The notes beneath the pieces are model-generated. The model ran no database searches and was not told the DNA's origin. It saw nothing but the letters and a program-made list of their open reading frames with translations. A DNA stretch of 64,000 bases. Source: Amycolatopsis jejuensis. GTDB taxonomy: Bacteria > Actinomycetota > Actinomycetes > Mycobacteriales > Pseudonocardiaceae. Positions 1 through 64,000 of the stretch are shown one piece after another (the stretch's first letter is position 1; every line of letters begins with the position of its first letter). Where the stretch lies: assembly GCF_000717335.1 (NCBI RefSeq), contig NZ_JNYZ01000027.1:1-64000 (forward strand), read 5' to 3'. Position numbers and translations under genes: made by a program.

Positions 1-200
1 CAACTCCCTCCACAATGCGCAACGATCGATCACATCACAACAGCGACAACCGCTGCCCGTATCACCCCGTAACACCCCCACCCGACAACGTGACACCACC
101 GCACCCCTCCGACGGAAAAGGAAAATGAGCCGCCAACGTAAATGACGGCATGCCGAACTGCCGCGGCGGCAAGAGCCGCGCGGCAGTCACGGGAATGCAG
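1..200. other. Window edge, no gene seen
   Basis: These bases lie downstream of the PucR-type gene, which is read leftwards. The sequence is AC-rich at the very edge, and no open frame here has protein-like composition or a ribosome binding site. I see no clear terminator. Confidence 0.5.
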
Positions 201-1785
201 TTATTCAGCCGATACCGAAGCTCCCGCAGTGAGCCGATCCGCGAGCAATGCGACGTACAACGAGACCTGGTCTTCCGCACTCGACAGATCGACCCCGAGC
301 AGAGTCTCGATCCGGTGGAGCCGCCGATACAGCGCGGGTCGGCTGATCTGATGTCGTTGCGCGGTAATGCTCTTGTTGCCGTCCGTCGAAAGATACGTCC
401 ACAGCAGTTCCTGCAGATGCGATTCGGAGCCTGCCGTGGTGAGCGGGCCGAGCATGGCGCCGAGAAAACGGTGCAGGGCAGGCGTTGTCCCCAGCTGGGT
501 CAGGAGGACCCGGAGGCGGATGTCGACCAAACGCTGGGCACTCAACGGGATCAGTCCATGCCCGGCCTTGGCGACGAGCTCCGCCTCGCGGATCACCTCA
601 CCGAGTTCGGCAGGCTCGACGACCCGGTCGCACATCCCCACCGACACGGGATACGGCGCCACGTCGGCCACCCATTCGGCAATTCGCGTACGCAGTTCGC
701 CGACTGCCTCGGTGTCTCGTACCGCCAGCAGCATCGTCGCCGTGTCTTTCCGGTTCCCGAGCGCCAGGCTGCGGAGATCGAGGTCGTACACCAGCTTTGC
801 CGCGACTGCATTCAGCGAGTCGGCGCGGGGACCCGGAGTCCCGCCACCGGTGCGGCGCAGGGAAAGGGCAACTACGACGTCCGACATCCAGACCGGCCTG
901 CTGCAGCCGGATCGCGGCTTCGTCCGGCTCGAGCTGCCCGGCGATCAACGCGTGGAGCAGGTCGGCGCTGGAATCGTCGGACTGGTCTTTCCCGGGAGCC
1001 AGCATCCGGCGCACTGACACTGCCTCCGCCGCACGCTCCGCCAGCAGGACGCCACGCTGACGCGGGCCGGTGTAGCCGCACAGGACGAGCCGTCCCCACA
1101 TTCCTTCCGGACTGCCCACCTCCGCGGCCACCGAACCCGCGCGCTCCTTCGCGGAACCATCGCGCAGCGCCGGCCCCCGGGTGCGATACCAGAACTGCAC
1201 GGCATCGGCTCGCCGCCACGGACCGCTCTCCGCGGCCAGCAGTTTCCCCGCCGGACTTTCCAGTACGACCGGGCACCCGCCGTACTCCGCCGCCACGGCA
1301 AGGAGTTCACCCACCCGGGCACGGCTGCGCAGGGCTTTGGCGAACCGGGTCCGCAGCTCGTCGGACAGCGCCAGGTTGTCGACGTCCCGGTCGGCCAGCA
1401 TCCGCTGGACCCGCTCGGCCAGCTCGGTGACGCACAGCGACGGGTGGAGCGTGACCAACGCCAGCCGCTGGGCCCGGCACTCCTCGGCCAGCGCGCGGGC
1501 AGCCTCCGGCGACGCCGGTACCACCGCCGCGAACAGGGCAAGGGCCCCGCACTCGCCCAGCACACGTGCCAGGCGTCGCGCGCCGTCACAATCGCTGTCG
1601 AGCATGCTGCCGGTCGACAGCACGACGTCGCCGCGCCTCGTCGCCGCCGCACCGTCGAAAGTCTCCACGACCTGCAGCCAGCGCACGGCGCGCCGGATCG
1701 AGTCACTGCCGACAATGACCTCCGGTCGCCATCGGCGTAGCCAATCGGCCTCGAGAATCTCCGAAACGGTGACGGGTGTCTTCAT
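201..1785 (-). pseudogene. PucR-family transcriptional regulator, frameshifted
   Basis: The PucR family activates catabolic operons and reads a small-molecule cue through its N-terminal domain. The start at 1785 follows GGAGG by 7 bases. The first frame carries the PucR N-terminal domain (begins MKTPVTVSEILEADWL, then WLQVVETFDGAAATRRGDVVLSTG-type sequence) and a GGDEF-like middle, but degenerates after the residues QQAGLDVG near 880. The family-like sequence resumes in another frame from about 887 (VVVALSLRRTGG) and ends with the typical PucR C-terminal helix-turn-helix (ISRPALYRRLHRIETLLGVDL). So a single-base indel near 878-887 splits one gene of about 525 codons. It is divergent from a GntR gene and lies 1.7 kb from an amino-acid operon that it may once have controlled. 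A sequencing error would look the same. Confidence 0.75.
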
Positions 1786-1857
1786 TGACTGGCCTCCGCG
1801 ATCTGCCCGGCTGACGATCCAGCGCCCGGCCCCCATCCGTCCGATCGTAACGCTGAA

Positions 1858-1895
1858 CAATGATCGCTCATAGTGGCAGTTTTGTTCGATCATTG
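1858..1895. promoter_or_regulatory. Inverted repeat between divergent PucR and GntR genes
   Basis: Perfect 9-base arms CAATGATCG (1858-1866) and CGATCATTG (1887-1895) are separated by 20 bases. The repeat sits in the divergent promoter region, about 30 bases before the GntR start and 75 before the PucR start. It is a likely operator for one of the two regulators; which one binds is not visible from sequence. Confidence 0.55.
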
Positions 1896-1927
1896 CGCTT
1901 CCGGGTCCCACGGTTTACGCTCGGTGC

Positions 1928-2596
1928 ATGGCCCAGCACTCGTCTCCGCTGATGCGGGCACCCCTGCGTGACCAGATCCGCCAGCACCTGCTCGACGGCT
2001 TGATCTCGGGTCGCTGGCGGCCGGGAGACCGCATCGTCGAGCGCCAGGTCGCCGCCGAGCTCGACGTCAGCCAGGCGCCGGTCCGCGAGGCACTGCGCGA
2101 GCTCGAGACACTGCATCTCGTCACGTCCGCGCCGAACAAGGGCGCCCGGGTCCGCGAACTCGACCTCAAGGACGTCTTCGAGTACTACTCGGTCCGCGCC
2201 GCGCTGGAAGGGCTCGCCGCCGACCAGGCGGTGGTCCGCCTCGGCGGAGACGTCAGCTCACTGGAAACCCACCACGCGGCCATGCGCGCCGACGCCGACC
2301 ACGCCGACCTCGCCGCGCAGATCGGGCACGGGATCGCCTTCCACCGCGCCATCATGGAGGCCTCGGACAACGAGCTCGCCCTTGATCTGTGGGACGCCCT
2401 GAGCGTCGAAGTGTGGACCACCTTGTCCCTGCGCTTGTTCCGCGTCGACCTCCGGGTGAACGCCGACGACCACGAACCCATCATCGACGCCTTCCGCCGC
2501 CAGGACCCCGCGGTGGGCCGCCTGGTGCGCGACCATGTCATGTCCTACGGACCGAGCCGGGAAATCCTGCCCCGGGAGCGGGACGCCGATTCGTAG
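1928..2596 (+). CDS. GntR-family regulator, FCD-type ligand domain
   Basis: A 222-aa repressor-type protein. Residues about 10-75 form the GntR winged helix (LRDQIRQHLLDGLISGRWRP, then DVSQAPVREALRELE). Residues about 85-210 are an all-helical FCD-like effector domain of the FadR subfamily, with histidines at FHRAIMEASDN and near the C-terminus (RDHVMS) that bind metal or ligand in relatives. FCD regulators usually sense carboxylic or amino acids. It is divergent from the broken PucR gene with an inverted repeat between them. The neighbouring amino-acid racemase operon is the most plausible target, but that is inferred from position only. Confidence 0.85.
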   Translation: MAQHSSPLMRAPLRDQIRQHLLDGLISGRWRPGDRIVERQVAAELDVSQAPVREALRELETLHLVTSAPNKGARVRELDLKDVFEYYSVRAALEGLAADQAVVRLGGDVSSLETHHAAMRADADHADLAAQIGHGIAFHRAIMEASDNELALDLWDALSVEVWTTLSLRLFRVDLRVNADDHEPIIDAFRRQDPAVGRLVRDHVMSYGPSREILPRERDADS

Positions 2597-2615
2597 AACC
2601 GGTCCCAGAAGGCGA

Positions 2616-2635
2616 GGTACCGGCGTTCCGGTACC
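2616..2635. terminator. Small hairpin after the GntR gene
   Basis: GGTACCGG and CCGGTACC form a perfect 8-bp stem with loop CGTT, 20 bases after the GntR stop. There is no T-run, so it is an untypical terminator. The rest of 2597-2827 shows nothing further. Confidence 0.35.
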
Positions 2636-2827
2636 GGCTCGACCCGGCAGTTCCCACTACGGAGGAGCATGGCCGACGGGTGGGCGCTGTCGAATCGCGG
2701 CCACCGTGGCAGATCCGGGGCGGCGGGTTCGCCACTGGCCGACATCCTGCCGGGCAAATTGTCCGACGTCTTCCGCAGCCCGACCCCGCGGCGCGAGGTC
2801 CCGGAATCTTCCCGGACCTGGTCGGCG

Positions 2828-3208
2828 TCAGGCGGGGTCGACCCGTCGCCGCAGCAGGCAGAATACGTTCCCCTCCGGGTCGGCGAGAACGTGCCATGAT
2901 TCGTCGCCCGTCTGGCCGACGTCCGCTGGCGTGGCTCCGGCCGCGAGCAGCCGTGCCAGCTCCGCGTCCTGGTCCCGGTCGGTGGGATTCACGTCGAGGT
3001 GCAACGGCAGTTTCGCCGGTTTCGGATCGGTGCTGCGGCTGAGGATCAGGGTCGGCTGGGGGCCGCCGAAACCGGCGTCCGGCGGGCCGATCTCCAGGTC
3101 GTCGCCGTCCCAGCCGAGCTCGACGTAGCCGAGTACCGCACACCAGAAAGCCCCCAGCCGGGCCGGGTCGGCGCAGTCGAGGACGAGTTCGGTGATCCGG
3201 CAGGCCAT
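2828..3208 (-). CDS. VOC (glyoxalase/bleomycin-resistance fold) protein
   Basis: A 126-aa single-module VOC protein: N-terminal ITELVLDCADPARLGAFW, central LHLDVNPTDRDQDAELARLLAAGAT, and C-terminal WHVLADPEGNVFCLL. This is the pattern of actinobacterial glyoxalase-like proteins of about 120 aa that dimerise around a metal or ligand site. The true substrate of this subgroup is generally unknown. It stands alone on the minus strand, converging with the GntR gene. Confidence 0.85.
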   Translation of the reverse strand: MACRITELVLDCADPARLGAFWCAVLGYVELGWDGDDLEIGPPDAGFGGPQPTLILSRSTDPKPAKLPLHLDVNPTDRDQDAELARLLAAGATPADVGQTGDESWHVLADPEGNVFCLLRRRVDPA

Positions 3209-3469
3209 GTCCGCGACCCTACGACACCGGTACCGGTTCCGGCCCGAAACCGCCGCCGTAATGCGCTTCCCTCATCGCAGCGAGGTCGCTCAGCAGCAGG
3301 CGGCAGTGCGCGCGGCGGAATCGTGGCTGATGAGGCGCCCGCGGGTGATTCTCCGACCGGCGCTTTGTCCGGGCGGATGGACCGGCCGCCCCGGATTCGT
3401 CGGCCGGTACGAACGGACCGCCCCCGAAACCTCCTAGGGTCGCCAGGAGCGAGGCGAGGAGGGAAAGCA

Positions 3470-4957
3470 ATGCCGACACTGCTGCGGGGCGGCCGGGTCG
3501 TCGACCCGGCGACCGGGTTCGACGGACCGGCCGACGTGCTGATTTCCGGGGACGTTTCCGGGGGCAAGGTCGCCGCCGTCGGGCCGGGGCTGCCTGCCGC
3601 GCCGGACCAGGTGGAGATCGACGTTTCGGGGTACGTCGTCGGGCCGGGGTTCGTCGATCTGCACAGCCACGTCCACACCATCGCGGGTCAGCGGCTGCAG
3701 GCGATGGACGGCGTCACCACGGCACTCGACCTCGAAGCCGGTCTGATGCCGCTCGAACGCGCGTACGCCGAGGCTGCCGCGGCCGGGCGTCCGCTGCACT
3801 ACGGCTTTTCGGCGTCCTGGGGTTCGGCGCGGGCCAAGGTGCTCGCCGGGATCGAGCCGGACGCCGACATCGACAGCGGGCTCGCCGTGCTCGGCAACCC
3901 GGAGTGGCAGCGGTCGTCGTCGAAGGCCGAGCTGACTGCCTGGCTGTCGCTGCTCGAAGGGGAGCTGGCGGCGGCTGCGCTCGGCATCGGCGTGCTGCTC
4001 GGGTACGCCCCATTCAGCGACCCGGCCGAGTTCCTGGCGCTGTCCCGGCTGGCGAAGGAGGCCGGCGCGCCGACGTACACGCACGTCCGCGAGCTCGTCG
4101 AGGTCGACCCGGCCATCCCGGTCGACGGGTCGCAGGAAATCGCGATCGCCGCGGCCGAGACCGGCGCCGCGATGCACCACTGTCACGTCAACAGCACGTC
4201 CGGCCAGCACGTCGACCGGGTGCTCGCCGCGCTGGACGCCGGTCGTTCCGCCGGGTCGCGGGTCACCGTCGAGGCGTATCCGTACGGCGCGGGCAGCACC
4301 GCGGTCGGCGCGGCCTTCCTTTCGCCCGAGCGGCTCAAGATGAAGGGCCTCGACGCGACGCGCGTACTGCTGCTCGAAACCGGGGAACGCATTGCCGACG
4401 AAGGCCGTCTGCAGCAAGTACGCGCCGAGAACCCGGGCGCGCCATGCATTCTCGAGTTCCTCGACGAGGGAAACCCGAAGGACATCGCCCTATTGCACCG
4501 GGCGCTCGCGTTCCCCGATTCGATCGTCGCGAGCGACGCCATGCCGGTGTACTGGCGTGATGGCGCCAACGAATCCACCGTCTGGCCATTACCACCCGGT
4601 GGCGCAACGCATCCGCGTACCGCCGGGACATTCGCCAAGGCGCTGCGGCTGATGGTGCGCGAAAGCGGGGCCTGGACCTGGCTGGAAGCGTTCCGCCGCT
4701 GCTCGTACCTGCCCGCGCGGGTCCTCGACGAGGTCGCACCCGGCGCACGCACGAAAGGCCGGCTGGACGTGGGTGCGGACGCCGACATCGTCGTCCTCGA
4801 CCCGGCCACCATCACCGACACCGCCACGTACTTCGACTCGACCCGGCCCTCGGCCGGCGTCCGGCACCTGTTCGTCTCGGGCACCCCGGTGGTGCGCGAC
4901 GGGCAGCTGCTCACCGACGCGTTCCCGGGCCGTCCGCTGCGGGGTGAGCCGCGGTGA
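3470..4957 (+). CDS. Amidohydrolase, N-acyl-D-amino-acid deacylase family
   Basis: A 495-aa metal-dependent amidohydrolase of the D-aminoacylase type, which cleaves the N-acyl group from N-acyl-D-amino acids. Visible marks are the small beta-sandwich N-terminus (LLRGGRVVDPATG), the HxH metal motif in DLHSHVH, HCHVNSTSGQH, the barrel Asp in SDAMP, and the C-terminal GRLDVGADADIVVLDP strand. The start at 3470 is chosen because GGAGGG lies 6 bases upstream; the open frame runs further up without family similarity. It is the first gene of an operon with a 4-base overlap to the M20 gene. Together with the racemase it suggests handling of N-acyl amino acids of both configurations. Confidence 0.85.
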   Translation: MPTLLRGGRVVDPATGFDGPADVLISGDVSGGKVAAVGPGLPAAPDQVEIDVSGYVVGPGFVDLHSHVHTIAGQRLQAMDGVTTALDLEAGLMPLERAYAEAAAAGRPLHYGFSASWGSARAKVLAGIEPDADIDSGLAVLGNPEWQRSSSKAELTAWLSLLEGELAAAALGIGVLLGYAPFSDPAEFLALSRLAKEAGAPTYTHVRELVEVDPAIPVDGSQEIAIAAAETGAAMHHCHVNSTSGQHVDRVLAALDAGRSAGSRVTVEAYPYGAGSTAVGAAFLSPERLKMKGLDATRVLLLETGERIADEGRLQQVRAENPGAPCILEFLDEGNPKDIALLHRALAFPDSIVASDAMPVYWRDGANESTVWPLPPGGATHPRTAGTFAKALRLMVRESGAWTWLEAFRRCSYLPARVLDEVAPGARTKGRLDVGADADIVVLDPATITDTATYFDSTRPSAGVRHLFVSGTPVVRDGQLLTDAFPGRPLRGEPR

Positions 4958-6105
4958 CCGAATTCGACGTGCACGCACTGGTCCGCGACATCGAAACACT
5001 GGTGACCTGCGAATCCCCATCAGCCGACCTGGCTGCGGTCGCGCACAGCGCCGACGTCCTGGCCGAACTCGGCCGGTCGCTGCTCGGCGTCGAGCCGGAA
5101 CGAATCGTCCTCGACGGCCGTACCCACCTGCGCTGGCGATTCGGCGACGGACCGGCGCGCGTACTGCTGCTCGGCCACCACGACACGGTCTGGCCCATGG
5201 GATCGCTTGCGACGCACCCGTTTTCGGTGCAGGACGGCGTCTTACGCGGTCCGGGTTGCTTCGACATGAAGGCCGGGGTCGTGATGGCGCTGCACGCTGC
5301 CGCGTCGCTGACCGACCGCAGTGGAGTGTCCATTTTGGTCACCGGAGACGAGGAGCTCGGCTCGCCGTCGTCGCGGGAACTGATCGAGGAGACGGCCCGC
5401 GGGTGCGCCGCGACGTTCGTGCTGGAGGCCTCGGCCGACGGCGGCGCGATCAAAACTCGCCGCAAAGGCGTTTCGCACTACCGGATCGAGGTGCTCGGCC
5501 GCGCCGCGCACGCCGGGCTCGAACCCGAGAAGGGGATCAACGCCGGAATCGAGCTCTCGCACCAGATCCTCGCCGTGGCCGCGCTCGCCGACGCCGAGCG
5601 GGGGACCTCGGTCGTGCCCACCCTGGCGCAGGCCGGGACCACGATCAACACCGTGCCCGCAGCCGCCGCGGTCGAGGTCAATGCCCGGCTGTGGGACGAG
5701 GAGGAGCAGCTTCGCGTCGACCGCGCGGTCCGCGCGTTGCAACCGGTGCTGCCCGGCGCGGAAATCCGGATCGCCGGCGGGATCAACCGGGCTCCGCTGG
5801 ACGGCGAATCGTCCGCGGCATTGTTCGAGCTGGCCCAGGAATTGTCGGCGGAACTCGGTCTTCCCGCTTTGTCCTCAGCGTCGGTCGGCGGTGCTTCGGA
5901 CGGCAATTACACCGCGGGAATGGGAATTCCGACCCTCGACGGTCTCGGCGCGGTCGGTGGCGGGGCCCATGCGGATCACGAACACGTGCTCGTCGAAGAA
6001 TTGCCGCGGCGGACGGCATTGCTGGCCGCGCTCGTGGAAAACGTACTGGAAAATCCGTCCGGCCCGACGAATCCGGCGGGTGTTTCTGGTCGAGCGCGAC
6101 CATGA
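4954..6105 (+). CDS. M20-family metallopeptidase / N-acyl-amino-acid hydrolase
   Basis: A 383-aa M20 zinc hydrolase (ArgE/DapE/carboxypeptidase G2 group). The di-zinc set is intact: GHHDTVWP near residue 73, CFDMKAG near 103, DEELGS with the catalytic and bridging glutamates near 131, EAS near 158, and HADHEH near the C-terminus. The GTG start overlaps the previous stop as GTGA. In the Geobacillus pathway described with N-succinylamino-acid racemase, an M20 enzyme removes the succinyl group from the L-isomer. The position directly between an acyltransferase, a racemase and a deacylase supports that role here. The exact acyl group is unknown. Confidence 0.88.
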   Translation: MTEFDVHALVRDIETLVTCESPSADLAAVAHSADVLAELGRSLLGVEPERIVLDGRTHLRWRFGDGPARVLLLGHHDTVWPMGSLATHPFSVQDGVLRGPGCFDMKAGVVMALHAAASLTDRSGVSILVTGDEELGSPSSRELIEETARGCAATFVLEASADGGAIKTRRKGVSHYRIEVLGRAAHAGLEPEKGINAGIELSHQILAVAALADAERGTSVVPTLAQAGTTINTVPAAAAVEVNARLWDEEEQLRVDRAVRALQPVLPGAEIRIAGGINRAPLDGESSAALFELAQELSAELGLPALSSASVGGASDGNYTAGMGIPTLDGLGAVGGGAHADHEHVLVEELPRRTALLAALVENVLENPSGPTNPAGVSGRARP

Positions 6106-6136
6106 CTCCACCGGTGAGCCGCGAAAGAATTGTCCC

Positions 6137-7012
6137 GTGACGAATCTTGCGATGAACACGGGACGGCCGGTCGCGCCGGAAATGCGTGCCGAGGCGGTGG
6201 CGGCGGCGCTGGCCGCAGCCGCTGCCTCGCAGGTCGAGGTCCGGGAGATCTCCGAGATCGCCGAACTTGCCGCCGTCGCGCAGCTTTTCGACTCGATCTG
6301 GCAGTCCGCCATCGGACCGGTCACCAGGGAAATGCTGCGGGCGTTGCAGGCCGCCGGGAATTATGTCGCCGGTGCGTTTGCCGGCGGGGAATTGCTGGGT
6401 GCGTGCGTCGGGTTCTTCGGAAACCCCGGAAAAGGCAGCCTGCACAGTCACATCGCGGGTGTTTCGAAGACGGGTGCGGGCCGCGGAATCGGCTCTGCCC
6501 TGAAACTGCATCAGCGCGCCTGGGCATTGGCGCAGGGGGTTTCGGCAATCGGCTGGACGTTCGATCCGCTCGTCCGCCGCAATGCGTATTTCAACCTCGG
6601 CAAACTCGGCGCGGTTCCGGCGGCGTACGTGCGTGACTTCTACGGACCGATGGACGACGGCATCAACGGGGCAGGCGACACCGACCGGCTGATGGTGACC
6701 TGGGACCTCACGAGCCCGGCGGTCTGTGCGGCGGCCGCCGGGAAAACGGTGCGGATGGACGTGCCCGAGAGCGCCGCCGCGGCGCTCTCGGTGGACGCGG
6801 ACGGCGGCCCGCTCATCGCGTCCACGGACGCGCCGGTGGTACGCATCGCCGTCCCACCGGACATCGAAAGCTTGCGCCGCACCGATCCCCGCCGCGCCGC
6901 GGCGTGGCGGGCCGCGCTGCGCGAAGTGCTCGGCGGGCGGATGGCCGCCGGGGGCCGGGTCACCGGGTTCGACCGGGCCGGCTGGTACGTGATTGCCAAG
7001 GAGGACCAGTGA
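6137..7012 (+). CDS. GNAT-superfamily acyltransferase (COG3375 type)
   Basis: About 291 aa. A GNAT fold covers roughly residues 30-190: AQLFDSIW, a core with HSHIAGVSKTGAGRGIGSAL (the acyl-CoA-binding R/Q-x-x-G-x-G/A region), and IGWTFDPLVRRNAYFNLGKLG, a signature of the COG3375 group. The C-terminal part is a less conserved domain. A related protein in Geobacillus acts as D-amino-acid N-succinyltransferase next to N-succinylamino-acid racemase; the same reaction is inferred here. The GTG at 6137 and ATG at 6152 are both possible starts and neither has a strong ribosome site. The stop overlaps the racemase start (GTGA). Confidence 0.82.
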   Translation: MTNLAMNTGRPVAPEMRAEAVAAALAAAAASQVEVREISEIAELAAVAQLFDSIWQSAIGPVTREMLRALQAAGNYVAGAFAGGELLGACVGFFGNPGKGSLHSHIAGVSKTGAGRGIGSALKLHQRAWALAQGVSAIGWTFDPLVRRNAYFNLGKLGAVPAAYVRDFYGPMDDGINGAGDTDRLMVTWDLTSPAVCAAAAGKTVRMDVPESAAAALSVDADGGPLIASTDAPVVRIAVPPDIESLRRTDPRRAAAWRAALREVLGGRMAAGGRVTGFDRAGWYVIAKEDQ

Positions 7013-8115
7013 AACTCAGCGGTGTGGAAGTGCGCCGGGTGCGGATGCCGCTCGTGGCCCCGTTCCGGACTTCGTTCGGTACCCAGTTCGAACGCGAGCT
7101 CCTGCTCCTGCGGGCGGTGACGCCGGCCGGCGAGGGCTGGGGCGAATGCGTCACGATGCCCGGTCCGCTGTATTCGGCGGAGTACAACGACGGCGCCGAG
7201 CACGTGCTGCGCCACCACCTGGTCCCGGCGCTGCTCGCGGCCGACGATCTCACCGCGGCGAAGGTGACGCCGCTGCTGGCGAAGTTCAAGGGCCACCGGA
7301 TGGCCAAGGGCGCACTGGAGATGGCGGTGCTCGACGTCGAGCTCCGCGCGCACGACCGGTCATTTGCCGCGGAACTCGGGTCGGTGCGCGATTCCGTGCC
7401 GTGCGGCGTGTCGGTCGGGATCATGGACACCATCCCCCAGCTGCTCGACGCCGTCGGCGGATACCTCGACGACGGCTACGTACGCATCAAGCTGAAGATC
7501 GAACCGGGCTGGGACGTCGAGCCGGTGCGCGCGGTCCGCGAGCGGTTCGGCGACGACGTGCTGCTGCAGGTCGACGCGAACACCGCGTACACCTTGGGCG
7601 ACGCACCCCAGCTGGCCCGGCTCGACCCGTTCGGCCTGCTGCTGATCGAGCAGCCGCTGGAGGAGGAAGACGTGCTCGGGCACGCCGAGCTGGCCCGCCG
7701 TATCGCCACGCCGATCTGCCTCGACGAGACGATCGTGTCGGCGCGCGCCGCGGCGGACGCGATCAAGCTCGGCGCCTGCCAGATCGTGAACATCAAGCCC
7801 GGCCGCGTCGGCGGGTACCTGGAAGCCCGCCGGGTGCACGACGTGTGCACGGCGCACGCGGTTCCGGTGTGGTGCGGCGGGATGGTCGAGACCGGCCTCG
7901 GCCGGGCGGCGAACGTCGCGCTGGCCTCGCTGCCGGGCTTCACGCTGCCCGGTGACACGTCGGCGTCGGATCGCTTCTACCGCACCGATATCACCGAGCC
8001 GTTCGTGCTGGAGAACGGGTACCTGCCGGTGCCGACGGGGCCGGGACTCGGCGTGACGCCGGTGCCGGAGCTGCTCGAAGAGGTCACGACCGAAAAGGTG
8101 TGGATCGGCGCGTAG
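7009..8115 (+). CDS. N-acylamino-acid racemase / o-succinylbenzoate synthase (enolase superfamily)
   Basis: A 368-aa enolase-superfamily enzyme that racemises N-acyl (best N-succinyl) amino acids, often with o-succinylbenzoate synthase side activity. The KxK catalytic pair falls at K161/K163 (IKLKIEP), metal ligands at D189 (QVDAN), E214 (LIEQPL) and D239 (CLDET), and the second base at K263 (NIKPGR). These are the same positions as in the characterised Amycolatopsis enzyme, which this protein closely matches along its length. GTG start with AAGGAG 4 bases upstream, overlapping the GNAT stop. No other menaquinone gene is nearby, so amino-acid racemisation rather than menaquinone synthesis is the likelier role. 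Confidence 0.95.
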   Translation: MKLSGVEVRRVRMPLVAPFRTSFGTQFERELLLLRAVTPAGEGWGECVTMPGPLYSAEYNDGAEHVLRHHLVPALLAADDLTAAKVTPLLAKFKGHRMAKGALEMAVLDVELRAHDRSFAAELGSVRDSVPCGVSVGIMDTIPQLLDAVGGYLDDGYVRIKLKIEPGWDVEPVRAVRERFGDDVLLQVDANTAYTLGDAPQLARLDPFGLLLIEQPLEEEDVLGHAELARRIATPICLDETIVSARAAADAIKLGACQIVNIKPGRVGGYLEARRVHDVCTAHAVPVWCGGMVETGLGRAANVALASLPGFTLPGDTSASDRFYRTDITEPFVLENGYLPVPTGPGLGVTPVPELLEEVTTEKVWIGA

Positions 8116-8688
8116 TCACGTGCTTTCGACGTACCGGCGCACCTTCTCGACGAAGTCCGAGTAATTGGGCTTGGCGACCACGGTCGGGCTCTCGCCCTGC
8201 GAGTAGTGGATCTGGTCCGGGCAGTCCGGGTAGCCCTTGAGGTCGAAAGTCCCGAGCAGCCGCCGGGAATCGGCCTCGTAGACCCGGTAGTCGTACCGGG
8301 TGTCGATGACGCGGGCCGTGACCGGCGCACCCGAGCCGAAGTACGCCCCGCAGGTGTTGGTGCCGCCGGTCAGCTCGGTCTGGTACTGGCACACCACCAC
8401 CTGCACCTTCCGGTCCGGCGCGATCCAGGCGGGCTGGTATTTCGTGAGCTGGTCGCGGAGGCCGCTGGTGCCGCCGTCGCCGGAGAGCTCGATCCGGTAC
8501 GGCGCGGGGCCGGTCCGCGGTGCGGTGCGTCCGTCGAGCTGTGAGTGCTCCGGCGGCCGGCCGTTGTCGGCGGCGGGCGGGCAGAACGACGACGCTTGCG
8601 GCGGGGCCGGGGAGCTGCCCTGCCCGACGACCACCAGCACCACGACGAACGCCACGACGGCAAGAACGGCCCCGACGATCCGGCTCAT
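8116..8688 (-). CDS. Hypothetical secreted or membrane-anchored protein
   Basis: 190 aa. One strongly hydrophobic segment at residues 4-23 (a run of V/A/L) is a signal anchor or signal peptide. It is followed by a proline-rich linker and a globular part with four cysteines (SFCP, VVCQY, TCGAY, DCPDQ) that could form two disulfides outside the cell. I do not recognise the family. The gene converges with the racemase operon and their stop codons abut. The start at 8688 gives the short basic N-terminus MSR expected before the anchor. Confidence 0.7.
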   Translation of the reverse strand: MSRIVGAVLAVVAFVVVLVVVGQGSSPAPPQASSFCPPAADNGRPPEHSQLDGRTAPRTGPAPYRIELSGDGGTSGLRDQLTKYQPAWIAPDRKVQVVVCQYQTELTGGTNTCGAYFGSGAPVTARVIDTRYDYRVYEADSRRLLGTFDLKGYPDCPDQIHYSQGESPTVVAKPNYSDFVEKVRRYVEST

Positions 8689-8726
8689 CCGCAAACCGTA
8701 GCCGGATCGCCGGGGACCCGTCCCGC

Positions 8727-9272
8727 TCAGTTGCCCGGCGGGGTCCAGGGTCCGGCGGGCAGGCCGATCTGGCGGAAGACGTCGGCGAGGTTGTAGTAGT
8801 CGGTCACTTGCCGGATCCTCGATCCGCGCAGGTCGATGATCGTGGTCACCGGGACGTGGAACCGCTTGCCGCTGGCCGGCCGGGTCCGGTCGAAGGCGCC
8901 GACGTCGGTACCGGAGAACGTCCAGCGCACCGCGATCCGGTCGCCGGACCGGAAGGCGTCGATCAGGTCGACCTGCGGCGAGCCGATGCTCTTGCCGGTG
9001 ATGGTGACCCAGTTCGCGACGCCGTCGCGGCCGCTCATCGAGACCTGGAAAGCGTTGTCCCGGTAGGTGCCGTCGGCGGTGAACAGCTCGGCCATTCTCG
9101 CCGCGTCGCCGGTGTTCCAGGCGTTCGCCCACGCCGTGACGACGTGCGGGTAGCGCGTGCTGACGGTGGATTGCGAGGCCTGCGCGGTGTCCTGCGGGAG
9201 GGCGGTGGCGGCGGTGAGCCCGACGAGAACGGCGGCGAGCCCGGTGCCGACGGCGGTCCGGATGGTCTTCAT
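8727..9272 (-). CDS. Secreted SnoaL/NTF2-like protein
   Basis: 181 aa with a signal peptide (MKTIRTAVGTGLAAVLVGLT, cleavage likely after QAS). The mature part is a SnoaL-like/NTF2 fold: VVTAWANAWNTGDAARMAELF, then WVTITGK, IAVRWTFSGT, and IRQVTDYYNLADVFRQIG. This fold forms a small cone used as an enzyme or binding pocket; the substrate is unknown. The start at 9272 has AAGGAG 8 bases upstream. It is divergent from a TetR gene, with two candidate operators in the shared promoter, so it is the likely target of that repressor. Confidence 0.82.
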   Translation of the reverse strand: MKTIRTAVGTGLAAVLVGLTAATALPQDTAQASQSTVSTRYPHVVTAWANAWNTGDAARMAELFTADGTYRDNAFQVSMSGRDGVANWVTITGKSIGSPQVDLIDAFRSGDRIAVRWTFSGTDVGAFDRTRPASGKRFHVPVTTIIDLRGSRIRQVTDYYNLADVFRQIGLPAGPWTPPGN

Positions 9273-9320
9273 GGTCTGCTCCTTCGGTGGGGTAACAGGT
9301 GTAACCATAGAGCCATGGAC

Positions 9321-9346
9321 TTACATCTGTAAACTTAAATCTGTAA
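9321..9346. promoter_or_regulatory. Paired TetR-type operators
   Basis: TTACATCTGTAA (9321-9332, arms TTACA/TGTAA) and TTAAATCTGTAA (9335-9346) lie 14 bases apart, start to start, between the SnoaL-like and TetR genes. Further GTAAC words occur on both sides (9292-9305 and 9371-9376). The symmetry and divergent position fit sites for the adjacent TetR repressor. Confidence 0.6.
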
Positions 9347-9384
9347 CCCTGCCCTTTTCGCCTAACGGCTGTAACCTTGCGGCC

Positions 9385-10008
9385 GTGAATCCGGAAGCGG
9401 GGCGCGCGCGGAACCGGCGCGGCGAGGGCACGCGGCTGCGGGACGAGATCGTGCAGGCGGCGGCCGGAATCCTCGACGACGGCGGTAGCGAAGACGCCGT
9501 GACCCTGCGCGCGGTCGCGCGGCGGATCGGCATTGCGGCGCCGTCGATTTACCGGCACTTCGCCGATCGCGACGAGATCCTCCTGGCCGTCGTGGAGGAG
9601 GCGTTCGCCGAGCTGAAAGACCGGATCGAGGAGACGGTCGCGGCGCAGGCCGATCCCGAGCAGCGGCTGCGCGGCATCTGCTCGGCGTACCTGGATTTCG
9701 CGCTCGAGCGGCCCAAGCGCTACCGCGTCCTGTTCGGTGGGGTCTGGGATGCCGCGCGGGCCGCGGAAAACCCGGAGATGGCCCCGGCGGCGGCGAAGAT
9801 CGGGCAGGACGTGTTCCAGCTACTGGTACAAGCCGTGCAGGATTGCGCGGACGCCGGCGTCTCCCGCAGCACGGCGCCGTTCTCCGATGCCACCACGTTG
9901 TGGGCCGGTCTGCACGGGTACGCGGAACTCCGCCCGGCCGCCCCGATGTTCCCCTGGGCGGACGGAGTCCCGGACGACCTCGTTCGACGGCTCGCGCTCC
10001 TGGACTGA
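9385..10008 (+). CDS. TetR-family transcriptional repressor
   Basis: 207 aa. The N-terminal helix-turn-helix at about residues 15-65 is typical: LRDEIVQAAAGILDDGG, VTLRAVARRIGIAAPSIYRHFADRDEIL. The C-terminal helical ligand domain (YLDFALERPKRYRVLFGG, then LWAGLHGYAELR) resembles TetR_C domains of the WHG group. The GTG start at 9385 follows immediately after the operator region and agrees with the start of family similarity. It probably represses itself and the divergent SnoaL-like gene. Confidence 0.85.
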   Translation: MNPEAGRARNRRGEGTRLRDEIVQAAAGILDDGGSEDAVTLRAVARRIGIAAPSIYRHFADRDEILLAVVEEAFAELKDRIEETVAAQADPEQRLRGICSAYLDFALERPKRYRVLFGGVWDAARAAENPEMAPAAAKIGQDVFQLLVQAVQDCADAGVSRSTAPFSDATTLWAGLHGYAELRPAAPMFPWADGVPDDLVRRLALLD

Positions 10009-10025
10009 TCTTCTACGCTGGCCGC

Positions 10026-10202
10026 GTGGCGTTTGCGACCAAGCGGGACCAGCGGGTACTGGTGGCGCACCGGATGCGCGACGGGGTCGACTACGGCGGC
10101 CGGCGTTACGTCGAGTACGCGGGCGCGCAATATGTGGTCGTGCGGCCGGAAAAGGCCGTCGCCGGTGGTCTGTCGAGTGTTCGCGGTGCGGCAGGCTCTT
10201 GA
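10026..10202 (+). CDS. Small hypothetical protein (58 aa)
   Basis: A short frame from GTG with actinobacterial codon use (YGGRRYVEYAGAQYVVVRPEKA). I do not recognise it. Its stop overlaps a possible TTG start of the next frame as TTGA. In the neighbouring frame the sequence just before that start reads like a CxxC zinc knuckle (ECSRCGR). The two frames could therefore be parts of one gene broken by an indel near 10170. Confidence 0.4.
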   Translation: MAFATKRDQRVLVAHRMRDGVDYGGRRYVEYAGAQYVVVRPEKAVAGGLSSVRGAAGS

Positions 10203-10588
10203 CGTACACCGTGTACACCGTCGCGGCGGCGCGCTGGCGACGGACGCTGCGCTGGCTGGGCGCGGTTCTCGGGGTCGCGATCATGGCGGGCGGCGTGGTC
10301 ATCCCGACTGTTGCGGGGCTGGGTTCGGCGGTCACGGACGTCACGTTGCCGATCGGCATTTTCGGCGGCGGCCTGTTCGCCGGCTGGTGTGCGTGGATCG
10401 CGGTCCGCGAGCCGGGGTTCACCGGGCACGGTTCCGGCTGGGCTGTGCTGGGCAAACACGCCGTGAGCCTGGTCAAGGAGGAACCGGTCGAACCGCCACC
10501 CGAGAAGCCCGCCCCGGCGGAGAGCCGCCTGGACCGCGACGCCGTGGGCCGCCGCTGGGATGCCTGGGAACAACGCGACCGTCCTTGA
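10199..10588 (+). CDS. Small membrane protein, two transmembrane segments
   Basis: About 129 aa from TTG 10199, or 125 aa from GTG 10211. Two hydrophobic helices (WLGAVLGVAIMAGGVVIPTV and LPIGIFGGGLFAGWCAWIAV) are followed by a charged cytoplasmic-type tail with a proline/glutamate stretch ending RRWDAWEQRDRP. The family is unknown. The start is uncertain because no clear ribosome site precedes either codon. Confidence 0.5.
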   Translation: MTYTVYTVAAARWRRTLRWLGAVLGVAIMAGGVVIPTVAGLGSAVTDVTLPIGIFGGGLFAGWCAWIAVREPGFTGHGSGWAVLGKHAVSLVKEEPVEPPPEKPAPAESRLDRDAVGRRWDAWEQRDRP

Positions 10589-10841
10589 TTGCCGGTTGAC
10601 GGTTGCGGGAAACGGCACCATCAGTCATCCCGCGGTGTCCGGAAAGGCAATTGCACCGGGATACGCCCGGATAGCCCCCTCGATACTGCCGAAGGGCACC
10701 TCCGGGAGGCGCGGAAACTTTGCCGTCGGTGACCGCGTCCGAACCCCCTGTATCGACTTCACCTATTTCTCCCACAGTTACCGGACCAACCGGGCACCGT
10801 CACCCTTCCGGGTGAACAACTTCGCTATCTTGGTCGCCGTG

Positions 10842-11729
10842 ATGCACGCGAAGTCACGTCCGGCTCGACGGACGGGCCTGAGACCGGGCGCCCTGGCGAT
10901 GGGTCTCGTCGTCGGGGCAGTACTGGCCGGAGGCTATGTCGGCATGCAGCGCACCGCGGACGCCGAGCCGGTGAAACCTCCGACGTCCGACCTCGCGGTC
11001 TCCCGCGGGGTCAGCGGGGGAGCGGCACCGGCGACCGCGCGCGTGTCGGCGCCACCGTTACCCGAGTCGACCACGCCGTTCAGCGCCAAGCTGTCGTCCA
11101 CGGACGTTCCGGAGAAGGACGGCGGCGTCCGTAGCGGAGGATGCAGCGGCGCACTCGTCGCGCCGGAGTGGATCGTCACCGCCGGGCACTGTTTTCACGA
11201 CATCAACGGCAAGCGCACCAGCGGCAAACCGGATTACAAGATGAAGGTCGCGCTGGGCAAGCTCACCGACTCCGACCCGCGCGGGCACGTGCTGGAGGTC
11301 GTGGAGTCACGGCAGTCGCCGGTCAACGACCTCGCGCTGGCCCGGCTTTCCGCCCCGGTCACCGATATCCGCCCGCTGGAACTGCCGGACGGCCCGCCGG
11401 AAAAGGGTCAGCACACGACGTTCGTCGGCTGGGGTGCGCTGTCGGCCACCGTGATCGTGCAGACCGACCGCATCAAGCGCGGTGACTTCGCCGTGCACAC
11501 GGTGCGCAAGAACGAAATCATCCTCGAGCCGCTGGAGACGCGGACGGTGGAGAACAGCCCGTGCCCGGACGATTCCGGGTCGCCGTTCTTCGTGCCGGGC
11601 AAGGGCGGAAACGTGCTCGTCGCGGTCGAGAACTTCGGCCCGTCCTGCCCCAGTCCGGGTCTCGAGACCGCGGCGCGGGTAGACCAGATCGTGCCGTGGA
11701 TCCAGCAGCAGATCGGGTCCGCGGGGTAG
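10842..11729 (+). CDS. Secreted or anchored trypsin-like serine protease (S1)
   Basis: 295 aa. The N-terminal basic stretch plus hydrophobic segment (residues about 13-34) is a signal or anchor, followed by a Pro/Ala-rich linker. The chymotrypsin-fold triad is visible as H116 in TAGHC, D163 in VNDLALARL and S245 in CPDDSGSPFF. The usual GDSGGP is DDSGSP here, with Gly before Asp and the second Gly changed, which is seen in some actinobacterial S1 proteases. Disulfide partners surround the His and Ser loops. The start could instead be GTG 10839 or GTG 10812. Substrate unknown. Confidence 0.85.
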   Translation: MHAKSRPARRTGLRPGALAMGLVVGAVLAGGYVGMQRTADAEPVKPPTSDLAVSRGVSGGAAPATARVSAPPLPESTTPFSAKLSSTDVPEKDGGVRSGGCSGALVAPEWIVTAGHCFHDINGKRTSGKPDYKMKVALGKLTDSDPRGHVLEVVESRQSPVNDLALARLSAPVTDIRPLELPDGPPEKGQHTTFVGWGALSATVIVQTDRIKRGDFAVHTVRKNEIILEPLETRTVENSPCPDDSGSPFFVPGKGGNVLVAVENFGPSCPSPGLETAARVDQIVPWIQQQIGSAG

Positions 11730-11856
11730 CTGGTTGGTGTGGGCAGCGCAACTGCCGTTTCCGCCTGTTTGCCGGGACAATGACGGCAGCCGCGGGGCTG
11801 GTACCCGCGGTTCCGGCTCCGGTTTCGGGTCCGGCTTCGGCGGAGGATGGGTGAGC

Positions 11857-12759
11857 ATGACGGCGCGAGTACTGGTGCCCTGGGCGGAGATGGCCATCCC
11901 CGCCGAGCTGACCGCAGCGGTGTGGGACGGCAACGGCACCCCACCGGACGACCTCGACGACGTGGAGTTCTACGTCCTGCCCTACGACCAGGGCGCCGAA
12001 CCCGTGAACCTCATCCCGCGGCTGCCGTCGCTGCGGGCGGTGCAAACCCTGACCGCGGGCTACGACAATCTCCTCCCGCTCCTGCCCCCCGGCGTGCAAC
12101 TGGCGAACGGCCGGGGCTTGCACGACTTGAGCGTCGCCGAGCACACGCTGGCGCTGATCCTGGCCGCGCAGCGGTTCCTGCCGCGCTGGTTCGCGCAGCA
12201 ACGCACCGGTACGTGGGACCGCGCGCACACGAAGTCGCTGGCCGACAGCCGGGTACTGATCGTCGGCTACGGCTCGATCGGCCGCGCCATCGAGCGGTAC
12301 CTGGCAGCGGGCGAAGCCGAGGTGGTGCGCGTCGCGAGCACCGCCCGCCCCGGCATCCACGGCATCGCCGAACTCCCCACCCTCCTCCCGACGGCCGACA
12401 TCGTGATCCTGGTCCTCCCGGACACCCCCGCCACCCGAGGCTTGTTGGGCGCGCCCGAACTGGCGCTGCTCCCGGACGCGGCTCTGGTGGTGAACGTCGG
12501 CCGCGGCACGGCAATAAACCTGACCGCCCTGACCGCCGAGGTGAGCTCCGGCCGCCTCCGCACCGCACTCGACGTGACCGACCCGGAACCCCTCCCACCC
12601 GACCACCCCCTGTGGCCCCTAGACGGCGCGATCATCACCCCGCACGTCGCCGGAGGTTCGGATTCGTTCTACCCGCGGGCCAAACGCTTGGCAGAACAGC
12701 AACTGACCCGCTTCGCCAAGGGGGAGCCATTGGAGAACCTGGTGAACCTGGTGAACTAG
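11857..12759 (+). CDS. D-isomer-specific 2-hydroxyacid dehydrogenase
   Basis: 300 aa. NAD-binding core with VLIVGYGSIGRAIERYL (GxGxxG) near residue 130, followed by the reduced catalytic set: Arg in VVNVGRGTAINLTAL, the acidic DVTDPEPLPPDHPLW, and His in ITPHVAGG. The family reduces 2-keto acids to D-2-hydroxy acids or the reverse; the substrate is not predictable. GGAGG at 11842-11846 favours either GTG 11851 or ATG 11857. Downstream is the repeat block. Confidence 0.88.
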   Translation: MTARVLVPWAEMAIPAELTAAVWDGNGTPPDDLDDVEFYVLPYDQGAEPVNLIPRLPSLRAVQTLTAGYDNLLPLLPPGVQLANGRGLHDLSVAEHTLALILAAQRFLPRWFAQQRTGTWDRAHTKSLADSRVLIVGYGSIGRAIERYLAAGEAEVVRVASTARPGIHGIAELPTLLPTADIVILVLPDTPATRGLLGAPELALLPDAALVVNVGRGTAINLTALTAEVSSGRLRTALDVTDPEPLPPDHPLWPLDGAIITPHVAGGSDSFYPRAKRLAEQQLTRFAKGEPLENLVNLVN

Positions 12760-12777
12760 GTCCTGGTGCTAGGACCT
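12758..12777. terminator. Weak hairpin at the stop of the dehydrogenase
   Basis: AGGTCCT (12758-12764) and AGGACCT (12771-12777) form a 7-bp stem with a 6-base loop directly at the stop codon. No T-run follows, so its terminator role is uncertain. Confidence 0.3.
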
Positions 12778-12778
12778 G

Positions 12779-12838
12779 GTGAGCCAAGCCGTGGTGAGCC
12801 AAGCCGTGGTGAGCCAAGCCGTGGTGAGCCAAGCCGTG
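12779..12838. repeat. 15-bp tandem repeat, four exact copies
   Basis: GGTGAGCCAAGCCGT is repeated four times without change, then breaks off in GGTGAGCTAGG. It lies just after the dehydrogenase hairpin, in non-coding DNA. The exactness suggests a recent slippage expansion. Confidence 0.9.
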
Positions 12839-12855
12839 GTGAGCTAGGACTGGCG

Positions 12856-13420
12856 TGCTCCGCGAGGCCGGTCCCGGCCCTCTCACGACCGCCGCCGCCC
12901 CGACTCGCGCCGATGCGCGCCTCACCAATGCTCGTTCGCCGCGCCTCTTTGGCCGTGGCCTTCACTGGTGCTTGTTCGCCGCGTCCCTTTCCCGCGCCCC
13001 TGACCAATCCTCGTTCGCCACGCCTCTTTCACCGCCACCCGCACCAGCGCTCGTTCGCCACGCCTTTGCTGTGGCCTTCACCGGTGCTTGCTCGCCACGC
13101 CTTTTCCCGCGCCCCTCACCAATGCTCGGTCGCCACCGCCTTTCCCCGCCACCCGCACCAGCGCTCGGTCGCCACCCCCTTCCCCGCCACCCGCACCACC
13201 GCTGCTCACTCTCGCGAGTTCGTTTGCCTCACCCGAAGCGTGCGCAATTGGTCAACCCCGCCGACTCTCGCCGTGTTCGCCGACCCCCTGCGAACTCTGC
13301 ACCTCCCGCCAACCCCCGCTGCCCGGACAACACCCCCCACCCTCACCAACCCCCGGCAGACCCCCGGAATCGCCGCCCTTTCCATGCCCAAATCGCATAC
13401 ACCCAGCGCAACCCTCGGGA
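12856..13420. repeat. Degenerate C-rich repeat block, no gene
   Basis: Phrases such as CTCGTTCGCCACGCC, CGCCACCCGCACCAGCG and TTTCCCGCGCCCCTCACCAA recur many times with small changes, giving long open frames on several strands that have repeat-driven composition only. No ribosome sites or family similarity are seen. The block separates the dehydrogenase from the surface-protein gene; 13421-13608 then holds that gene's promoter region. Confidence 0.75.
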
Positions 13421-13608
13421 CGAACGGGCCACGTAAGGGGTACAAAAGAGCAATCAGGGGACCACTCACAGTGCAGGTATGAACCCTGTGTATGCTTCGC
13501 CCTCGCTTGGCTGGGTGGATTCTTCACCCGAATTGGTGACCGCCGTGATCGGGGAGATGTGTCTCACGCGGTCCGTCGTTCTGGGTTCGGGACTTGATGG
13601 GAGAAAGC

Positions 13609-14790
13609 ATGCACGGCAGGTCGGTTCTGGTGCGGGGAGGCGTCGCGGCGGTGGCTGCGGCTGCGGCGCTCATGGTTGCCTCGCCCGCGGCTCTTGCGGA
13701 CGACAATCCGGTGGCGCACGCCGGTGCGGCCACCGGCACGGTGGTGCACGGCGGGAAGAGCGGGTACTCCGTCAACGTCGGCCAGAACAAGGTGGTTCAG
13801 ACCACTCTGTTCAACCTCAAACTGGCCGACGGCACCATTCTGAAGATGTACTGCGTGCAGATCGAGGTCGCCACGAGGACTGGCGAGGACATGGTCGAGC
13901 ACGCGTGGAACGACTACCCCGACGCGAAATCGCCGTTCCGCAAGAACAACAAGAACATCAACTGGGTCCTGCACCACGGTTACCCGTCGCAGGGGACCGA
14001 GGACCTTGCCAAGGCGGTGGCGGGCAAGGGCGCCACGCTGCACGACGGCCTGTCCGACATCGAGGCGCTCACCGCGACCCAGGCCGCGGTCTGGCACTAC
14101 AGCGACGGCCGTGACCTCGACCGCAAGAACCCGCTGGCCGGCCACGACGCGCCCGCCGACGACGCGGCCGATGTGCTCGCCCTCTACGACTACCTCACCG
14201 GCGCCGACAACACCGGCATCGGCGAGACCAAGCCGGCCCTGAGCATCACCCCGGCCAAGGCGACCGGCGCGGCGGGCGAGAAGATCGGCCCGTTCACCGT
14301 CAGCACCACCGGCAGCATCACCTCGGTCACGAGCAAGCTGCCCGAGGGCGTCAAACTCGTCGACGCAGATGGCAAAGAGGTCAAGTCCTCGGCGGTGAAG
14401 AACGGCAGCAAGCTGTTCCTCGACGTCCCGAAGGACGCCAAGCCCGGTACCGCCGAGCTGGCGATCAAGGCCGCGGGCGACCTCGAGACCGGCCGCCTGT
14501 TCGTCGCGAAGGACTACGCGCAGCACCCGGCGCAGTCGCTGATCGTCGCGCAGTCGCAGAAGAGCGCGGTCCAGGCCACCGCCACCGGTACCTGGGCCGA
14601 GTCGGCCCCGGTGACCAGCGCACCGGCCACCACCCCGGCGGCCCCGGTGGGTGGCGGCAACAACTCGGGTCAGACCCCGCTGGCGAACACCGGCGTCAAC
14701 GCCGCGCTGCCGATCGGCATCGGCGCCGCACTGGTGATCGCGGGCGGCGGGATGCTGCTGGTGGTTCGCCGCCGCCGCGGCAACGTCTGA
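13609..14790 (+). CDS. Thioester-forming cell-surface protein (TQXA domain, LPXTG-like anchor)
   Basis: 393 aa. Signal peptide (residues 1-30, ending PAALA). The TQXA/thioester domain has its reactive pair at C82 (MYCVQIEV) and Q158 (ATQAAVWHYSD), which in this family form an internal Cys-Gln thioester that can bind host or neighbouring surfaces covalently. An Ig-like middle domain follows at about 205-330, then a Ser/Pro/Gly-rich wall spanner, a LANTG sorting motif, a hydrophobic helix and RRRR. The start at 13609 is chosen for GGGAGA 4 bases upstream. A strong terminator follows the stop. Confidence 0.88.
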   Translation: MHGRSVLVRGGVAAVAAAAALMVASPAALADDNPVAHAGAATGTVVHGGKSGYSVNVGQNKVVQTTLFNLKLADGTILKMYCVQIEVATRTGEDMVEHAWNDYPDAKSPFRKNNKNINWVLHHGYPSQGTEDLAKAVAGKGATLHDGLSDIEALTATQAAVWHYSDGRDLDRKNPLAGHDAPADDAADVLALYDYLTGADNTGIGETKPALSITPAKATGAAGEKIGPFTVSTTGSITSVTSKLPEGVKLVDADGKEVKSSAVKNGSKLFLDVPKDAKPGTAELAIKAAGDLETGRLFVAKDYAQHPAQSLIVAQSQKSAVQATATGTWAESAPVTSAPATTPAAPVGGGNNSGQTPLANTGVNAALPIGIGAALVIAGGGMLLVVRRRRGNV

Positions 14791-14798
14791 TCCACTGA

Positions 14799-14841
14799 CG
14801 AAAAAGGCGGGCCGGGTTTCGAACCCGGCCCGCCTTTTTCG
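14799..14841. terminator. Strong bidirectional terminator
   Basis: A perfect stem of about 20 bp (14799-14818 with 14822-14841) has a 3-base loop, flanked by A-run on the left and T-run on the right (AAAAAGGCGGG ... CCCGCCTTTTT). It lies between the convergent surface-protein and LCP genes and can serve both. Confidence 0.93.
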
Positions 14842-14843
14842 TT

Positions 14844-16268
14844 TCAGTTGACGCAGGTAACGCCGTCCGCGGTGATTTGCGGTTCGGCCGGTGCGGCAGC
14901 CGGGTGTACGCCGGAGTCGTCCGGGTAATCGCGGCCGAGCGACACGAGGAAATGGTTCTGCGCCAATGAGTTGTCCGGCGCGACCGCAATTCCGCCCAAG
15001 GTCTCGGCAATGTGCTGGGCGGCGCTGCGCTGGCTGTGTCCATAATAGACAGTCGACGTCTTGCGCATGCTTCCGTTGCCCACCTCGCCGCGCTGGTACC
15101 CGGCAGTGGTGAGCTTCTCCGCCACCTGGTTCGCCAGACCGTCCACTCCGGACGTGTTGCGCACATCGACCACATAGGACGCCAGCGCCGGGTCCCCGCC
15201 GGTGGAAGAAGGCGGCGCCGGAGTGCCGCCGATCTGCTGCCGGATGAACTGCTGCACCGCCTGCGGGTCCACCTGTACAGCATCACCGTCGGACGGCGTC
15301 TTGAGCGTGATGTTCACGATCGGCACCGTCTCGAAACTGATGTTGCCCGCGCTCATTCCGTGCAGCTGCCGGGCGAACCCGAGCAGGTCCCAGTTCGTGT
15401 CGACCACCACGGCCTTCTTGACCGCGCCGATCAATGCGTCCAGTTTGGCCGGATCACCGAGCGTACCCGCGGAGAGAATCGTCTTGGCCATACTGGCCAT
15501 GAACACCTGCTGCCGCTTGATCCGGTCGAGGTCGCCGTTCGGCAACCCGTGCCGCTGCCGCACGAACTGCAGTGCCTCCGCGCCGGACACCGACTGTGCA
15601 CCGGCCGGGAAGTTCGCGCCAGAGTACGAATCGCGCGTTGCTTTGGTGAGGCATACGGGGATGCCGCCGACCGCCTGGCTCACGTAGTAGAACCCGGCGA
15701 GGTTCACCGCGGCGTAGTGCGTGATGGTGAGCCCGGTGAATTGCTGCACGGTGTCGATCGCGGTTTTCGCCCCGGCCTGCGCCGAGTCCGTTTCCAGCTG
15801 TGCGCCCGATTCGCCCTGTGCTTTCAGCCGGTTCTTCGCCGCGAGCTGACCATAGGTGTACGCGGAATTGATCTTGTGCTTGCCGAAACCGCCGGAAAGC
15901 TGCACGTAGGAATCGCGGGGAAGGGAGAATGCGGTCGCGTTCCCGCCGCCGGCCGGAATGTGCACGACGATCATCGTGTCCGTGGTGTCGCCGCCGTCCT
16001 CCGCGCCGCCGGCGTGCAGCTGGTCCAGCACGTCGGGCGGCAGCGGATTGCCCTGCGCATCCGTCCGCGTGTCGAGGCCGACGACGAGGATGTTCTGCTC
16101 GCCAAGCGGTGCGCTCGCGCCGGGACCGATCACATCGGCCCTGGTCAGACCGTCGGTGAGCTGGCGAAGCGTCGACCAGGCATATCCGGTGCCGCCGAGG
16201 ACCAGCAGCGAGGTCACGACCAGCAGCACCTGGCCGACGCGGACCGCGCCGGAGGTCTTACGACGCAT
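14844..16268 (-). CDS. LCP-family (LytR-CpsA-Psr) cell-wall glycopolymer ligase with LytR C-terminal domain
   Basis: 474 aa. One N-terminal transmembrane helix (residues about 10-30), then the LCP catalytic domain (NILVVGLDTRTDAQG, TTDTMIVVHIP, AFSLPRDSYVQ, KINSAYTYG, FVRQRHGLPNGDLDRIKRQQ), and a C-terminal LytR_C domain (YVVDVRNTSGVDGLANQVAEKL). LCP enzymes transfer arabinogalactan or other lipid-linked polymers onto peptidoglycan, outside the membrane; the conserved Asp and Arg residues that bind pyrophosphate are present. It is divergent from a glycosyltransferase gene whose promoter carries BlaI-type operators. Confidence 0.92.
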   Translation of the reverse strand: MRRKTSGAVRVGQVLLVVTSLLVLGGTGYAWSTLRQLTDGLTRADVIGPGASAPLGEQNILVVGLDTRTDAQGNPLPPDVLDQLHAGGAEDGGDTTDTMIVVHIPAGGGNATAFSLPRDSYVQLSGGFGKHKINSAYTYGQLAAKNRLKAQGESGAQLETDSAQAGAKTAIDTVQQFTGLTITHYAAVNLAGFYYVSQAVGGIPVCLTKATRDSYSGANFPAGAQSVSGAEALQFVRQRHGLPNGDLDRIKRQQVFMASMAKTILSAGTLGDPAKLDALIGAVKKAVVVDTNWDLLGFARQLHGMSAGNISFETVPIVNITLKTPSDGDAVQVDPQAVQQFIRQQIGGTPAPPSSTGGDPALASYVVDVRNTSGVDGLANQVAEKLTTAGYQRGEVGNGSMRKTSTVYYGHSQRSAAQHIAETLGGIAVAPDNSLAQNHFLVSLGRDYPDDSGVHPAAAPAEPQITADGVTCVN

Positions 16269-16369
16269 GGGTTCCTCTTCCTGCCACGTCCGCCACTTGA
16301 AGGACCCACGGTAGCGGGCGTCTCACCCGGTCGGGTGACCGCTTCCCGGAAGGGGGGCTCGACACTGAT

Positions 16370-16405
16370 TCTACATAGTTGTAGTTTTACTACAGTCGTG
16401 TAGTA
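16370..16405. promoter_or_regulatory. Two BlaI/MecI-type operators upstream of the glycosyltransferase
   Basis: TACTACA-GTCG-TGTAGTA (16388-16405) has perfect 7-base arms, the classical BlaI/MecI operator form. CTACA-TAGT-TGTAG (16371-16384) is a second, 5-base-arm site just upstream. They end 16 bases before the glycosyltransferase start and lie in the promoter shared with the divergent LCP gene. The matching repressor gene is at 19017-19388. Confidence 0.85.
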
Positions 16406-16421
16406 GTTGGGAGCGGAGTGG

Positions 16422-17432
16422 ATGACCCGAGTAGTGATCGTGTCCGCGCGCGTCGGTGCGGGACACGACGGTGCCGCACGGGAACTGGACCGGTGGTTCA
16501 CCCGCCGCGGTGCGCACGTGGTCCGGGCCGATTTCCTCGACCTGCTGCCCGGGCGGCTCGGTGAGCTGCTGTGCTCCGCCTACCATCGGCAGCTCAGCAC
16601 GGTCCCGCGCAGCTGGGACTGGCTGCTCGGCGCGCTGGGCACCCCCGCGCTGGCCGGTATGACCCGCCGTTTCACCGCTCTCGCCGCGCCGCGCTTGCGG
16701 GAATTACTGGGTGACGACACGGATATCGTCGTGTCGACCTATCCACTTGCGACACACGCGGTCGCCCGGCTCCGGCGTTCGCACGAGCTGACCGCGCCGC
16801 TCGTCGGCTACCTCACCGACCCGTCGGTGCACCGGCTCTGCGTCAGCCCGGACGCGACCCTCACCGTCGCCCCCAACGAAACCGCCGCTCGCCAGGCGCG
16901 AGCGCTCGGCGCAGGCCGCACGATCGTCTCGCGTCCGTTGGTGGCGCCCGGTTTCCACCCGGCCGCCGGGATCGCCGAACGGCTGCGGCTGCGGCTCGAA
17001 CTCGGCCTGCCGCGCGACCGATCACTCGCGCTGGTCGTGGCCGGGTCCTGGGGGATCGGGCAGGTCGGGCACACTGCGGCCGACCTGAGGGCGACCGGGC
17101 TGGTCGAGCCGGTGGTCGTGGGCGGCCGGAACGACGCGCTGGTGCAGCGCCTGCGCAAAGCCGGGTACCAGCACGTTTTCGGCTGGGTCGACCGGATGCC
17201 GGAGCTGATGCGCGCGTGCGACGTCGTCGTCCAGAATGCGGGCGGGCTGACCACGTCGGAAGCGCTGGCGACCGGCCTGCCGGTGCTCACTTACCGCTGT
17301 CTGCCGGGCCACGGACGGGCTAATGCCGCGGTCCTGCACGACGACGGAACGGTGCCGTGGGTGCGTTCGCCTGCTGAATTGGCGACGGCGCTGGAATGGG
17401 TGCTGCGCAGTCCGGTCGAGGCGGCCGGATGA
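16422..17432 (+). CDS. MGDG-synthase-like glycosyltransferase (GT28 type)
   Basis: 336 aa. The N-terminal VVIVSARVGAGHDGAARELDRWF matches the MGDG_synth domain (sugar-lipid synthases and UgtP/MurG relatives). The C-terminal nucleotide-sugar half includes LALVVAGSWGIGQV, VFGWVDRMPELMRACDVVVQNAGGLTTSEALATGLPVL and a GHGRANAAVL segment. Such enzymes add sugars to membrane diacylglycerol or similar lipids on the inner face. The ATG at 16422 has GGAG about 8 bases upstream. It overlaps the deacetylase gene (ATGA), so the two are co-translated. The BlaI operators at its promoter suggest induction under cell-wall stress. Confidence 0.87.
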   Translation: MTRVVIVSARVGAGHDGAARELDRWFTRRGAHVVRADFLDLLPGRLGELLCSAYHRQLSTVPRSWDWLLGALGTPALAGMTRRFTALAAPRLRELLGDDTDIVVSTYPLATHAVARLRRSHELTAPLVGYLTDPSVHRLCVSPDATLTVAPNETAARQARALGAGRTIVSRPLVAPGFHPAAGIAERLRLRLELGLPRDRSLALVVAGSWGIGQVGHTAADLRATGLVEPVVVGGRNDALVQRLRKAGYQHVFGWVDRMPELMRACDVVVQNAGGLTTSEALATGLPVLTYRCLPGHGRANAAVLHDDGTVPWVRSPAELATALEWVLRSPVEAAG

Positions 17433-18235
17433 TTCGCGCACTGGCCGCGGCGGCCGTTTTCCACGCTGCCCCGGCGGCATTGTTCGTGCCACAGCTGAGA
17501 TCACCACGGCTTTCCGGAATGGGCGATCCCGGTCACGTGGCGCTCACTTTCGACGACGGTCCGAACCCGGAGTCCACCCCGGATTTCCTGACTGTCCTCG
17601 AATCTCTGGACGTTCGCGCGACCTTCTTCGTGCTCGGCCGGGAACTGGCCGAGCATCCGGAACTCGGCCGGTCACTTGCCGAAGCGGGACACGAGATCGC
17701 GGTACACGGCTGGGATCACCGGTGTTTCCTGCGTCGTTCCCCGAAAGCACTGCACGAAGAACTCTCCCACACCACCGACTTGATCGAGCTCGGCACCGGA
17801 ACGCGGCCACAGTGGTTGCGCGCGCCGTACGGCGTATTCACCGGCGGTGCATTGCTTTCCGCGCGAAAACTCGGCCTCCGACCCGTCTTGTGGAGTACGT
17901 GGGGATTCGACTGGACCAGTCGTGCCACTCCGCATTCGGTCGTCCGCACAGTGTGCCGGAAGCTGTCCGGCGGCGGCACGATCCTGCTGCATGATTCCGA
18001 CCTCGCGGCCGCACCGGACGCGTGGCGCTCAGCTCTCGGCGCACTTCCGGTGCTCGTGGCGGAATGCCGAAGGCGCGGGCTCACTGTGGGACCCTTGCGC
18101 GAGCACGCAGGCCGCCTGCGCAGTTTCGATTCCGGTGTGCAGGTCGGTGGCCGCATCGAGGGCGCAGGCCGCCGACCACCCGCAGGCACCGAGCACCGCG
18201 GCGACGGCGATCGCAGCCAAGGGCCGTCGCGGTGA
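17429..18235 (+). CDS. Polysaccharide deacetylase (CE4/NodB fold)
   Basis: 268 aa. Signal or anchor at the N-terminus (MIRALAAAAVFHAAPAALF). All NodB motifs are visible: TFDDGPNPEST (motif 1), HGWDHRC (motif 2, zinc histidines), RAPYG (motif 3), DW, and LLHDSD (motif 5). It is expected to remove acetyl groups from peptidoglycan or another envelope glycan. After residue about 228 (PLREHAG) the sequence no longer resembles the family: the last 40 codons run antisense through the 3' end of the M56 gene before a stop appears. Confidence 0.87.
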   Translation: MIRALAAAAVFHAAPAALFVPQLRSPRLSGMGDPGHVALTFDDGPNPESTPDFLTVLESLDVRATFFVLGRELAEHPELGRSLAEAGHEIAVHGWDHRCFLRRSPKALHEELSHTTDLIELGTGTRPQWLRAPYGVFTGGALLSARKLGLRPVLWSTWGFDWTSRATPHSVVRTVCRKLSGGGTILLHDSDLAAAPDAWRSALGALPVLVAECRRRGLTVGPLREHAGRLRSFDSGVQVGGRIEGAGRRPPAGTEHRGDGDRSQGPSR

Positions 18236-19015
18236 CGGTGCGGAAAGCAAGGCCCGCACGCGTCGAGGTACCGGTCCGCCAGTCGCCGCAAGCGCGAGCG
18301 ACGGCGGAGAACTGCTTGCCAGCGCTGCTTTTGCGACCGCGGTGGCAACGAGTTTCCGATCGCCGACCTGGTTTGCCGCCACTTCGTCGGCCCACCGTTC
18401 CAGCGCGAAGCGGGCCGCCGAGCCGAGTGGCCGCAGCAGCGGGTTGACCGTGGTTGCAACGGTGGCAATCGCGGCGAAAAAGTGGTGTCGGAGAAGAAGG
18501 TGCGCTTTTTCGTGGGCGAGCAAGGCACGGCGCTCCGCCGGTTCCAGCGCGGCAAGCATTCCCCTGGATACTGCGATTCGGCCCCCGTTACCCGCTACCG
18601 CAAAGGCAACCGGTTCTTCGCCGGGTAACAATACGATACCGGGGTCCCGGGCGAACACATTGAGCTCGGCGTGCACCTTTCGATGCCAGCGGACGTACTG
18701 AATTGTGGCGCGCGCCAACGCAATCGCGATAATCAGCAGCGCGACGCCGCAACCGATTGCCAGCGGCAGATTCACTGCGTCCGCGCCACGGAAGGCAGCC
18801 ACCGAGAAGTCACCCAGATCGCCGACCACCGGCAGCTGTGCGAGACCGGCGGCTGCCAGTACCGCGAGCGTCGCCGTGCTCCCGACGGCCAGTACCAGAG
18901 CGGAGCCGGTGAGCAGCCAGCTGCCCAGCCGCGGTGACAACCGTGGGGCAACCCATCGCGCCACCGGCCAGGACGCCAGCGGCAGCAACAGCGGGGCGAG
19001 CAGATCCGGGCGCAC
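18029..19015 (-). CDS. BlaR1/MecR1-like M56 membrane metalloprotease lacking a sensor domain
   Basis: 328 aa. Several hydrophobic helices in residues 1-110 and another after the catalytic region; the zinc motif HEKAH at residues 168-172 follows ERRALLA. In BlaR1/MecR1 this protease cleaves the BlaI repressor when an extracellular beta-lactam-binding domain is acylated. Here the protein stops at about 300 residues with no such domain, as in many actinobacterial M56 proteins, so its signal is unknown. Directly downstream of blaI (1-base gap) in the same operon. Its 3' end overlaps the deacetylase gene by 207 bases. Confidence 0.87.
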   Translation of the reverse strand: MRPDLLAPLLLPLASWPVARWVAPRLSPRLGSWLLTGSALVLAVGSTATLAVLAAAGLAQLPVVGDLGDFSVAAFRGADAVNLPLAIGCGVALLIIAIALARATIQYVRWHRKVHAELNVFARDPGIVLLPGEEPVAFAVAGNGGRIAVSRGMLAALEPAERRALLAHEKAHLLLRHHFFAAIATVATTVNPLLRPLGSAARFALERWADEVAANQVGDRKLVATAVAKAALASSSPPSLALAATGGPVPRRVRALLSAPSPRRPLAAIAVAAVLGACGWSAACALDAATDLHTGIETAQAACVLAQGSHSEPAPSAFRHEHRKCAES

Positions 19016-19016
19016 G

Positions 19017-19388
19017 TCAGCCGCCGTTTTCGCGCAGCAGGTCGCGTAACACTCGCTCGTCGGCAGCGGACAGGCCGGACACGAACTTGGCCAGCACGCC
19101 GGAGCGGTCCGGTTCGGCGTCGAGCACCTTGGTCATCCGGCGGGCGGCAAGGCCGGGCTCGTCGTCCGCCGCGCGGTAAGTGAACGAGCGGCCCTGTTTC
19201 TCCCGGGTGGCGACGCCCTTTTCGAACAGCCTCGACAGAATCGTGACCACCGTGGTGTAAGCTAGTCCGCCGCCGAGCCGCTCCTGTACCCCGGTGGCCG
19301 ACATCGGCTCGTCCGCTTCCCACAGCACCGCCAGCACCTCGGCCTCCAGCTCACCGGGTGCCCGCCGGGTCTCTCGCCCTTTGCGCAT
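19017..19388 (-). CDS. BlaI/MecI/CopY-family repressor
   Basis: 123 aa. The winged helix spans residues about 10-75 (ELEAEVLAVLWEADEPMSA, AYTTVVTILSRLFEKGVATRE); a C-terminal dimerisation/cleavage region ends LRDLLRENGG. BlaI proteins bind TACTACA-n4-TGTAGTA palindromes and are inactivated by the partner M56 protease. Such sites lie in the divergent promoter beside it (19421-19457) and upstream of the glycosyltransferase (16370-16405), so this is probably the regulator of the whole envelope cluster. No beta-lactamase gene is seen in the window. Confidence 0.92.
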   Translation of the reverse strand: MRKGRETRRAPGELEAEVLAVLWEADEPMSATGVQERLGGGLAYTTVVTILSRLFEKGVATREKQGRSFTYRAADDEPGLAARRMTKVLDAEPDRSGVLAKFVSGLSAADERVLRDLLRENGG

Positions 19389-19420
19389 GGCGGAATTCTA
19401 CCCGCTCGTCGAATCGCTTG

Positions 19421-19457
19421 TACTACGTTCCTGTAGAATTTCGACAGAGTTGTAGTA
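19421..19457. promoter_or_regulatory. Two BlaI-type operators between blaI-like and PAP2 genes
   Basis: TACTACG-TTCC-TGTAGAA (19421-19438) and TTCGACA-GAGT-TGTAGTA (19440-19457) both keep the 7-4-7 BlaI layout with two mismatches each. They lie in the 84-base divergent region between the repressor gene and the PAP2 gene. This predicts autoregulation and control of the phosphatase. Confidence 0.8.
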
Positions 19458-19472
19458 GATGGAGGTGACCGC

Positions 19473-20033
19473 GTGTTCGACGCCGGGCTTTACCGCGACA
19501 TCACCGACTTCGCCTGGTCGCAGCAGTGGCTGGCCGGGATCGTGACCGGGTTCAGCGAGTACGGCGTGTTTCTCGTGGTCCCGGTGATCCTCGCGCTGGT
19601 GTGGCGGGCCCGCGGCCGAGGCGCGGCGGAGCTCGTGGCCGCGCTGTGGGTGCCGGCCGCGATCGCGCTGGCGCTCGCCGTCGACACGGTGCTGAAGCAG
19701 TTGTTCGCCGAAATCCGGCCGTGCCGCGTGGTCCCCGGGGTGCACACCTTGCTGCCGTGTGACCCGCCGACGGACTATGCGTTCCCGAGCAACCACACGG
19801 TGATCGTCGCGGCCTTCGCGGTGGCGCTTCTGCTGGTACACCGCAAGTGGGGTTGGTGGGCGCTGTTTTTCGCGGTGTTGATGGGAATTTCGCGGGTGTA
19901 TGTCGGAGCGCATTACCCGCACGACGTCCTGGCCGGTTTCGCGGTCGGCGCCGGAGTCGCGTTGCTGGGCCTGGCGGTCCGGGCCCGGGTGCCCCTCGTC
20001 CTGTCCGGGAGGGCGGTACGCGGACCCCATTGA
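19473..20033 (+). CDS. PAP2-family membrane phosphatase
   Basis: 186 aa with about five transmembrane helices. The three acid-phosphatase motifs are present: K-x6-RP in LKQLFAEIRP, PSNH in YAFPSNHTV, and S-R-x5-H-x3-D in SRVYVGAHYPHD. Bacterial relatives dephosphorylate undecaprenyl pyrophosphate (BcrC type) or phosphatidylglycerophosphate. The GTG start has GGAGG 8 bases upstream. The BlaI-type operators just before it suggest that lipid-carrier recycling rises under wall stress. Confidence 0.88.
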   Translation: MFDAGLYRDITDFAWSQQWLAGIVTGFSEYGVFLVVPVILALVWRARGRGAAELVAALWVPAAIALALAVDTVLKQLFAEIRPCRVVPGVHTLLPCDPPTDYAFPSNHTVIVAAFAVALLLVHRKWGWWALFFAVLMGISRVYVGAHYPHDVLAGFAVGAGVALLGLAVRARVPLVLSGRAVRGPH

Positions 20034-20057
20034 CGTCGCTGCCGGTCGCACTAAAGT
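20030..20057 (+). promoter_or_regulatory. Sigma-70-like promoter of the SDR gene
   Basis: TTGACG (20030-20035) and TAAAGT (20052-20057) with a 16-base spacer lie at the end of the PAP2 gene and 26 bases before the next start. A strong AAGGAGG ribosome site (20071-20077) follows. It would give the SDR gene its own transcript, independent of the BlaI-controlled one. Confidence 0.5.
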
Positions 20058-20082
20058 GACGCACCGGCGGAAGGAGGCGGCA

Positions 20083-20820
20083 GTGGGGGTCGCGCTGGGG
20101 GTCGCGCTGGTCACCGGGAGTTCGCGGGGCATCGGGCGGGCGATCGCGGAACGGCTGGGTGCCGACGGGCTGGCCGTCGCGGTCAACTACCGCGCCGACG
20201 AGGCCGCCGCCGACGCCGTTGTCGCCAAGATCCAGGCGGGCGGCGGGAAAGCCGTGGCCATGTGCGCGGACGTCACCGACGACGCTGCGCTCCGCGGTCT
20301 CTTCGACCGCGCCGAACAGGAATTCGGCGGCCTCGACGTGGTGGTCGCCAATGTCGGGATCGCCCGGTTCTCACCGCTTGCCGAGACCACCGACGAGCTG
20401 TTCGACCTGGTCTTCAGGACCAACCTGCGCGCCACGTTCGTCGCGTTGCGTGAGGCGGCTCGGCGGGTGCGCGACGGCGGGCGGATCGTCGTGATCTCCA
20501 GCGGCGTCGTGGTGACCGCCCGGGCCACCACCGGAATTTACGGCGCCGGCAAGGCGGCCGGTGATCAGCTGGTTCGCGTGCTGGCAAAGGAGCTCGGCCC
20601 GCGTGGCATCACGGTGAACAGCGTACTTCCCGGCGCCGTCCGCACTGAAGCGCTCGCTGCCGACGGTCCGCCGGGAGTTGCCGAGTACAGCGCGCGCCAG
20701 TCACCGCTCGGCCGGATCGGCGAACCCGGCGACATCGCCGATATCGTGGGCTTTCTGGCGTCGGACGAGTCTCGCTGGGTGACCGGGCAGACGTTGCACG
20801 CGGGCGGCGGTCAATTCTGA
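20083..20820 (+). CDS. Short-chain dehydrogenase/reductase (classical SDR)
   Basis: 245 aa. Cofactor loop TGSSRGIG near residue 10, VANVG in place of NNAG near 85, ISSG with the catalytic Ser near 138, Y-x3-K in YGAGKAAG near 150, and the C-terminal GQTLHAGGGQF. The NYRADEAA after beta-2 suggests NADP(H). Substrate unknown; similar enzymes reduce 3-oxoacyl groups. The GTG at 20083 has AAGGAGG at optimal spacing. Its stop overlaps the convergent acyl-CoA ligase gene by 10 bases. Confidence 0.88.
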   Translation: MGVALGVALVTGSSRGIGRAIAERLGADGLAVAVNYRADEAAADAVVAKIQAGGGKAVAMCADVTDDAALRGLFDRAEQEFGGLDVVVANVGIARFSPLAETTDELFDLVFRTNLRATFVALREAARRVRDGGRIVVISSGVVVTARATTGIYGAGKAAGDQLVRVLAKELGPRGITVNSVLPGAVRTEALAADGPPGVAEYSARQSPLGRIGEPGDIADIVGFLASDESRWVTGQTLHAGGGQF

Positions 20821-22352
20821 ATTGCGGTCAGTAGTTGTGCCCGCACGTCGGTTTTCAGCACCTTACCCACTTTCGACCGCGGCAGATCCGGCCAGATCAG
20901 CACTTCCTTCGGCGTCTTCACCGAGCCGAGCCGTTCCTTCACCGTCGCCCGCAATTCCGCCGCGGAGGCGGTCCGTCCTTTGTGGAGCTGGACGACCGCG
21001 GTGACCTGTTCGCCCCATTTTTCGTGGGGCAGGCCGACCACCGCACAGTCCTGCACCGCGGGATGCGTCATCAGGGCCTGTTCCACTTCGGCCGAATAGA
21101 CGTTGAACCCGCCGGTGATGATCATGTCCTTGGCCCGGTCCACGACGTACAGGAAATTCTCCTCGTCGAGGTATCCGATGTCCCCGGTGTGGTGCCAGCC
21201 GTGCTTGCGCACTTCCGCGGTTGCCTCCGGATTGCGGTAGTACCCGGGCATCACCAGCGGTCCGCGTACCACGATTTCGCCGCGTTCCCCTGGTGGCAGC
21301 AGCTTTCCGTCGTCGGCCATGATCGCGACCTGGGTGAGCGGGGTCGGCCGCCCTGCCGAGGTGAGCCGTTCGCGGGCGAGGGTGCCGTCGGAATGGAAAT
21401 GGTCGGCCGGGGAGAGCGTCGAAATCATCATCGGCGCTTCGCTTTGCCCGAACAATTGCCCGAGCACCGGGCCGATCCGTTCGATCGCCTCTTCGAGCCG
21501 GGCGGCCGACATCGGCGCGGCCCCGTACCAGAGACACTCCAGTGCACTGAAGTCCGTTGTGGACAGTGCGGGATGGTCGAGCAGCAGGTAAATCAGGGTC
21601 GGGGGCAGGAAAGTGTGCGTGATCCGATGTCGTTCCAGCAGGGTCAGGAACTGCCCGAGATCGGGAGCGGGCATTACCACGATCTCGCCGCCGAGCGCCA
21701 TGACCGGAAAACACAGCACCCCGGCGGCATGGGTGAGCGGCGCCAGCGCGAGGTACCGCGGACGCGGCCGGAACGGGTAGCTCATCAACGTCAATGCGGA
21801 CATGGTTTCGACGTTGTGCCCGGTCAGCATCACCCCTTTCGGCCGCCCGGTGGTGCCGCCGGTACCGACGAGCATGACCACGTCGTCCGGCGGTTCGGCT
21901 TGCCACGGTTCGGCGGAAACGCTGTCGAGCCATTCGGAAAACGGGACTGCACCGGGAAAAGAACCGTCGAGACACACCACGGTGGTCAGTTTCGGCAGCT
22001 CTCCGGCAATGCGGGTGACGAGCGGTGCGAACGACTCCTGCACGAGCAGGCACGTACAGTCGAAAAGGTCCAGTAATTCCCGGTTCTCCGCGGCTTCGTT
22101 GCGCGGGTTGATCGGGCACCAGACCGCCCCTGCGCGGCTGATCCCGAATACGCACCCGAACGACACCGGGTCGTTCGCGGAGAGAATTGCCACCTTGTCG
22201 CCCGGCCGTACGCCGGAGCGCGCCAGCGCCCGGGCGACCTGCCAGGACAACTCCTGGACCTCGCCGTAGCTCAGCGAAACGCCGTCTGTCGTCAGACATG
22301 GCGCCGAGAGGCCCAGCGACGCACCTTTGTCGAGATAGTCGGTCAGTCGCAC
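20811..22352 (-). CDS. Acyl-CoA synthetase (AMP-forming, ANL superfamily)
   Basis: 513 aa. ANL core motifs: VGTGGTTGRPKGVMLTGHN (P-loop A3), GQSEAPMM in place of the usual YGxTE, HHTGDIGYLDEENFLYVVDRAKDMI (A7-A8), and the C-terminal acylation lysine in LPRSKVGKVLK. It activates a carboxylic acid to acyl-AMP and then acyl-CoA in the cytoplasm; the acid is unknown. The GTG start has AAGGGAG upstream. It is the last gene of a leftward operon with a saccharopine-dehydrogenase-like gene and an SDR. Confidence 0.9.
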   Translation of the reverse strand: MRLTDYLDKGASLGLSAPCLTTDGVSLSYGEVQELSWQVARALARSGVRPGDKVAILSANDPVSFGCVFGISRAGAVWCPINPRNEAAENRELLDLFDCTCLLVQESFAPLVTRIAGELPKLTTVVCLDGSFPGAVPFSEWLDSVSAEPWQAEPPDDVVMLVGTGGTTGRPKGVMLTGHNVETMSALTLMSYPFRPRPRYLALAPLTHAAGVLCFPVMALGGEIVVMPAPDLGQFLTLLERHRITHTFLPPTLIYLLLDHPALSTTDFSALECLWYGAAPMSAARLEEAIERIGPVLGQLFGQSEAPMMISTLSPADHFHSDGTLARERLTSAGRPTPLTQVAIMADDGKLLPPGERGEIVVRGPLVMPGYYRNPEATAEVRKHGWHHTGDIGYLDEENFLYVVDRAKDMIITGGFNVYSAEVEQALMTHPAVQDCAVVGLPHEKWGEQVTAVVQLHKGRTASAAELRATVKERLGSVKTPKEVLIWPDLPRSKVGKVLKTDVRAQLLTAIQN

Positions 22353-22398
22353 CGCTCGTCTCCCTTGAGGACTGCATCAGGACAGCATCAGGATTGCC

Positions 22399-23520
22399 TC
22401 AGGCTTGCACTGTCAGCACCGGATTCGAGACCAGCCCGAACGACCGCAGCACCCCGAGCAGTTCGCGATGCCCGAATGCCTGGCAAGCCGACGCGAACCC
22501 GGCCCGCCGCGGCGGTTGCTGCAACAACGAGTAAGCCGCATATGCCTGTAACAGCCCGGTTTGCTTGTAATTGCAGGTTCCGTGGATCACGCAATGCGCA
22601 CGGCCGAGCGGTCCGGATGCGTGTACCGAATCCAGCGACGTGTTGAGCCGCTGATTCTCCCGCGGCGGCATTTCGTCCCGCACTGCCGCCGCCTGGTCGT
22701 GCAGCACCTTGAGCTTTTCCTCCAGCGGCAGGTCTTTCACCTGCTCCAGCACGGCCGCGACAATCTGCGGTACGCCCTGCATCAACGCCCGGTCGAAAAC
22801 GCCCCCGACGGCTTTCACATTCGCGACCCGGGGGTCGTTCTTGAACCACACCGGATGCGACGTGCCGCCCCACGGCAGCGCAAGACCGATCTCGTGATAA
22901 CCGGGTACGGCCACTTCCTGCAGCCCGCCGTCCGCGGGCCACGCCGCATAAGCGTTCTGCTCCAGGTAATACGCCGACGACAGTGCGGCGTTCACGAGAA
23001 TCGTGCGAGTGGAAGCGACTGTGGGGTAACCCTTCCAGAACACCAGGATGTCCAAAGTGTCCAGACCGGGGGTCTCCAGGCACAGGTTCGCGGCGATCTC
23101 GCCAGTGGTGTACATCTGCGCAATTCCCGGTGACAGCAGCAATCCCCGCTCGGCCATGGCGGCGCCGTAGCGTTCCTCGGCCGAGATCAGCCAGTCCTGC
23201 TCGCCGGTGGTATCGAGGTAATGCGTGCCGGTTTCGAGACAGGCCTGTACCACTTCGTGGCCGTATTCACTGAATGGCCCGACGGTGTTGCACACCACCG
23301 AAGCGTCGCGGAAAAGCTCGGTGAGCGGACCGGTTTCGTGCGAAACCTCGACGACCTCGTGCTCGACGGTGTCCAGCCCCGGAATGTGGTCGAGTGCTTC
23401 CTGCAACCGTGCTTTGTCGCGACCGGCGGCCGTGAAGGGAACATTGTATTCACGCAGGTATTCGCAGATCAGCCGTCCGGTGTAGCCGGAGGCGCCGTAG
23501 ACGACAACGGGCTTGGTCAC
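22399..23520 (-). CDS. Saccharopine-dehydrogenase-like NAD(P)-binding oxidoreductase
   Basis: 373 aa. The N-terminus VVVYGASGYTGRLICEYL is a Rossmann loop of the saccharopine-dehydrogenase/trans-acting enoyl reductase type; FTAAGRDKARLQEALDH and VVCNTVGPFSEYGHEVV follow. The C-terminal two thirds (WGGTSHPVWFKND, MPPRENQRLNTSLDSVHA) are typical of a conserved actinobacterial family whose reaction is not established. The GTG start at 23520 has AAAGGA upstream. It sits between an SDR and an acyl-CoA ligase, suggesting modification of an acyl or alcohol substrate. Confidence 0.82.
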   Translation of the reverse strand: MTKPVVVYGASGYTGRLICEYLREYNVPFTAAGRDKARLQEALDHIPGLDTVEHEVVEVSHETGPLTELFRDASVVCNTVGPFSEYGHEVVQACLETGTHYLDTTGEQDWLISAEERYGAAMAERGLLLSPGIAQMYTTGEIAANLCLETPGLDTLDILVFWKGYPTVASTRTILVNAALSSAYYLEQNAYAAWPADGGLQEVAVPGYHEIGLALPWGGTSHPVWFKNDPRVANVKAVGGVFDRALMQGVPQIVAAVLEQVKDLPLEEKLKVLHDQAAAVRDEMPPRENQRLNTSLDSVHASGPLGRAHCVIHGTCNYKQTGLLQAYAAYSLLQQPPRRAGFASACQAFGHRELLGVLRSFGLVSNPVLTVQA

Positions 23521-23545
23521 TGATTTTCCTTTCGCTGGCGGGAAT

Positions 23546-24349
23546 TCACATGCCCATGCCGCCGTCGACCGGCAGGCCGGCGCCGGTGATGAAGCGGGCG
23601 GCGTCGGAGGCGAGGAACACCACGGCGTCGGCCATGTCGGTGACCTCGCCGAGCCGTCCGGCCGGGGTCTGCGCGATGACGGCGCCGATGGCCTCCTCGA
23701 CGCTGGGGAACAGCCCGACTTCGACGACGTCGTTCGCGAGCTGGTTGCCCATCTGCGTCGGGACGAGACCCGGGTAGACACAATTCACCCGGACGCCGTA
23801 ACCGAGTTTCCCGGCCTCCATCGCGGCTACGCGGGTGAGCCGGTCGACTGCGGATTTCGTGGCCGAGTACCCCGCGATGCCGGGAAAAGCGATGGTCGCG
23901 GCGACCGAGGCGATGTTGATCACCGAGCCGCCCCGTCCGGCGACCCCGCCGGGCCGCATCGCGCGCAGCGCGTGCTTCACGCCGAGTGCCGTGCCGAGCA
24001 CGTTGACGTCGAGCATCTTCCGTACGTCGGCCGGGTTCAGGTCGGCGACCAGCCCGGTGATCTCGATGCCCGCGTTGTTCACCACGACGTCGAGGCCGCC
24101 GTGCTCACTGGCCACCGCGGCGACCGCCTGCGCCCAGTTGTCGTCGTCGGTCACGTCCAGCCGGACGAACCCGGCGCTGGCCCCGCTCTGCTTGATCGCG
24201 TCGGCGGTCTGCCGGCCGAGGTCCTCCTGGACGTCGCCGATCACCACCGCCGCGCCGGCCCGCGCGAGCGCCTCGGCCATGCCGGCGCCGAGCCCCTGCG
24301 CACCACCCGTGACCAGCGCGGTGCGCCCGGTCAGGTCGTACGAACCCAT
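23546..24349 (-). CDS. Short-chain dehydrogenase/reductase (classical SDR)
   Basis: 267 aa. TGGAQGLGAG cofactor loop near residue 14, the DVQED acidic pocket favouring NAD(H), VVNNAGIEITG, INIASVAA, the catalytic YSATKSAVD, and the PVDGGMGM C-terminus. The ATG at 24349 is preferred over 24355 because AAGGAGG is then 8 bases away. It is the first gene of a leftward operon (SDR, saccharopine-dehydrogenase-like, acyl-CoA ligase) opposite a TetR gene with operators in between. Confidence 0.9.
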   Translation of the reverse strand: MGSYDLTGRTALVTGGAQGLGAGMAEALARAGAAVVIGDVQEDLGRQTADAIKQSGASAGFVRLDVTDDDNWAQAVAAVASEHGGLDVVVNNAGIEITGLVADLNPADVRKMLDVNVLGTALGVKHALRAMRPGGVAGRGGSVINIASVAATIAFPGIAGYSATKSAVDRLTRVAAMEAGKLGYGVRVNCVYPGLVPTQMGNQLANDVVEVGLFPSVEEAIGAVIAQTPAGRLGEVTDMADAVVFLASDAARFITGAGLPVDGGMGM

Positions 24350-24441
24350 CGACATCTCCTCCTTGAGACGTGCCCTCGGGACGCGCCCGGCCACGTGCCT
24401 TGGGACGCGCCCGAAGTGCGGCGTAGGTCACACGGTAGCAA

Positions 24442-24483
24442 TCTTTGGACGATCGTCAAGATTTTCTTGGACACTCGTCAAGA
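24442..24483. promoter_or_regulatory. Tandem TetR-type operators
   Basis: Two similar imperfect palindromes, TCTTTGGACGATCGTCAAGA (24442-24461) and TCTTGGACACTCGTCAAGA (24465-24483), lie between the divergent SDR operon and the TetR gene. The first has a perfect GACGATCGTC core. They likely bind the TetR protein as two dimers. Confidence 0.7.
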
Positions 24484-24509
24484 ATCCGGGTCGCGCTAGA
24501 CTGCCGGAC

Positions 24510-25124
24510 GTGACACAGGCGAAGGAGCGCATCTCCCGCCGCGCCGTGGACAAGTTCGCCCAGCGGCGCGAGCAGCTGGCCGAGTCCGCCCTGCAGGCGC
24601 TGGCGGAGCTGGGGTACGCCCGCACGAGCCTGCGCGAAATCGCCCAGAAGTCCGATTTTTCCCACGGCGTGCTGCACTACTACTTCGCCGACAAGGTCGA
24701 GCTGCTCACGTACGCGGTCCGCAAGTTCGAAGAGGTCTGCGTGACCCGCTACGACGACGTGGTGGCCGAAGCGGGCTCGGCCGAGGAGCTCGAGCGCGGA
24801 TTCGGGGCCGCCATGGCCGCCACGCTCCGGTCCGACGCCGCGATGCACCGCCTCTGGTACGACCTGCGCAACCAGAGCCTGTTCGACGAGTCCTTCCGCG
24901 CCGACGTGCTCGACATCGACGAGCAGCGGCAAGCCATGGTCTGGCGGGTCGTGCAGCGCTACGTCGAGTTCACCGGTCGTCCGGCGCGAGTGTCGGCAGA
25001 CGTTGCGTACGCGACTTTCGACGGCCTGTTCCAGCGGGCCTTGCTGCAGCAGCTGGCCGGTCGCGACGGGGTGGCCGAGGCGCTGGAAGCCGACGTCGCG
25101 GCCCTCTTGCACCTGTCCTCGTGA
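24510..25124 (+). CDS. TetR-family repressor of the SDR/acyl-CoA ligase operon
   Basis: 204 aa. HTH at about residues 18-65 (REQLAESALQALAELGYARTSLREIAQKSDFSHGVLHYYFADKVELL) and a helical C-terminal ligand domain with conserved MHRLWYDLRNQSLFD. The GTG start lies 27 bases after the second operator. Acyl-CoAs or their alcohols are plausible ligands given the divergent operon, but the ligand is not visible in the sequence. The peroxidase-encapsulin pair starts 67 bases downstream and might be read through. Confidence 0.88.
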   Translation: MTQAKERISRRAVDKFAQRREQLAESALQALAELGYARTSLREIAQKSDFSHGVLHYYFADKVELLTYAVRKFEEVCVTRYDDVVAEAGSAEELERGFGAAMAATLRSDAAMHRLWYDLRNQSLFDESFRADVLDIDEQRQAMVWRVVQRYVEFTGRPARVSADVAYATFDGLFQRALLQQLAGRDGVAEALEADVAALLHLSS

Positions 25125-25191
25125 ACGGCTCTGCCGGTTCCACCCGGCCTGGTTAGGATGCGCGGGGACGGGGCGAGCAGCGGGAGGATGC

Positions 25192-26226
25192 GTGGGCGGG
25201 CAAGCGGGGGAGACCGAACTGCCGGAGCTTCAGGCGGTGTCCGGGCCACTGACCAAGGCGGCGATCTTCCTGCTGGTCCGGGTCGACGCCGGCGCCGAGC
25301 AGACCGTGAAGGACCTGCTCGCGGACCTGCCGGGGCTGCAGCGCACAGTCGGTTTCCGCGGTCTCGGCGACGGTCTCACCTGCGTTGCCGGGATTTCGTC
25401 GGGGGCGTGGGATCGGCTTTACGGCGGTCCGCGGCCTGCCGGATTGCACGAGCTGCCGGTGTTCGAGGGCGCGCGGCACGTCAGCGTCACCACGAAGGCC
25501 GACCTGTTGTTCCACCTCCGCGCCGAGCGGATGGATCTGTGTTTCGAGCTGGAAACCCTGATCATGAATCGATTGCGTGGCTCGGTCACCGTGGTCGACG
25601 AGGTGCCGGGGTTCCGCTATTTCGACGCGCGCGATGTACTCGGTTTCGTCGACGGTACGGAAAATCCCACCGGCCGCGGCATCGCGGCGGCGGTGCTGGT
25701 GGACGACGACGAGCCGTTCGACGGCGGCAGCTACGTGGTGGTGCAGAAGTACTTGCACGACATGGCATCCTGGAATGCGCTCACCACCGAACAGCAGGAG
25801 CTCGTGATCGGACGGCGCAAACTGTCCGATGTGGAGTTGTCCGATGAGGACAAACCGGCGAACTCGCACATCGCGCTCAACGTGATCACCGACGACGACG
25901 GCAACGAAATGGAAATCCTGCGCGACAACATGCCGTTCGGCCGTCCGGCGCACGACGAGTTCGGCACCTATTTCATCGGTTACGCCAAATCACCCGCGGT
26001 GCTCGAGCGCATGCTGTCGAATATGTTCGTCGGGTCGCCGCCGGGCAATTACGACCGCATTCTCGACTTTTCGACGCCGCATACCGGCGCATTGTTCTAC
26101 GTCCCGACGGTGGACTTCCTCGAGGAGCCACCGGCCGCCCCGCCCGAGCCGGAGACCCCGGCTGCCGCGACGCCCACCGGGTCGTCGCTGGGCATCGGAA
26201 GCCTGCGAAGGAGCCCTCGGTCATGA
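25192..26226 (+). CDS. Dye-decolorising peroxidase (DyP) with encapsulin-targeting peptide
   Basis: 344 aa. A heme peroxidase of the DyP family: the GFVDGTENP motif (distal Asp), the NSHIALNV region with the proximal His side, and RDNMPFGRP with the distal Arg. After a Pro/Ala/Glu-rich linker (residues about 310-328) the C-terminus reads SSLGIGSLRRSPRS, the known cargo-loading peptide that docks DyP inside encapsulin shells. The GTG start has GGGAGG 4 bases upstream. The stop overlaps the encapsulin start (ATGA). It probably acts in oxidative-stress defence inside the compartment. Confidence 0.95.
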   Translation: MGGQAGETELPELQAVSGPLTKAAIFLLVRVDAGAEQTVKDLLADLPGLQRTVGFRGLGDGLTCVAGISSGAWDRLYGGPRPAGLHELPVFEGARHVSVTTKADLLFHLRAERMDLCFELETLIMNRLRGSVTVVDEVPGFRYFDARDVLGFVDGTENPTGRGIAAAVLVDDDEPFDGGSYVVVQKYLHDMASWNALTTEQQELVIGRRKLSDVELSDEDKPANSHIALNVITDDDGNEMEILRDNMPFGRPAHDEFGTYFIGYAKSPAVLERMLSNMFVGSPPGNYDRILDFSTPHTGALFYVPTVDFLEEPPAAPPEPETPAAATPTGSSLGIGSLRRSPRS

Positions 26227-27020
26227 ACAACCTGCACCGCGAACTCGCCCCGATCTCCGAGGCCGCCTGGGCGGACCTGGAGGAGGAGGCCAAGCGCACG
26301 TTCGCCGAGTTCGCCGCGGCGCGGCGGGTGGTCGACGTGGTCGTCTCCGGCGACCCGGCACTCGCCGCGATCGGCACCGGCCACCGGGAACGCGTCGGCG
26401 GCCCGTTCGACGGCGTTTCGGCGAGCCTGCGTACGGCGCAGCGGATCGTGGACCTCCGGGTGCCGTTCACGGTGTCGCGCGAGGACGTCGATTCGGTGGA
26501 ATGGGGCGCGAAAGACGCCGATTGGCAGCCGGTGAAGGATGCGGCGCAGCAGATCGCGTACGCCGAGGACCGGATCGTGCTCGACGGTTTCGCCGAGGCC
26601 GGGATCACGGGTATTCGCCCCGCGTCCACATTGGACCCCATTGCGCTGCCTGCCGAAGCCAGGGCATACCCGAAGGCAATCGGCGACGCGCTGGCCGAAC
26701 TGCGGGACGCGGGCGTGGCCGGACCGTACACGGTGCTGCTGAGCGACGAAGCGCACACGGCGGCAATCGAGGCGGCCGACCACGGGTACCCGGTGCTGGA
26801 ACACCTCAAGCAGATCGTCGACGGCGATCTCATCCGCACGCCCGCGATCAGCGGCGCCTGCGTCCTGTCCACCCGCGGCGGCGACTACGAGCTCCACTTC
26901 GGACAGGACCTGTCCATCGGCTACTCCGGCCACGACGCGTCCACTGTGGAGCTGTACTTCTACGAAACGCTGACCTTCCTGGTCAACACTGCGGAGGCGG
27001 GCATCGGGCTGATCGCCTGA
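26223..27020 (+). CDS. Encapsulin shell protein (family 1, linocin M18-like)
   Basis: 265 aa, the usual length for the HK97-fold family 1 shell protein. Typical sequence throughout: MNNLHRELAPISEAAWADLEEEA at the start (the helix that binds cargo peptide), VPFTVSREDVDSVEWGAKD, the central AAQQIAYAEDRIVLDGFAEAGI, and the C-terminal LSIGYSGHDASTVELYFYETLTFLV. It assembles as a 60-subunit, T=1 protein cage around the DyP peroxidase encoded just upstream, with which it is translationally coupled. Confidence 0.96.
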   Translation: MNNLHRELAPISEAAWADLEEEAKRTFAEFAAARRVVDVVVSGDPALAAIGTGHRERVGGPFDGVSASLRTAQRIVDLRVPFTVSREDVDSVEWGAKDADWQPVKDAAQQIAYAEDRIVLDGFAEAGITGIRPASTLDPIALPAEARAYPKAIGDALAELRDAGVAGPYTVLLSDEAHTAAIEAADHGYPVLEHLKQIVDGDLIRTPAISGACVLSTRGGDYELHFGQDLSIGYSGHDASTVELYFYETLTFLVNTAEAGIGLIA

Positions 27021-27117
27021 GCGTTCGTCCGGCGCCGTGACGTGATCATGCGGGGTTGTTACCTCGCGCGGACATTTGCCGGACCCGGTGGCGACATTCG
27101 TTCGCGAACCTGGGTCT

Positions 27118-27642
27118 GTGCTGAACCGGATCGCGTTTCTCGCGTTGCTGCTGGTAGCCGGGTGTGCCGCTCCGGCGCAACCTGGCCGAGGTGACCCGAA
27201 CTACGATCCCGCCGAGGGCGGAATCCCGGAGGGGGTCACGCTCACGCCATTCGACACGAACTATCCGGCCGTCGGCAAACTGGATCCGGCATTGCGGAAA
27301 GCGTTGCAGCAGGCGGCTACTCGGGCGCGGAAAAGCAACGTGGAAATGCGCGTCAATTCGGGCTGGCGGACTGAGGCGTACCAGCGGCGGCTGCTCGACG
27401 ACGGGGTCGTCAAATACGGCAGCCTGGAGAATGCGAGCAGATACGTGGCGACCCCGGAGAATTCGAAGCATGTCTCCGGCACAGCGGTGGACATCGGCCC
27501 CACGCGCGCCGCCGATTGGCTGATCCAGCATGGTTCGAACTACGGTTTGTGCCAGGTTTATGCGAATGAGCTGTGGCATTTCGAACTGCTCACCACGCCC
27601 GGCGGCCAGTGCCCACCCACCCGTGCGGATGCCTTGAGCTAG
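27118..27642 (+). CDS. VanY/M15-type D-Ala-D-Ala carboxypeptidase lipoprotein
   Basis: 174 aa. Lipobox LLVAGC within the first 20 residues, so a lipid-anchored exported protein. The zinc peptidase core shows SGWRTEAYQRRL, SKHVSGTAVDIGP (zinc His and Asp) and ANELWHFEL (catalytic Glu and zinc His), the signature of family M15B. It should trim the terminal D-Ala of peptidoglycan stem peptides. The GTG at 27118 is preferred because it gives a standard lipoprotein signal. It converges with the GH8 gene 10 bases away. Confidence 0.88.
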   Translation: MLNRIAFLALLLVAGCAAPAQPGRGDPNYDPAEGGIPEGVTLTPFDTNYPAVGKLDPALRKALQQAATRARKSNVEMRVNSGWRTEAYQRRLLDDGVVKYGSLENASRYVATPENSKHVSGTAVDIGPTRAADWLIQHGSNYGLCQVYANELWHFELLTTPGGQCPPTRADALS

Positions 27643-27652
27643 CGTCCGGGTT

Positions 27653-28852
27653 TCACGGGGCCCAGTAATTGCCGGACATCACCAGGTAGACGAGCATTTT
27701 GACGGTCTCGCCGTAGTAGGTGTCGCCGTACGGGTTACCGGCCATGAACTTCCACAGCGCGTCAGTCCAGGCCTGATCGCCCGCCGCCATGGCCGCGACG
27801 CCGACCGGATTGTTCGCGACCTCGGACTGGTCACCGGTCTGCGTGGGAGTGCCGTCGAGTTTGGTGTGCGGATAGATCTTGGCCGGATTGCCACCGGCGT
27901 GACTCTGGTAGCTGGCCGATTCTTTCTTGGCGACAGTTGTGGCAACGCTACCGCCGTACAGCAAGGCATCGGTACCCATATGCCACGGCACGCGGACCGA
28001 GTTGTAGCCGACAATGTTGTCCGGCTGATTCTCCTGGTAATCCGCCTTCGCCGGCTTGGGGCTGTTGGTATCCGCGCCGACGACGAAGTCGGAAAGCAGA
28101 TTGGCCTCGGGAGAGTATTTGGCAGTGAATTGCGTGATCAGCGTTTCGGTACGGGTGACGACCTTGTTCCAGTCGTGCGCGGGATCGTATTTGGCGAATG
28201 CGCGGAGATGGTCGAGCATGAAGTCGGACGGCCGCGTGTCATTACCGGGCCCGTCGTCCTCGACCTTGAGGTGCCCATCGGAGGCGATGTCAGCCTTCCA
28301 GAGCTTGGCGAGCCAGTCTTTTGCGGCCGAGGTATAGCCGCCCCATTGTTTGTCGGCGAGAATAAGGCCGTACCCGACGTCGAGGTCCCCGTCGGTCGCC
28401 GAATCGGGCTCGCCGCCGTCCGCGTATTTGCACGTTTTGCCGTCGATCTGCCACTGGAACATGCCCTGGCTGTCCCGATGCTCGCGGACGACCTTCCAGA
28501 GGCCGTCGAAAATCGCCTTGGCGTCGGGGTCGTAGCCGGCCATGAGGGGGATGATGTTCATGCCGTAGCCCTGGGCCTCGGAAACGGTACCTTGGTTGGG
28601 CGCGTCGTCGGTGGCGTGCACGAGGTAGCCGCCGCAGGCTTTGCGCAGGTAGGATTTTTTCCAGGATTCGTAATGCTTCGTCACGGCCGCATCCCGCGCA
28701 TCTGCACCGGCCGACGGCATCACCCCGACCCGATAGGTGACATGCGAAGGAAACGGCCGAGCAACGGCATCCGCAACCGCCGGCCCAGCCCCCACCAGCG
28801 AGAGAGAAACCGAAGCGGCAGCAAAGAGAGCCACCTTCCGGGGAGCACGCAT
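27653..28852 (-). CDS. Secreted glycoside hydrolase family 8 (endoglucanase/chitosanase type)
   Basis: 399 aa with a signal peptide ending PAVADA. The GH8 catalytic acid is E92 in TVSEAQGYGM and the base region is SATDGDLDVGYGLILAD (D154-D158); a late YNSVRVPWHMGTDALLYG supports the (alpha/alpha)6 barrel. GH8 members cleave beta-1,4-glucan, xylan or chitosan; the subgroup with SATDGDLD includes chitosanases and cellulases, and sequence alone does not separate them. A ROK-type palindrome lies immediately upstream of the start. Confidence 0.9.
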   Translation of the reverse strand: MRAPRKVALFAAASVSLSLVGAGPAVADAVARPFPSHVTYRVGVMPSAGADARDAAVTKHYESWKKSYLRKACGGYLVHATDDAPNQGTVSEAQGYGMNIIPLMAGYDPDAKAIFDGLWKVVREHRDSQGMFQWQIDGKTCKYADGGEPDSATDGDLDVGYGLILADKQWGGYTSAAKDWLAKLWKADIASDGHLKVEDDGPGNDTRPSDFMLDHLRAFAKYDPAHDWNKVVTRTETLITQFTAKYSPEANLLSDFVVGADTNSPKPAKADYQENQPDNIVGYNSVRVPWHMGTDALLYGGSVATTVAKKESASYQSHAGGNPAKIYPHTKLDGTPTQTGDQSEVANNPVGVAAMAAGDQAWTDALWKFMAGNPYGDTYYGETVKMLVYLVMSGNYWAP

Positions 28853-28865
28853 GCTAGGTCTCCTT

Positions 28866-28884
28866 GTTAGTAAACTTTCCTAAC
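28866..28884 (-). promoter_or_regulatory. ROK-type palindromic operator upstream of the GH8 gene
   Basis: GTTAGTAAACTTTCCTAAC is a 19-base palindrome with 9-base arms and one mismatch around a central C, 14 bases before the GH8 start. Sites of this form precede chitosanase and other polysaccharidase genes in actinobacteria and bind ROK-family sugar-sensing repressors (CsnR type, from memory). No ROK gene is in the window. Confidence 0.6.
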
Positions 28885-28899
28885 TAGGCGGCGTTGAGT

Positions 28900-29212
28900 G
28901 GAAGCTTCCCGGGCGGGGTGGCGCGTGTCAAGGTTTGCCGGGGGCCGGGTGGAGGTGTACCGGTTCCGAAGGGGGTTGGTGTCTGCTTTGTCCGGTTCTT
29001 GGGTGATGGGTGCCTCTGGCCGGGCCTTCTCTCGGGCTGGCGTTTCGCCCCGTGGGATTCTCGTGGGCTGGTGTTTCGTTCCTTGGGGTCCTCGTGGGCT
29101 GGTGTTTCGCTCCTTGGGTTTGTCTTGGGGTGCCGTCTCGCTCCTTGGGGTTCTTGGTCTCTTCGGTCTCGGCGGCTTCCTTGCCCTCTTTGGCGCCTCT
29201 ACCTGCGGTGGC
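28900..29212. repeat. Degenerate T/G-rich repeats
   Basis: Phrases such as TCGTGGGCTGGTGTTTCG and CTCCTTGGGGT recur with a period of roughly 33 bases between 29015 and 29160, on a background without ribosome sites or protein similarity. The unit shares TTTCGCTCCTT with the array that follows and may be a diverged part of it. Confidence 0.65.
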
Positions 29213-29782
29213 CCGCGCGAAGGGTCCTTTCGCGCAGCCGCTGCGGCGCGAGGGGATCCCTTCGCGCCGGTCCGGACGCGCGAGGGGTCCTTTCGCTCCG
29301 GCGGGGTGCCACGAGAGGCCCCTTCGCGTCGGTGCGGATGCGCGAGCGGCCCTTTCTCTCCAGCGCGAGCGACACGAGGCGTCCGTTCGCGTCGGGCCGG
29401 ACGCGCGAGGGGTCCTTTCGCTCCGGCCAGGGCTGCACGAGGGGCCCCTTCGCGTCGGTGCGGACGTGTGAGGGGGCCATTCGCTCCGGCCTGGGTGGCG
29501 TGAGGGGTCCCTTCGCTCCGGTCCGGGCGCACGAGTGGTCCTTTCACTCCGACCCGGGCGCGCGAGTGTCCCGTTCGCACCGGCCAGCAATGCGTGAGTG
29601 GCCCCATCGCCCCGACCCGCATACGCGAACGGCCCCTTCACCCCAGCCGGGACGGCGCGAACGGCCCCTTCACCCCAGCCGCGATGGCGCGAACGGCCCC
29701 TTCACCCCAGCCGCGGTGGCGCGAACGGCCCCTTCACCCCAGCCGGGACGGCGCGAACGGCCCCTTCACTCCAGCCAGCAAA
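29213..29782. repeat. Tandem array of about 18 units of 31-32 bp
   Basis: Each unit has the form GCGCGAGGGGTCC-TTTCGCTCCGG followed by 7-8 variable bases. The left part is diverged, while the last four to five units near 29630-29782 (GCGAACGGCCCCTTCACCCC core) are almost identical. The core is itself a short inverted repeat of the GCGAAGGG/CCTTTCGC kind. Long open frames on both strands come from the repeat and are not genes. Confidence 0.85.
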
Positions 29783-29927
29783 TGCCCGGCAGACCCCTCA
29801 CCCCCACCCGGCAAAGCCCGCAAGCGCCCGCCCACCCAGCCCCCACCGGTGGTTCCTCCCCGACCTCGCCCCTCACCCGTGCGATCATCAGGCCCCATGA
29901 CAACCAGTCGAGATCTTGGAGTCGGCA

Positions 29928-30776
29928 ATGACCAGCGGCCGTTCGTCGGAGGCTGAGCTCAACAGTGGCATTCTGCCCGGCAATGTGCGGGTCGACGACT
30001 GGGTCATGCTCGGCCTCGCGCTCGTGTCGACCGGGTTGCTCGGCTGGTTGCTGATCAGTCCGCCGCCCGCGGCGGTCGGTCGGTCGGTGTTCATTGCCGA
30101 CTGCGTGATCTGCGGGATCTTCCTTCTCGAACTCCTGTGGCGCTGGCGCCGCCGCGGGTGGCGTGGCTCGTTTCTCGCGCGGACCTGGTACGAGGTGTTC
30201 GCGATGATCCCCGTCGCGAACGTCGCATTCACCGCCAACCATCACGTGCTCGGCGTGGTCCTGCTGCTCGTGCGGCTCGGGCGGGCCGCGGATCGGGCGG
30301 TCGGCGAGCAGTTCACTTACCGGCTCGTCGACAAGTTGTCCGAACCTATCGTGCGCGCCATCAAGAAACCCGTCACCATTGCCGTGCTCGACGAGGTCGT
30401 CAAGGTGCTCGAAACCGGGAACTACCCTGAGAACCTCGCGAAATCGCTCAGCGAGAACAAGGACGAGCTCCGCGCCATCATCACCGAAAAGATCTCCGCC
30501 GACCCGCAGCTCGGCAAACTCCGCCGGCTTCCCTTTCACGACGAAATCGTGCGCGCCACCGTCGACACTTCCTTCCGGGTGCTCCTCGAAGTCCTCCTCG
30601 ACCCGCGCATCGACGATTTCTTTTCCGCCGTCGTCCGCGACAATCGCGAGCAGATCCGCCGCGCTGTCGCATTGGGACTGAGCGAAGTGGACGATTCCCC
30701 GGACGAACAACTCCTGCGCACGCGTACCCAGCGCGCCGCCGCCCGCGAGTACGACGCGTCCCATCCGGACCGTTGA
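29928..30776 (+). CDS. Membrane protein with voltage-sensor-like N-terminus, no pore seen
   Basis: 282 aa. Three to four hydrophobic helices in residues 25-130: VMLGLALVSTGLLGWLLI, SVFIADCVICGIFLLELLWRWRRRGWRGSF and WYEVFAMIPVANVAF, then VVLLLVRLGRAADRAV with an S4-like arginine pattern. This resembles the S1-S4 domain of ion-transport proteins, but no selectivity filter or S5-S6 pair follows. The remaining 150 residues are charged, probably a cytoplasmic helical domain. The ATG at 29928 has GGAG 6 bases upstream. Function unknown. Confidence 0.72.
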   Translation: MTSGRSSEAELNSGILPGNVRVDDWVMLGLALVSTGLLGWLLISPPPAAVGRSVFIADCVICGIFLLELLWRWRRRGWRGSFLARTWYEVFAMIPVANVAFTANHHVLGVVLLLVRLGRAADRAVGEQFTYRLVDKLSEPIVRAIKKPVTIAVLDEVVKVLETGNYPENLAKSLSENKDELRAIITEKISADPQLGKLRRLPFHDEIVRATVDTSFRVLLEVLLDPRIDDFFSAVVRDNREQIRRAVALGLSEVDDSPDEQLLRTRTQRAAAREYDASHPDR

Positions 30777-31048
30777 CTATCCACTGTGGACAACACAGTC
30801 CGCCGTCGCGCGCTGACTCTCCGTTGCCACGCGGGGTATTCCGTACGATCACCGCACCCGGCGGCGTCAACCGCTGAACGAGTGCACTGCGGTCGCGCGC
30901 TGCGCGGGTGAGCGGCTGGAGTAGGGTGGGTTTCCTCGTTCCGTTGCTGCACAAGGGTTGTGTTCGCGCGAGTACGGGGTGTTCCCGCCGGAACCGGGGC
31001 AGACTGGAACCGGCCGGGAAGCCGAGTCGCTGGGTTGGAGTCGTGGAC

Positions 31049-31270
31049 GTGGTGGATAGCGGGCAACAGGCACGCACGTGCCGTCGGCAGGATTGTGCGG
31101 AGCCGCCGTTGTGGCGCGGGTTGTGTTCGGTGCACTGGAACCGCTGGCAGAGCGGCGCGGACGCACTCGAACTCCCCGACGACGACGTCCCGCCGCCGCC
31201 CGCGCAGGTCTGGTGGCCGCCGGAGCGCACGCACGCCCCGCTGAGCAGCCGGGTGTTGCCGGGGTCGTAG
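31049..31270 (+). CDS. Small zinc-finger-like protein (73 aa)
   Basis: Starts from GTG with GGAG 8 bases upstream. The N-terminal half has a C-x4-C-x9-C-x2-H pattern (CRRQDC, then LCSVHW) as found in short zinc ribbons of HNH nucleases and actinobacterial zinc-finger proteins. The rest is acidic and proline-rich (DDDVPPPPAQVWWPP). No catalytic residues are visible. Short proteins of this kind may bind nucleic acid; that is inference. It is flanked by repeat DNA. Confidence 0.55.
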   Translation: MVDSGQQARTCRRQDCAEPPLWRGLCSVHWNRWQSGADALELPDDDVPPPPAQVWWPPERTHAPLSSRVLPGS

Positions 31271-31290
31271 CCGCAAGGTCGGGTGGCTGG

Positions 31291-31570
31291 GGCCGCCGAG
31301 GCTATAGCCGTCGGGTTGTGTGGCGGGGATCGTTAGCCGTCGGGTTGTGTGGCTTGGATCGTTGGCGGCCGGGTTGTGTGGCTGGGCTCGCAGGTCGTCA
31401 CGTTGTGCGGCTGGGCTCGCAGGTTGTCGCGTTGGTCGCCTGGGTCATAGCCATCGGGTTGTGTGGCTTGGATCGTTGGCCGTCGGGTTGTGCGGCTGGG
31501 CTGCCGGGTCGTAGCTATGGAGTTGCGTGGCTCGGGCCGCCGGGGTCCTGGCCGTCAGGTTCTGCAGGTG
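31291..31570. repeat. Tandem array of about 8-9 units of 29 bp
   Basis: The units read approximately GCCGTCGGGTTGTGTGGCTTGGATCGTTG, shown here in two parts: GCCGTCGGGTTGTG and TGGCTTGGATCGTTG. Copies vary at the last ten bases (GGCTCGCAG or GATCGTTG). The array ends just before the MOSC gene's stop region. No reading frame is credible. Confidence 0.8.
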
Positions 31571-31614
31571 AGTCCCCCGAGGCGCCGTCGGGCTGAGAAA
31601 CCCGGGCGTAGCCG

Positions 31615-32142
31615 TTATTCAGCCGTGTGTGGCGGTTCGAGTACGGTGAGTATCGCTGCGCCCAAACGGAGTACGCCGTCGTCGAGTGGGTGGCATCGGA
31701 TGCCGCCCCGGCCGCGTAGGCCGCGGAATGCGCCTGGCGTAACCGATACGTCCATCCAGGCGCACGGGTTCGCCGGGCGGAACGCTTGCAGCCGCACCGG
31801 TCCGGCGCCGGAATCGAGGCTGAACACGGCTCCGATGCGGTTCCGGCCGCCGGCGAGGTCGTCGACCGGGTAACCGCGGATCGCGATGTTGCGCCGGGTG
31901 CGATGTGGGTCGAGCGGGCCGAAAACGTCCAGCGTCGCCGCGTCGAAGACGGTGACCGCCGCGTTCCGGTGCGCGGCGTGATTGAAGTACCGGTCGCCGA
32001 CCAGCCCGAGCCCGGCCCGCACGGCGACCTCCTCGCGCGCCACCCCCGGCGGTTCCGGCCGCGGCCCGTCTTGCGGACGCCCCTCGAACGCATGCACCGG
32101 TGACACGAGCAGCGCCACAATCTCCACCGGTGTGCGGTCCAC
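31615..32142 (-). CDS. MOSC-domain protein
   Basis: 175 aa. The MOSC domain (molybdenum-cofactor sulfurase C-terminal) is seen in HRNAAVTVFDAATLDVFG, RTRRNIAIRGYPVDDLAG and the conserved cysteine segment NPCAWMDV. Related small bacterial proteins (YiiM type) bind molybdenum cofactor and sulfur, some reducing N-hydroxylated compounds. The GTG start has GGAG two bases upstream and similarity begins close to it. Its promoter abuts the repeat array at 32149. Confidence 0.8.
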   Translation of the reverse strand: MDRTPVEIVALLVSPVHAFEGRPQDGPRPEPPGVAREEVAVRAGLGLVGDRYFNHAAHRNAAVTVFDAATLDVFGPLDPHRTRRNIAIRGYPVDDLAGGRNRIGAVFSLDSGAGPVRLQAFRPANPCAWMDVSVTPGAFRGLRGRGGIRCHPLDDGVLRLGAAILTVLEPPHTAE

Positions 32143-32148
32143 GCTCCG

Positions 32149-32610
32149 ACCCTACCTGCGAGTACATGAGGACGGCGCCGTGATCAGCCACTTCGGCGGT
32201 GTGGGCCACGTCCGACCTACCTACGAGTACATGGCGCCGGCGCGATCAGCCGCAGCGGCCGCGTGGGCCACGCCCGAGCGACGTGAGAGTACGAGGCGAA
32301 GGTGGCGCCGTGATCAGCCACTATGGCCGTGTGGGCCACGCCCGACCTACCTACGAGTACATGCCGCCGACGCGATCAGCCGCAGCAACCGTGGGACCCC
32401 AACTCGCGAGTACGAGGTGACGGTGGCATCGCAATCGGCCGCGCACCACGCCGACCGCAACTCGCGAGTACCTGACGCCGGTAGCGTCGCGATCAGCCCC
32501 ACCCCCGGCCCTACTCGCGAGTACCTGACAACAACGGCGCCATCCTCGGCAGCAGCCGCACCCCGACCTACCTGCGAGTACGAGGCGAAGGTGGCGCCGC
32601 AACCACCCGC
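32149..32610. repeat. Tandem array of about eight 50-67-bp units
   Basis: Each unit begins CTACCTGCGAGTAC or CTCGCGAGTAC and continues with ACGGTGGCGCCGCGATCAGCC-like sequence, written here as GACGGTGGCGCC and GATCAGCC. Length and middle part vary between copies. The last unit runs into the 3' end of the three-helix-protein gene, whose final codons (AAPPSPRTRR) are repeat-derived. Confidence 0.8.
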
Positions 32611-32792
32611 TGCAACCGTGCTCGCGCCACTCGGTACAGCAGCTCACCGTGATCGTCCGGGACGATTCGGCCGTCGAGATCATCATGGGTCGCCCGTACG
32701 ACCGCCGCTACCGTGCCCGCCGGTAGGCGGCCGGAGAATTCTCCGGACAGCCATGCGCTGACCTCGTCGCAGACCTGGCTCTGCACCACCAT
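32568..32792 (-). CDS. Three-helix-bundle domain protein (74 aa)
   Basis: MVVQSQVCDEVSAWLSGEFS, then GTVAAVVRATHDDLDGRIV and LLYRVARARLQRV: three amphipathic helices matching a small actinobacterial three-helix dimerisation domain often found alone or fused to phosphatases. The ATG at 32792 has GGAG 6 bases upstream. The C-terminal ten residues lie within a repeat unit, so the original end of the gene may have been overwritten. Role unknown. Confidence 0.6.
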   Translation of the reverse strand: MVVQSQVCDEVSAWLSGEFSGRLPAGTVAAVVRATHDDLDGRIVPDDHGELLYRVARARLQRVVAAPPSPRTRR

Positions 32793-32981
32793 CGGAAGCT
32801 CCAGTCTCAGTTTCCTCCGCGCCCCGCCGATGGTCCGACGTCCCCGATCCCCAGCTGTGACGCGGAAAACGGCGAGAAAAAGACACTCCCTCGATACCGC
32901 GTTGTCCAGACGGTGAATCACCGCCCGACAAGGCCTAAGAAGAGTTGATCAGTGCCAAAGGGATGTCCGTATCATCCTGAA

Positions 32982-33323
32982 ATGACCGTTGACCTGTATG
33001 CCGTAGTCGCCGTGGCCGACTATCCAGCCGCGCTGACGTGGTACGAGCGTCTCTTCGGCTCCCCGCCGACGTTCATCGCGGGCGACACCGAGGCCGTGTG
33101 GGAGCTGGCCGAGCATCGGTGCATCGCGGTGGAACGCCGACCCGACCACGCTTGATACACCCAGGTCACGGTCTTCACCGACGACTTCGACGCCCGTCGC
33201 GAGGCGATCTCCGCCTGGGGATTGCAACCGGTGCACGTGGAGACGTACTCGAACGGCGTGCGCAAAGCCGTCTATCACGACCCGGACGGTAACGAGATCG
33301 GCTTCGGCGGCGCACCCGCTTGA
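32982..33323 (+). pseudogene. VOC/glyoxalase-like protein with in-frame stop
   Basis: A single frame of 113 codons reads as a VOC protein: MTVDLYAVVAVADYPAALTW at the start, TEAVWELAEHRCIAVERRPDHA in the middle and VTVFTDDFDARREAISAWG, then YHDPDGNEIGFGG at the end. A TGA at 33153-33155 interrupts it where relatives usually have glycine after DHA, so a GGA to TGA change is likely. Everything after the stop is still in the same frame, so this is a recent nonsense mutation. Confidence 0.8.
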
Positions 33324-33343
33324 CCAGCGCTGATTGTCGGCGC

Positions 33344-33551
33344 GTGACGATTCTCCGGTGGATCACCGTCATTCTCGCGTGCCTGCAGGGTGGTTACCTG
33401 CTGTTCGACGGCCGTGAAGATCGTAGAAGGCGTCGCCGGGCTCGTCCTCGCGGCAGGTATCGGGCTTCAGGCGGCCCGGCTCACCGGAGTCATCCTCGCC
33501 GCCGCCACGCTCTGGTACCTGGTGGTCAGCATCATCGTTCTGCCCGCCTGA
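33344..33551 (+). pseudogene. Small membrane protein, apparently frameshifted or deleted
   Basis: From GTG 33344 the first frame gives a membrane-type start (VTILRWITVILACLQGGYLLFDG). It then turns into arginine-rich sequence at about 33411, while the next frame reads KIVEGVAGLVLAAGIGLQ and a second helix LAAATLWYLVVSIIVLPA to a stop at 33551. The two halves would join as a two-to-three-helix protein of about 70 aa. A gene starting at GTG 33413 (46 aa) is the alternative. Confidence 0.5.
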
Positions 33552-33596
33552 CCCGATCCGGGACCCCTCCCGGCACTCACGGCATACCTTTCCCGC

Positions 33597-34940
33597 ATGG
33601 GTGCGAACGAGGGGCGCGGGCGAACGGCGCAGGCGCGGGTGCGCGCGGTGGCCACGCCCGAGCTGTACCGGCGCAACCCATTCCGCATCACCGGACTCAC
33701 CGCGGGTGCGACGCGGCGGGAGGTGCGGGAGCGGCGACTTCGGGTCCTGGGGGTACTCGAAGTCGGCGGGGCCGTGCCCGACGGGGTGCCTGCCGACGCG
33801 AGCGTCGACGACGTGCGGGCGGCCTTCGACGCGCTCGGCAACACCGAGCACCGCTTCGTCGACGAGGTCTTCTGGCTCTGGGGCCTGCCCACCGGCTGCG
33901 GGTGCCCGAACCAGCTGCACCAGAAGCACGACAACGCGGTCGCCGCGCACGCGGCTGCGCTCGATGCCGAGGCGGAGCGTACCGACGACCATCCGACTCC
34001 ACTGTGGACCGAAGCCGCGCGATGCTGGACGGTCGTGTTGCGCAGTGATTCGTTCTGGCAGCATTTGGCTTACCGGGTGGAAAAACTCGGCGACCGCCGT
34101 CTCGACGAATCCACTGTGGACGGACTACGGACGGCGTTGCCCGGCGCGGTGCTGGCTCCCTTGATCGACGTCGCGCTGCGGTCACCCGAACCGCAGCGGC
34201 TCATGGGGTACCTCGACGAGTTCGGCGCGGACCGGCATACTGTCGAGGACGCTCGGACAGCCATTGCCGACGGCACTTACCGGCACCTCGAAGGCCTGCT
34301 CAAAAGCCTCCGCAGCGAGCTCGACGGGAACCGGGCCGAGACCGCGGCCGAACGTGCCGTAACGGAAGCCGCACCGCTGTTCGACCGCCTCGACGACCTG
34401 GTTCCGCGCACCGAATTCCGCCGTACCGCAACGCTTTCGGAAGCGACCGCAGTGGTGGCCAACAACATCGGCGTTGCGTTGGCCGACGTTCGAGACGCGC
34501 CAAGCGATCTGCTACGCGACGTGTTCGCGCTCGCCCGGCGTTGCACCCTCGATCCGGAAACGCTGGAAGCGGTGGGACGCAATGAAAGAATGGCTCTGGA
34601 AACCCCCGTATTCAGGCAATCTACCAGGCAGGCGGTTCCGGTCAGCCGCATTCTGTACGCCCTGCTGCACGGCGCCGCCGGAATCGCGTTCCTGGTGGCA
34701 CAGCTACCTGATCTGCTGCCGGTGGTCTTCCTCGTCGGCGCGCCGGGACTGCTGGTGACCTACGCGGGCGCGGGCAATCCGCGGGTCGGGCCCATGCGGT
34801 ACCCGGTGCTGCTCGGCATCGACGCGGGTCTGTACCTCGGGCTCGGCCAGACCGAGCTCCCGGCCTGGGTGGCCATCGGCATCGTCGCGGTACTGCTGGT
34901 CGTCGCTCCGGTCATCGGCGCGGGAAGGGGCTCCCGGTGA
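33597..34940 (+). CDS. J-domain-like membrane protein of the Hsp70 operon
   Basis: 447 aa. The N-terminal ELYRRNPFRITGLTAGATRREVRERR resembles the degenerate J-like domain seen in eukaryotic-like actinobacterial co-chaperones; the HPD tripeptide that stimulates DnaK is absent. A conserved RFVDEVFWLWGLP and a long helical middle (residues 120-340) follow, then about four transmembrane helices at 345-440 (ILYALLHGAAGIAFLVAQL through VAIGIVAVLLVVAPVIG). It is thus anchored with a large cytoplasmic part. The stop overlaps the GrpE-like start (GTGA). Probably recruits the Hsp70 to the membrane; inferred. Confidence 0.7.
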   Translation: MGANEGRGRTAQARVRAVATPELYRRNPFRITGLTAGATRREVRERRLRVLGVLEVGGAVPDGVPADASVDDVRAAFDALGNTEHRFVDEVFWLWGLPTGCGCPNQLHQKHDNAVAAHAAALDAEAERTDDHPTPLWTEAARCWTVVLRSDSFWQHLAYRVEKLGDRRLDESTVDGLRTALPGAVLAPLIDVALRSPEPQRLMGYLDEFGADRHTVEDARTAIADGTYRHLEGLLKSLRSELDGNRAETAAERAVTEAAPLFDRLDDLVPRTEFRRTATLSEATAVVANNIGVALADVRDAPSDLLRDVFALARRCTLDPETLEAVGRNERMALETPVFRQSTRQAVPVSRILYALLHGAAGIAFLVAQLPDLLPVVFLVGAPGLLVTYAGAGNPRVGPMRYPVLLGIDAGLYLGLGQTELPAWVAIGIVAVLLVVAPVIGAGRGSR

Positions 34941-35416
34941 GCAAACGACGGATCGAGGCGCGGCAGCGCAGGCACCACAAGGAATTCCGGATCGCCGAGC
35001 CCGGCGTCGGGGCCGACGAGCGGGCCCGGCTGCGGGAACTGATCGACCACGTGAGCCCGACGGGTCCGGAACTGTCCGAATCGGACCTGGCGGAGGCGGC
35101 GACCGCGCTGTGGCGTGCGAGACGCAAGCTCGCCGGTGCGGAGGACCGGCTCGCCCGGCAGGCGGGCCGGTTCCTCAGCGCGAGCCAGGACGCGCTCGAC
35201 GCGGCCGGGGTGCTGGTGCAGGACCACGACCGGATTCCGTTCGGTTCCGGGATGGCGCTCGAGGTGCTGCTGTTCCAGGACGAACCGGAGCTGGACGTCG
35301 AGCGGGTGGTGGAGACCGTCCGGCCGTCGATTTACCTGACCGGGCGCCGGATCCAGATGGGACAGGTCATCGTGGGGCGCCCGGCTGCCCACGGGAACGG
35401 GGAAGCGGATGCGTGA
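34937..35416 (+). CDS. GrpE-like protein
   Basis: 159 aa. A basic N-terminus (MSKRRIEARQRRHHKEF), a helical stretch (ATALWRARRKLAGAEDRLARQ), then a beta-rich end: HDRIPFGSGMALEVLLFQ, VVETVRPSIYLTGRRIQMGQVIVG. The last part has the spacing of the GrpE C-terminal domain (pro-rich turn, G-Y-x-L, R-x-A-x-V-x-V), which opens the DnaK nucleotide cleft. Overall similarity is low, so this call rests partly on its place between a J-like protein and an Hsp70. GTG start; 8-base overlap with the Hsp70 gene. Confidence 0.5.
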   Translation: MSKRRIEARQRRHHKEFRIAEPGVGADERARLRELIDHVSPTGPELSESDLAEAATALWRARRKLAGAEDRLARQAGRFLSASQDALDAAGVLVQDHDRIPFGSGMALEVLLFQDEPELDVERVVETVRPSIYLTGRRIQMGQVIVGRPAAHGNGEADA

Positions 35417-37898
35417 CACGATCGATTTCGGAATCGACCTCGGTACCACGAACAGCGCCATTGCGGTACTCGACAACGGCGCGGTTTCGGTGATCAAGAA
35501 CAACGACCAGATGGACTACACGCCGTCGGCCGTGTGGATTCGCAAACGAGGCGTGATCGAGGTCGGGGCCGGTGCGCGCCGCCGGATCGAGGACGACCCG
35601 GAAAGCGTGCAGATCGAATTCAAGCAGTCCATGGGATTGCCTGATGCACGAAGGGAATTCGCCAGGGCCGGTGTTTCGATGACGCCGGTGGAACTGTCCG
35701 CGGAAGTGTTGCGCACGTTGCGCGGATCCGTCGCGCCCCGGGAATTGCCTGATGCAGCAGTGATCACCGTCCCCGCCGCCTTCCTGCTCAACCAGACCGA
35801 AGCAACGCAGGAGGCGGCAAAACTGGCCGGGTTCACCGGGCCGTGCCCGTTGCTGCAGGAACCGACTGCGGCGGCATTTGCGTTCGGCTTCCAGAATGAG
35901 GGCAAGGGCGCGCACTGGATGGTCTTCGACTTCGGTGGCGGCACTTTCGATTCCGCGGTGGTCAGTACGATCGAGGGCGAGTTGAGCGTATTGCACCACG
36001 CCGGTGACACGCACCTCGGCGGGCGCAATATCGACCAGGCTGTCCTGGACCGGGTGCTCGCCCCGGAAGCCGGACGACAGCTGGGGCTGGCCGATTTCAC
36101 CCGCGAAAACCCGCGCTGGCGCACGAATTTCGCGAAGCTGCGCAGTGCCGCCGAGGTCGCGAAGATCCAATTGTCCCAAGTGGACCAGACGCAGGTCATG
36201 CTCGACCTCGATCGCGGCGACGGGCAAACCGAGTTCTTCGAATACACCCTGCGGCGCGAGGAGGTCGACCAGCTGGCCAGGCCGTTCTACCTGCGTGCGG
36301 TCCAATTGTGCCGCGACGCACTGGAATCGGCGAATCTGCGTACGTCGGACATCGACCGGCTCCTGCTCGTCGGCGGCCCCACCCTCGCGCCCGGCCTGCG
36401 GGAACTGTTGGCCGACCCGGCCGCTGGGCTCGGGATTCCCCTTGACCACAGCCAAGATCCGAGCACCGTGGTCGCGCGAGGTGCGGCGGTTTACGCCGGG
36501 ACGGTCGCCCGGCCGCGAACGGTGCAGCCGCCGAAACGCGGTGAGTACACAGTGGAATTGTCTTACCCGGCCACCACGAGCCTGCCGGTCGTCCCGGTGT
36601 CCGGCCGTTGCGCCACCGACGGCGCCGCCGACTGGACCCGGTTCCGGATCGCGCTCAGTGCGGCACAACGCAGGCCGGTTTATCGGACCGCCGAGGTTTC
36701 CCTTTCCGCAGACGGAACTTTCACCGTCGAAGCGGTGCTCGCCGAATTGAGCACGAACCGGTTCGAGGTGGAATTACTCGACCCGGCCGGATCGCGCGTC
36801 CCGGTGCGGCCGGACACGCTCACGATCACCCACCAGCTCAACGAAATGATGGGCCAGACCGTGGTGAACACTGTCGGCCTGACCGAGGCGGACGGCACTT
36901 TCACCCCCATGCTCATGAAGAACACGCCGTTGAGAGCATCGAAACGGCAGCCGTTCTACACCACCGCGACATTGCACCGCGGCGACACGTCGAGTGTGAT
37001 CCGGATTCCGGTCGCGGAGGGCGAACGTCGCCGTGGTGAGCGAAATCAGCAGGTGGGCCTGATCGAAATCCGTGCCAAGGACGTGCGATTCGATCTGCCC
37101 CGTGGCAGCGAGGTCGTGATGACGTTCGAAATGGACGAATCGCGCCGCGTTTCGGTGGTGGCCGAGGTTCCGTTGCTGGACGCGGAATTCGAGGCGGTGA
37201 TCGACCTCAAACAGCAGCACGTCCCGGACCCGCCGACGCTGCGACGGCTGCTGAACGAGCTGGAGGCCCGGCACGAGCAGGTGCGGTCGCAGGTCGAGGG
37301 AACCCGGTCCGATCGGGCCCGCGGGCTGCTGAACCGGCTGGACGGCCAGGGCAGCGTCGTGGCCGTGCGGGAGGAGGTGCGCGCCGGCACCGCGGACGAG
37401 GGGGCCGCGGTGTCGGCGGAGCGGCGCATGCGCGACGTGCAGGCCGACCTCGACGACATCGAGGCGGAGCTGCGCGTTCCCGAGGTGATGGAACGGCTGC
37501 GCGATCAGATCGACCACTGCCGCGAGCTGGTCGACCGCGTCGGGTCCGAAGAGGACCGGACGGAACTCGCGGAAATCGAACGCCGCTACGCCGTCATCGC
37601 CGAGGCGCATGATGTCGAGGCCGGGGAACGGTTGTCGGAGCGGATTCTGGACCTGCAGGTGTTGTTGCTGCGCCGCGACGGTTCGCTGGATCTGGAGGTT
37701 TTCAACGCACTGCGGGCTTCCCGGGACAGCATGTCCGACCCGGCTCGCGCGCGGGAGCTCATCCGCGAAGGAGAACGCGTGATCGCGGCATCGAACTGGC
37801 CCGCGCTGCCCGACGTCAACCGCCGGTTGAGGCGCCTTCTCCCGGACGACAATCCGGGTCAGGCGGGTGGCGGAATTCTTCGTGGGGACCGGGAATGA
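35409..37898 (+). CDS. Long Hsp70 (DnaK-like) protein
   Basis: 829 aa, about 200 longer than DnaK. The ATPase domain (1-385) has the full set: GIDLGTTNSAIAVL (phosphate 1), VITVPAAF, EPTAAAFAFG, FDFGGGTFDSAVV (phosphate 2) and LLLVGGPTLAPGLRELL (adenosine). A beta-sandwich-like region follows at about 390-610, where the usual substrate-binding sequence is not recognisable. Residues 610-825 are charged coiled-coil helices with many ER/ELxR heptads. It is not the housekeeping DnaK, which would have canonical GrpE/DnaJ partners and an acidic tail. Embedded in a four-gene overlapping operon. Confidence 0.88.
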   Translation: MRDTIDFGIDLGTTNSAIAVLDNGAVSVIKNNDQMDYTPSAVWIRKRGVIEVGAGARRRIEDDPESVQIEFKQSMGLPDARREFARAGVSMTPVELSAEVLRTLRGSVAPRELPDAAVITVPAAFLLNQTEATQEAAKLAGFTGPCPLLQEPTAAAFAFGFQNEGKGAHWMVFDFGGGTFDSAVVSTIEGELSVLHHAGDTHLGGRNIDQAVLDRVLAPEAGRQLGLADFTRENPRWRTNFAKLRSAAEVAKIQLSQVDQTQVMLDLDRGDGQTEFFEYTLRREEVDQLARPFYLRAVQLCRDALESANLRTSDIDRLLLVGGPTLAPGLRELLADPAAGLGIPLDHSQDPSTVVARGAAVYAGTVARPRTVQPPKRGEYTVELSYPATTSLPVVPVSGRCATDGAADWTRFRIALSAAQRRPVYRTAEVSLSADGTFTVEAVLAELSTNRFEVELLDPAGSRVPVRPDTLTITHQLNEMMGQTVVNTVGLTEADGTFTPMLMKNTPLRASKRQPFYTTATLHRGDTSSVIRIPVAEGERRRGERNQQVGLIEIRAKDVRFDLPRGSEVVMTFEMDESRRVSVVAEVPLLDAEFEAVIDLKQQHVPDPPTLRRLLNELEARHEQVRSQVEGTRSDRARGLLNRLDGQGSVVAVREEVRAGTADEGAAVSAERRMRDVQADLDDIEAELRVPEVMERLRDQIDHCRELVDRVGSEEDRTELAEIERRYAVIAEAHDVEAGERLSERILDLQVLLLRRDGSLDLEVFNALRASRDSMSDPARARELIREGERVIAASNWPALPDVNRRLRRLLPDDNPGQAGGGILRGDRE

Positions 37899-38761
37899 AT
37901 GCGGCCCTGGAACGAGAACTCGACCTCGCCGAAGCCGCCGACCTGGCCCGGAACGGCGATTACGCGACGGCAATCACAGTGCTGGAACGGAGTTCGGCGG
38001 ACGATCCGGCCCGGCTGGACCTGCTCGCCCGCGTGTATGCCCAATCCGGCGACCTGGACAAAGCTGATGAAGCTTGGGCGGAGGTACTGCAAATCCGTCC
38101 CGGCGATTCCGCCGCAGAGGCCGGACGACGGGTCATCGCAAAAGTCCGATCCGGACGGTTGCGCCGCCGTCCGATCCGCCGGTACCTGCTGGCGGCAGGC
38201 GCGGTGGTGCTGATCGGGGCAGCAGCAACCGCGGGAGTACTCACCATCCGGCCCACCCCCGCAGTCACGACGGCAAAACCCGACGATGGCCTGAAGCAAG
38301 AACTAGATCGCTTACACAGCGCGGAATCCAGCAACGCCAAAACACGGCAAGATCACCGAGCCGAACTCGAAAAGCTGGCACGACGGCTGACAAAACCAGG
38401 CGTCACCGCAAAAGCGGAGGAAGACGCGGTAGCCATCACCTTCGAGAAAGGTCTCTTCAATCCGAACGCGACAACCCCGAACCAGCAAGGACGGGAAGCA
38501 CTAGACCAATGGGCCGAAGTCCTCAAAGGACAGCCGGTTGCGGTCACGGTGATCGGCCACGGAGTGCCCGTCGCAGGCGGCCCGGCGAGTGGAGGTTCGA
38601 CGGTCTCCTTGACCCGCGCAGCATCAGCAGCCCGCATCTTGGCCGAGGCGAGCGGATTGCCGTTGACCACCTTCGCGATCTCCAGCGCCGACCAAAGCAC
38701 GTCGGTACACGCCGATCCGGAAGCCAACCGGACGGTCACCTTGCAGGTGCGCCCGACCTGA
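37895..38761 (+). CDS. TPR / single-pass membrane / OmpA-like protein
   Basis: 288 aa. Residues 5-85 are two TPR-like helix pairs (AADLARNGDYATAITVLERS, LARVYAQSGDLDKADEAWAEVLQI). A transmembrane helix follows basic residues at about 97-117 (RRYLLAAGAVVLIGAAATAGVL), then a short coiled-coil (about 128-160). The C-terminus (about 170-285) resembles the OmpA/MotB domain: AITFEKGLFNPNATT, VAVTVIGHG, SLTRAASAARILAEASGL, NRTVTLQV. It would link a cytoplasmic TPR to the cell wall. Start overlaps the Hsp70 stop (ATGA). Its 3' end overlaps the convergent esterase gene by 26 bases. Confidence 0.72.
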   Translation: MNAALERELDLAEAADLARNGDYATAITVLERSSADDPARLDLLARVYAQSGDLDKADEAWAEVLQIRPGDSAAEAGRRVIAKVRSGRLRRRPIRRYLLAAGAVVLIGAAATAGVLTIRPTPAVTTAKPDDGLKQELDRLHSAESSNAKTRQDHRAELEKLARRLTKPGVTAKAEEDAVAITFEKGLFNPNATTPNQQGREALDQWAEVLKGQPVAVTVIGHGVPVAGGPASGGSTVSLTRAASAARILAEASGLPLTTFAISSADQSTSVHADPEANRTVTLQVRPT

Positions 38762-39650
38762 AAAGCCGGTGTGCCAGGAAGAACTTGAGAATCACCGGCG
38801 TTGCGTCAATGGCGGCCGGGGTTGCGGAATCGTTGTTCGGCTGGGTACTGGGCCAGACGTGACCGGCACCCTCGACCCGGAAATGTACCAGCGGACACCC
38901 CGGCCACCACTGGGTTACGACGTCCGGAACGACAGAAACCGATACCGGGTAAGGGAAACAACGATCACGTACGGCCCAGCCGGACAGCCAGTCCGGAATG
39001 GACGGTAGCCCCTTGGCGGGATTTCCGGCATACGGAATGGTGGTGTCGGCTGTGCCGTGGAAGTCGATCAAGGCAACGCGCCGAGCCGGAGGACATTCCC
39101 CGCCCTGCGGATAAAACGCGCCGGAAACCGGGGCGAACGCAGCGATCCGGTCGGCCATCCGGCAAGCCAGCACGCCCACGAACCCGCCGCCATTGGATTT
39201 GCCCGCGGCATAGATCCGCGCCGGATCCACGCACATCCGTTGCTCCAGTGAGGAAATGAGGTCGCCGGTGAACGCAACATCATCCACCGGTGCCGAATAC
39301 GGCGCGCCAGTCCAAGCGGATTTCCCGTCAGTACCGGTCACCCCTTGCGGATACACCGCAATGATGCCCGAAGAAGCGGAGAAGCCGGACAGCTCCTCCT
39401 GATACTCGGCGGTACGTCCATGTCCGTGGTAGGAAAGCACAACCGGATACTGCCGCCCGGGATCGTAATGCGCCGGAACATGAACCCGGTACTCCCGCTC
39501 GATCCCGCCCGAGGTCAACTGCTCGACGGTCGTGGTCCCGGCGCCGGAAACCGCCTGCCCGCACCCCCTCGGCTGCCCGGACGCCGGAGCGGCGAGCACC
39601 AACCCGAACAGTGCGAGAACAGCAATGAGCACAGCAAACCGTCCGGACAT
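38736..39650 (-). CDS. Secreted esterase of the PHB-depolymerase/feruloyl-esterase (LpqC) type
   Basis: 304 aa with a signal peptide (MSGRFAVLIAVLALFGLVLA, cleavage after ASG). Alpha/beta hydrolase: oxyanion region VVLSYHGHGR, nucleophile Ser in AAGKSNGGGF, a downstream Asp in IDFHGTADTTIPY, and His in GAGHVWP. The GxSNGG nucleophile elbow and paired cysteines are usual in LpqC, feruloyl esterases and PHB depolymerases. No substrate-binding module is attached, so a soluble or small ester is likely. Confidence 0.88.
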   Translation of the reverse strand: MSGRFAVLIAVLALFGLVLAAPASGQPRGCGQAVSGAGTTTVEQLTSGGIEREYRVHVPAHYDPGRQYPVVLSYHGHGRTAEYQEELSGFSASSGIIAVYPQGVTGTDGKSAWTGAPYSAPVDDVAFTGDLISSLEQRMCVDPARIYAAGKSNGGGFVGVLACRMADRIAAFAPVSGAFYPQGGECPPARRVALIDFHGTADTTIPYAGNPAKGLPSIPDWLSGWAVRDRCFPYPVSVSVVPDVVTQWWPGCPLVHFRVEGAGHVWPSTQPNNDSATPAAIDATPVILKFFLAHRLFRSGAPAR

Positions 39651-39752
39651 CCGATCCTCCTTGATCGACGGGCGAACGCGACCATCGTCACCCTGTGATG
39701 TGCAAGGAAGAACCTTTCGTTCATTGAGTTAACCGGCCCGCACAAGGCTAGG

Positions 39753-41204
39753 GTGGGAGCGGTGACCGACGAGGACAGCGACGAAACCACCTACGTCAAC
39801 CGCATCTCCGGGGGTACCTACGACAAAGTCGTGATGGCGGGCGCGGTACACGGCGATGTCAACGTCGGCTACGGCGATCGTCCGGAAGACCTGGCCGACC
39901 CCATCATCACGTCCGTCCGGCTGGTGCCCGGCGGTACGCTGGCGGACCTCGTGATCGATTCCGATCCGCCGCAGGTGGCGGTTCCCGGCGGCACGGTCCA
40001 CGTCATCACCGTGGAGGCGAAGACCACCCGCGCCGTCGTACTCCATTCCGCGCGGCCGGTCATCGTGTCGCGCACGCTGCCGCGTCCGGCGTGCCTGCTC
40101 GTGCGGGTCGGCGCGACGCTCGAACCCCGCCGTTTCACCACCGACTTCGACGCGCAGCCGCTCCGGATGCAGGCACAGGGCGCGGACTTCCCGTTCACCG
40201 TCAGCGCCACCGACGTCGAGCAGTTCCAGTTCGAGCCGGTCACCCGCACCCACGAGATCGCCTGGCACCTGGAGCTGGACTGGACCTGCGCGGGCCGCAG
40301 CGGCACCACGATCGTCGACAACCACGGCGAACCGTTCCGCGTGTACCCGGTGGCCGCGCTCTTCGACGGCCGCGACGACTCGGTGCTCAACTCGGGCTGC
40401 GACCTCTTCCACGAACGCGGCTGCCCGGCCGGGCTGCTCGAAGCCACAGGTCAGCCCGCTTCCCTGTGGGACGGCGCCGGTCCGCTGCCGCTCTACCCGG
40501 CGCCGGCGCCCATCGCCGACGAGGATCCCGAGGACGTCCTCCGCGGCACCCTGCCGACGGCCGACCCCGACCTGCCCGAATCCTGGCCGGAGTACCGCCG
40601 GATCGCGACGAGTGTCCGGAGGCTGGCCGCGCGGCCCGGCTTCCGCCACCAGCCGGACGAGCTGCTCCTGCGGGTCCTGCGCTACCTCTTCGTGTCCGGC
40701 CAGTCCCGTCCGGGCGCGATCCTCGGCCGCCGGATCCGCGACGACTGGGCCGAGGCGCTCGGCGAGGACCATCCGGACACCCTCGCCGCCGCCAACCGGC
40801 TCGCCGGCTGCCTGATCGGGATGCGCGAGTACCCGGAGGCGCGCGACCTGCTGTCCGACCTGCTGCCCCGGTTCAGCCGCGTCCTCGGCGAGGAGCACCG
40901 GCTGACCCTGATCGTCGCGAGCAACCTCTGCGTCGTCCACATGGGGCTGGACGAGTACGAGAAGGCACGCGACCAGACGAAGGACGTGATCCGCCGGACC
41001 AGCCGCGCGTTGGGTCCCGACGATCCGGGGGCGCTGCGCGCGTCCAGCAACCTCGTAGCGATCCACCGGCGGCTCGGGGATCGATCCGCCGCGCTGGCCG
41101 TGCTCGAGGACATCCTGCCGCGCTACCGGCGCACCCTCGGCGATGCGCACCCGGACACGCGCAAGGCAGCTGCCACGTTGGAGGAGCTGCAAGCCGAGGG
41201 GTGA
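39753..41204 (+). CDS. TPR-repeat protein with ISGG-type N-terminal peptide
   Basis: 483 aa. The N-terminus YVNRISGGTYDKVVMAGAVHGDVNVG is the short beta motif that recurs at the head of actinobacterial signalling and conflict proteins (NLR-like ATPases, TPR and effector fusions). Residues 60-240 form an unassigned beta-rich region with two cysteines (DLFHERGCPAGL). Residues 285-480 hold kinesin-light-chain-type TPRs (LGEDHPDTLAAANRLAGCL, LGEEHRLTLIVASNLCVVH, LGDAHPDTRKAAATLEEL). No ATPase or nuclease is present. The start could also be GTG 39762. Confidence 0.75.
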   Translation: MGAVTDEDSDETTYVNRISGGTYDKVVMAGAVHGDVNVGYGDRPEDLADPIITSVRLVPGGTLADLVIDSDPPQVAVPGGTVHVITVEAKTTRAVVLHSARPVIVSRTLPRPACLLVRVGATLEPRRFTTDFDAQPLRMQAQGADFPFTVSATDVEQFQFEPVTRTHEIAWHLELDWTCAGRSGTTIVDNHGEPFRVYPVAALFDGRDDSVLNSGCDLFHERGCPAGLLEATGQPASLWDGAGPLPLYPAPAPIADEDPEDVLRGTLPTADPDLPESWPEYRRIATSVRRLAARPGFRHQPDELLLRVLRYLFVSGQSRPGAILGRRIRDDWAEALGEDHPDTLAAANRLAGCLIGMREYPEARDLLSDLLPRFSRVLGEEHRLTLIVASNLCVVHMGLDEYEKARDQTKDVIRRTSRALGPDDPGALRASSNLVAIHRRLGDRSAALAVLEDILPRYRRTLGDAHPDTRKAAATLEELQAEG

Positions 41205-41206
41205 CG

Positions 41207-42409
41207 CTACGGCGTGCAGTACCCCTTCGCCGCCAGCACGCGCTCCACCGAGGCTGTGACGTGGTCGGCGGGCAGCTCACCGCTGTCCGCGGCCTTCGTC
41301 AGCCGGTCCAGCACCGCGCGCACATCGACGGTGCCGGACGAGAACAGTGCCTGGTCGGCACCTGCTTGCAGGGCGTCCAGCACCGCCTCGGGCAGCGGAT
41401 ACCGGTCGGTAATCGCCTTCATGCCACCGAGATCGTCGGTGATCACCGGGCCGGTGAAGTGGAATTCGGTGCGCAGCAGGCGGTATGCCGCGGGGGAGAG
41501 GGACGCCGGGGTGCCGTCGGTGAGCCCGGGTACTTCGAGATGCCCGACCATCACCCCGACGGGACCGTACTGGGCCAGCTCGCGGTAGGGCACCAGGTCG
41601 ACCTTGAGCAGCTGGTCCAGCGGCGGCGTGGTGACCGTGCCGCGGTGCGAATCGCCGGAACCGTGCCCGTGGCCGGGGAAGTGCTTGAGCACCGGCTGCA
41701 CCCCGCCCGCGCGCAGGCCCTCGGCGAACGCCATCGCGTAGGTACGGACCTTTTCCGGGTCCGGGCTGTAGGACCGGTCGCCGATCACCGCGTCGTCGGG
41801 CTCGTCGCTCACGTCCGCGTCCGGCGCGTAGTCCACCGTGATGCCGCGCGCCCGCAGCTGCTTGCCGCGCTGCTCGCCGAGCGCGCGCACCTCGTCCGGG
41901 GACTTGGTGGCAGCGAGCTGCCGTGCGCTCGGCAGTGCCCCGTCGAGGTCGTCGATGCGCTGCACGCGCCCGCCCTCCTCGTCGACCGCCACCGAGACCG
42001 GGACCTCCGCCGCGCGTTGCACCTCGCTGAGCGCGTCATTCTGCAACAGCGTGGTTTTATTGCCGCCCACGAAGATTCCGCCGACTTGATAGGTCCGCAC
42101 GAGGTCGGCGACCGCATCCGGATTGCCCGCGTCGACTCCCGGGACCACGAGCTGTGCCACCCGGGCCCGGACATCCATCGCGGACACCACCGAGGCACAT
42201 TCCGACGTCTCCGGCCCCGTTTCCGGGGTCGGCGTTCGCGCAGGTGGCGAGGCCTGTGGCGAACTTCCCGCACTCGGCGCATCGTGCACCGATGGGGCTG
42301 CTGTTCCGGAAACGGAACGGTCCCCGCCACACCCCGAAAGTGCACATATGAGCAACAACGCGGTGAGGGCGCCGGCGGCGGACCGGGGTGGCCGAGCATG
42401 CGCCGTCAT
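41207..42409 (-). CDS. GH3 beta-N-acetylhexosaminidase lipoprotein (NagZ-like)
   Basis: 400 aa. Lipobox LLICALSGC, then a low-complexity linker and the family 3 barrel: VAQLVVPGV, GGIFVGGN, VSVAVDEEGGRVQRI, YAPDADV, KHFPGHGHGSGDSHRG with the His-Asp catalytic loop of NagZ enzymes, and VITDDLGGMKAI carrying the nucleophile Asp. It should split terminal GlcNAc from muropeptides outside the membrane. The ATG at 42409 has GAGG 6 bases upstream. It converges with the TPR gene two bases apart and is divergent from a LuxR gene. Confidence 0.9.
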   Translation of the reverse strand: MTAHARPPRSAAGALTALLLICALSGCGGDRSVSGTAAPSVHDAPSAGSSPQASPPARTPTPETGPETSECASVVSAMDVRARVAQLVVPGVDAGNPDAVADLVRTYQVGGIFVGGNKTTLLQNDALSEVQRAAEVPVSVAVDEEGGRVQRIDDLDGALPSARQLAATKSPDEVRALGEQRGKQLRARGITVDYAPDADVSDEPDDAVIGDRSYSPDPEKVRTYAMAFAEGLRAGGVQPVLKHFPGHGHGSGDSHRGTVTTPPLDQLLKVDLVPYRELAQYGPVGVMVGHLEVPGLTDGTPASLSPAAYRLLRTEFHFTGPVITDDLGGMKAITDRYPLPEAVLDALQAGADQALFSSGTVDVRAVLDRLTKAADSGELPADHVTASVERVLAAKGYCTP

Positions 42410-42472
42410 GAATTCCTCTTGCAGTTCGGACAGGTCTACGCGACGGTAACCGAACCCCTGCGCGAAGCCCAG

Positions 42473-42487
42473 CTTCACCGTGTGAAG
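42473..42487. promoter_or_regulatory. Palindrome in the GH3/LuxR divergent region
   Basis: CTTCAC-CGT-GTGAAG has perfect 6-base arms and lies midway between the divergent GH3 and LuxR genes. It could be an operator for the LuxR-type protein. A further GTGAAG half site occurs at 42515-42520. Confidence 0.45.
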
Positions 42488-42514
42488 AATGAGCGCGTCC
42501 CGACTAGAGAATTC

Positions 42515-42536
42515 GTGAAGCCGCCGTCGGCACACT
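42515..42536 (+). promoter_or_regulatory. Conserved element GTGAAG-n5-GTCGGCACACT (copy 1)
   Basis: The element lies 48 bases before the LuxR start at 42585. The same element, with identical spacing, lies before the paralogous LuxR gene at 55641. It may be a promoter for a specific sigma factor or a shared regulator site. Confidence 0.6.
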
Positions 42537-42584
42537 GGCGGAACACGACACAGGCGAGTGTGTTTCGCACCGGGGAGGCAAACG

Positions 42585-43178
42585 ATGAACCAGGTCAAGG
42601 TGGCGGCATGGGCTTCGGACCCGATCACTCTGGCGGGCGTCATCGACCACCTCCGCACGCGCCGCGAGGTCCGGGTGCTCCCGGGCCAGCAGCGTGGTGA
42701 GGCAGCTGTGCTGGTGTTCGCCGCGAACCGCGTCACCCGCGAGGTGAAGGCGGCACTGCGGGCAGCGGCAACCGAGACGCCGGCGGCCATTGTGTTCGTC
42801 GCCGGGTACGTCGACGCCGACGAGCTGGCCGAGCTGGCCGCCTGGCACGTGTCCGCGGTGCTGCCGCGCGACGCGATCGGTGGCGACCAGCTGGTGCGCA
42901 GCATTCTCGCGGCTGCTTCGGGTCGTGAAACGTCGATGCGCGATCTGCTGAGCCAGGCGGAGAACCTGCGGCAGAACGGGGACGGCACCACGCTGTCGCC
43001 GCGCGAGGTCGACGTATTGCGGCTGATGGCCGAGGGTTGGGACACCGCGGAGATCGCGAGCAAGCTCTGTTACTCGGAGCGGACCGTCAAGAATGTCATC
43101 TACGGCATGACGAACCGGCTCAAACTCCGCAACCGCCCGCACGCCGTTGCCTACGCCTTGCGCGCAGGAGTGATCTGA
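42585..43178 (+). CDS. LuxR-family orphan response-regulator-like protein (paralog A)
   Basis: 197 aa. The N-terminus has the layout of a receiver (VKVAAWASDPITLAGVIDHL) but lacks the phosphorylatable Asp and acidic triad in their usual place. The C-terminal LuxR HTH is canonical (LSPREVDVLRLMAEGWDTAEIASKLCYSERTVKNVIYGM) and ends NRPHAVAYALRAGVI. The ATG at 42585 has GGGGAGG 6 bases upstream. It is 14 bases from the solute-binding gene, so it may be co-transcribed with the ABC importer. Close paralog at 55641-56276, with which it shares an upstream element. Confidence 0.85.
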   Translation: MNQVKVAAWASDPITLAGVIDHLRTRREVRVLPGQQRGEAAVLVFAANRVTREVKAALRAAATETPAAIVFVAGYVDADELAELAAWHVSAVLPRDAIGGDQLVRSILAAASGRETSMRDLLSQAENLRQNGDGTTLSPREVDVLRLMAEGWDTAEIASKLCYSERTVKNVIYGMTNRLKLRNRPHAVAYALRAGVI

Positions 43179-43192
43179 AGGATGCCCCCCAC

Positions 43193-44458
43193 GTGCGAAA
43201 GCTGACCCGGCGTCCGGCCGTAGCCGCACTCGCCGCCTCGTTCCTGTTACTGGCGTCCGCGTGCGGTTCTGCCGCGGCGCCGGGAAAAATCACGCTCACG
43301 GTCGCGACGTTCGGCGAATTCGGGTACGCGCCGCTCTTCGACCGGTACCAGAAAGACCATCCGGAGATCGAGATCCGCAGCCGGGTCACCGATTTCGACA
43401 CGCATTTCAAGACGCTGGCCACGCAGCTGGCGGCCGGGCGCGGCGCAGCGGACATCGTCGCGGTCGAGGAGCAGCAGGTCCCGAAGTACATCCGGGCGAA
43501 GGAAAAGTTCGTCAACCTCGCCGATTTCGGGGCGAACCGGCTGAAGGACCAGTGGGCGTCGTGGAAATGGGCGCAGGGCACCTCCGGTGACTACGTGTTC
43601 GGCCTCGGCACGGACATGGGCAGCCTCGCGATGTGTTACCGCCGTGACCTTTTCGAGCAGGCCGGGCTTCCCACCGATCGCAAGGCCGTGGCCGCGATGA
43701 TGCCGGACTGGCAGGGGTACGCCGACGTCGCCGCCCAGTTCAGCGCGAAGCTGCCGAACGTGAAGTTCGCCGATTCGGCGGGCACGGTGTACACCGCGAT
43801 GGTGAACCAGGCGCCGGAGAACTACTTCTCCGCCAAGGACGATTCCTACATCGCCGGGCAGAACCCCAACATCCGCAAGGCTTTCTACCTCGCCGGCAAC
43901 CTCGCGCAGAACAAGCTGACCGCCGGGGCCACCACGTTTTCCCAGGCCTGGAACGTGGCGATCAAGCAGGGCACGTTCGCGGCCATCGCGTGTCCGGCGT
44001 GGATGCTCAAGCAGATCAAGGAAGCCGCCGGGGACGCGGGCAGCGGCAAGTGGGACGTCACCACGGTGCCGGGCGACAGCGGTAACCAGGGCGGCTCGTT
44101 CCTCACCGTGCCGAAGCAGGGCGCGCATCAGAAAGAGGCGTACGACCTCGCGCAGTGGCTCACCGCGCCGGAGCAGCAGAAGCAGATCTTCCTGTCCGAC
44201 GGGATGCTGCCGAGCGAACCGAGCGTGTACCACGATCCGCAGGTGGTCGCGCACACCGACCAGTACTTCTCGAACGCCCCGATCGGGCAGATCTACGCGG
44301 CGTCGGCGGACCGGCTCCGGGCGAACTACCGCGGCCTGCACGACGCCGACGTCCGGCCCGAGTTCGGGCATGCGCTCGGCCGCGTCGAGGACGGGTCCCA
44401 GAACGTGGACCAGGCGTGGGGCGACGCGGTGCGGATGGGCCGGGACGCGATCAAGTAG
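43193..44458 (+). CDS. ABC-importer solute-binding lipoprotein (sugar type, family 1)
   Basis: 421 aa. Lipobox LLLASAC after a twin-basic N-terminus. The mature protein has the family 1 fold (ITLTVATFGEFGYAPLFDRYQKDHPEIEI, ADIVAVEEQQVPKYI, GLGTDMGSLAMCYRRDLFEQAGLP, and AYDLAQWLTAPEQQKQIFLSDGMLPS). It binds an oligosaccharide-like ligand and passes it to the two permeases downstream. The GTG start is best for the signal peptide. No ATPase gene follows; such importers in actinobacteria commonly share one ATPase (MsiK type). Confidence 0.92.
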   Translation: MRKLTRRPAVAALAASFLLLASACGSAAAPGKITLTVATFGEFGYAPLFDRYQKDHPEIEIRSRVTDFDTHFKTLATQLAAGRGAADIVAVEEQQVPKYIRAKEKFVNLADFGANRLKDQWASWKWAQGTSGDYVFGLGTDMGSLAMCYRRDLFEQAGLPTDRKAVAAMMPDWQGYADVAAQFSAKLPNVKFADSAGTVYTAMVNQAPENYFSAKDDSYIAGQNPNIRKAFYLAGNLAQNKLTAGATTFSQAWNVAIKQGTFAAIACPAWMLKQIKEAAGDAGSGKWDVTTVPGDSGNQGGSFLTVPKQGAHQKEAYDLAQWLTAPEQQKQIFLSDGMLPSEPSVYHDPQVVAHTDQYFSNAPIGQIYAASADRLRANYRGLHDADVRPEFGHALGRVEDGSQNVDQAWGDAVRMGRDAIK

Positions 44459-44465
44459 CCCTCCC

Positions 44466-45488
44466 GTGACATCGCGCGGCACCCGTCCGGCGCGGTCTCG
44501 TTCCCGGCAGCGGGACGGCCGCGGGGCCGATGCTGCGCTGGTGGGGGCCGAGGCGGGCAGGGGCCGGTCTCGGGTGGAGCGGCGCCGGACGGCCCGGGCC
44601 CGGCTGGACCGGAAGGTCACGCCGTTCGCGTTCATCCTGCCGTTCTTCGTCCTTTTCGGACTGTTCGGCGCGTTCCCGCTGCTGTACACGTCGTGGGTTT
44701 CGCTGCACCACTGGGATTTGCTGGCCGGTCCGGACGGCGGGCCCGGTTTCGCCAATTACGCGGCACTGTTCGGTGATCCGCGGTTCTACAATGCGCTTTT
44801 CAATACGGTCAGCATTTTCGTGGTCGCCGCGGTCCCGCAGTTCAGTGCCGCGCTCGCCATCGCCGCACTGCTCAACCGCACCCTGCGCGCGGCAACCTGG
44901 TGGCGGGCCGGGATCCTGCTGCCGAACCTGGTGTCCGTGGTCGCCGTCGGCCTGGTTTTCGCGCAGCTGTACAGCCCTGGCTACGGCATCGTGAACGAGG
45001 TCCTCGAGTGGTTCGGCATCCCGCCGATCCCGTGGCAGGCGCACCGCTGGTCGTCGCATTTCGCGGTGGCGAGCATGGTGATGTGGCGCTGGACCGGATA
45101 CAATGCGCTGATCTATTTGGCCGCAATGCAAGCGGTACCACAGGATCTGTACGAGGCAGCCGCGATCGACGGCGCATCACGGTGGCGCACCTTCTGGTCG
45201 GTAACGGTGCCGGGCATCCGTCCGACGATCATTTTCACCGCGGTGGCCGGAACGGTGAACGGGCTGCAGCTCTTCGCCGAACCGCAATTGTTCGACAATA
45301 CCGGAACGAGCGGCAGCGGCGGCAACGACCGGCAGTTCCAGACCCTCACGATGTACCTGTACGAAAAGGGTTTCGGCAAATTCGACGCCGGGTACGCGGC
45401 CGCGTTGTCGTGGGTGATGTTCGTGGTGTGCCTGCTGTTCGCGTTCGTCAACTACCGGCTGGTCCGCCGCTTCGTGAGCGCACCATGA
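44466..45488 (+). CDS. ABC sugar permease, MalF type
   Basis: 340 aa, six membrane helices after an unusually long Arg-rich N-terminal tail of about 50 residues. The first helix is FAFILPFFVLFGLFGAFPLL, and the cytoplasmic EAA loop is LYEAAAIDGASRWRTFWSVTVPGIRP. It forms a heterodimer with the next gene's product. Its stop overlaps that start (ATGA). The GTG at 44466 is 7 bases after the binding-protein stop; a later start removing the basic tail is possible. Confidence 0.9.
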   Translation: MTSRGTRPARSRSRQRDGRGADAALVGAEAGRGRSRVERRRTARARLDRKVTPFAFILPFFVLFGLFGAFPLLYTSWVSLHHWDLLAGPDGGPGFANYAALFGDPRFYNALFNTVSIFVVAAVPQFSAALAIAALLNRTLRAATWWRAGILLPNLVSVVAVGLVFAQLYSPGYGIVNEVLEWFGIPPIPWQAHRWSSHFAVASMVMWRWTGYNALIYLAAMQAVPQDLYEAAAIDGASRWRTFWSVTVPGIRPTIIFTAVAGTVNGLQLFAEPQLFDNTGTSGSGGNDRQFQTLTMYLYEKGFGKFDAGYAAALSWVMFVVCLLFAFVNYRLVRRFVSAP

Positions 45489-46312
45489 TCGGCAAGCGGC
45501 GCGCAGGTGCGTGGGTGTACGCGGTACTGGTCGGATTGGTGGCGTCGTCGCTGTTCCCGCTGTACTGGTCCTTTGTGGTGGCCACCCGGGACAATTCGGC
45601 AATCGGCGAGGGCTCCCCGGTATTATTGCCCGGCGGTCACCTTTTCGAGAATGTGCAACGGGTTTTCGACACCGTGGATTTCTGGCTGGCCATCGGCAAT
45701 TCCCTGATCGTCGCGACGACGGTGACGGTGTCGAATGTGTTCCTGTCCAGCCTGGCGGGGTTCGCGTTCGCGCGCATGCGATTCCGGGGCCGCAACAGCC
45801 TTTTCCTGGTGGTGATCGGGTCCGCAATGGTCCCGGCCCAGCTCGGCGTGATCCCGCTGTACCTGATCGTGAGCGACTTCGGCTGGTACGGCCGTCTCGA
45901 AGCGGTGATCGTGCCCGCTCTGGTGAGCGCTTTCGGGGTATTCTGGATGCGGCAGGCGTGTGAAGGAGCCATCGAGCAGGACCTGGTGGACGCGGCCACT
46001 GTGGACGGTGCGTCGGTGGTACGCACCTTCTGGCATGTCGCCGTCCCGGCCGTCCGCCCGCAAGCCGCAGTCCTTGGCATGGTGACCTTCCTTGGCGCCT
46101 GGAACGACTACTTCTGGCCCCTGGTAGCCCTGGACTCCACGACGACGCCCACGGTGCAGGTCGTCCTGTCCCAGCTGGCGAGCGGCTATTACACGGACTA
46201 CGCCCTGATGCTGACCGGCGCCACCCTGGGGGTGGTCCCGGTGATCGCGCTGTTCCTGCTGCTGGGGCGAAACCTGGTGCGCAGCATGTCGAGCGGCCTC
46301 ATGCACGGGTGA
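45485..46312 (+). CDS. ABC sugar permease, MalG type
   Basis: 275 aa, six helices. Typical features are LFPLYWSFVVATRDNSAI at the start, ANSLI-like IGNSLIVATTVTVSNVFLSSLAGFAFAR, the EAA loop QDLVDAATVDGASVVRTFWHVAVPAVRP, and the WNDYFWPLVAL segment near the C-terminus. Partner of the MalF-type permease. It ends 30 bases before a convergent gene, with no terminator seen and no ATP-binding subunit. Confidence 0.92.
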   Translation: MIGKRRAGAWVYAVLVGLVASSLFPLYWSFVVATRDNSAIGEGSPVLLPGGHLFENVQRVFDTVDFWLAIGNSLIVATTVTVSNVFLSSLAGFAFARMRFRGRNSLFLVVIGSAMVPAQLGVIPLYLIVSDFGWYGRLEAVIVPALVSAFGVFWMRQACEGAIEQDLVDAATVDGASVVRTFWHVAVPAVRPQAAVLGMVTFLGAWNDYFWPLVALDSTTTPTVQVVLSQLASGYYTDYALMLTGATLGVVPVIALFLLLGRNLVRSMSSGLMHG

Positions 46313-46342
46313 GGGTCGCGGGGCTGTGGTTTCAGCCGCAGG

Positions 46343-47383
46343 TCAAGTACCGGTGATCAGCGCGACCGCCTTGTCCATGGCGTCCCACGCCTGTGCGGGA
46401 TCGGGACGCCGGCCCAGCCCGCAGGCAGCCGCCACGTCCACTTCACGCCGGGCGAACCGCTCGATCATGTCCAGCAGGCGGCGATGGTCGTCGATTGTGA
46501 GGCTCTCGTGAATGAAGCCCGCGACGAAACGCACATCGGAGGGCAACGCAAGTGCTTCGAGCGGCCGGTACCAGCCCTCGTCAAACGACCCTGGTTTCTC
46601 CGCCGCGGCGAACGGCGCATGGATGTAGTCCAGAATCCGTCCCGGTGGGAAGCCGGTGGCCACGGCATTGGCCAGCAGCACCAGGGGCTGTGTATCGGAT
46701 AGTTCGGCCAGCGCCTGGTGTTTGAGATCGCCCAGGCAGAGATGGACGCCGAAATGAGTGCCGTCGGGTGTGCCTGCCACCACCTCGTGCAGGGCTTGCG
46801 CCAACCGCTCTGCCAGCGCCTTCCTGGCCTCCTCGGGTGCCCTGGCCATCGCCACCAGGCTGGCGGGCGTCTCGATCTGGAACACGACCGGCTCGTCCGC
46901 TTCGCGGACAATGCGGTTGACCTGATCGACAGTCGCCTGGGCCCATGCCTCCGAGATGGCTCGGTCGGACGTGGCGACGTCCAGCCCGAAGGACAACATG
47001 GTCAGGTCGAACGGAGCAGGCAGGCCGACCTGGAACCGGATGTCGGAATGGCCTGCCCGGTCGCGCAGGTACTTGAAGGCCGGGAAGCTCTCTGCGAACG
47101 TGGGAAAATAGTTGAGATGCAGATTCGCCGGGTCCAATGTTTGCCCGTCCCGCACGCGGAATAACGGTCCTGTCCCGTAACCCGTGTAAACGCCATCGTG
47201 CACCAGTTCGACATCCGGGTTGACCCGGAGCCATTCTCTGGTGCGCGAAGCCCACAATGATCGATCGCCGGTCTCGCCGTCGGTCATGCGCAGAAGGTGC
47301 GCGCCGACCCGCTGGAGAGCCGTGGCAATGGCATTGGGGGCGGAGAGGCCCGGCCAGGTGCCGACGAGGTGAGTCTTTCGCAT
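46343..47383 (-). CDS. Conserved protein, methionine-synthase/UROD-like TIM barrel
   Basis: 346 aa. The pattern HLVGTWPGLSAPNAIATALQRVG, LLRMTDGETGDRSLW, VFQIETPASLVAMA, HFGVHLCLGDLKHQAL and PSDVRFVAGFIHESL resembles the cobalamin-independent methionine synthase/uroporphyrinogen decarboxylase barrel, including an x-H-x-C in HLCLGD. The zinc ligand set of MetE is not complete, so methionine synthesis is not claimed. It stands alone; its base composition looks slightly less GC-rich than its neighbours. Confidence 0.65.
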   Translation of the reverse strand: MRKTHLVGTWPGLSAPNAIATALQRVGAHLLRMTDGETGDRSLWASRTREWLRVNPDVELVHDGVYTGYGTGPLFRVRDGQTLDPANLHLNYFPTFAESFPAFKYLRDRAGHSDIRFQVGLPAPFDLTMLSFGLDVATSDRAISEAWAQATVDQVNRIVREADEPVVFQIETPASLVAMARAPEEARKALAERLAQALHEVVAGTPDGTHFGVHLCLGDLKHQALAELSDTQPLVLLANAVATGFPPGRILDYIHAPFAAAEKPGSFDEGWYRPLEALALPSDVRFVAGFIHESLTIDDHRRLLDMIERFARREVDVAAACGLGRRPDPAQAWDAMDKAVALITGT

Positions 47384-47711
47384 ATCCGCAACTATAGTGA
47401 TGCGCCGGGTTCGGTGAGGACTGCTCGGGCGAACCTCAGTCTCCGGTGTGGGTGATGTCAGGTTGTTTGGTTTGCGGCTGCCGTGGAGTCCTTTGGCCGC
47501 TTCGTCTTCTGCCGCGGCGCCGCCCTGCGTCACGTCGAGGGCCGCTCGGCCGACTTCCGGATCATGCGTGGGTTTCAGCGCCGGAAGCGGAATACCGGGC
47601 AGGGAACGATTTCATCCTCGTCGCCGGGGCAGCAGGTCGCGCAGTTGCTCGGCCACCGTTTCACGGTTATGCATGAGTTTCATGCGCCGGCCGCCACCCG
47701 AAACCCAACTC
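47384..47711. other. Intergenic region, no gene recognised
   Basis: About 330 bases between two leftward genes. Both strands have short open frames but none with family similarity and a ribosome site. A 23-codon minus-strand stretch (MKLMHNRETVAEQLRDLLPR, 47612-47683) has protein-like composition and could be the remnant of a gene tail. Confidence 0.4.
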
Positions 47712-50700
47712 TCACCCGGTCCGGCGCGCCACCGTAACCGCCAACTCGCTCCGCGAAGGCGCATCCAGCTTACCCAGCAATCGAGCCACATGCGCCTGCA
47801 CCGTCCGGCGCGGGAGGCACAACTCCGTGGCAATCTCCGGGTTCGACCGCCCCGACGCGACCAGCGTTGCGATCTGCACTTCCAGCGTAGACAACGATTC
47901 CCAGCCACGCTCCGGACGCGGCGCCAAGAACGAAGCCCCCCGACGGACCCCCAGCGCACGCAGCCGCGACTCCGCTCGCTCCAGGCTCCAAGCAGCCGCC
48001 AGATCCGTGTACAGCGAAGCCGCCTCATCGAAAGCCGCGTGCGCCGCATCCAACCGGCCGACCCGCGCGAGCAGCACTGAAGCATCCTCCAACGCACTGG
48101 CCAGCTCAGGCTTCCGCCCGACCGACCGGAAATGTTCCGCCGTCCGCAGCACCGGCGCGGGTTCCTCGAACAGCAGACCCCGGCACCACTCCGCCGCCGC
48201 AAAAGCACGCGCCGGCTTGAGTTCCTTCGCTGCTTCCTCCTCGCACACCGCCAGCGCGCGCTCCGCCGCTGCTCGGTCGTCCGCCTCCAAGGCGATCTGC
48301 ACGAACTGCGGCAACCACTGGTGCCGCAACATCATCTGTGCGTACGTCGGGTTCAGGATCGGCTCCAGGACCCGGATCGCCTCCGGCAGGTCACCCCGCT
48401 GGTACACGACCAACGCATGGGCGGCAAGGAGAAAATCGAAACTTTCCCGCTCCGCGCCGGTCGCCGGTGCGTGCTCCTCGGCCGAGTCCAGCAGCGACGC
48501 CGCTTGCGCGTGATCGCCTCGCCGCGCAGCGATGAGCGCCGAGACCCCGTGCAGCAGCAACGCCGCAGCACCCGGCTCGCGCAACCCGAAAAAGGTGATC
48601 GCCGGTCCGTCCTCGGTAACCGTATCCAGCTCTACCAGCGCTTCGTCCCACCGGCCTTCCCAATACCGGTGCACTGCAACGGAAACCTGCAACCCGATCG
48701 GCATACTGTGCCGTCGTGTGACCTCGCCTGCCACCCGCAGGGTGTGGTTCGCCTCGTCGAGCAGATCGAGGTTCTGCAAGGTGAAGACGCGGTTGTCCAG
48801 CAGGTCGAGGTGCAGGTCAGCCAGTTCGTGCTCGTCGCCGACCGCCGCGATTGCCTCGTCCACGTGGGACAGCGCGCTTTGGTGGTGCCGTCGGACGGAA
48901 TCGACCAGCCACAGGGTCTGCAAAGCGTGCGCCGTCAGGTACCGGTCGCCGTTCGCCGAAGCGCGCGCTCCGTGCGCATTCGCCTCGGCGACGTCGAGGT
49001 CGTCGAGGCCGCCGCGGCGGAAGTTCGCGAGCAGGTGCCTGCCCCGTACTCGCCACAGCTCCGGCATCGCCGGGTCCTCCGCCGAATCCCCGAGCGTCTC
49101 GACGGCTTGCTGCACATCGCCCCGCCGGAACCGCAGCGCCGCGACCAGATGCCGCATCTCCGCGGCGTTGTGCGGGTCCTCGGCCAGCTCGAGTGCTTGC
49201 AGGGCAAGCTTTTCCGGCCTCCGCTCGAGCCGGAACAACACCCGCACCAGCGCGATCAGCAGTGCCTCGTGCCGCGAATCCCCCGGCTCGATCCCGGCCA
49301 GCGCCCGTTCCAGGAGTTCCACCGCGATCAGCGGCGCCCGGTTCGACACCGCGCTCTGGTGCTCGACCAGCCAGTCCAGCACCCACGGGTCCACCGTCGC
49401 GGGCACGGCCACGAGCTGCTCGGCGACCCGCTTCACCGGCGCCCCGATCCCGGCCAGCGCCTCGGCCGCCTGCCGGTGCTTCGCCGCGCGCATCTCCGGC
49501 GTGAGCCGGTGGTACAACGCCTGCCGCAGCAAGGGATGCCGGAACGCGAGCTGGGTACCGGTGTCGACCAGGACGTTCCCCGCCACCGCGGCTTCGAGCG
49601 GGCCGAGCAGGTCCGACGGCCGCCGCCCGAGCACCGCCGCGATGTCGCCCACCGCGAACTCCATGCCGAGCAGCGCGCCGCCGCTGAGCACGTCCCGCGT
49701 CTCGTCAGGCAGGAACTCCAGCCGCCGGTTCACCGCCGCGACCAGCGAGTCCGGCAGCTCGAAGCGCAGCGGATCGGGGACGTCGGCAATTCCGCCCTCC
49801 AGCTCGACCGCGCCCGACTGCAGGAGCGCGTCCAGCATTTCCTTGAGGTACAAGGGATTTCCCCCGGCGCGCGCGGTCAGGTCGCGCAGCCCCGGCCCGG
49901 AACCCGCGCCGACCTGCCGTTCCACCAGCCGGATCACGTCCACGTCCTCGAGCGGCCCGAGGTCCAGGACAAGCCCGCCGCGGGCCTCGACCCCGCGGCG
50001 CAGCTGGGTGACCTCCGCGCGGTCCGCCACCGGGCGCGTGGCGGCCACCAGCAACAGCGGCAGCTGCCGCGTGGCCGCGCACAACCGGTGCCACACCAGC
50101 ACACTCGACTCGTCGGCCCACTGCAGGTCGTCGACCACGAGGACCAGCGGCGATTCGGCACACAGCTCGTCGACGAGCGCCAGCAGCCGGTCGACCGAGT
50201 CCAGCACCGGATCGCTGATCCCGCCGATGCGGCGGACCGGCTCGTCGGCGCTCAGCGCGACCCTGGCCCGGCGCGGATCGGGCGAATGCGGTTCGATCGC
50301 GAGACACTCGTGCATCACCTGCAACGGGAACCGCATGCTCATCTCGTCGGCCGCGACCCAGGCCAGCTGCGCCCCGGTGACCTCGCCGAACGCCTGCGCC
50401 AGCAGCTCCGACTTCCCGATCCCGGCCTCGCCCTCGATCCACACCGCCCGGCCACGGCCTTCGCGGACCTGGCCGAGCAGGTCACGCAGCTGCCCGACCT
50501 CGCTCTGCCTGCCGAGAAGCTGCGTCACCTGCGTTCGCGGGGCGCGCGCGCCCGGCTCGGGTTCGGCACGCGGCAGATCGAGCGCCGGGTCCTCGGCCAG
50601 CACGCGCTGGTGCAGCTCCCGCAGCCGAGGCCCGGGTTCGACGCCCAGCTCGGCGCGGATCGTCCGGCGCGCGTCGCGGTACACATCCAGCGCGTCGGAA

Positions 50701-51347
50701 TGCCGGCCACTGCGGTAAAGCGCGAGCATCAGCGATTCCCGCAACGATTCACGCAGCGGGTGGTCGGCGGTGAGCGCGGTCAGCTCCGCGATGACGCTCT
50801 GGTGCCCGCCGAGCTCGAGGACGCTGCGGGCGGCCCGTTCGTACGTGTCCAGCTGCAGTTCTGCCAGGTGCGCACGATGCCGTTCGGCGAATTGGCCCGG
50901 TACCCCGGACAGCGCTTCGCCGTGCCACAGCGCCATCGCGGCCGAAAGCTCGGTGACCGCCCGGTCGTGCGCTCCGGCGTCGGCTGCGCGGCGGGCGGCT
51001 TCGCGATGCTGCTCGAACTCCGCCGCGTCGAGGGCGTCCGGCGCCAGGTCGAGCGAGTACCCCGCCGGACCGGACACGAGCACGGTGGACGCGGCCCAGC
51101 GGGTGCGTTCGGGTTCGAGCGCGCGGCGCAACCCGGAAATGTACGTGTGCACACTGCCTTCGACGCTGGCCGGCGGCGAATCACCCCACACCCCGGCAAT
51201 CAGCTCGGCCCGCGGCACCGGACGTCCGGCGGCGACCGCGAGCATGGCGAAGACGGCCCGCTGCCGTGCAGGTCCGAGGGAGATCTCGGCCGACCCGCGC
51301 CACGCCCGCAGCGGACCGAGCACGTTCACCCGCAAGTCCCCTGGCAT
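47712..51347 (-). CDS. Giant SARP-ATPase-LuxR transcriptional regulator
   Basis: 1211 aa. An OmpR-like winged helix (residues 5-90, LRVNVLGPLRAWRG) and the BTAD helical domain (about 95-240) define a SARP. An AAA/STAND ATPase follows with Walker A WIEGEAGIGKSELL near 290 and Walker B VLVVDDLQWAD near 390, then TPR-like helices (about 640-1130). A LuxR HTH closes the protein (STLEVQIATLVASGRSNPEIA, LPRRTVQAHVARLLGKLD). Such proteins activate secondary-metabolite or developmental genes. No biosynthetic cluster is in the window. The start at 51347 fits the domain, but the ribosome site is weak. Confidence 0.9.
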   Translation of the reverse strand: MPGDLRVNVLGPLRAWRGSAEISLGPARQRAVFAMLAVAAGRPVPRAELIAGVWGDSPPASVEGSVHTYISGLRRALEPERTRWAASTVLVSGPAGYSLDLAPDALDAAEFEQHREAARRAADAGAHDRAVTELSAAMALWHGEALSGVPGQFAERHRAHLAELQLDTYERAARSVLELGGHQSVIAELTALTADHPLRESLRESLMLALYRSGRHSDALDVYRDARRTIRAELGVEPGPRLRELHQRVLAEDPALDLPRAEPEPGARAPRTQVTQLLGRQSEVGQLRDLLGQVREGRGRAVWIEGEAGIGKSELLAQAFGEVTGAQLAWVAADEMSMRFPLQVMHECLAIEPHSPDPRRARVALSADEPVRRIGGISDPVLDSVDRLLALVDELCAESPLVLVVDDLQWADESSVLVWHRLCAATRQLPLLLVAATRPVADRAEVTQLRRGVEARGGLVLDLGPLEDVDVIRLVERQVGAGSGPGLRDLTARAGGNPLYLKEMLDALLQSGAVELEGGIADVPDPLRFELPDSLVAAVNRRLEFLPDETRDVLSGGALLGMEFAVGDIAAVLGRRPSDLLGPLEAAVAGNVLVDTGTQLAFRHPLLRQALYHRLTPEMRAAKHRQAAEALAGIGAPVKRVAEQLVAVPATVDPWVLDWLVEHQSAVSNRAPLIAVELLERALAGIEPGDSRHEALLIALVRVLFRLERRPEKLALQALELAEDPHNAAEMRHLVAALRFRRGDVQQAVETLGDSAEDPAMPELWRVRGRHLLANFRRGGLDDLDVAEANAHGARASANGDRYLTAHALQTLWLVDSVRRHHQSALSHVDEAIAAVGDEHELADLHLDLLDNRVFTLQNLDLLDEANHTLRVAGEVTRRHSMPIGLQVSVAVHRYWEGRWDEALVELDTVTEDGPAITFFGLREPGAAALLLHGVSALIAARRGDHAQAASLLDSAEEHAPATGAERESFDFLLAAHALVVYQRGDLPEAIRVLEPILNPTYAQMMLRHQWLPQFVQIALEADDRAAAERALAVCEEEAAKELKPARAFAAAEWCRGLLFEEPAPVLRTAEHFRSVGRKPELASALEDASVLLARVGRLDAAHAAFDEAASLYTDLAAAWSLERAESRLRALGVRRGASFLAPRPERGWESLSTLEVQIATLVASGRSNPEIATELCLPRRTVQAHVARLLGKLDAPSRSELAVTVARRTG

Positions 51348-51436
51348 GCCGTTCCGTTCGACGTACCCGTCCGATCCGCCGAGCTTACCGGGCTGATCAC
51401 GGTCGCCGGATCCCGCAGCCGCCCGGTTCGTCCCGT

Positions 51437-54400
51437 TCACTCGCCCGCGGCTCGCGCCCGGACGGGGCTGGCCCGCCGGATGCCGTACGGCTGCATCCGC
51501 GTTTCGGCCCTCCGCACGTCCCAGGCCGCGCCGAGCGACGTGTAGCTGGTGAGTGCGGCGAGGAAGGCCGACCGGGCCTCGTCGAGGCGGCGGTACTCGG
51601 CGAGCAGGATTGCCGCGTCCTCGCTGGCCCGCGCGTGTTTGAGCATCCGGCCGGCGGCCTCGTAGTGCGTGGCGGCACCCAGGATCGCGTCCGGGTCCGC
51701 GGTGACCAGCCCGCGGCAGTGCGCCGACGCCGCGGTGTGCGCGGGCGGGGTGTCGTACCGGCCGGCGTCGCCCATCAGCCGAAGCGCCTGGAACGCGTGC
51801 GGCTGGTCGCCGATCTGCATGGCCAGCCGGGCGAGCTCGGGCAGCCATTGCTGCCGCGCCGACGGCGGGTAGTTCTGCTCCAGCAGCGGCAGCAGCGCGG
51901 CCAGGGCGGCCTCCGGCTTGCCGTCGAGCTCGGCGAGCTGGGCGCGGGCGGCGAGCAGGTAGTCGCCCCCGTTGGGCTCCAGCCCGCGCGGGAACTGGTG
52001 CCGGGCCGCCGCGTCGAGGTGCCCGCGGGCCTCCTCCGGCTCGTCCCGGTGGCTCGCGATCAACGCGCCGACCCCGTGTACCAGCAACGCTGATCCGGGG
52101 CTGCGCAACACATACGACGCCGTCTCCGCGCCGCCCCGGATCACTGTGTCCAATTCGGACAGTGCTTCGGTCCAGCGGCCGCGCCAGTAGTAGTGCACCG
52201 CACCGGCGAGATGCATTTCCCCGGGTACCGCCCGGGTGGCGGCGAGCCGGCGGGCGGTGCTGAGCTCGGCGTCGTCGTCGAGACCGTCCAGCACGCCCAG
52301 CTCGGACAGGTCCGGTTCGGCCGCCTCGTGGCGGAGCCGTTCGATGGTGGCGCGCAGCGTTTCGTGCCGCCCCCGCCACATCTCCGGTACGTGCGGATCC
52401 GCCAGCGTGCGCCGGACTTCCGCGCTTGCTTCGGCGAATTCCCCACGGCGGTAGTAGATGTACGCGAGAATCCACCGCATTTCCGCGGCCTGCCTGCTGT
52501 CTTCGGTACGCGCGACCACCGAACGCGCTTCCGCCTCCGGCTCGCGGCCGAGCCAGAAGAGCAGCCGGGCGAGCGTTGCGGTGAGCGGTTCCCGCGCGTC
52601 GGCGGGCAGTGCGGCCTGCTTGACCACCTGCTTGAGCACGTCCACTGCCATCCGCGGCGACTGCGCGGCGACCGTGCCGATGTGCTCGACCAGCCAGCCG
52701 GCCACCCACGGGTCGACCTGCGCCGGCGCGGCGGCCAGCTGCTCGGCGACGCGTTCCGCGGACGCCCCGGCACCGTCCAGGGCTTCGGCCAGCTGCCGAT
52801 GCAGCGCGACCCGCATCGCGGCCGGCGTCTTTTCGTACAGCACGCGGCGCAGCAGCGGATGCCGGAACGTGAGCTGGTCGCCGGACTCGGTGAGCACCCC
52901 GGCGGCGAGCGCCTCCTCGACCGCGCCGACCAGCGCGGTCGGGGTCCGTTCGGTGGCGATCGCGATGTCCGACAGCGAGAATTCCTTGCCCAGCAACGCC
53001 GCCCAGCGCAGCAGGTCACGCGTTCCGCTGGAGAGGAAGATCAGGTACAGCGTGAGCCGCGACCCGAGCGGCGACGGAATCGTGCGGCACGAGCTGGCTT
53101 CGACGATCGCGTGCGCACCGTCGAGCAGGATCATCGAATTGGCCAGCAGGGTCTCGACGATTTCCTTGGCGTAGCGCGGATTTCCGGCCGCATACGAGAT
53201 CAGCGTCGAGAACATGCGGTCCGGCGGGGCACCGGTGAGATCGGCCGCAAGCCGGCGGAGGTCGCTCTCCGGCAACGGTTCCAGCTCCAGCACGGTGGTG
53301 GCGGCGAGTTCCGCGCGCAGTGCTTCGAGCGCGACCGGCCGCGGGATCGGGCGGCAGGCGCCGACCAGCAGCAACGGCAGCCGCCGCGTTTCGCGGACGA
53401 GGTGCCGCCACACCTGCAGCGTGGTGTCGTCGGCCCACTGCAGGTCGTCGAGCACGAGCACGAGCGGACCGTCCGCGCACAGCTGCCGGACCAGTCCGAG
53501 CACGCCGTCGACGGGATCCAGGTCCGGGTCTTCGGCCAGCGCCACGGCCAGCTCCGCGCGCCGCAGGTCCGACGCCCGCGGGTGCACGCCCAGCGCGTCC
53601 AGCAGTGGACGCAGCGCGAAACCCTGGTCGAGCGCGTCGGCGGCGGCGAATACCGCGGCGTACCCGGCTTCGTGCGCGATCGCCACGGTTTCCGCGAGCA
53701 GCGCGGTCCGCCCGATCCCCGGCTCGCCCTCGACCCACACCGAACGGCCCGGCCCGGCACCGAGCGTGCTGACCGCCTCCCGCAGCAGTCGCAGCTCGTC
53801 CTCCCGCCCGGCGAACGACTCCGGCCGCGGCGGCAGCACCGGCAGCGGGAACCGGGGAACCCGGGCGGCGGGCTCGGGCGGGGCGGCCAGCACGACATCC
53901 GCCGCGCGCCCGGCGACCAGCTGTTCGAACCGTTCGCGCAGCGTCGGCCCTGGCTCGGTGCCGGATGCTTCGATGAGCCGTTCGCGCAGCTCGGTGTACA
54001 CGGTGAGGGCCTCGTGCGGGCGCCCCGCGTGGTCGAGTGCTCGCATGAGCAGGCCGTGCAGCGGCTCGCGGAACGGGTTGTCCGCGGCGAGCTCGGTGAG
54101 CTGCGCGACGAGGCCGGCGTGATGCCCGGTGTCCATCGAAAGTTCAGCTCGGCGTTCGACAGTGGCCAGCCAAATTTCATCCAGCCGGGCCCGCTGCGCG
54201 ACGGCGTAATGTCCGGACAGGCATTGCAGCGGCATGCCTTTCCACCCGGCGAGCGCCTCGTCGAACCGGCCGCGCGCCTCGCTGTGGCGCCCTTCGCTGA
54301 GCAGGCGGTGGCCTTGTTCGCGCAGGGCCTCGAAGCGGTGCAGATCGATGTGCTCGGGGTCGAGGCACAGCGAGTACCCGGAGCCGGTGGACGCGATCAG

Positions 54401-54679
54401 CCGCGACCCGGCGCCCTTCGGCCGTCCGGGCTCGAGGACCCGGCGCAGGCCGGAGATGTAGGTGTAGATGCTCCCCTGCGCGCTGGGCGGGGGCGCGTCG
54501 CCCCAGACTGCGTCGATGAGCACTTCGCGGGAGACCGTGTGGTTCGCGGCGAACGCGAGCAGCGCGAACACGGTGCGCCGATGAGCGGAGCCGAGGTCGA
54601 GCTGCCGGTCGCCGAGCCAAGCCCGCACCGGTCCGAGCAGCTGGATTTCCGGCGTGGTGACGCCGCCGGATGCCGACAT
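51437..54679 (-). CDS. Giant SARP-ATPase regulator, degenerate P-loop and no LuxR domain
   Basis: 1080 aa, a tandem paralog of the preceding protein. SARP winged helix (IQLLGPVRAWLGDRQLDLGS) and BTAD in residues 8-245, ATPase core at about 290-560 (Walker B VLVLDDLQWADD), TPR-like helices to the end. Two differences stand out. The Walker A reads GEPGIGRTALL, with Arg in place of the catalytic Lys, and the protein ends RRASPVRARAAGE without the C-terminal LuxR HTH. It may therefore bind DNA only through the SARP domain and not hydrolyse ATP. The ATG has GGGAG 5 bases upstream. Ninety bases separate the two genes. Confidence 0.9.
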   Translation of the reverse strand: MSASGGVTTPEIQLLGPVRAWLGDRQLDLGSAHRRTVFALLAFAANHTVSREVLIDAVWGDAPPPSAQGSIYTYISGLRRVLEPGRPKGAGSRLIASTGSGYSLCLDPEHIDLHRFEALREQGHRLLSEGRHSEARGRFDEALAGWKGMPLQCLSGHYAVAQRARLDEIWLATVERRAELSMDTGHHAGLVAQLTELAADNPFREPLHGLLMRALDHAGRPHEALTVYTELRERLIEASGTEPGPTLRERFEQLVAGRAADVVLAAPPEPAARVPRFPLPVLPPRPESFAGREDELRLLREAVSTLGAGPGRSVWVEGEPGIGRTALLAETVAIAHEAGYAAVFAAADALDQGFALRPLLDALGVHPRASDLRRAELAVALAEDPDLDPVDGVLGLVRQLCADGPLVLVLDDLQWADDTTLQVWRHLVRETRRLPLLLVGACRPIPRPVALEALRAELAATTVLELEPLPESDLRRLAADLTGAPPDRMFSTLISYAAGNPRYAKEIVETLLANSMILLDGAHAIVEASSCRTIPSPLGSRLTLYLIFLSSGTRDLLRWAALLGKEFSLSDIAIATERTPTALVGAVEEALAAGVLTESGDQLTFRHPLLRRVLYEKTPAAMRVALHRQLAEALDGAGASAERVAEQLAAAPAQVDPWVAGWLVEHIGTVAAQSPRMAVDVLKQVVKQAALPADAREPLTATLARLLFWLGREPEAEARSVVARTEDSRQAAEMRWILAYIYYRRGEFAEASAEVRRTLADPHVPEMWRGRHETLRATIERLRHEAAEPDLSELGVLDGLDDDAELSTARRLAATRAVPGEMHLAGAVHYYWRGRWTEALSELDTVIRGGAETASYVLRSPGSALLVHGVGALIASHRDEPEEARGHLDAAARHQFPRGLEPNGGDYLLAARAQLAELDGKPEAALAALLPLLEQNYPPSARQQWLPELARLAMQIGDQPHAFQALRLMGDAGRYDTPPAHTAASAHCRGLVTADPDAILGAATHYEAAGRMLKHARASEDAAILLAEYRRLDEARSAFLAALTSYTSLGAAWDVRRAETRMQPYGIRRASPVRARAAGE

Positions 54680-54991
54680 CGGTCTCCCTTCACGCGCTGA
54701 CAGATCGTCACACGCCGGATGCCACTCGTGAGCTTACGCCGAAAAGGTGACGCCGGGGGGCCGCCCCAGGTTGCTTTTGCCGGTCTTGTCCTGGGAGTTG
54801 TCCGGTGGACACCTTTCGGCCGTCCGGCCTAATCGTGAACGGCGGGGAAACCGGGCCTCGTGGGTCCGCAGGCAGTCCTCGACGAAAAAGGGGCATCCGC
54901 CCCGATTCCCGGTTCCCGCGGGGGATTCCGGTGGGGCAGCCTCGGATCGGGAACCCACGCGCGGGCTGGGGAACATCGGTGAGGAGCAGCC
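54680..54991. other. Divergent promoter region, no gene
   Basis: 312 bases between the second SARP gene (leftward) and the WXG100 pair (rightward). Both promoters must be here. I see several GGGAACC/GGTTCCC words around 54900-54965 but no clear operator pair or -10/-35 set that I would trust. Confidence 0.5.
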
Positions 54992-55261
54992 GTGGATTCG
55001 GTATCCGTCGATCCGCACGAGGCGGCAGGCCGGTTCGAGGACGCGATCGATTCCGCGAACGCCTGTCTCGGCCAGGTGAACACCGAAATGGCCGCACTGC
55101 AGGCCTCGTGGCGCGGTGAGGCGTCGGCGCGCTTCGGGCAGGCGATGAACGACTGGGAGCAGCAGTTCGACCGCATTCTGGGCAGCCTGACCGACCTGCT
55201 GCGGGTCACCGGCGGCTCAGGTGAGCGCTCAAATGAGCAAGACTGCACTTGTGCCCGATGA
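54992..55261 (+). CDS. WXG100-family protein (EsxA/EsxB-like)
   Basis: 89 aa, the usual length. Helix-turn-helix hairpin with the turn W40-R41-G42 in LQASWRGEASARF, preceded by RFEDAIDSANACLGQVN and followed by WEQQFDRILGSLTDLLRV. WXG100 proteins leave the cell as dimers by the type VII (ESX) system. The C-terminal YxxxD/E export signal is not obvious; the tail is short and contains two cysteines. GTG start with GAGGAG 5 bases upstream. Overlaps the next gene (ATGA). Confidence 0.82.
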   Translation: MDSVSVDPHEAAGRFEDAIDSANACLGQVNTEMAALQASWRGEASARFGQAMNDWEQQFDRILGSLTDLLRVTGGSGERSNEQDCTCAR

Positions 55262-55521
55262 CCCGCGATCCCGATTTCCGGCAGGCCGACGAAATCCTCG
55301 GCCGCATCCGGGAGACCACCAGCGACATCGGCGCCGTGCTGGCCGAGCTGGAGTCCACAGTGGAACCCGACGTCGAGCACTGGCCGGCGGACGCGAAAGC
55401 GCGTTACCGGGCGGCCAAGCACGAGTGGACGGCCGCGGTACATCGGATGCCCGAATGTCTCGAACGAGCGCGGCAAGCTTTTTGCGACATTGCTGCCGAG
55501 GAGTCGGATAGAGGCCACTGA
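55258..55521 (+). CDS. WXG100-like partner protein
   Basis: 87 aa. Two helices (QADEILGRIRETTSDIGAVLAE and the longer KARYRAAKHEWTAAVHRMPECL) flank a HWPADAK turn in which Trp is kept but the following Gly is missing. The length, the ATGA coupling and the shared architecture suggest the heterodimer partner of the upstream protein. No ESX core genes (EccC, EccD) are nearby, so the secretion machinery must be encoded elsewhere. Confidence 0.7.
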   Translation: MTRDPDFRQADEILGRIRETTSDIGAVLAELESTVEPDVEHWPADAKARYRAAKHEWTAAVHRMPECLERARQAFCDIAAEESDRGH

Positions 55522-55583
55522 CCTGCACAGACGTCGACGTTCTTCACGACGGTCGCGATCCGCGCGGAAGCCGGGGAGAAAAC

Positions 55584-55605
55584 GTGAAGTCTCGGTCGGC
55601 ACACT
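55584..55605 (+). promoter_or_regulatory. Conserved element GTGAAG-n5-GTCGGCACACT (copy 2)
   Basis: Identical words and spacing to the element at 42515-42536, here 35 bases before the second LuxR start. It could be misread as coding because its GTG opens an in-frame extension of the LuxR gene, but the paralog shows no such extension. Confidence 0.6.
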
Positions 55606-55640
55606 TGCCGCGGCAACGTGAAGTGGCGGTAGGAGTAGTC

Positions 55641-56276
55641 GTGAAGCTGGTCAAGGTCGCAGTGCTCGCATCGGACCCGATCACCAGGGCCGGTGCGTCG
55701 AGCCTGCTGGGCACGCGTCCGGAGCTGGTACTGCTCGCCCAGGACGCGGCCGCGCAGGCCGACGTGGTCCTGGTGATGGAGGAGCACGTCACCGACCGGG
55801 TGCTGTCGCAGGTCCGGGACGTCGGCAGGCAGTCGGAGCGTCCGGCCGGGCCGCATCTGGTGATCGTCGTCGACCACTTCCGCGAGAGCGACCTGATGAG
55901 CGCGGTCGAATGCGGGGTCGTCGCGATCCTGCCGCGCCGCGAGACCGGCGGCGCCGAACTGGTGTCGGCCGTGCTGGCGGCGGGGGACGGCACGGCCACG
56001 CTGCCGCCGCGGCTGCAGGGCGCGCTGCTCGCCCAGGTCCAGCGGATGCGCCGGGACGTGCTGGAGCCGAACGGGCTCACGCTGTCCGGCCTCGCCTCGC
56101 GCGAGTGCGACGTGCTGCGCCTGGTCGCCGAGGGCTACGGCACGGAAGAGATCGCCACGAAGCTCTGCTACTCGGAGCGCACCGTGAAGAACGTGCTGTA
56201 CGGCCTGATGACGCGCTGTGGTCTGAACAACCGGGCCCACGCGGTCGCCTACGCGTTGCGAGCCGGCGCCATCTGA
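55641..56276 (+). CDS. LuxR-family orphan response-regulator-like protein (paralog B)
   Basis: 211 aa. Pseudo-receiver N-terminus (VKVAVLASDPITRAGASSLL) and a LuxR HTH (ASRECDVLRLVAEGYGTEEIATKLCYSERTVKNVLYGL) ending NNRAHAVAYALRAGAI, almost the same as the protein at 42585-43178. The usual phosphorylation Asp is not seen: EEHVTDRVLSQV stands where it should be. The GTG at 55641 has AGGAG 5 bases upstream and matches the paralog's start. It follows the WXG100 pair by 119 bases and precedes the amidase by 23. Confidence 0.85.
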   Translation: MKLVKVAVLASDPITRAGASSLLGTRPELVLLAQDAAAQADVVLVMEEHVTDRVLSQVRDVGRQSERPAGPHLVIVVDHFRESDLMSAVECGVVAILPRRETGGAELVSAVLAAGDGTATLPPRLQGALLAQVQRMRRDVLEPNGLTLSGLASRECDVLRLVAEGYGTEEIATKLCYSERTVKNVLYGLMTRCGLNNRAHAVAYALRAGAI

Positions 56277-56299
56277 TCAACCGGCTAGGGTCCTGATTC

Positions 56300-57658
56300 A
56301 TGGCACAGACGGCGGTGGAGATCGCCCGCGGAGTGCGGGACGGCGAACTGGACCCGGTGCAGGTCACCGAAGAGGCGCTCGCCCGGATCGCGGCAGCGGA
56401 CGGCATCGTGGGCGCGTTCCGCCGGGTGCGGGCCGAAGAGGCGAGGGCGGAGGCGGCTGAGGTTGCCGCGCGCCCGGACCTCGGATCACTGCCGCTGGCC
56501 GGAGTGCCGGTGGCGGTCAAGGACGTCACCGAGGTCGCGGGCGAGTACGCAGGCTGGGGTTCGGCCGCGGGACCACGCACCCCGGCTCCGAGTGACGGCC
56601 TCATCGCGACCCGGCTGCGCGCGGCCGGCGCGGTGATCGTCGGGCTGACGCGGGTACCCGAGCTGTGCACCTTCCCGACCAGCGACGATCCGGACGGCGT
56701 CGCCCGCAACCCGCGCGAGCCGTCGTACACCGCCGGTGGTTCCTCGGGTGGCAGCGCGGCCGCGGTCGCGGCGGGCCTGGTACCGATCGCCCACGGCACG
56801 GACGGTCTCGGCTCGATCCGGCTTCCCGCGGCGATGTGCGGAATCGTCGGCCTGAAACCGGGTCGCGACGTCATCCCGGAGGCCTCGCAGGGCTGGTTCG
56901 GCCTCTCCGTGCACGGCCCACTCGCAACGACTGCCGCCGACGCCGCGCTCTTGCTGTCCGTGCTCGCCGACCGTCCGGAATGGACGGACCTCGCCCCGCC
57001 CGGCCCGCAGCGGATCGCGGTGTCGACGCAGGTGCCGTTCACCCACGCTCCGTTGCCCCGGCCGTTGCGGGCAGCAGTCGACCAGACGGCCGGCTTGCTG
57101 CGTGGGCTGGGGCATTCAGTGGCGCCCGCGACACCGGCGTACCCGCTCCGCGCGTTGAGCGGGTTGATCACCAGGTGGTTCGCCGGCCCGGCCGAGACGG
57201 CGGCTGCGTTCGACGAGACCCGCCTCCAGCGGCGGACTCGCACGCACGTCCGCGTCGGAAAACTGACGAAGCCTCTCGTGAACGACCGAGCCCGGCTGGA
57301 GTGGGAAGCCGTCGCGGAGCAGTTCTTCGCCGCGCACGACGTGCTCGTGACGCCCACCCTCGCCACGTTTCCGTTGAAGGCTCGCCGCTGGCACCGGTTG
57401 TCTTGGCCGGTGAACGCAATCCCGTCGATGCGCGTGGCGGCTTTCACCAGTCCGTGGAATCTGGCGGGGTATCCGGCGCTGTCGATCCCGGTGTCCCACG
57501 ATCCGGCGCGCGATCTGGCGACGTGCGTGCAGCTGGTGACCCGGCCCGGGGGAGAGCCACTGCTGCTCGGCTTGGCGGCTGAGCTGGAACCCCTCGTAAG
57601 TGTCAGGTCCGCTAACGAGGGACACCGTCGTCAGGAACTCGGCTTCCCCGCAGTCTGA
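56300..57658 (+). CDS. Amidase-signature hydrolase
   Basis: 452 aa. The Ser-cisSer-Lys triad is complete: Lys in PVAVKDVTEV near residue 74, cis-Ser in GGSSGGSAAAV near 150, and Ser in GTDGLGSIRLPAA near 175. The family hydrolyses carboxylic amides (amidases, GatA-like, 6-aminohexanoate dimer hydrolase). No GatB or GatC gene is near, so it is not the tRNA amidotransferase. Substrate unknown. The 3' end overlaps the convergent coiled-coil gene by 28 bases. Confidence 0.9.
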   Translation: MAQTAVEIARGVRDGELDPVQVTEEALARIAAADGIVGAFRRVRAEEARAEAAEVAARPDLGSLPLAGVPVAVKDVTEVAGEYAGWGSAAGPRTPAPSDGLIATRLRAAGAVIVGLTRVPELCTFPTSDDPDGVARNPREPSYTAGGSSGGSAAAVAAGLVPIAHGTDGLGSIRLPAAMCGIVGLKPGRDVIPEASQGWFGLSVHGPLATTAADAALLLSVLADRPEWTDLAPPGPQRIAVSTQVPFTHAPLPRPLRAAVDQTAGLLRGLGHSVAPATPAYPLRALSGLITRWFAGPAETAAAFDETRLQRRTRTHVRVGKLTKPLVNDRARLEWEAVAEQFFAAHDVLVTPTLATFPLKARRWHRLSWPVNAIPSMRVAAFTSPWNLAGYPALSIPVSHDPARDLATCVQLVTRPGGEPLLLGLAAELEPLVSVRSANEGHRRQELGFPAV

Positions 57659-58707
57659 GGCTGGGACTTCGCTGGCGTCCCATTCCCGGCGCTGCTGTTT
57701 CCGTTCGAACCATTCCCCGGGCTGGGCTTCGGCTTGGGCGCACCGGACTTTGCCGCTTCCCCTGGCGACGGGTCCGGGTTGGCCGCGTCGTCGCCACCGA
57801 CCAGTTTCGCCGCGGCCGGGAGCACCGATTCCGACGGCAGCGAAGTCAGCAGACCCTCGCTGCGGCCGAGGACCTCGTCCGCCATCGCCAGGCTCTTGCG
57901 TGCCTGCTCACGGATTTCCGCGAGCCGCTCGACCTTCCGCGTGGCCGCCGTGGTGCGCTGCGCGGCCTGCGTGGTCGCCTCGTCGAGACGGCGCTTCGAC
58001 TCCGTGGTGGCTTCCTCGACCCGCCGCGCCGCTTCCGCCGTCGCTTCCGCGATGCGGCGTTCGGCCTGGTTCTTGCTCGCCGTGCGCTGGTCGGCGATCA
58101 GCTTCTCGTGCGCGGCGCGCTCGGACGTGATCTTCGAATCGAAGTCGCGCTCGATCTTGCGGCGTTTGCGTTCGGCCTCGTTGTCGAGGAGTTCCCGGCG
58201 CTGCGCCGCCTCGACCGTGAGCCGCTGCACCTCGGCGCGGGTTTCCTTCAGCGCTGCCTCGTGCTCCGAGTGCAGGGCCTCGGCCTGCTTGTCCAGCTCC
58301 TCGACCAGCCGGTGGTACCGCTCGCGCAGCTTCGTGGACGCCTCGGTGGACGACGCCCAGTGCTTCTCGGCCGCCACCTGCGCGCGCTTGGTGATCTCGT
58401 CCGCCCGCGCGTGGGCGAGCTGGACGGTGCGCTGCATCCGCTCGTCCAGGTCCTCGAGCCGCTCCGGCGGCTTCATCAGCTCGTCGACGCGGGCCTGCAG
58501 CTTCGACACCTCTCCGCGCGCCGACTCGAGCTCCCGCGACAGGGTGGTGACCTGCGTCGTCGCCGTGTCGCGGTCGGTGATCAGCCGATGCAGCTGACCC
58601 TCCAGATGATCGAGGTACTGCCGCACCTCGGTGCGGTCGAAGCCGCGCCAGGCTTCGGTGTATTCGCGCCGCAGCGGGAGGAGGCCGTTGTCTCGCTCGG
58701 GAACCAT
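57631..58707 (-). CDS. DivIVA/FilP-like coiled-coil protein
   Basis: 358 aa. The N-terminus LRREYTEAWRGFDRTEVRQYLDHLEGQLHRL resembles the membrane-curvature/DivIVA start of actinobacterial polar-growth scaffolds. A nearly continuous coiled coil follows at about residues 30-280, rich in E, R, A and Q (RRIAEATAEAARRVEEATTE). The tail is Pro/Ser/Asn/Gly-rich and disordered. Streptomyces relatives (Scy, FilP) form cytoskeletal assemblies at hyphal tips; a similar role is inferred. The start is either ATG 58707 or GTG 58713. Confidence 0.78.
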   Translation of the reverse strand: MVPERDNGLLPLRREYTEAWRGFDRTEVRQYLDHLEGQLHRLITDRDTATTQVTTLSRELESARGEVSKLQARVDELMKPPERLEDLDERMQRTVQLAHARADEITKRAQVAAEKHWASSTEASTKLRERYHRLVEELDKQAEALHSEHEAALKETRAEVQRLTVEAAQRRELLDNEAERKRRKIERDFDSKITSERAAHEKLIADQRTASKNQAERRIAEATAEAARRVEEATTESKRRLDEATTQAAQRTTAATRKVERLAEIREQARKSLAMADEVLGRSEGLLTSLPSESVLPAAAKLVGGDDAANPDPSPGEAAKSGAPKPKPSPGNGSNGNSSAGNGTPAKSQPQTAGKPSS

Positions 58708-58827
58708 GCCCACGACCGTACCCGCGCACCTGGTAACGGCGCCGTCAGGAGTGGTGAATCACCGGCCCGGGGTGCCTTCTCGTGGCAATCTCGCCTGAAC
58801 GGCCTCACCCGCCGGCGCGCTCCGTGA

Positions 58828-60819
58828 CTACCAGTGGAAGCCGCGCGACAGCCGGGCCAGCGCCATTGCCGCGCGGGACAGGTGTTTCTCGCCCCGCCCG
58901 ATCTTCAGTTTCCCGCTGCCGCCTGCCGCCGTGGAGTCCGGGAAGATCCGGAAGCCCTGGTACGCGATCGCGTCGGTGAGCCCAGGCGCGAGCGTGTACG
59001 TGAGCCCGATGGCCTGCCCGGCCGGGGTGCCGATGTGCTTCGGCCGCTGTACCAGCGCTTTCAGCACCATGTCCGCCGCCTGCTCCGGCGATTTCGTGGG
59101 GAACGCGTCGTAGATCTTGGTCGGCCGGATCATCGGCGTCCGCACGAGTGGCATGTGGATGGTGGTGAACGTGATCCCGTCACCGTGCGTTTCGGTCGCC
59201 GCGATGCGGGAGAAGTAGTCGAGCGCGGCTTTCGACGCGGCGTACGCGGAGAACCGCGGCGCGATCCCTTGTACCCCGATCGAGGACACGTTCACGATGT
59301 GCCCGAATTTCCGCTCCGACATGTGCGGCAGGACAGCAAGGATCAGCCGGACCGCGCCGAAGTAGTTGATCGCCATCGCACGTTCGTAGTCGTGCATCCG
59401 GTCGTACGACAGCCTGATCGACCGGCGGATCGACCGGCCGGCGTTGTTCACGAGCATGTCGATCCGGCCGTGCTCGGCGAGCATCGCGTCGACGGCCTTG
59501 TGCACCGAATCCTCGTCGGTGAGGTCGGCCGGGTACACCGACGCGGTCCCGCCCGCCGCGATGATCTCGTCGCGCACTTCCTCCAGCTCGTGCTGCCGCC
59601 GTGCGACGAGCAGCGGCACGCCACCCGCGGCGGCGACCTTGAGCGCGGTGGCCCGTCCGATCCCCGACGACGCACCGGTGATGATCACCCGGCGTCCGTC
59701 CAGCTCGCCGCGCGGACCGTGCTTGCGTGCGCGGAACGGGTCGAGGTGCTCGCGCCAGTACCGCCAGAGCGTGGCCGCGTACTCGTCGAGCCGTGGCACC
59801 TCGATGCCGCTGCCGGCGAGCGCTTTGCGCGTCTCAGCCGACGCGAAAACCGACTGGAACGCCATGGTTTCCAGCAGCACCGGCGGAATGCCGAGCCGCT
59901 CCAGCACCGCGTCGCGGGCGATGGTGAAGCCGGGAATGTGCTCGCCGAGCTTCACCAGCCCGACAATCCCCTTCGACACCCGGTCGCCCAGCTGCACCGT
60001 GATCGTCGGCGCCCCGGCAGCGCGCGCGAAGGCGTTGTAGACCGACACCACCGGCTGTGGCTCGGGGTTGACGAGGTGGAAGGCGCGGCCGTCGAGCCCC
60101 GGGGTGGTGACCAGTTCCAGCAGGGCCTTCGCGACGTAGTCGACCGGAACGACGTTGGTGTCGCCCAGATCCGGACCCGCGATGGGCACGTCGGGTAGCC
60201 CGGCGAGCCTGCTGATCGCGGGGAAGAGGTAGTAGGGGCCGTCGATCTTGTCCATCTCGCCGGTCTGCGAATCGCCGACGACGACCGCGGGCCGGTACAC
60301 CCGCCACGGCACGTCGTGCTGTTCGCGGACCAGCTTCTCGGCCTCGAACTTCGTCCGGTGGTACGGAGTGATCAGCCGCTGGCCGACGTCGAACATGTCC
60401 TCGGTGAAGAGCCCGTCGTGATCACCGGCGACGGCCACCGACGACACGTGGTGCAGACAACCGGCCCGCAGGTCCGCGGCGAGGTCGACGACGTTCTGTG
60501 TACCGTCCACATTGGCCCGGATACTGGTCTCGTCGTCGGCGGTGATGTCGTAGAGCGCAGCGAGGTGCACGACGTGGTCGACGCCGCGCAGGCTTTCGCG
60601 GTCCGCTTCGGACACTCCCATCAGCGGCTCGCCGAGATCCCCGGTGACGAGCATGACGCGATCCGCATGCGGCCACCCGTCAACGAGCGCGGCGAGCTTC
60701 GCCCGCGAAGACGCCCGTACGACGAGGGTGACCCGTTCCGCGTCGGGCCGGGTGAGCAGCAATCGGGTGAACTGACGCCCGATCAAGCCGGTTGCGCCTG
60801 TCACCAGGAATGTCGCCAT
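58828..60819 (-). CDS. Two-domain SDR, fatty-acyl-CoA-reductase type
   Basis: 663 aa. The N-terminal extended SDR (FLVTGATGLIGRQFTRLLL, HHVSSVAVAGDH, YHRTKFEAEKLV) is of the NAD-binding_4 type that reduces acyl-CoA to aldehyde in mycobacterial and other acyl-CoA reductases. Residues about 375-640 are a classical SDR (VIITGASSGIGRATALKV, LVNNAGRSIRRSI, YAASKAALDYFS) which would reduce the aldehyde to alcohol. Length and order match the mycobacterial AcrA1-like family. The ATG at 60819 is chosen for GGAGG 9 bases upstream. Likely makes fatty alcohols or wax precursors. Confidence 0.85.
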   Translation of the reverse strand: MATFLVTGATGLIGRQFTRLLLTRPDAERVTLVVRASSRAKLAALVDGWPHADRVMLVTGDLGEPLMGVSEADRESLRGVDHVVHLAALYDITADDETSIRANVDGTQNVVDLAADLRAGCLHHVSSVAVAGDHDGLFTEDMFDVGQRLITPYHRTKFEAEKLVREQHDVPWRVYRPAVVVGDSQTGEMDKIDGPYYLFPAISRLAGLPDVPIAGPDLGDTNVVPVDYVAKALLELVTTPGLDGRAFHLVNPEPQPVVSVYNAFARAAGAPTITVQLGDRVSKGIVGLVKLGEHIPGFTIARDAVLERLGIPPVLLETMAFQSVFASAETRKALAGSGIEVPRLDEYAATLWRYWREHLDPFRARKHGPRGELDGRRVIITGASSGIGRATALKVAAAGGVPLLVARRQHELEEVRDEIIAAGGTASVYPADLTDEDSVHKAVDAMLAEHGRIDMLVNNAGRSIRRSIRLSYDRMHDYERAMAINYFGAVRLILAVLPHMSERKFGHIVNVSSIGVQGIAPRFSAYAASKAALDYFSRIAATETHGDGITFTTIHMPLVRTPMIRPTKIYDAFPTKSPEQAADMVLKALVQRPKHIGTPAGQAIGLTYTLAPGLTDAIAYQGFRIFPDSTAAGGSGKLKIGRGEKHLSRAAMALARLSRGFHW

Positions 60820-60998
60820 TGCCATCACCCTCCGCCGTGCATTGCTGGACCCATTCTGCTGCATTGAGGCTGTGGTGACCACAGCTCGGGAGGGTGATGT
60901 TACTCGCAAGTAACTTTGCTTGGGTGGGGGAACTGTTGCGGTGGGGTTTGCTGTCGTGGGTCCGTTGCGTGGGGGCACCCCGAAGCTGGATTGTGACG

Positions 60999-61057
60999 AC
61001 GTGCGGAGGGTGCTTGTCAAGGCGGGAAAGATGCCTTGACAAGCACCCTCCGCACGT
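60999..61057. repeat. Perfect 25-bp hairpin
   Basis: Arms 60999-61023 and 61033-61057 are exact complements (starting ACGTGCGGAGGG and ending CCCTCCGCACGT), with loop GGGAAAGAT. It lies between the sortase gene's 3' end and the acyl-CoA reductase promoter. No T-run follows on either strand. It may act as a rho-independent-like terminator for the leftward sortase transcript, or be a small palindromic element. Confidence 0.8.
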
Positions 61058-61110
61058 GTGGGGGCTTTCGGCTGCGGCTGCGGCGGGGGTTGGTGGGGGT
61101 GGCGGGGGAA

Positions 61111-61290
61111 GTCTGTGAAGGGAACCTTCACGGAATGCGGGTCCGTGAAGGGAACCATGAGGGAATTTAGGTCCGTGAGGGGAACCTTCAGGGAATGCGG
61201 TCTGTGAGGGGAACCTTCACGGAATGTGGGTCCGTGAAGGGAACCATGAGGGAATCTGATTCCGTGATGGTTCCCTTCACGGAATGCGTC
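61111..61290. repeat. Tandem array of six 30-bp units, last one inverted
   Basis: Units read TCCGTGAAGGGAACC followed by TTCACGGAATGCGG or ATGAGGGAATCTGA. Units 1 and 4 carry the TTCAC half, making a perfect internal palindrome GTGAAGGGAACCTTCAC; the final unit is in the opposite direction. The array ends about 20 bases before the sortase stop codon. Confidence 0.85.
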
Positions 61291-61309
61291 GGGGCGGGGT
61301 TGTGCCGCG

Positions 61310-62020
61310 TTATGCCGGGTCGGCGATTACTACGCGGTTTTCTTCGTAGCCGTCGCTGCCGCCGATCCAGCGGCCGCCGCAGGTCACCAGGACTATTCGG
61401 TGAGGGCCTGCTTGGCCGAAGAGGTCGTCGGCGCGGGCGGGCAGGTCGTTTTTGTGCACGGTGACCAGTTGGGAGATTCGGTAGCGGGTCGTCTTGCCTG
61501 CTTGGTCGACGATTGTCACGGTGCCGCCGATGCGTTCGTTCCACAGTTCCGCGAACGGGCCGGTCGCGCCGCGCCAGTTCACGTGGCCGGCGAAAACGCT
61601 TGCGCCGCTCACTGCGTCCAGGTCTGCGCCCCACCATGCTGCCTGGCCGACGTCCGACGGGACCGGCAGGGTGTTGCCCGGGCCCAGATCCTGCCGGACC
61701 ATCGTGGCCGTACCGCCGCCTGGCAGCCGGAGCGTGCCTGGTGCTTGCGGGCCTGGCTGGGTCGGGCGGTGTTCTGCGGGGGCGGCGGGTGGCGGGGCGG
61801 CCGCGCTGTTCTGCGAAGACGGCGGCGCGGCAGCAGAAGAGGACGGCGCCAGCTGCTGAGGCGTGACCGGCGTGACCGGCGCGACAGCAGCGGCCGGGGA
61901 AGCATTCCCGGCCACCGCCACCGTCGGCGGTGACGTGATCACGACCGTCGCGAATTCCACTGCCAGTACGCTCGCCGCGCCCAGTACGAAGCCGCCGATC
62001 AGCCGGCCTTTTCCCGTCAT
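61310..62020 (-). CDS. Class F sortase
   Basis: 236 aa. N-terminal transmembrane anchor (LIGGFVLGAASVLAVEFATVVI), a long Pro/Ala/Ser linker (residues about 38-95), then the sortase barrel with catalytic His in SVFAGHVNW, Cys in RIVLVTCGG and Arg in YEENRVVIAD. Class F enzymes are typical of actinobacteria and their substrates are poorly known. It follows the surface-protein gene by 16 bases in the same operon, which makes that protein the likely substrate. Confidence 0.92.
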   Translation of the reverse strand: MTGKGRLIGGFVLGAASVLAVEFATVVITSPPTVAVAGNASPAAAVAPVTPVTPQQLAPSSSAAAPPSSQNSAAAPPPAAPAEHRPTQPGPQAPGTLRLPGGGTATMVRQDLGPGNTLPVPSDVGQAAWWGADLDAVSGASVFAGHVNWRGATGPFAELWNERIGGTVTIVDQAGKTTRYRISQLVTVHKNDLPARADDLFGQAGPHRIVLVTCGGRWIGGSDGYEENRVVIADPA

Positions 62021-62036
62021 ACCCCTGCCGTTCCGG

Positions 62037-63506
62037 TTACCGCCGGGCCGACCGCCGCGCGGCGAGCCCGACCAGCGCCGACCCGGCGAGCACCAGCGCA
62101 CCGAGACCGGACAGACCCGGTACAGAGAAGCTCGTCTCGACCGTGCCGCGGGCCATCGCCACCGGCTGGTCACCGGCGGGGATCGCGTGCGGCACTTCGT
62201 TCGGCGTGTTGGCCACTGTGAGCGCCAGTGTGCCGCCCGGCTGGAGTGACCCGCACGCGGCAGGCGGGTTCTTCGGGTCGAACGCGTTGGTGTAGCCCGG
62301 CGGCGCATTCACCTCGACGACGCAAATCTCTTGCGGGGCAAGGAGATTCTCCACCGCGGCCACGCCGTTGTCGCCGCTCGTGGTGACCACCACGGGCTGT
62401 CCGTCCGGACCGTTGAGCGGCTTGCCGTCCTGTGCGGTGGCCGGGCTCTTACGGTCCTTGCCGGTGATCCGCAGCGTCGCGCCGCCGATGCCCTTGCCGG
62501 TCTTGGCATCGGTCTTGGTCACCTGCACCTTGCCCGGCTTCGCGATCGCGACCACGCCCTGCGCGGTCAGCTTCTTCTCGCCGCCGGTGGACACGACGTT
62601 CTGCACCTTGCCGTTCGCGTTCACCGGGTTCTGCACGCGCGGCACATCCGCCGGTGCAGACAGCGATGCGACCAGTTTCGGCTGGTCACCAGTGGGGGTC
62701 AGCTTCACCTTGACCGTTCCGTCGGCCCCCGTCTTCACCGTCGTGTCCGACTGCGCAGCCTGCGGCGCAGCGTTGCCCGAACCCGACTCCGACGCAGGAA
62801 CAGCAGCCCCGACGTTCGCATCGGTCGCCGTCAGCTTCACCGGAACATCGGCGACGCCCTTGCCCTTCGCGTTCTTCACCGTGACCGTCCAGTCCGCCGC
62901 CTGTCCGACGTGCTGGTCGCCCTTCGGTGCGGTGACCGACGCCGTCCACGGACCGCGGCTCGCCTCGGCCTCGGCCGTCATCTTGGCGACGTCGTCGGCG
63001 GCGGCCGAGGAAGCCGCGCGCAGCTTGTTCAGGTAGTCCGGCGCGTTGTAGCCGATCTTGTCCGGCGGCAGACCCGGCTTCAGGTCGGCGTCGCTGCGCG
63101 GCTTGGCCGTCCATGAGTGCAGCAGGTGTGCCAGCGCGGCGGCTTCGTCGTTGTTCTTCGTGTTGCCATAGCGCAGCAGCAGGTACGAGATGTCGGCCGC
63201 CTCGTTCGCGGGCAGCGGGTCGCCCCACTTCGTGCGCAGCGGGTCGCCCGGCTGGTACTCCTCGCCGGTGTCCGGCGCCTTCAGGTGGAAGCTGACGCAG
63301 AACACGTCCTTGCCGCCGACCTGGTACGAGCCGAGCCAGTCGTGATGGCCGTTCCCGAGGTCGATCCGGTGCCCGACGCTTTCCTTGCTGGCGGCGGCGG
63401 CCGGGGTCGTTCCGAGAGCGGTGACGGAGAGTGCCCCGAGCAGCGCCGCAGCGACCAGCCCGGTGGCTGCGCGCCAGCGAGCGCGCGGGCGTGAGATCCA
63501 CCCCAT
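62037..63506 (-). CDS. Cell-surface protein with SpaA/Ig-like domains, presumed sortase substrate
   Basis: 489 aa. Signal peptide to about residue 39 (TTPAAAA). The N-terminal domain (45-165) resembles the thioester TQXA fold, with Cys70 in VFCVSF and the helix DEAAALAHLLHSW, but the Gln of TQAA is replaced. An Ig-like domain (WTASVTAPKGDQHVGQAADWTVTV) and an SpaA/prealbumin-like domain (VQVTKTDAKTGKGIGGATLRI, EVNAPPGYT) follow. The C-terminus FSVPGLSGLGALVLAGSALV-GLAARRSARR has a helix and basic tail but no standard LPXTG. Start has AAGGAG upstream. Exported and anchored. Confidence 0.85.
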   Translation of the reverse strand: MGWISRPRARWRAATGLVAAALLGALSVTALGTTPAAAASKESVGHRIDLGNGHHDWLGSYQVGGKDVFCVSFHLKAPDTGEEYQPGDPLRTKWGDPLPANEAADISYLLLRYGNTKNNDEAAALAHLLHSWTAKPRSDADLKPGLPPDKIGYNAPDYLNKLRAASSAAADDVAKMTAEAEASRGPWTASVTAPKGDQHVGQAADWTVTVKNAKGKGVADVPVKLTATDANVGAAVPASESGSGNAAPQAAQSDTTVKTGADGTVKVKLTPTGDQPKLVASLSAPADVPRVQNPVNANGKVQNVVSTGGEKKLTAQGVVAIAKPGKVQVTKTDAKTGKGIGGATLRITGKDRKSPATAQDGKPLNGPDGQPVVVTTSGDNGVAAVENLLAPQEICVVEVNAPPGYTNAFDPKNPPAACGSLQPGGTLALTVANTPNEVPHAIPAGDQPVAMARGTVETSFSVPGLSGLGALVLAGSALVGLAARRSARR

Positions 63507-63825
63507 GGTGTGTTGACTCCTTCGACATGCCTGCCCGACCCGGGTCCGGCGGCACCACAGTTCACCTGATCGAACAACTCCCCGACACGCGTTCGGTTAC
63601 TTTCCCAACACGCGAAGTGAAGGTTCGCGGGTGATCACCCGTGTTGTCTAGAGACCATCGGGTGACCTGCGGTGAACGGTCGTGATCTCCGTCGCATACG
63701 GTGGGACCTGCGGGCCTCGCCACCCACCCGGGTGATGAGTAAAGTCGTCTTTACCCGATGGGGAACCAGCGAGCCCGCGCGGTCGTTGAACCCGACGCAA
63801 GGTGCCATAAGGTCCAGGAGGACAG
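63507..63825. other. Divergent promoter region, no gene
   Basis: 319 bases between the leftward surface-protein operon and the rightward Bax-inhibitor-1 gene. It must hold both promoters. I see an AT-richer stretch near 63735-63760 (GTAAAGTCGTCTTTACC, arms GTAAAG/CTTTAC), which is a small palindrome of unknown role. Confidence 0.5.
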
Positions 63826-64000
63826 GTGCGTTCCAGTAGCAACCCGGCGTTCCGCAAACTGCCGCGCGGCACGACCGCGACCGGTCAGTACGGGCCGAAT
63901 GTCGGCTTCGAGCAGCCATACGGCCAGCCGCAGGGCCAAGGCGGCGTTCCGGGTTACGGTCCGGGACAGATGGGCACGGCCTCCGCCGACCGTCCGATGA
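63826..64000 (+). CDS. Bax-inhibitor-1/YccA family membrane protein, 5' part only
   Basis: The first 58 codons from GTG, with AGGAGG 4 bases upstream. The N-terminus VRSSSNPAFRKLPRGT followed by a Gly/Gln/Tyr/Pro-rich segment and SADRPM is characteristic of actinobacterial Bax-inhibitor-1/YccA proteins, whose seven membrane helices would follow beyond the window. Members modulate membrane protease FtsH or ion leak in other bacteria; the role in actinobacteria is not established. The gene runs off the right edge. Confidence 0.75.
   Translation, partial: MRSSSNPAFRKLPRGTTATGQYGPNVGFEQPYGQPQGQGGVPGYGPGQMGTASADRPM

Follow-up and report, generated by a model that had tools for sequence, protein, structure and literature searches.

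In the DnaK-DnaJ-GrpE system, D35 of DnaJ contacts R167 and Q378 of its Hsp70, and E206, D211 and E217 help to position D35 (PMC8215388). Wherever it has been tested, J-Hsp70 function is considered to require the HPD contact (PMC8215388). HscC is a specialized bacterial Hsp70 with membrane-anchored J-type partners, the tail-anchored DjlB and DjlC; it kept its J proteins and dropped GrpE, and HscA and HscC have both lost the GrpE-contact loop of the nucleotide-binding domain (NBD) (PMC8215388). In Myxococcus xanthus, MxDnaK2 is co-transcribed with a GrpE of its own, MXAN_6672, and deletion affects sporulation, fruiting and motility (PMC11019930). In actinobacteria, the second theme of the GAP1-N2 systems combines HSP70 and GrpE with a DnaJ- or TPR-type protein, with suspected ties to membrane and wall (PMC7159879).

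The locus described here lies in a 64,000-nucleotide stretch of Amycolatopsis jejuensis contig NZ_JNYZ01000027.1 (hereafter the window), from a 10.1 Mb actinobacterial assembly, and its features are listed in Table 1. It resembles DnaK-DnaJ-GrpE in its Hsp70 ATPase residues, its SBD-beta (the beta part of the substrate-binding domain, SBD) and its GrpE fold, however, it lacks an HPD motif, has changes at four DnaJ-docking positions, carries an insert before the SBD and a longer tail, and has membrane partners. It shares with HscC a specialized Hsp70 and membrane-anchored J-type partners, but has no HPD and keeps a GrpE-fold gene, whereas HscC retained J proteins and lost GrpE. The GrpE-contact loop missing from HscA and HscC (PMC8215388) is present in its Hsp70, with a 2-residue gap. 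MxDnaK2 is likewise a second Hsp70 with a dedicated GrpE, but has a normal linker and ordinary J proteins, and the portion of the MxDnaK2 report used here describes no membrane partners encoded in its operon (PMC11019930). The nearest published set is the second GAP1-N2 theme (PMC7159879), from which the operon differs in that the genome has no GAP1-N2 protein and no FNIII-DnaJ fusion was seen. A literature search, judged by titles and the beginnings of abstracts, found no publication on this operon.

Table 1. Coordinates of the operon genes and their parts in the window.
Feature	Position	Strand	Basis
J-like membrane protein gene, 447 aa	33597..34940	+	ORF, homologues, structure model
HPD-less J-like domain, approximately residues 18-83	33648..33845	+	profile-profile match
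Putative metal-binding motif CxC-x4-H-x2-H-D (residues 101-112)	33897..33932	+	
C-terminal membrane helices, residues 349-444	34641..34928	+	model and hydropathy
GrpE-like nucleotide exchange factor gene, 159 aa	34937..35416	+	ORF, AlphaFold2 model, Foldseek
Hsp70 gene, 829 aa	35409..37898	+	ORF, Pfam
NBD, residues 7-366	35427..36506	+	Pfam HSP70 E=1e-68
Insert separating the NBD from the SBD, residues 367-484	36507..36860	+	bounded by Pfam and SBD matches
SBD match, residues 485-631	36861..37301	+	phmmer matches with DnaK SBD structures, lowest E=3.1e-4
C-terminal tail, residues 632-829, candidate lid or coiled coil	37302..37895	+	no match to DnaK SBD structures
TPR - membrane helix - OmpA-like gene, 288 aa	37895..38761	+	ORF, Pfam
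TPR region, residues 18-75	37946..38119	+	Pfam TPR_19/TPR_2
Single membrane segment, residues 98-116	38186..38242	+	hydropathy
OmpA-like domain, residues 187-268	38453..38698	+	Pfam OmpA 24.8 bits, below cut-off

Results

The gene order is conserved and the operon is patchily distributed

The original prediction described four genes overlapping by 4-8 bases, and the window's ORF list confirmed this at 33597-38761: four plus-strand ORFs overlap by 4, 8 and 4 bases, with GTGA forming the 4-base overlap between the J-like and GrpE-like genes. It had further proposed a search for the same order in other actinobacteria. Scanning one genome per species (GTDB) with a GrpE-like alignment yielded 52 loci, at which gene presence was scored with profiles built from these same loci. 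The J-like gene was found in 52/52, the GrpE-like gene, which was the search key, in 52/52, the Hsp70 gene in 50/52 and the TPR-OmpA gene in 43/52. The order J-GrpE-Hsp70 held in 49 of the 50 loci with all three genes, the exception being L046, where the J-like gene comes last, and the TPR-OmpA gene followed next in 42 of the 43 loci possessing it. Of the two loci without Hsp70, one stops at a contig end and the other, L057, contains Hsp70 in broken-up pieces. The four-gene order is thus conserved in actinobacteria.

A J-like search matched 12 of 60 relatives, the window's own genome included, and in 11 of these 12 the GrpE-like gene adjoins the J-like gene. In the remaining genome, of the same genus, all that is left of the J-like gene is a brief segment interrupted by two stop codons (L069), which points to operon decay. 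The GrpE-like search matched 14 of 394 genomes of the class, again counting our own. Together this shows an operon whose order is conserved and whose spread is patchy. Tandem J-like genes occur within one operon at L014, L017 and L042, although the pieces at L042 may be one broken gene.

No heat-shock control site of the HAIR type was found in the window, even when as many as 3 mismatches were allowed. A promoter scan of the region returned no sigma-70-like promoter, and terminator-like sites were about as frequent as expected (6 observed, 5.1 expected). A conserved gene downstream, at 39753-41204, encodes a TPR_12 protein with an uncharacterized N-terminal part, and Amycolatopsis relatives have it beyond their operon too; at 991 bases from the operon, and in a cluster of 5 members, it was rejected as an operon member.

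The second gene encodes a protein with a GrpE fold

The window protein gave no match to Pfam GrpE and so stayed below the gathering score; of its 96 homologues, 38 matched weakly (E<=1, with 0.0019 the lowest value). A profile of the GrpE-like family compared with single PDB sequences returned 5 weak matches, none of them GrpE; the identity of the protein was settled by the fold search. The AlphaFold2 model (pLDDT 89.2) has the helices and C-terminal beta domain of GrpE, and its first 12 Foldseek matches were all GrpE chains, 4 of them at E<=0.001. The GrpE-like fold put forward originally is thus upheld by structure prediction.

The Hsp70 keeps its ATPase residues and differs at four DnaJ-docking positions

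Hsp70 residues were compared in a MAFFT alignment of 50 sequences, comprising the window protein and 49 further loci, the nearest of which is an Amycolatopsis protein with 89% identity. The ATPase residues (equivalents of D8, K70, E171, D194, T199 and D201) are kept in 50/50. At the DnaJ-docking surface, four positions are changed in all 50 sequences: the R167 equivalent is P in every one, the Q378 equivalent is replaced by F (43 sequences), Y (6) or L (1), and the equivalents of E206 and E217 are not acidic in any. The N170 equivalent is Q in 50/50, and P419, a DnaJ contact, is kept in 49/50, with R in the window protein, which speaks against a complete loss of docking. The same proline stands at the R167 site in 15/15 partial Hsp70 sequences from other genomes of the class in which the motif was readable, our own excluded. 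The host's own DnaK keeps R, N, Q, E and E at R167, N170, Q378, E206 and E217. This housekeeping DnaK is encoded on another contig (C9), followed by GrpE and DnaJ, in agreement with the proposal that the operon machine is distinct from it.

The coiled-coil tail originally predicted in place of a normal substrate lid is no simple substitute for the substrate domain, since a DnaK-type SBD-beta is present. All 39 matches of this SBD-beta region up to E=1 were Hsp70s. About 118 residues separate it from the NBD. A conserved [VI]ELxD within this insert aligns opposite the DnaK linker VLLLD, so that the hydrophobic interdomain linker may or may not have been lost.

Two further Hsp70-like genes were observed on other contigs of the genome. 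One (L003, contig C24) lies two genes from what we take to be recA; its product is an ATPase of Hsp70 type that has a membrane helix and an extracellular tail. The other (L004, contig C12) directly follows a gene that we assume encodes an EccC-like type VII secretion ATPase, and its Hsp70-like product contains a proline-rich stretch and a single membrane helix.

The first gene encodes a membrane protein with a J-like N-terminus that lacks HPD

The original prediction had this protein as J-like with C-terminal membrane helices. The helices stood: the model, which is all-helical (pLDDT 92.8), has them at residues 349-369, 374-392, 401-416 and 423-444, hydropathy peaks at 349, 370 and 425, and 52 of 55 J-like proteins have a membrane segment past residue 250 by hydropathy. 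The J fold is supported moderately, by profile. The N-terminus gave a co-linear 64-column match to J domains with a score of 26.9 (E=1.6e-4, probability 50%) in one comparison with a narrow J set, where the best of 60 column shuffles scored 16.8 and other parts of the protein 8-12. Helix II of the J-like proteins is basic in 68/68, as expected of a J domain that binds DnaK, which speaks against a worn-away switch. Structure prediction, proposed as a check, returned no J domain among the matches listed; whole-model searches with Foldseek and VIA were filled by helical repeats, and the full model had no Foldseek match at E<=0.001. Pfam DnaJ was not among the 25 listed of 59 families matching any J-like member. 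HPD was found in 0/71 J-like proteins (first 120 residues) and in 0/10 of the J-like proteins of a sister set.

Given this, the first protein could be no J protein by descent, but a membrane scaffold built of helical repeats, with an N-terminus that is J-like by chance, leaving the Hsp70 to run with GrpE alone. The missing HPD, the changed docking positions of the Hsp70 and the helical repeats that dominate the fold searches all agree with such a scaffold. The co-linear profile match and its distance from the shuffled and internal controls argue against it, and we regard a chance resemblance as rather unlikely, though a serious contender. We keep the reading of a J relative that seems to have lost its HPD.

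The CxC-x4-H-x2-H-D pattern is present in 66/71 family members and may form a metal site. An extracellular Septum_form domain is found on 17/71 J-like proteins.

The fourth protein has one membrane segment, and its OmpA-like domain lacks the ligand aspartate

The TPR_2 match of the fourth protein has E=7.8e-7, and one membrane segment was predicted by hydropathy in 38/38 of its family; with the segments of the J-like proteins, this supports the membrane ties expected of the machine. An outer, OmpA-like wall-binding domain had also been predicted. The fold found weak backing in Pfam OmpA (E=2.8e-5; 24.8 bits, below the cut-off of 27.2) and in a match of the family profile to the OmpA-like protein PA0833 (6jfw, E=1.3e-5), and R241 is present as Arg in 32/32 OmpA-like domains. 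Wall binding, however, is doubtful because the peptidoglycan-binding Asp of GHxD is missing: it is absent from the window protein, found in 0/31 of the window's subfamily and in 1/32 overall, that one being L046 of a sister subfamily. In this sister subfamily, which comprises 8 regions together with L046 and L056, the Asp is kept in 7/7 OmpA domains found. A CxxC pair lies near the membrane helices in 8/10 of its members.

Half of the loci carry a Ser/Thr kinase

A Ser/Thr kinase gene is part of the operon at 26/52 loci, an FHA gene at 14/52 and a PP2C gene at 3/52. HRD and DFG motifs are present in 26/26 operon kinases, a common C-terminal tail in 24/26, and 25/26 have no membrane segment by hydropathy. 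All 14 FHA proteins have the FHA-type R-x-H-C; the FHA-gene product matches FHA at E=2e-8 and, in its winged-helix part, Trans_reg_C at 22.1 bits, under the cut-off of 26.2. AfsR-like BTAD/NB-ARC/TPR regulators precede the J-like gene by 37 bases at L027 (4729-7731) and by 91 bases at L033 (3845-6961), in the position taken elsewhere by the FHA/winged-helix gene.

In the kinase tree, the 26 operon kinases of the main subfamily group together (support 100), and a split at support 71 divides the operon kinases of both subfamilies from 17 others. In the sister subfamily, the kinase lies directly upstream of J in 5/8 regions. No kinase orthologue was found in the window's genome, where the best of 17 kinase matches has 34% identity and none reaches the family's C-terminal tail. 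The Hsp70 tree requires at least 6 gains or losses of the kinase and does not reveal their direction. The kinase tree and the sister subfamily favour an ancestral kinase, which the window's clade has probably lost. Where the kinase is present, it would tie the machine to a phospho-signalling path, a branch most likely lost from the window's four-gene form.

One could go further and take the operon for a signalling device instead of a chaperone, with the Hsp70 as an ATP-driven regulator of kinase and transcription factor, and the four-gene form as a stripped remnant put to another use. The kinase, FHA/winged-helix and PP2C genes within the operon fit such a device, as do the AfsR-like regulators close upstream of J and the extracellular Septum_form domains, but the 26/52 loci without a kinase still keep the J, GrpE and Hsp70 genes, and the Hsp70 has retained its SBD-beta. 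We consider a pure signalling device unlikely, and prefer a chaperone machine to which signalling is attached in many relatives.

A role in biological conflict finds little backing

The original prediction had left phage defence among the possible roles. A conflict system of multicellular actinobacteria akin to the second GAP1-N2 theme would agree with the patchy spread of the operon and with the account by Kaur et al. 2020 (PMC7159879) of actinobacterial HSP70 and GrpE alongside proteins of the FNIII-DnaJ or FNIII-TPR type, but we judge it distinctly improbable. Neither this genome nor 14 of the 20 other operon genomes has GAP1-N2, and in the 6 with a match it lies outside the operon locus coordinates. 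The J-like query matched no plasmid and the GrpE-like query no phage, and PADLOC gave weak matches on the operon proteins (ZorB model, 5e-4). Of 107 flanking proteins from 29 loci, 3 matched models of kinase type among the 25 of 44 families listed, a count to which we attach no weight. Membership in a GAP1-N2 system and carriage on a mobile element were both rejected, and the suggested role in phage defence gained no support.

Discussion

We favour, as a reasonably probable reading, a dedicated Hsp70 machine at the cell membrane and envelope of actinobacteria. The conserved operon, the GrpE fold, the altered residues, the membrane ties and the linkage to a kinase are features of the sequences or models themselves; an envelope function would follow from them by interpretation. 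The original observation was thus correct and its interpretation partly so, and to it are added the loss of HPD, the changed DnaJ-docking residues, the Cys/His motif and the kinase, phosphatase and FHA genes of relatives. As judged from sequence, the switch by which J proteins turn on an Hsp70 seems to have eroded in both partners, with the GrpE reset factor kept.

We hypothesize that the J-like and TPR proteins tether the Hsp70 to the membrane and supply it with clients, which may be the cytoplasmic parts of envelope or septal proteins. In place of the HPD contact, a client or a membrane partner would fire the ATP cycle, as could the kinase of the operon in many relatives, and the GrpE-like protein would then reset the Hsp70. 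At about half of the loci, the soluble Ser/Thr kinase, sometimes accompanied by an FHA/winged-helix regulator or PP2C, would place the machine in a phospho-signalling path. We also speculate, tentatively and with some doubt, that the operon is a trans-envelope signalling engine: an Hsp70 with an exchange factor and no HPD switch, fired by an envelope-sensing, membrane-spanning J relative and, in half of the lineages, by a dedicated Ser/Thr kinase reporting to an FHA/winged-helix regulator.

If true, a conserved Hsp70-GrpE pair with altered docking positions and no HPD partner would show that an Hsp70 can be driven in another way. The operon machine seems the opposite of HscA and HscC, which kept J and dropped GrpE, and the linked kinase would offer a direct handle on the control of a chaperone by phosphorylation at the bacterial envelope.
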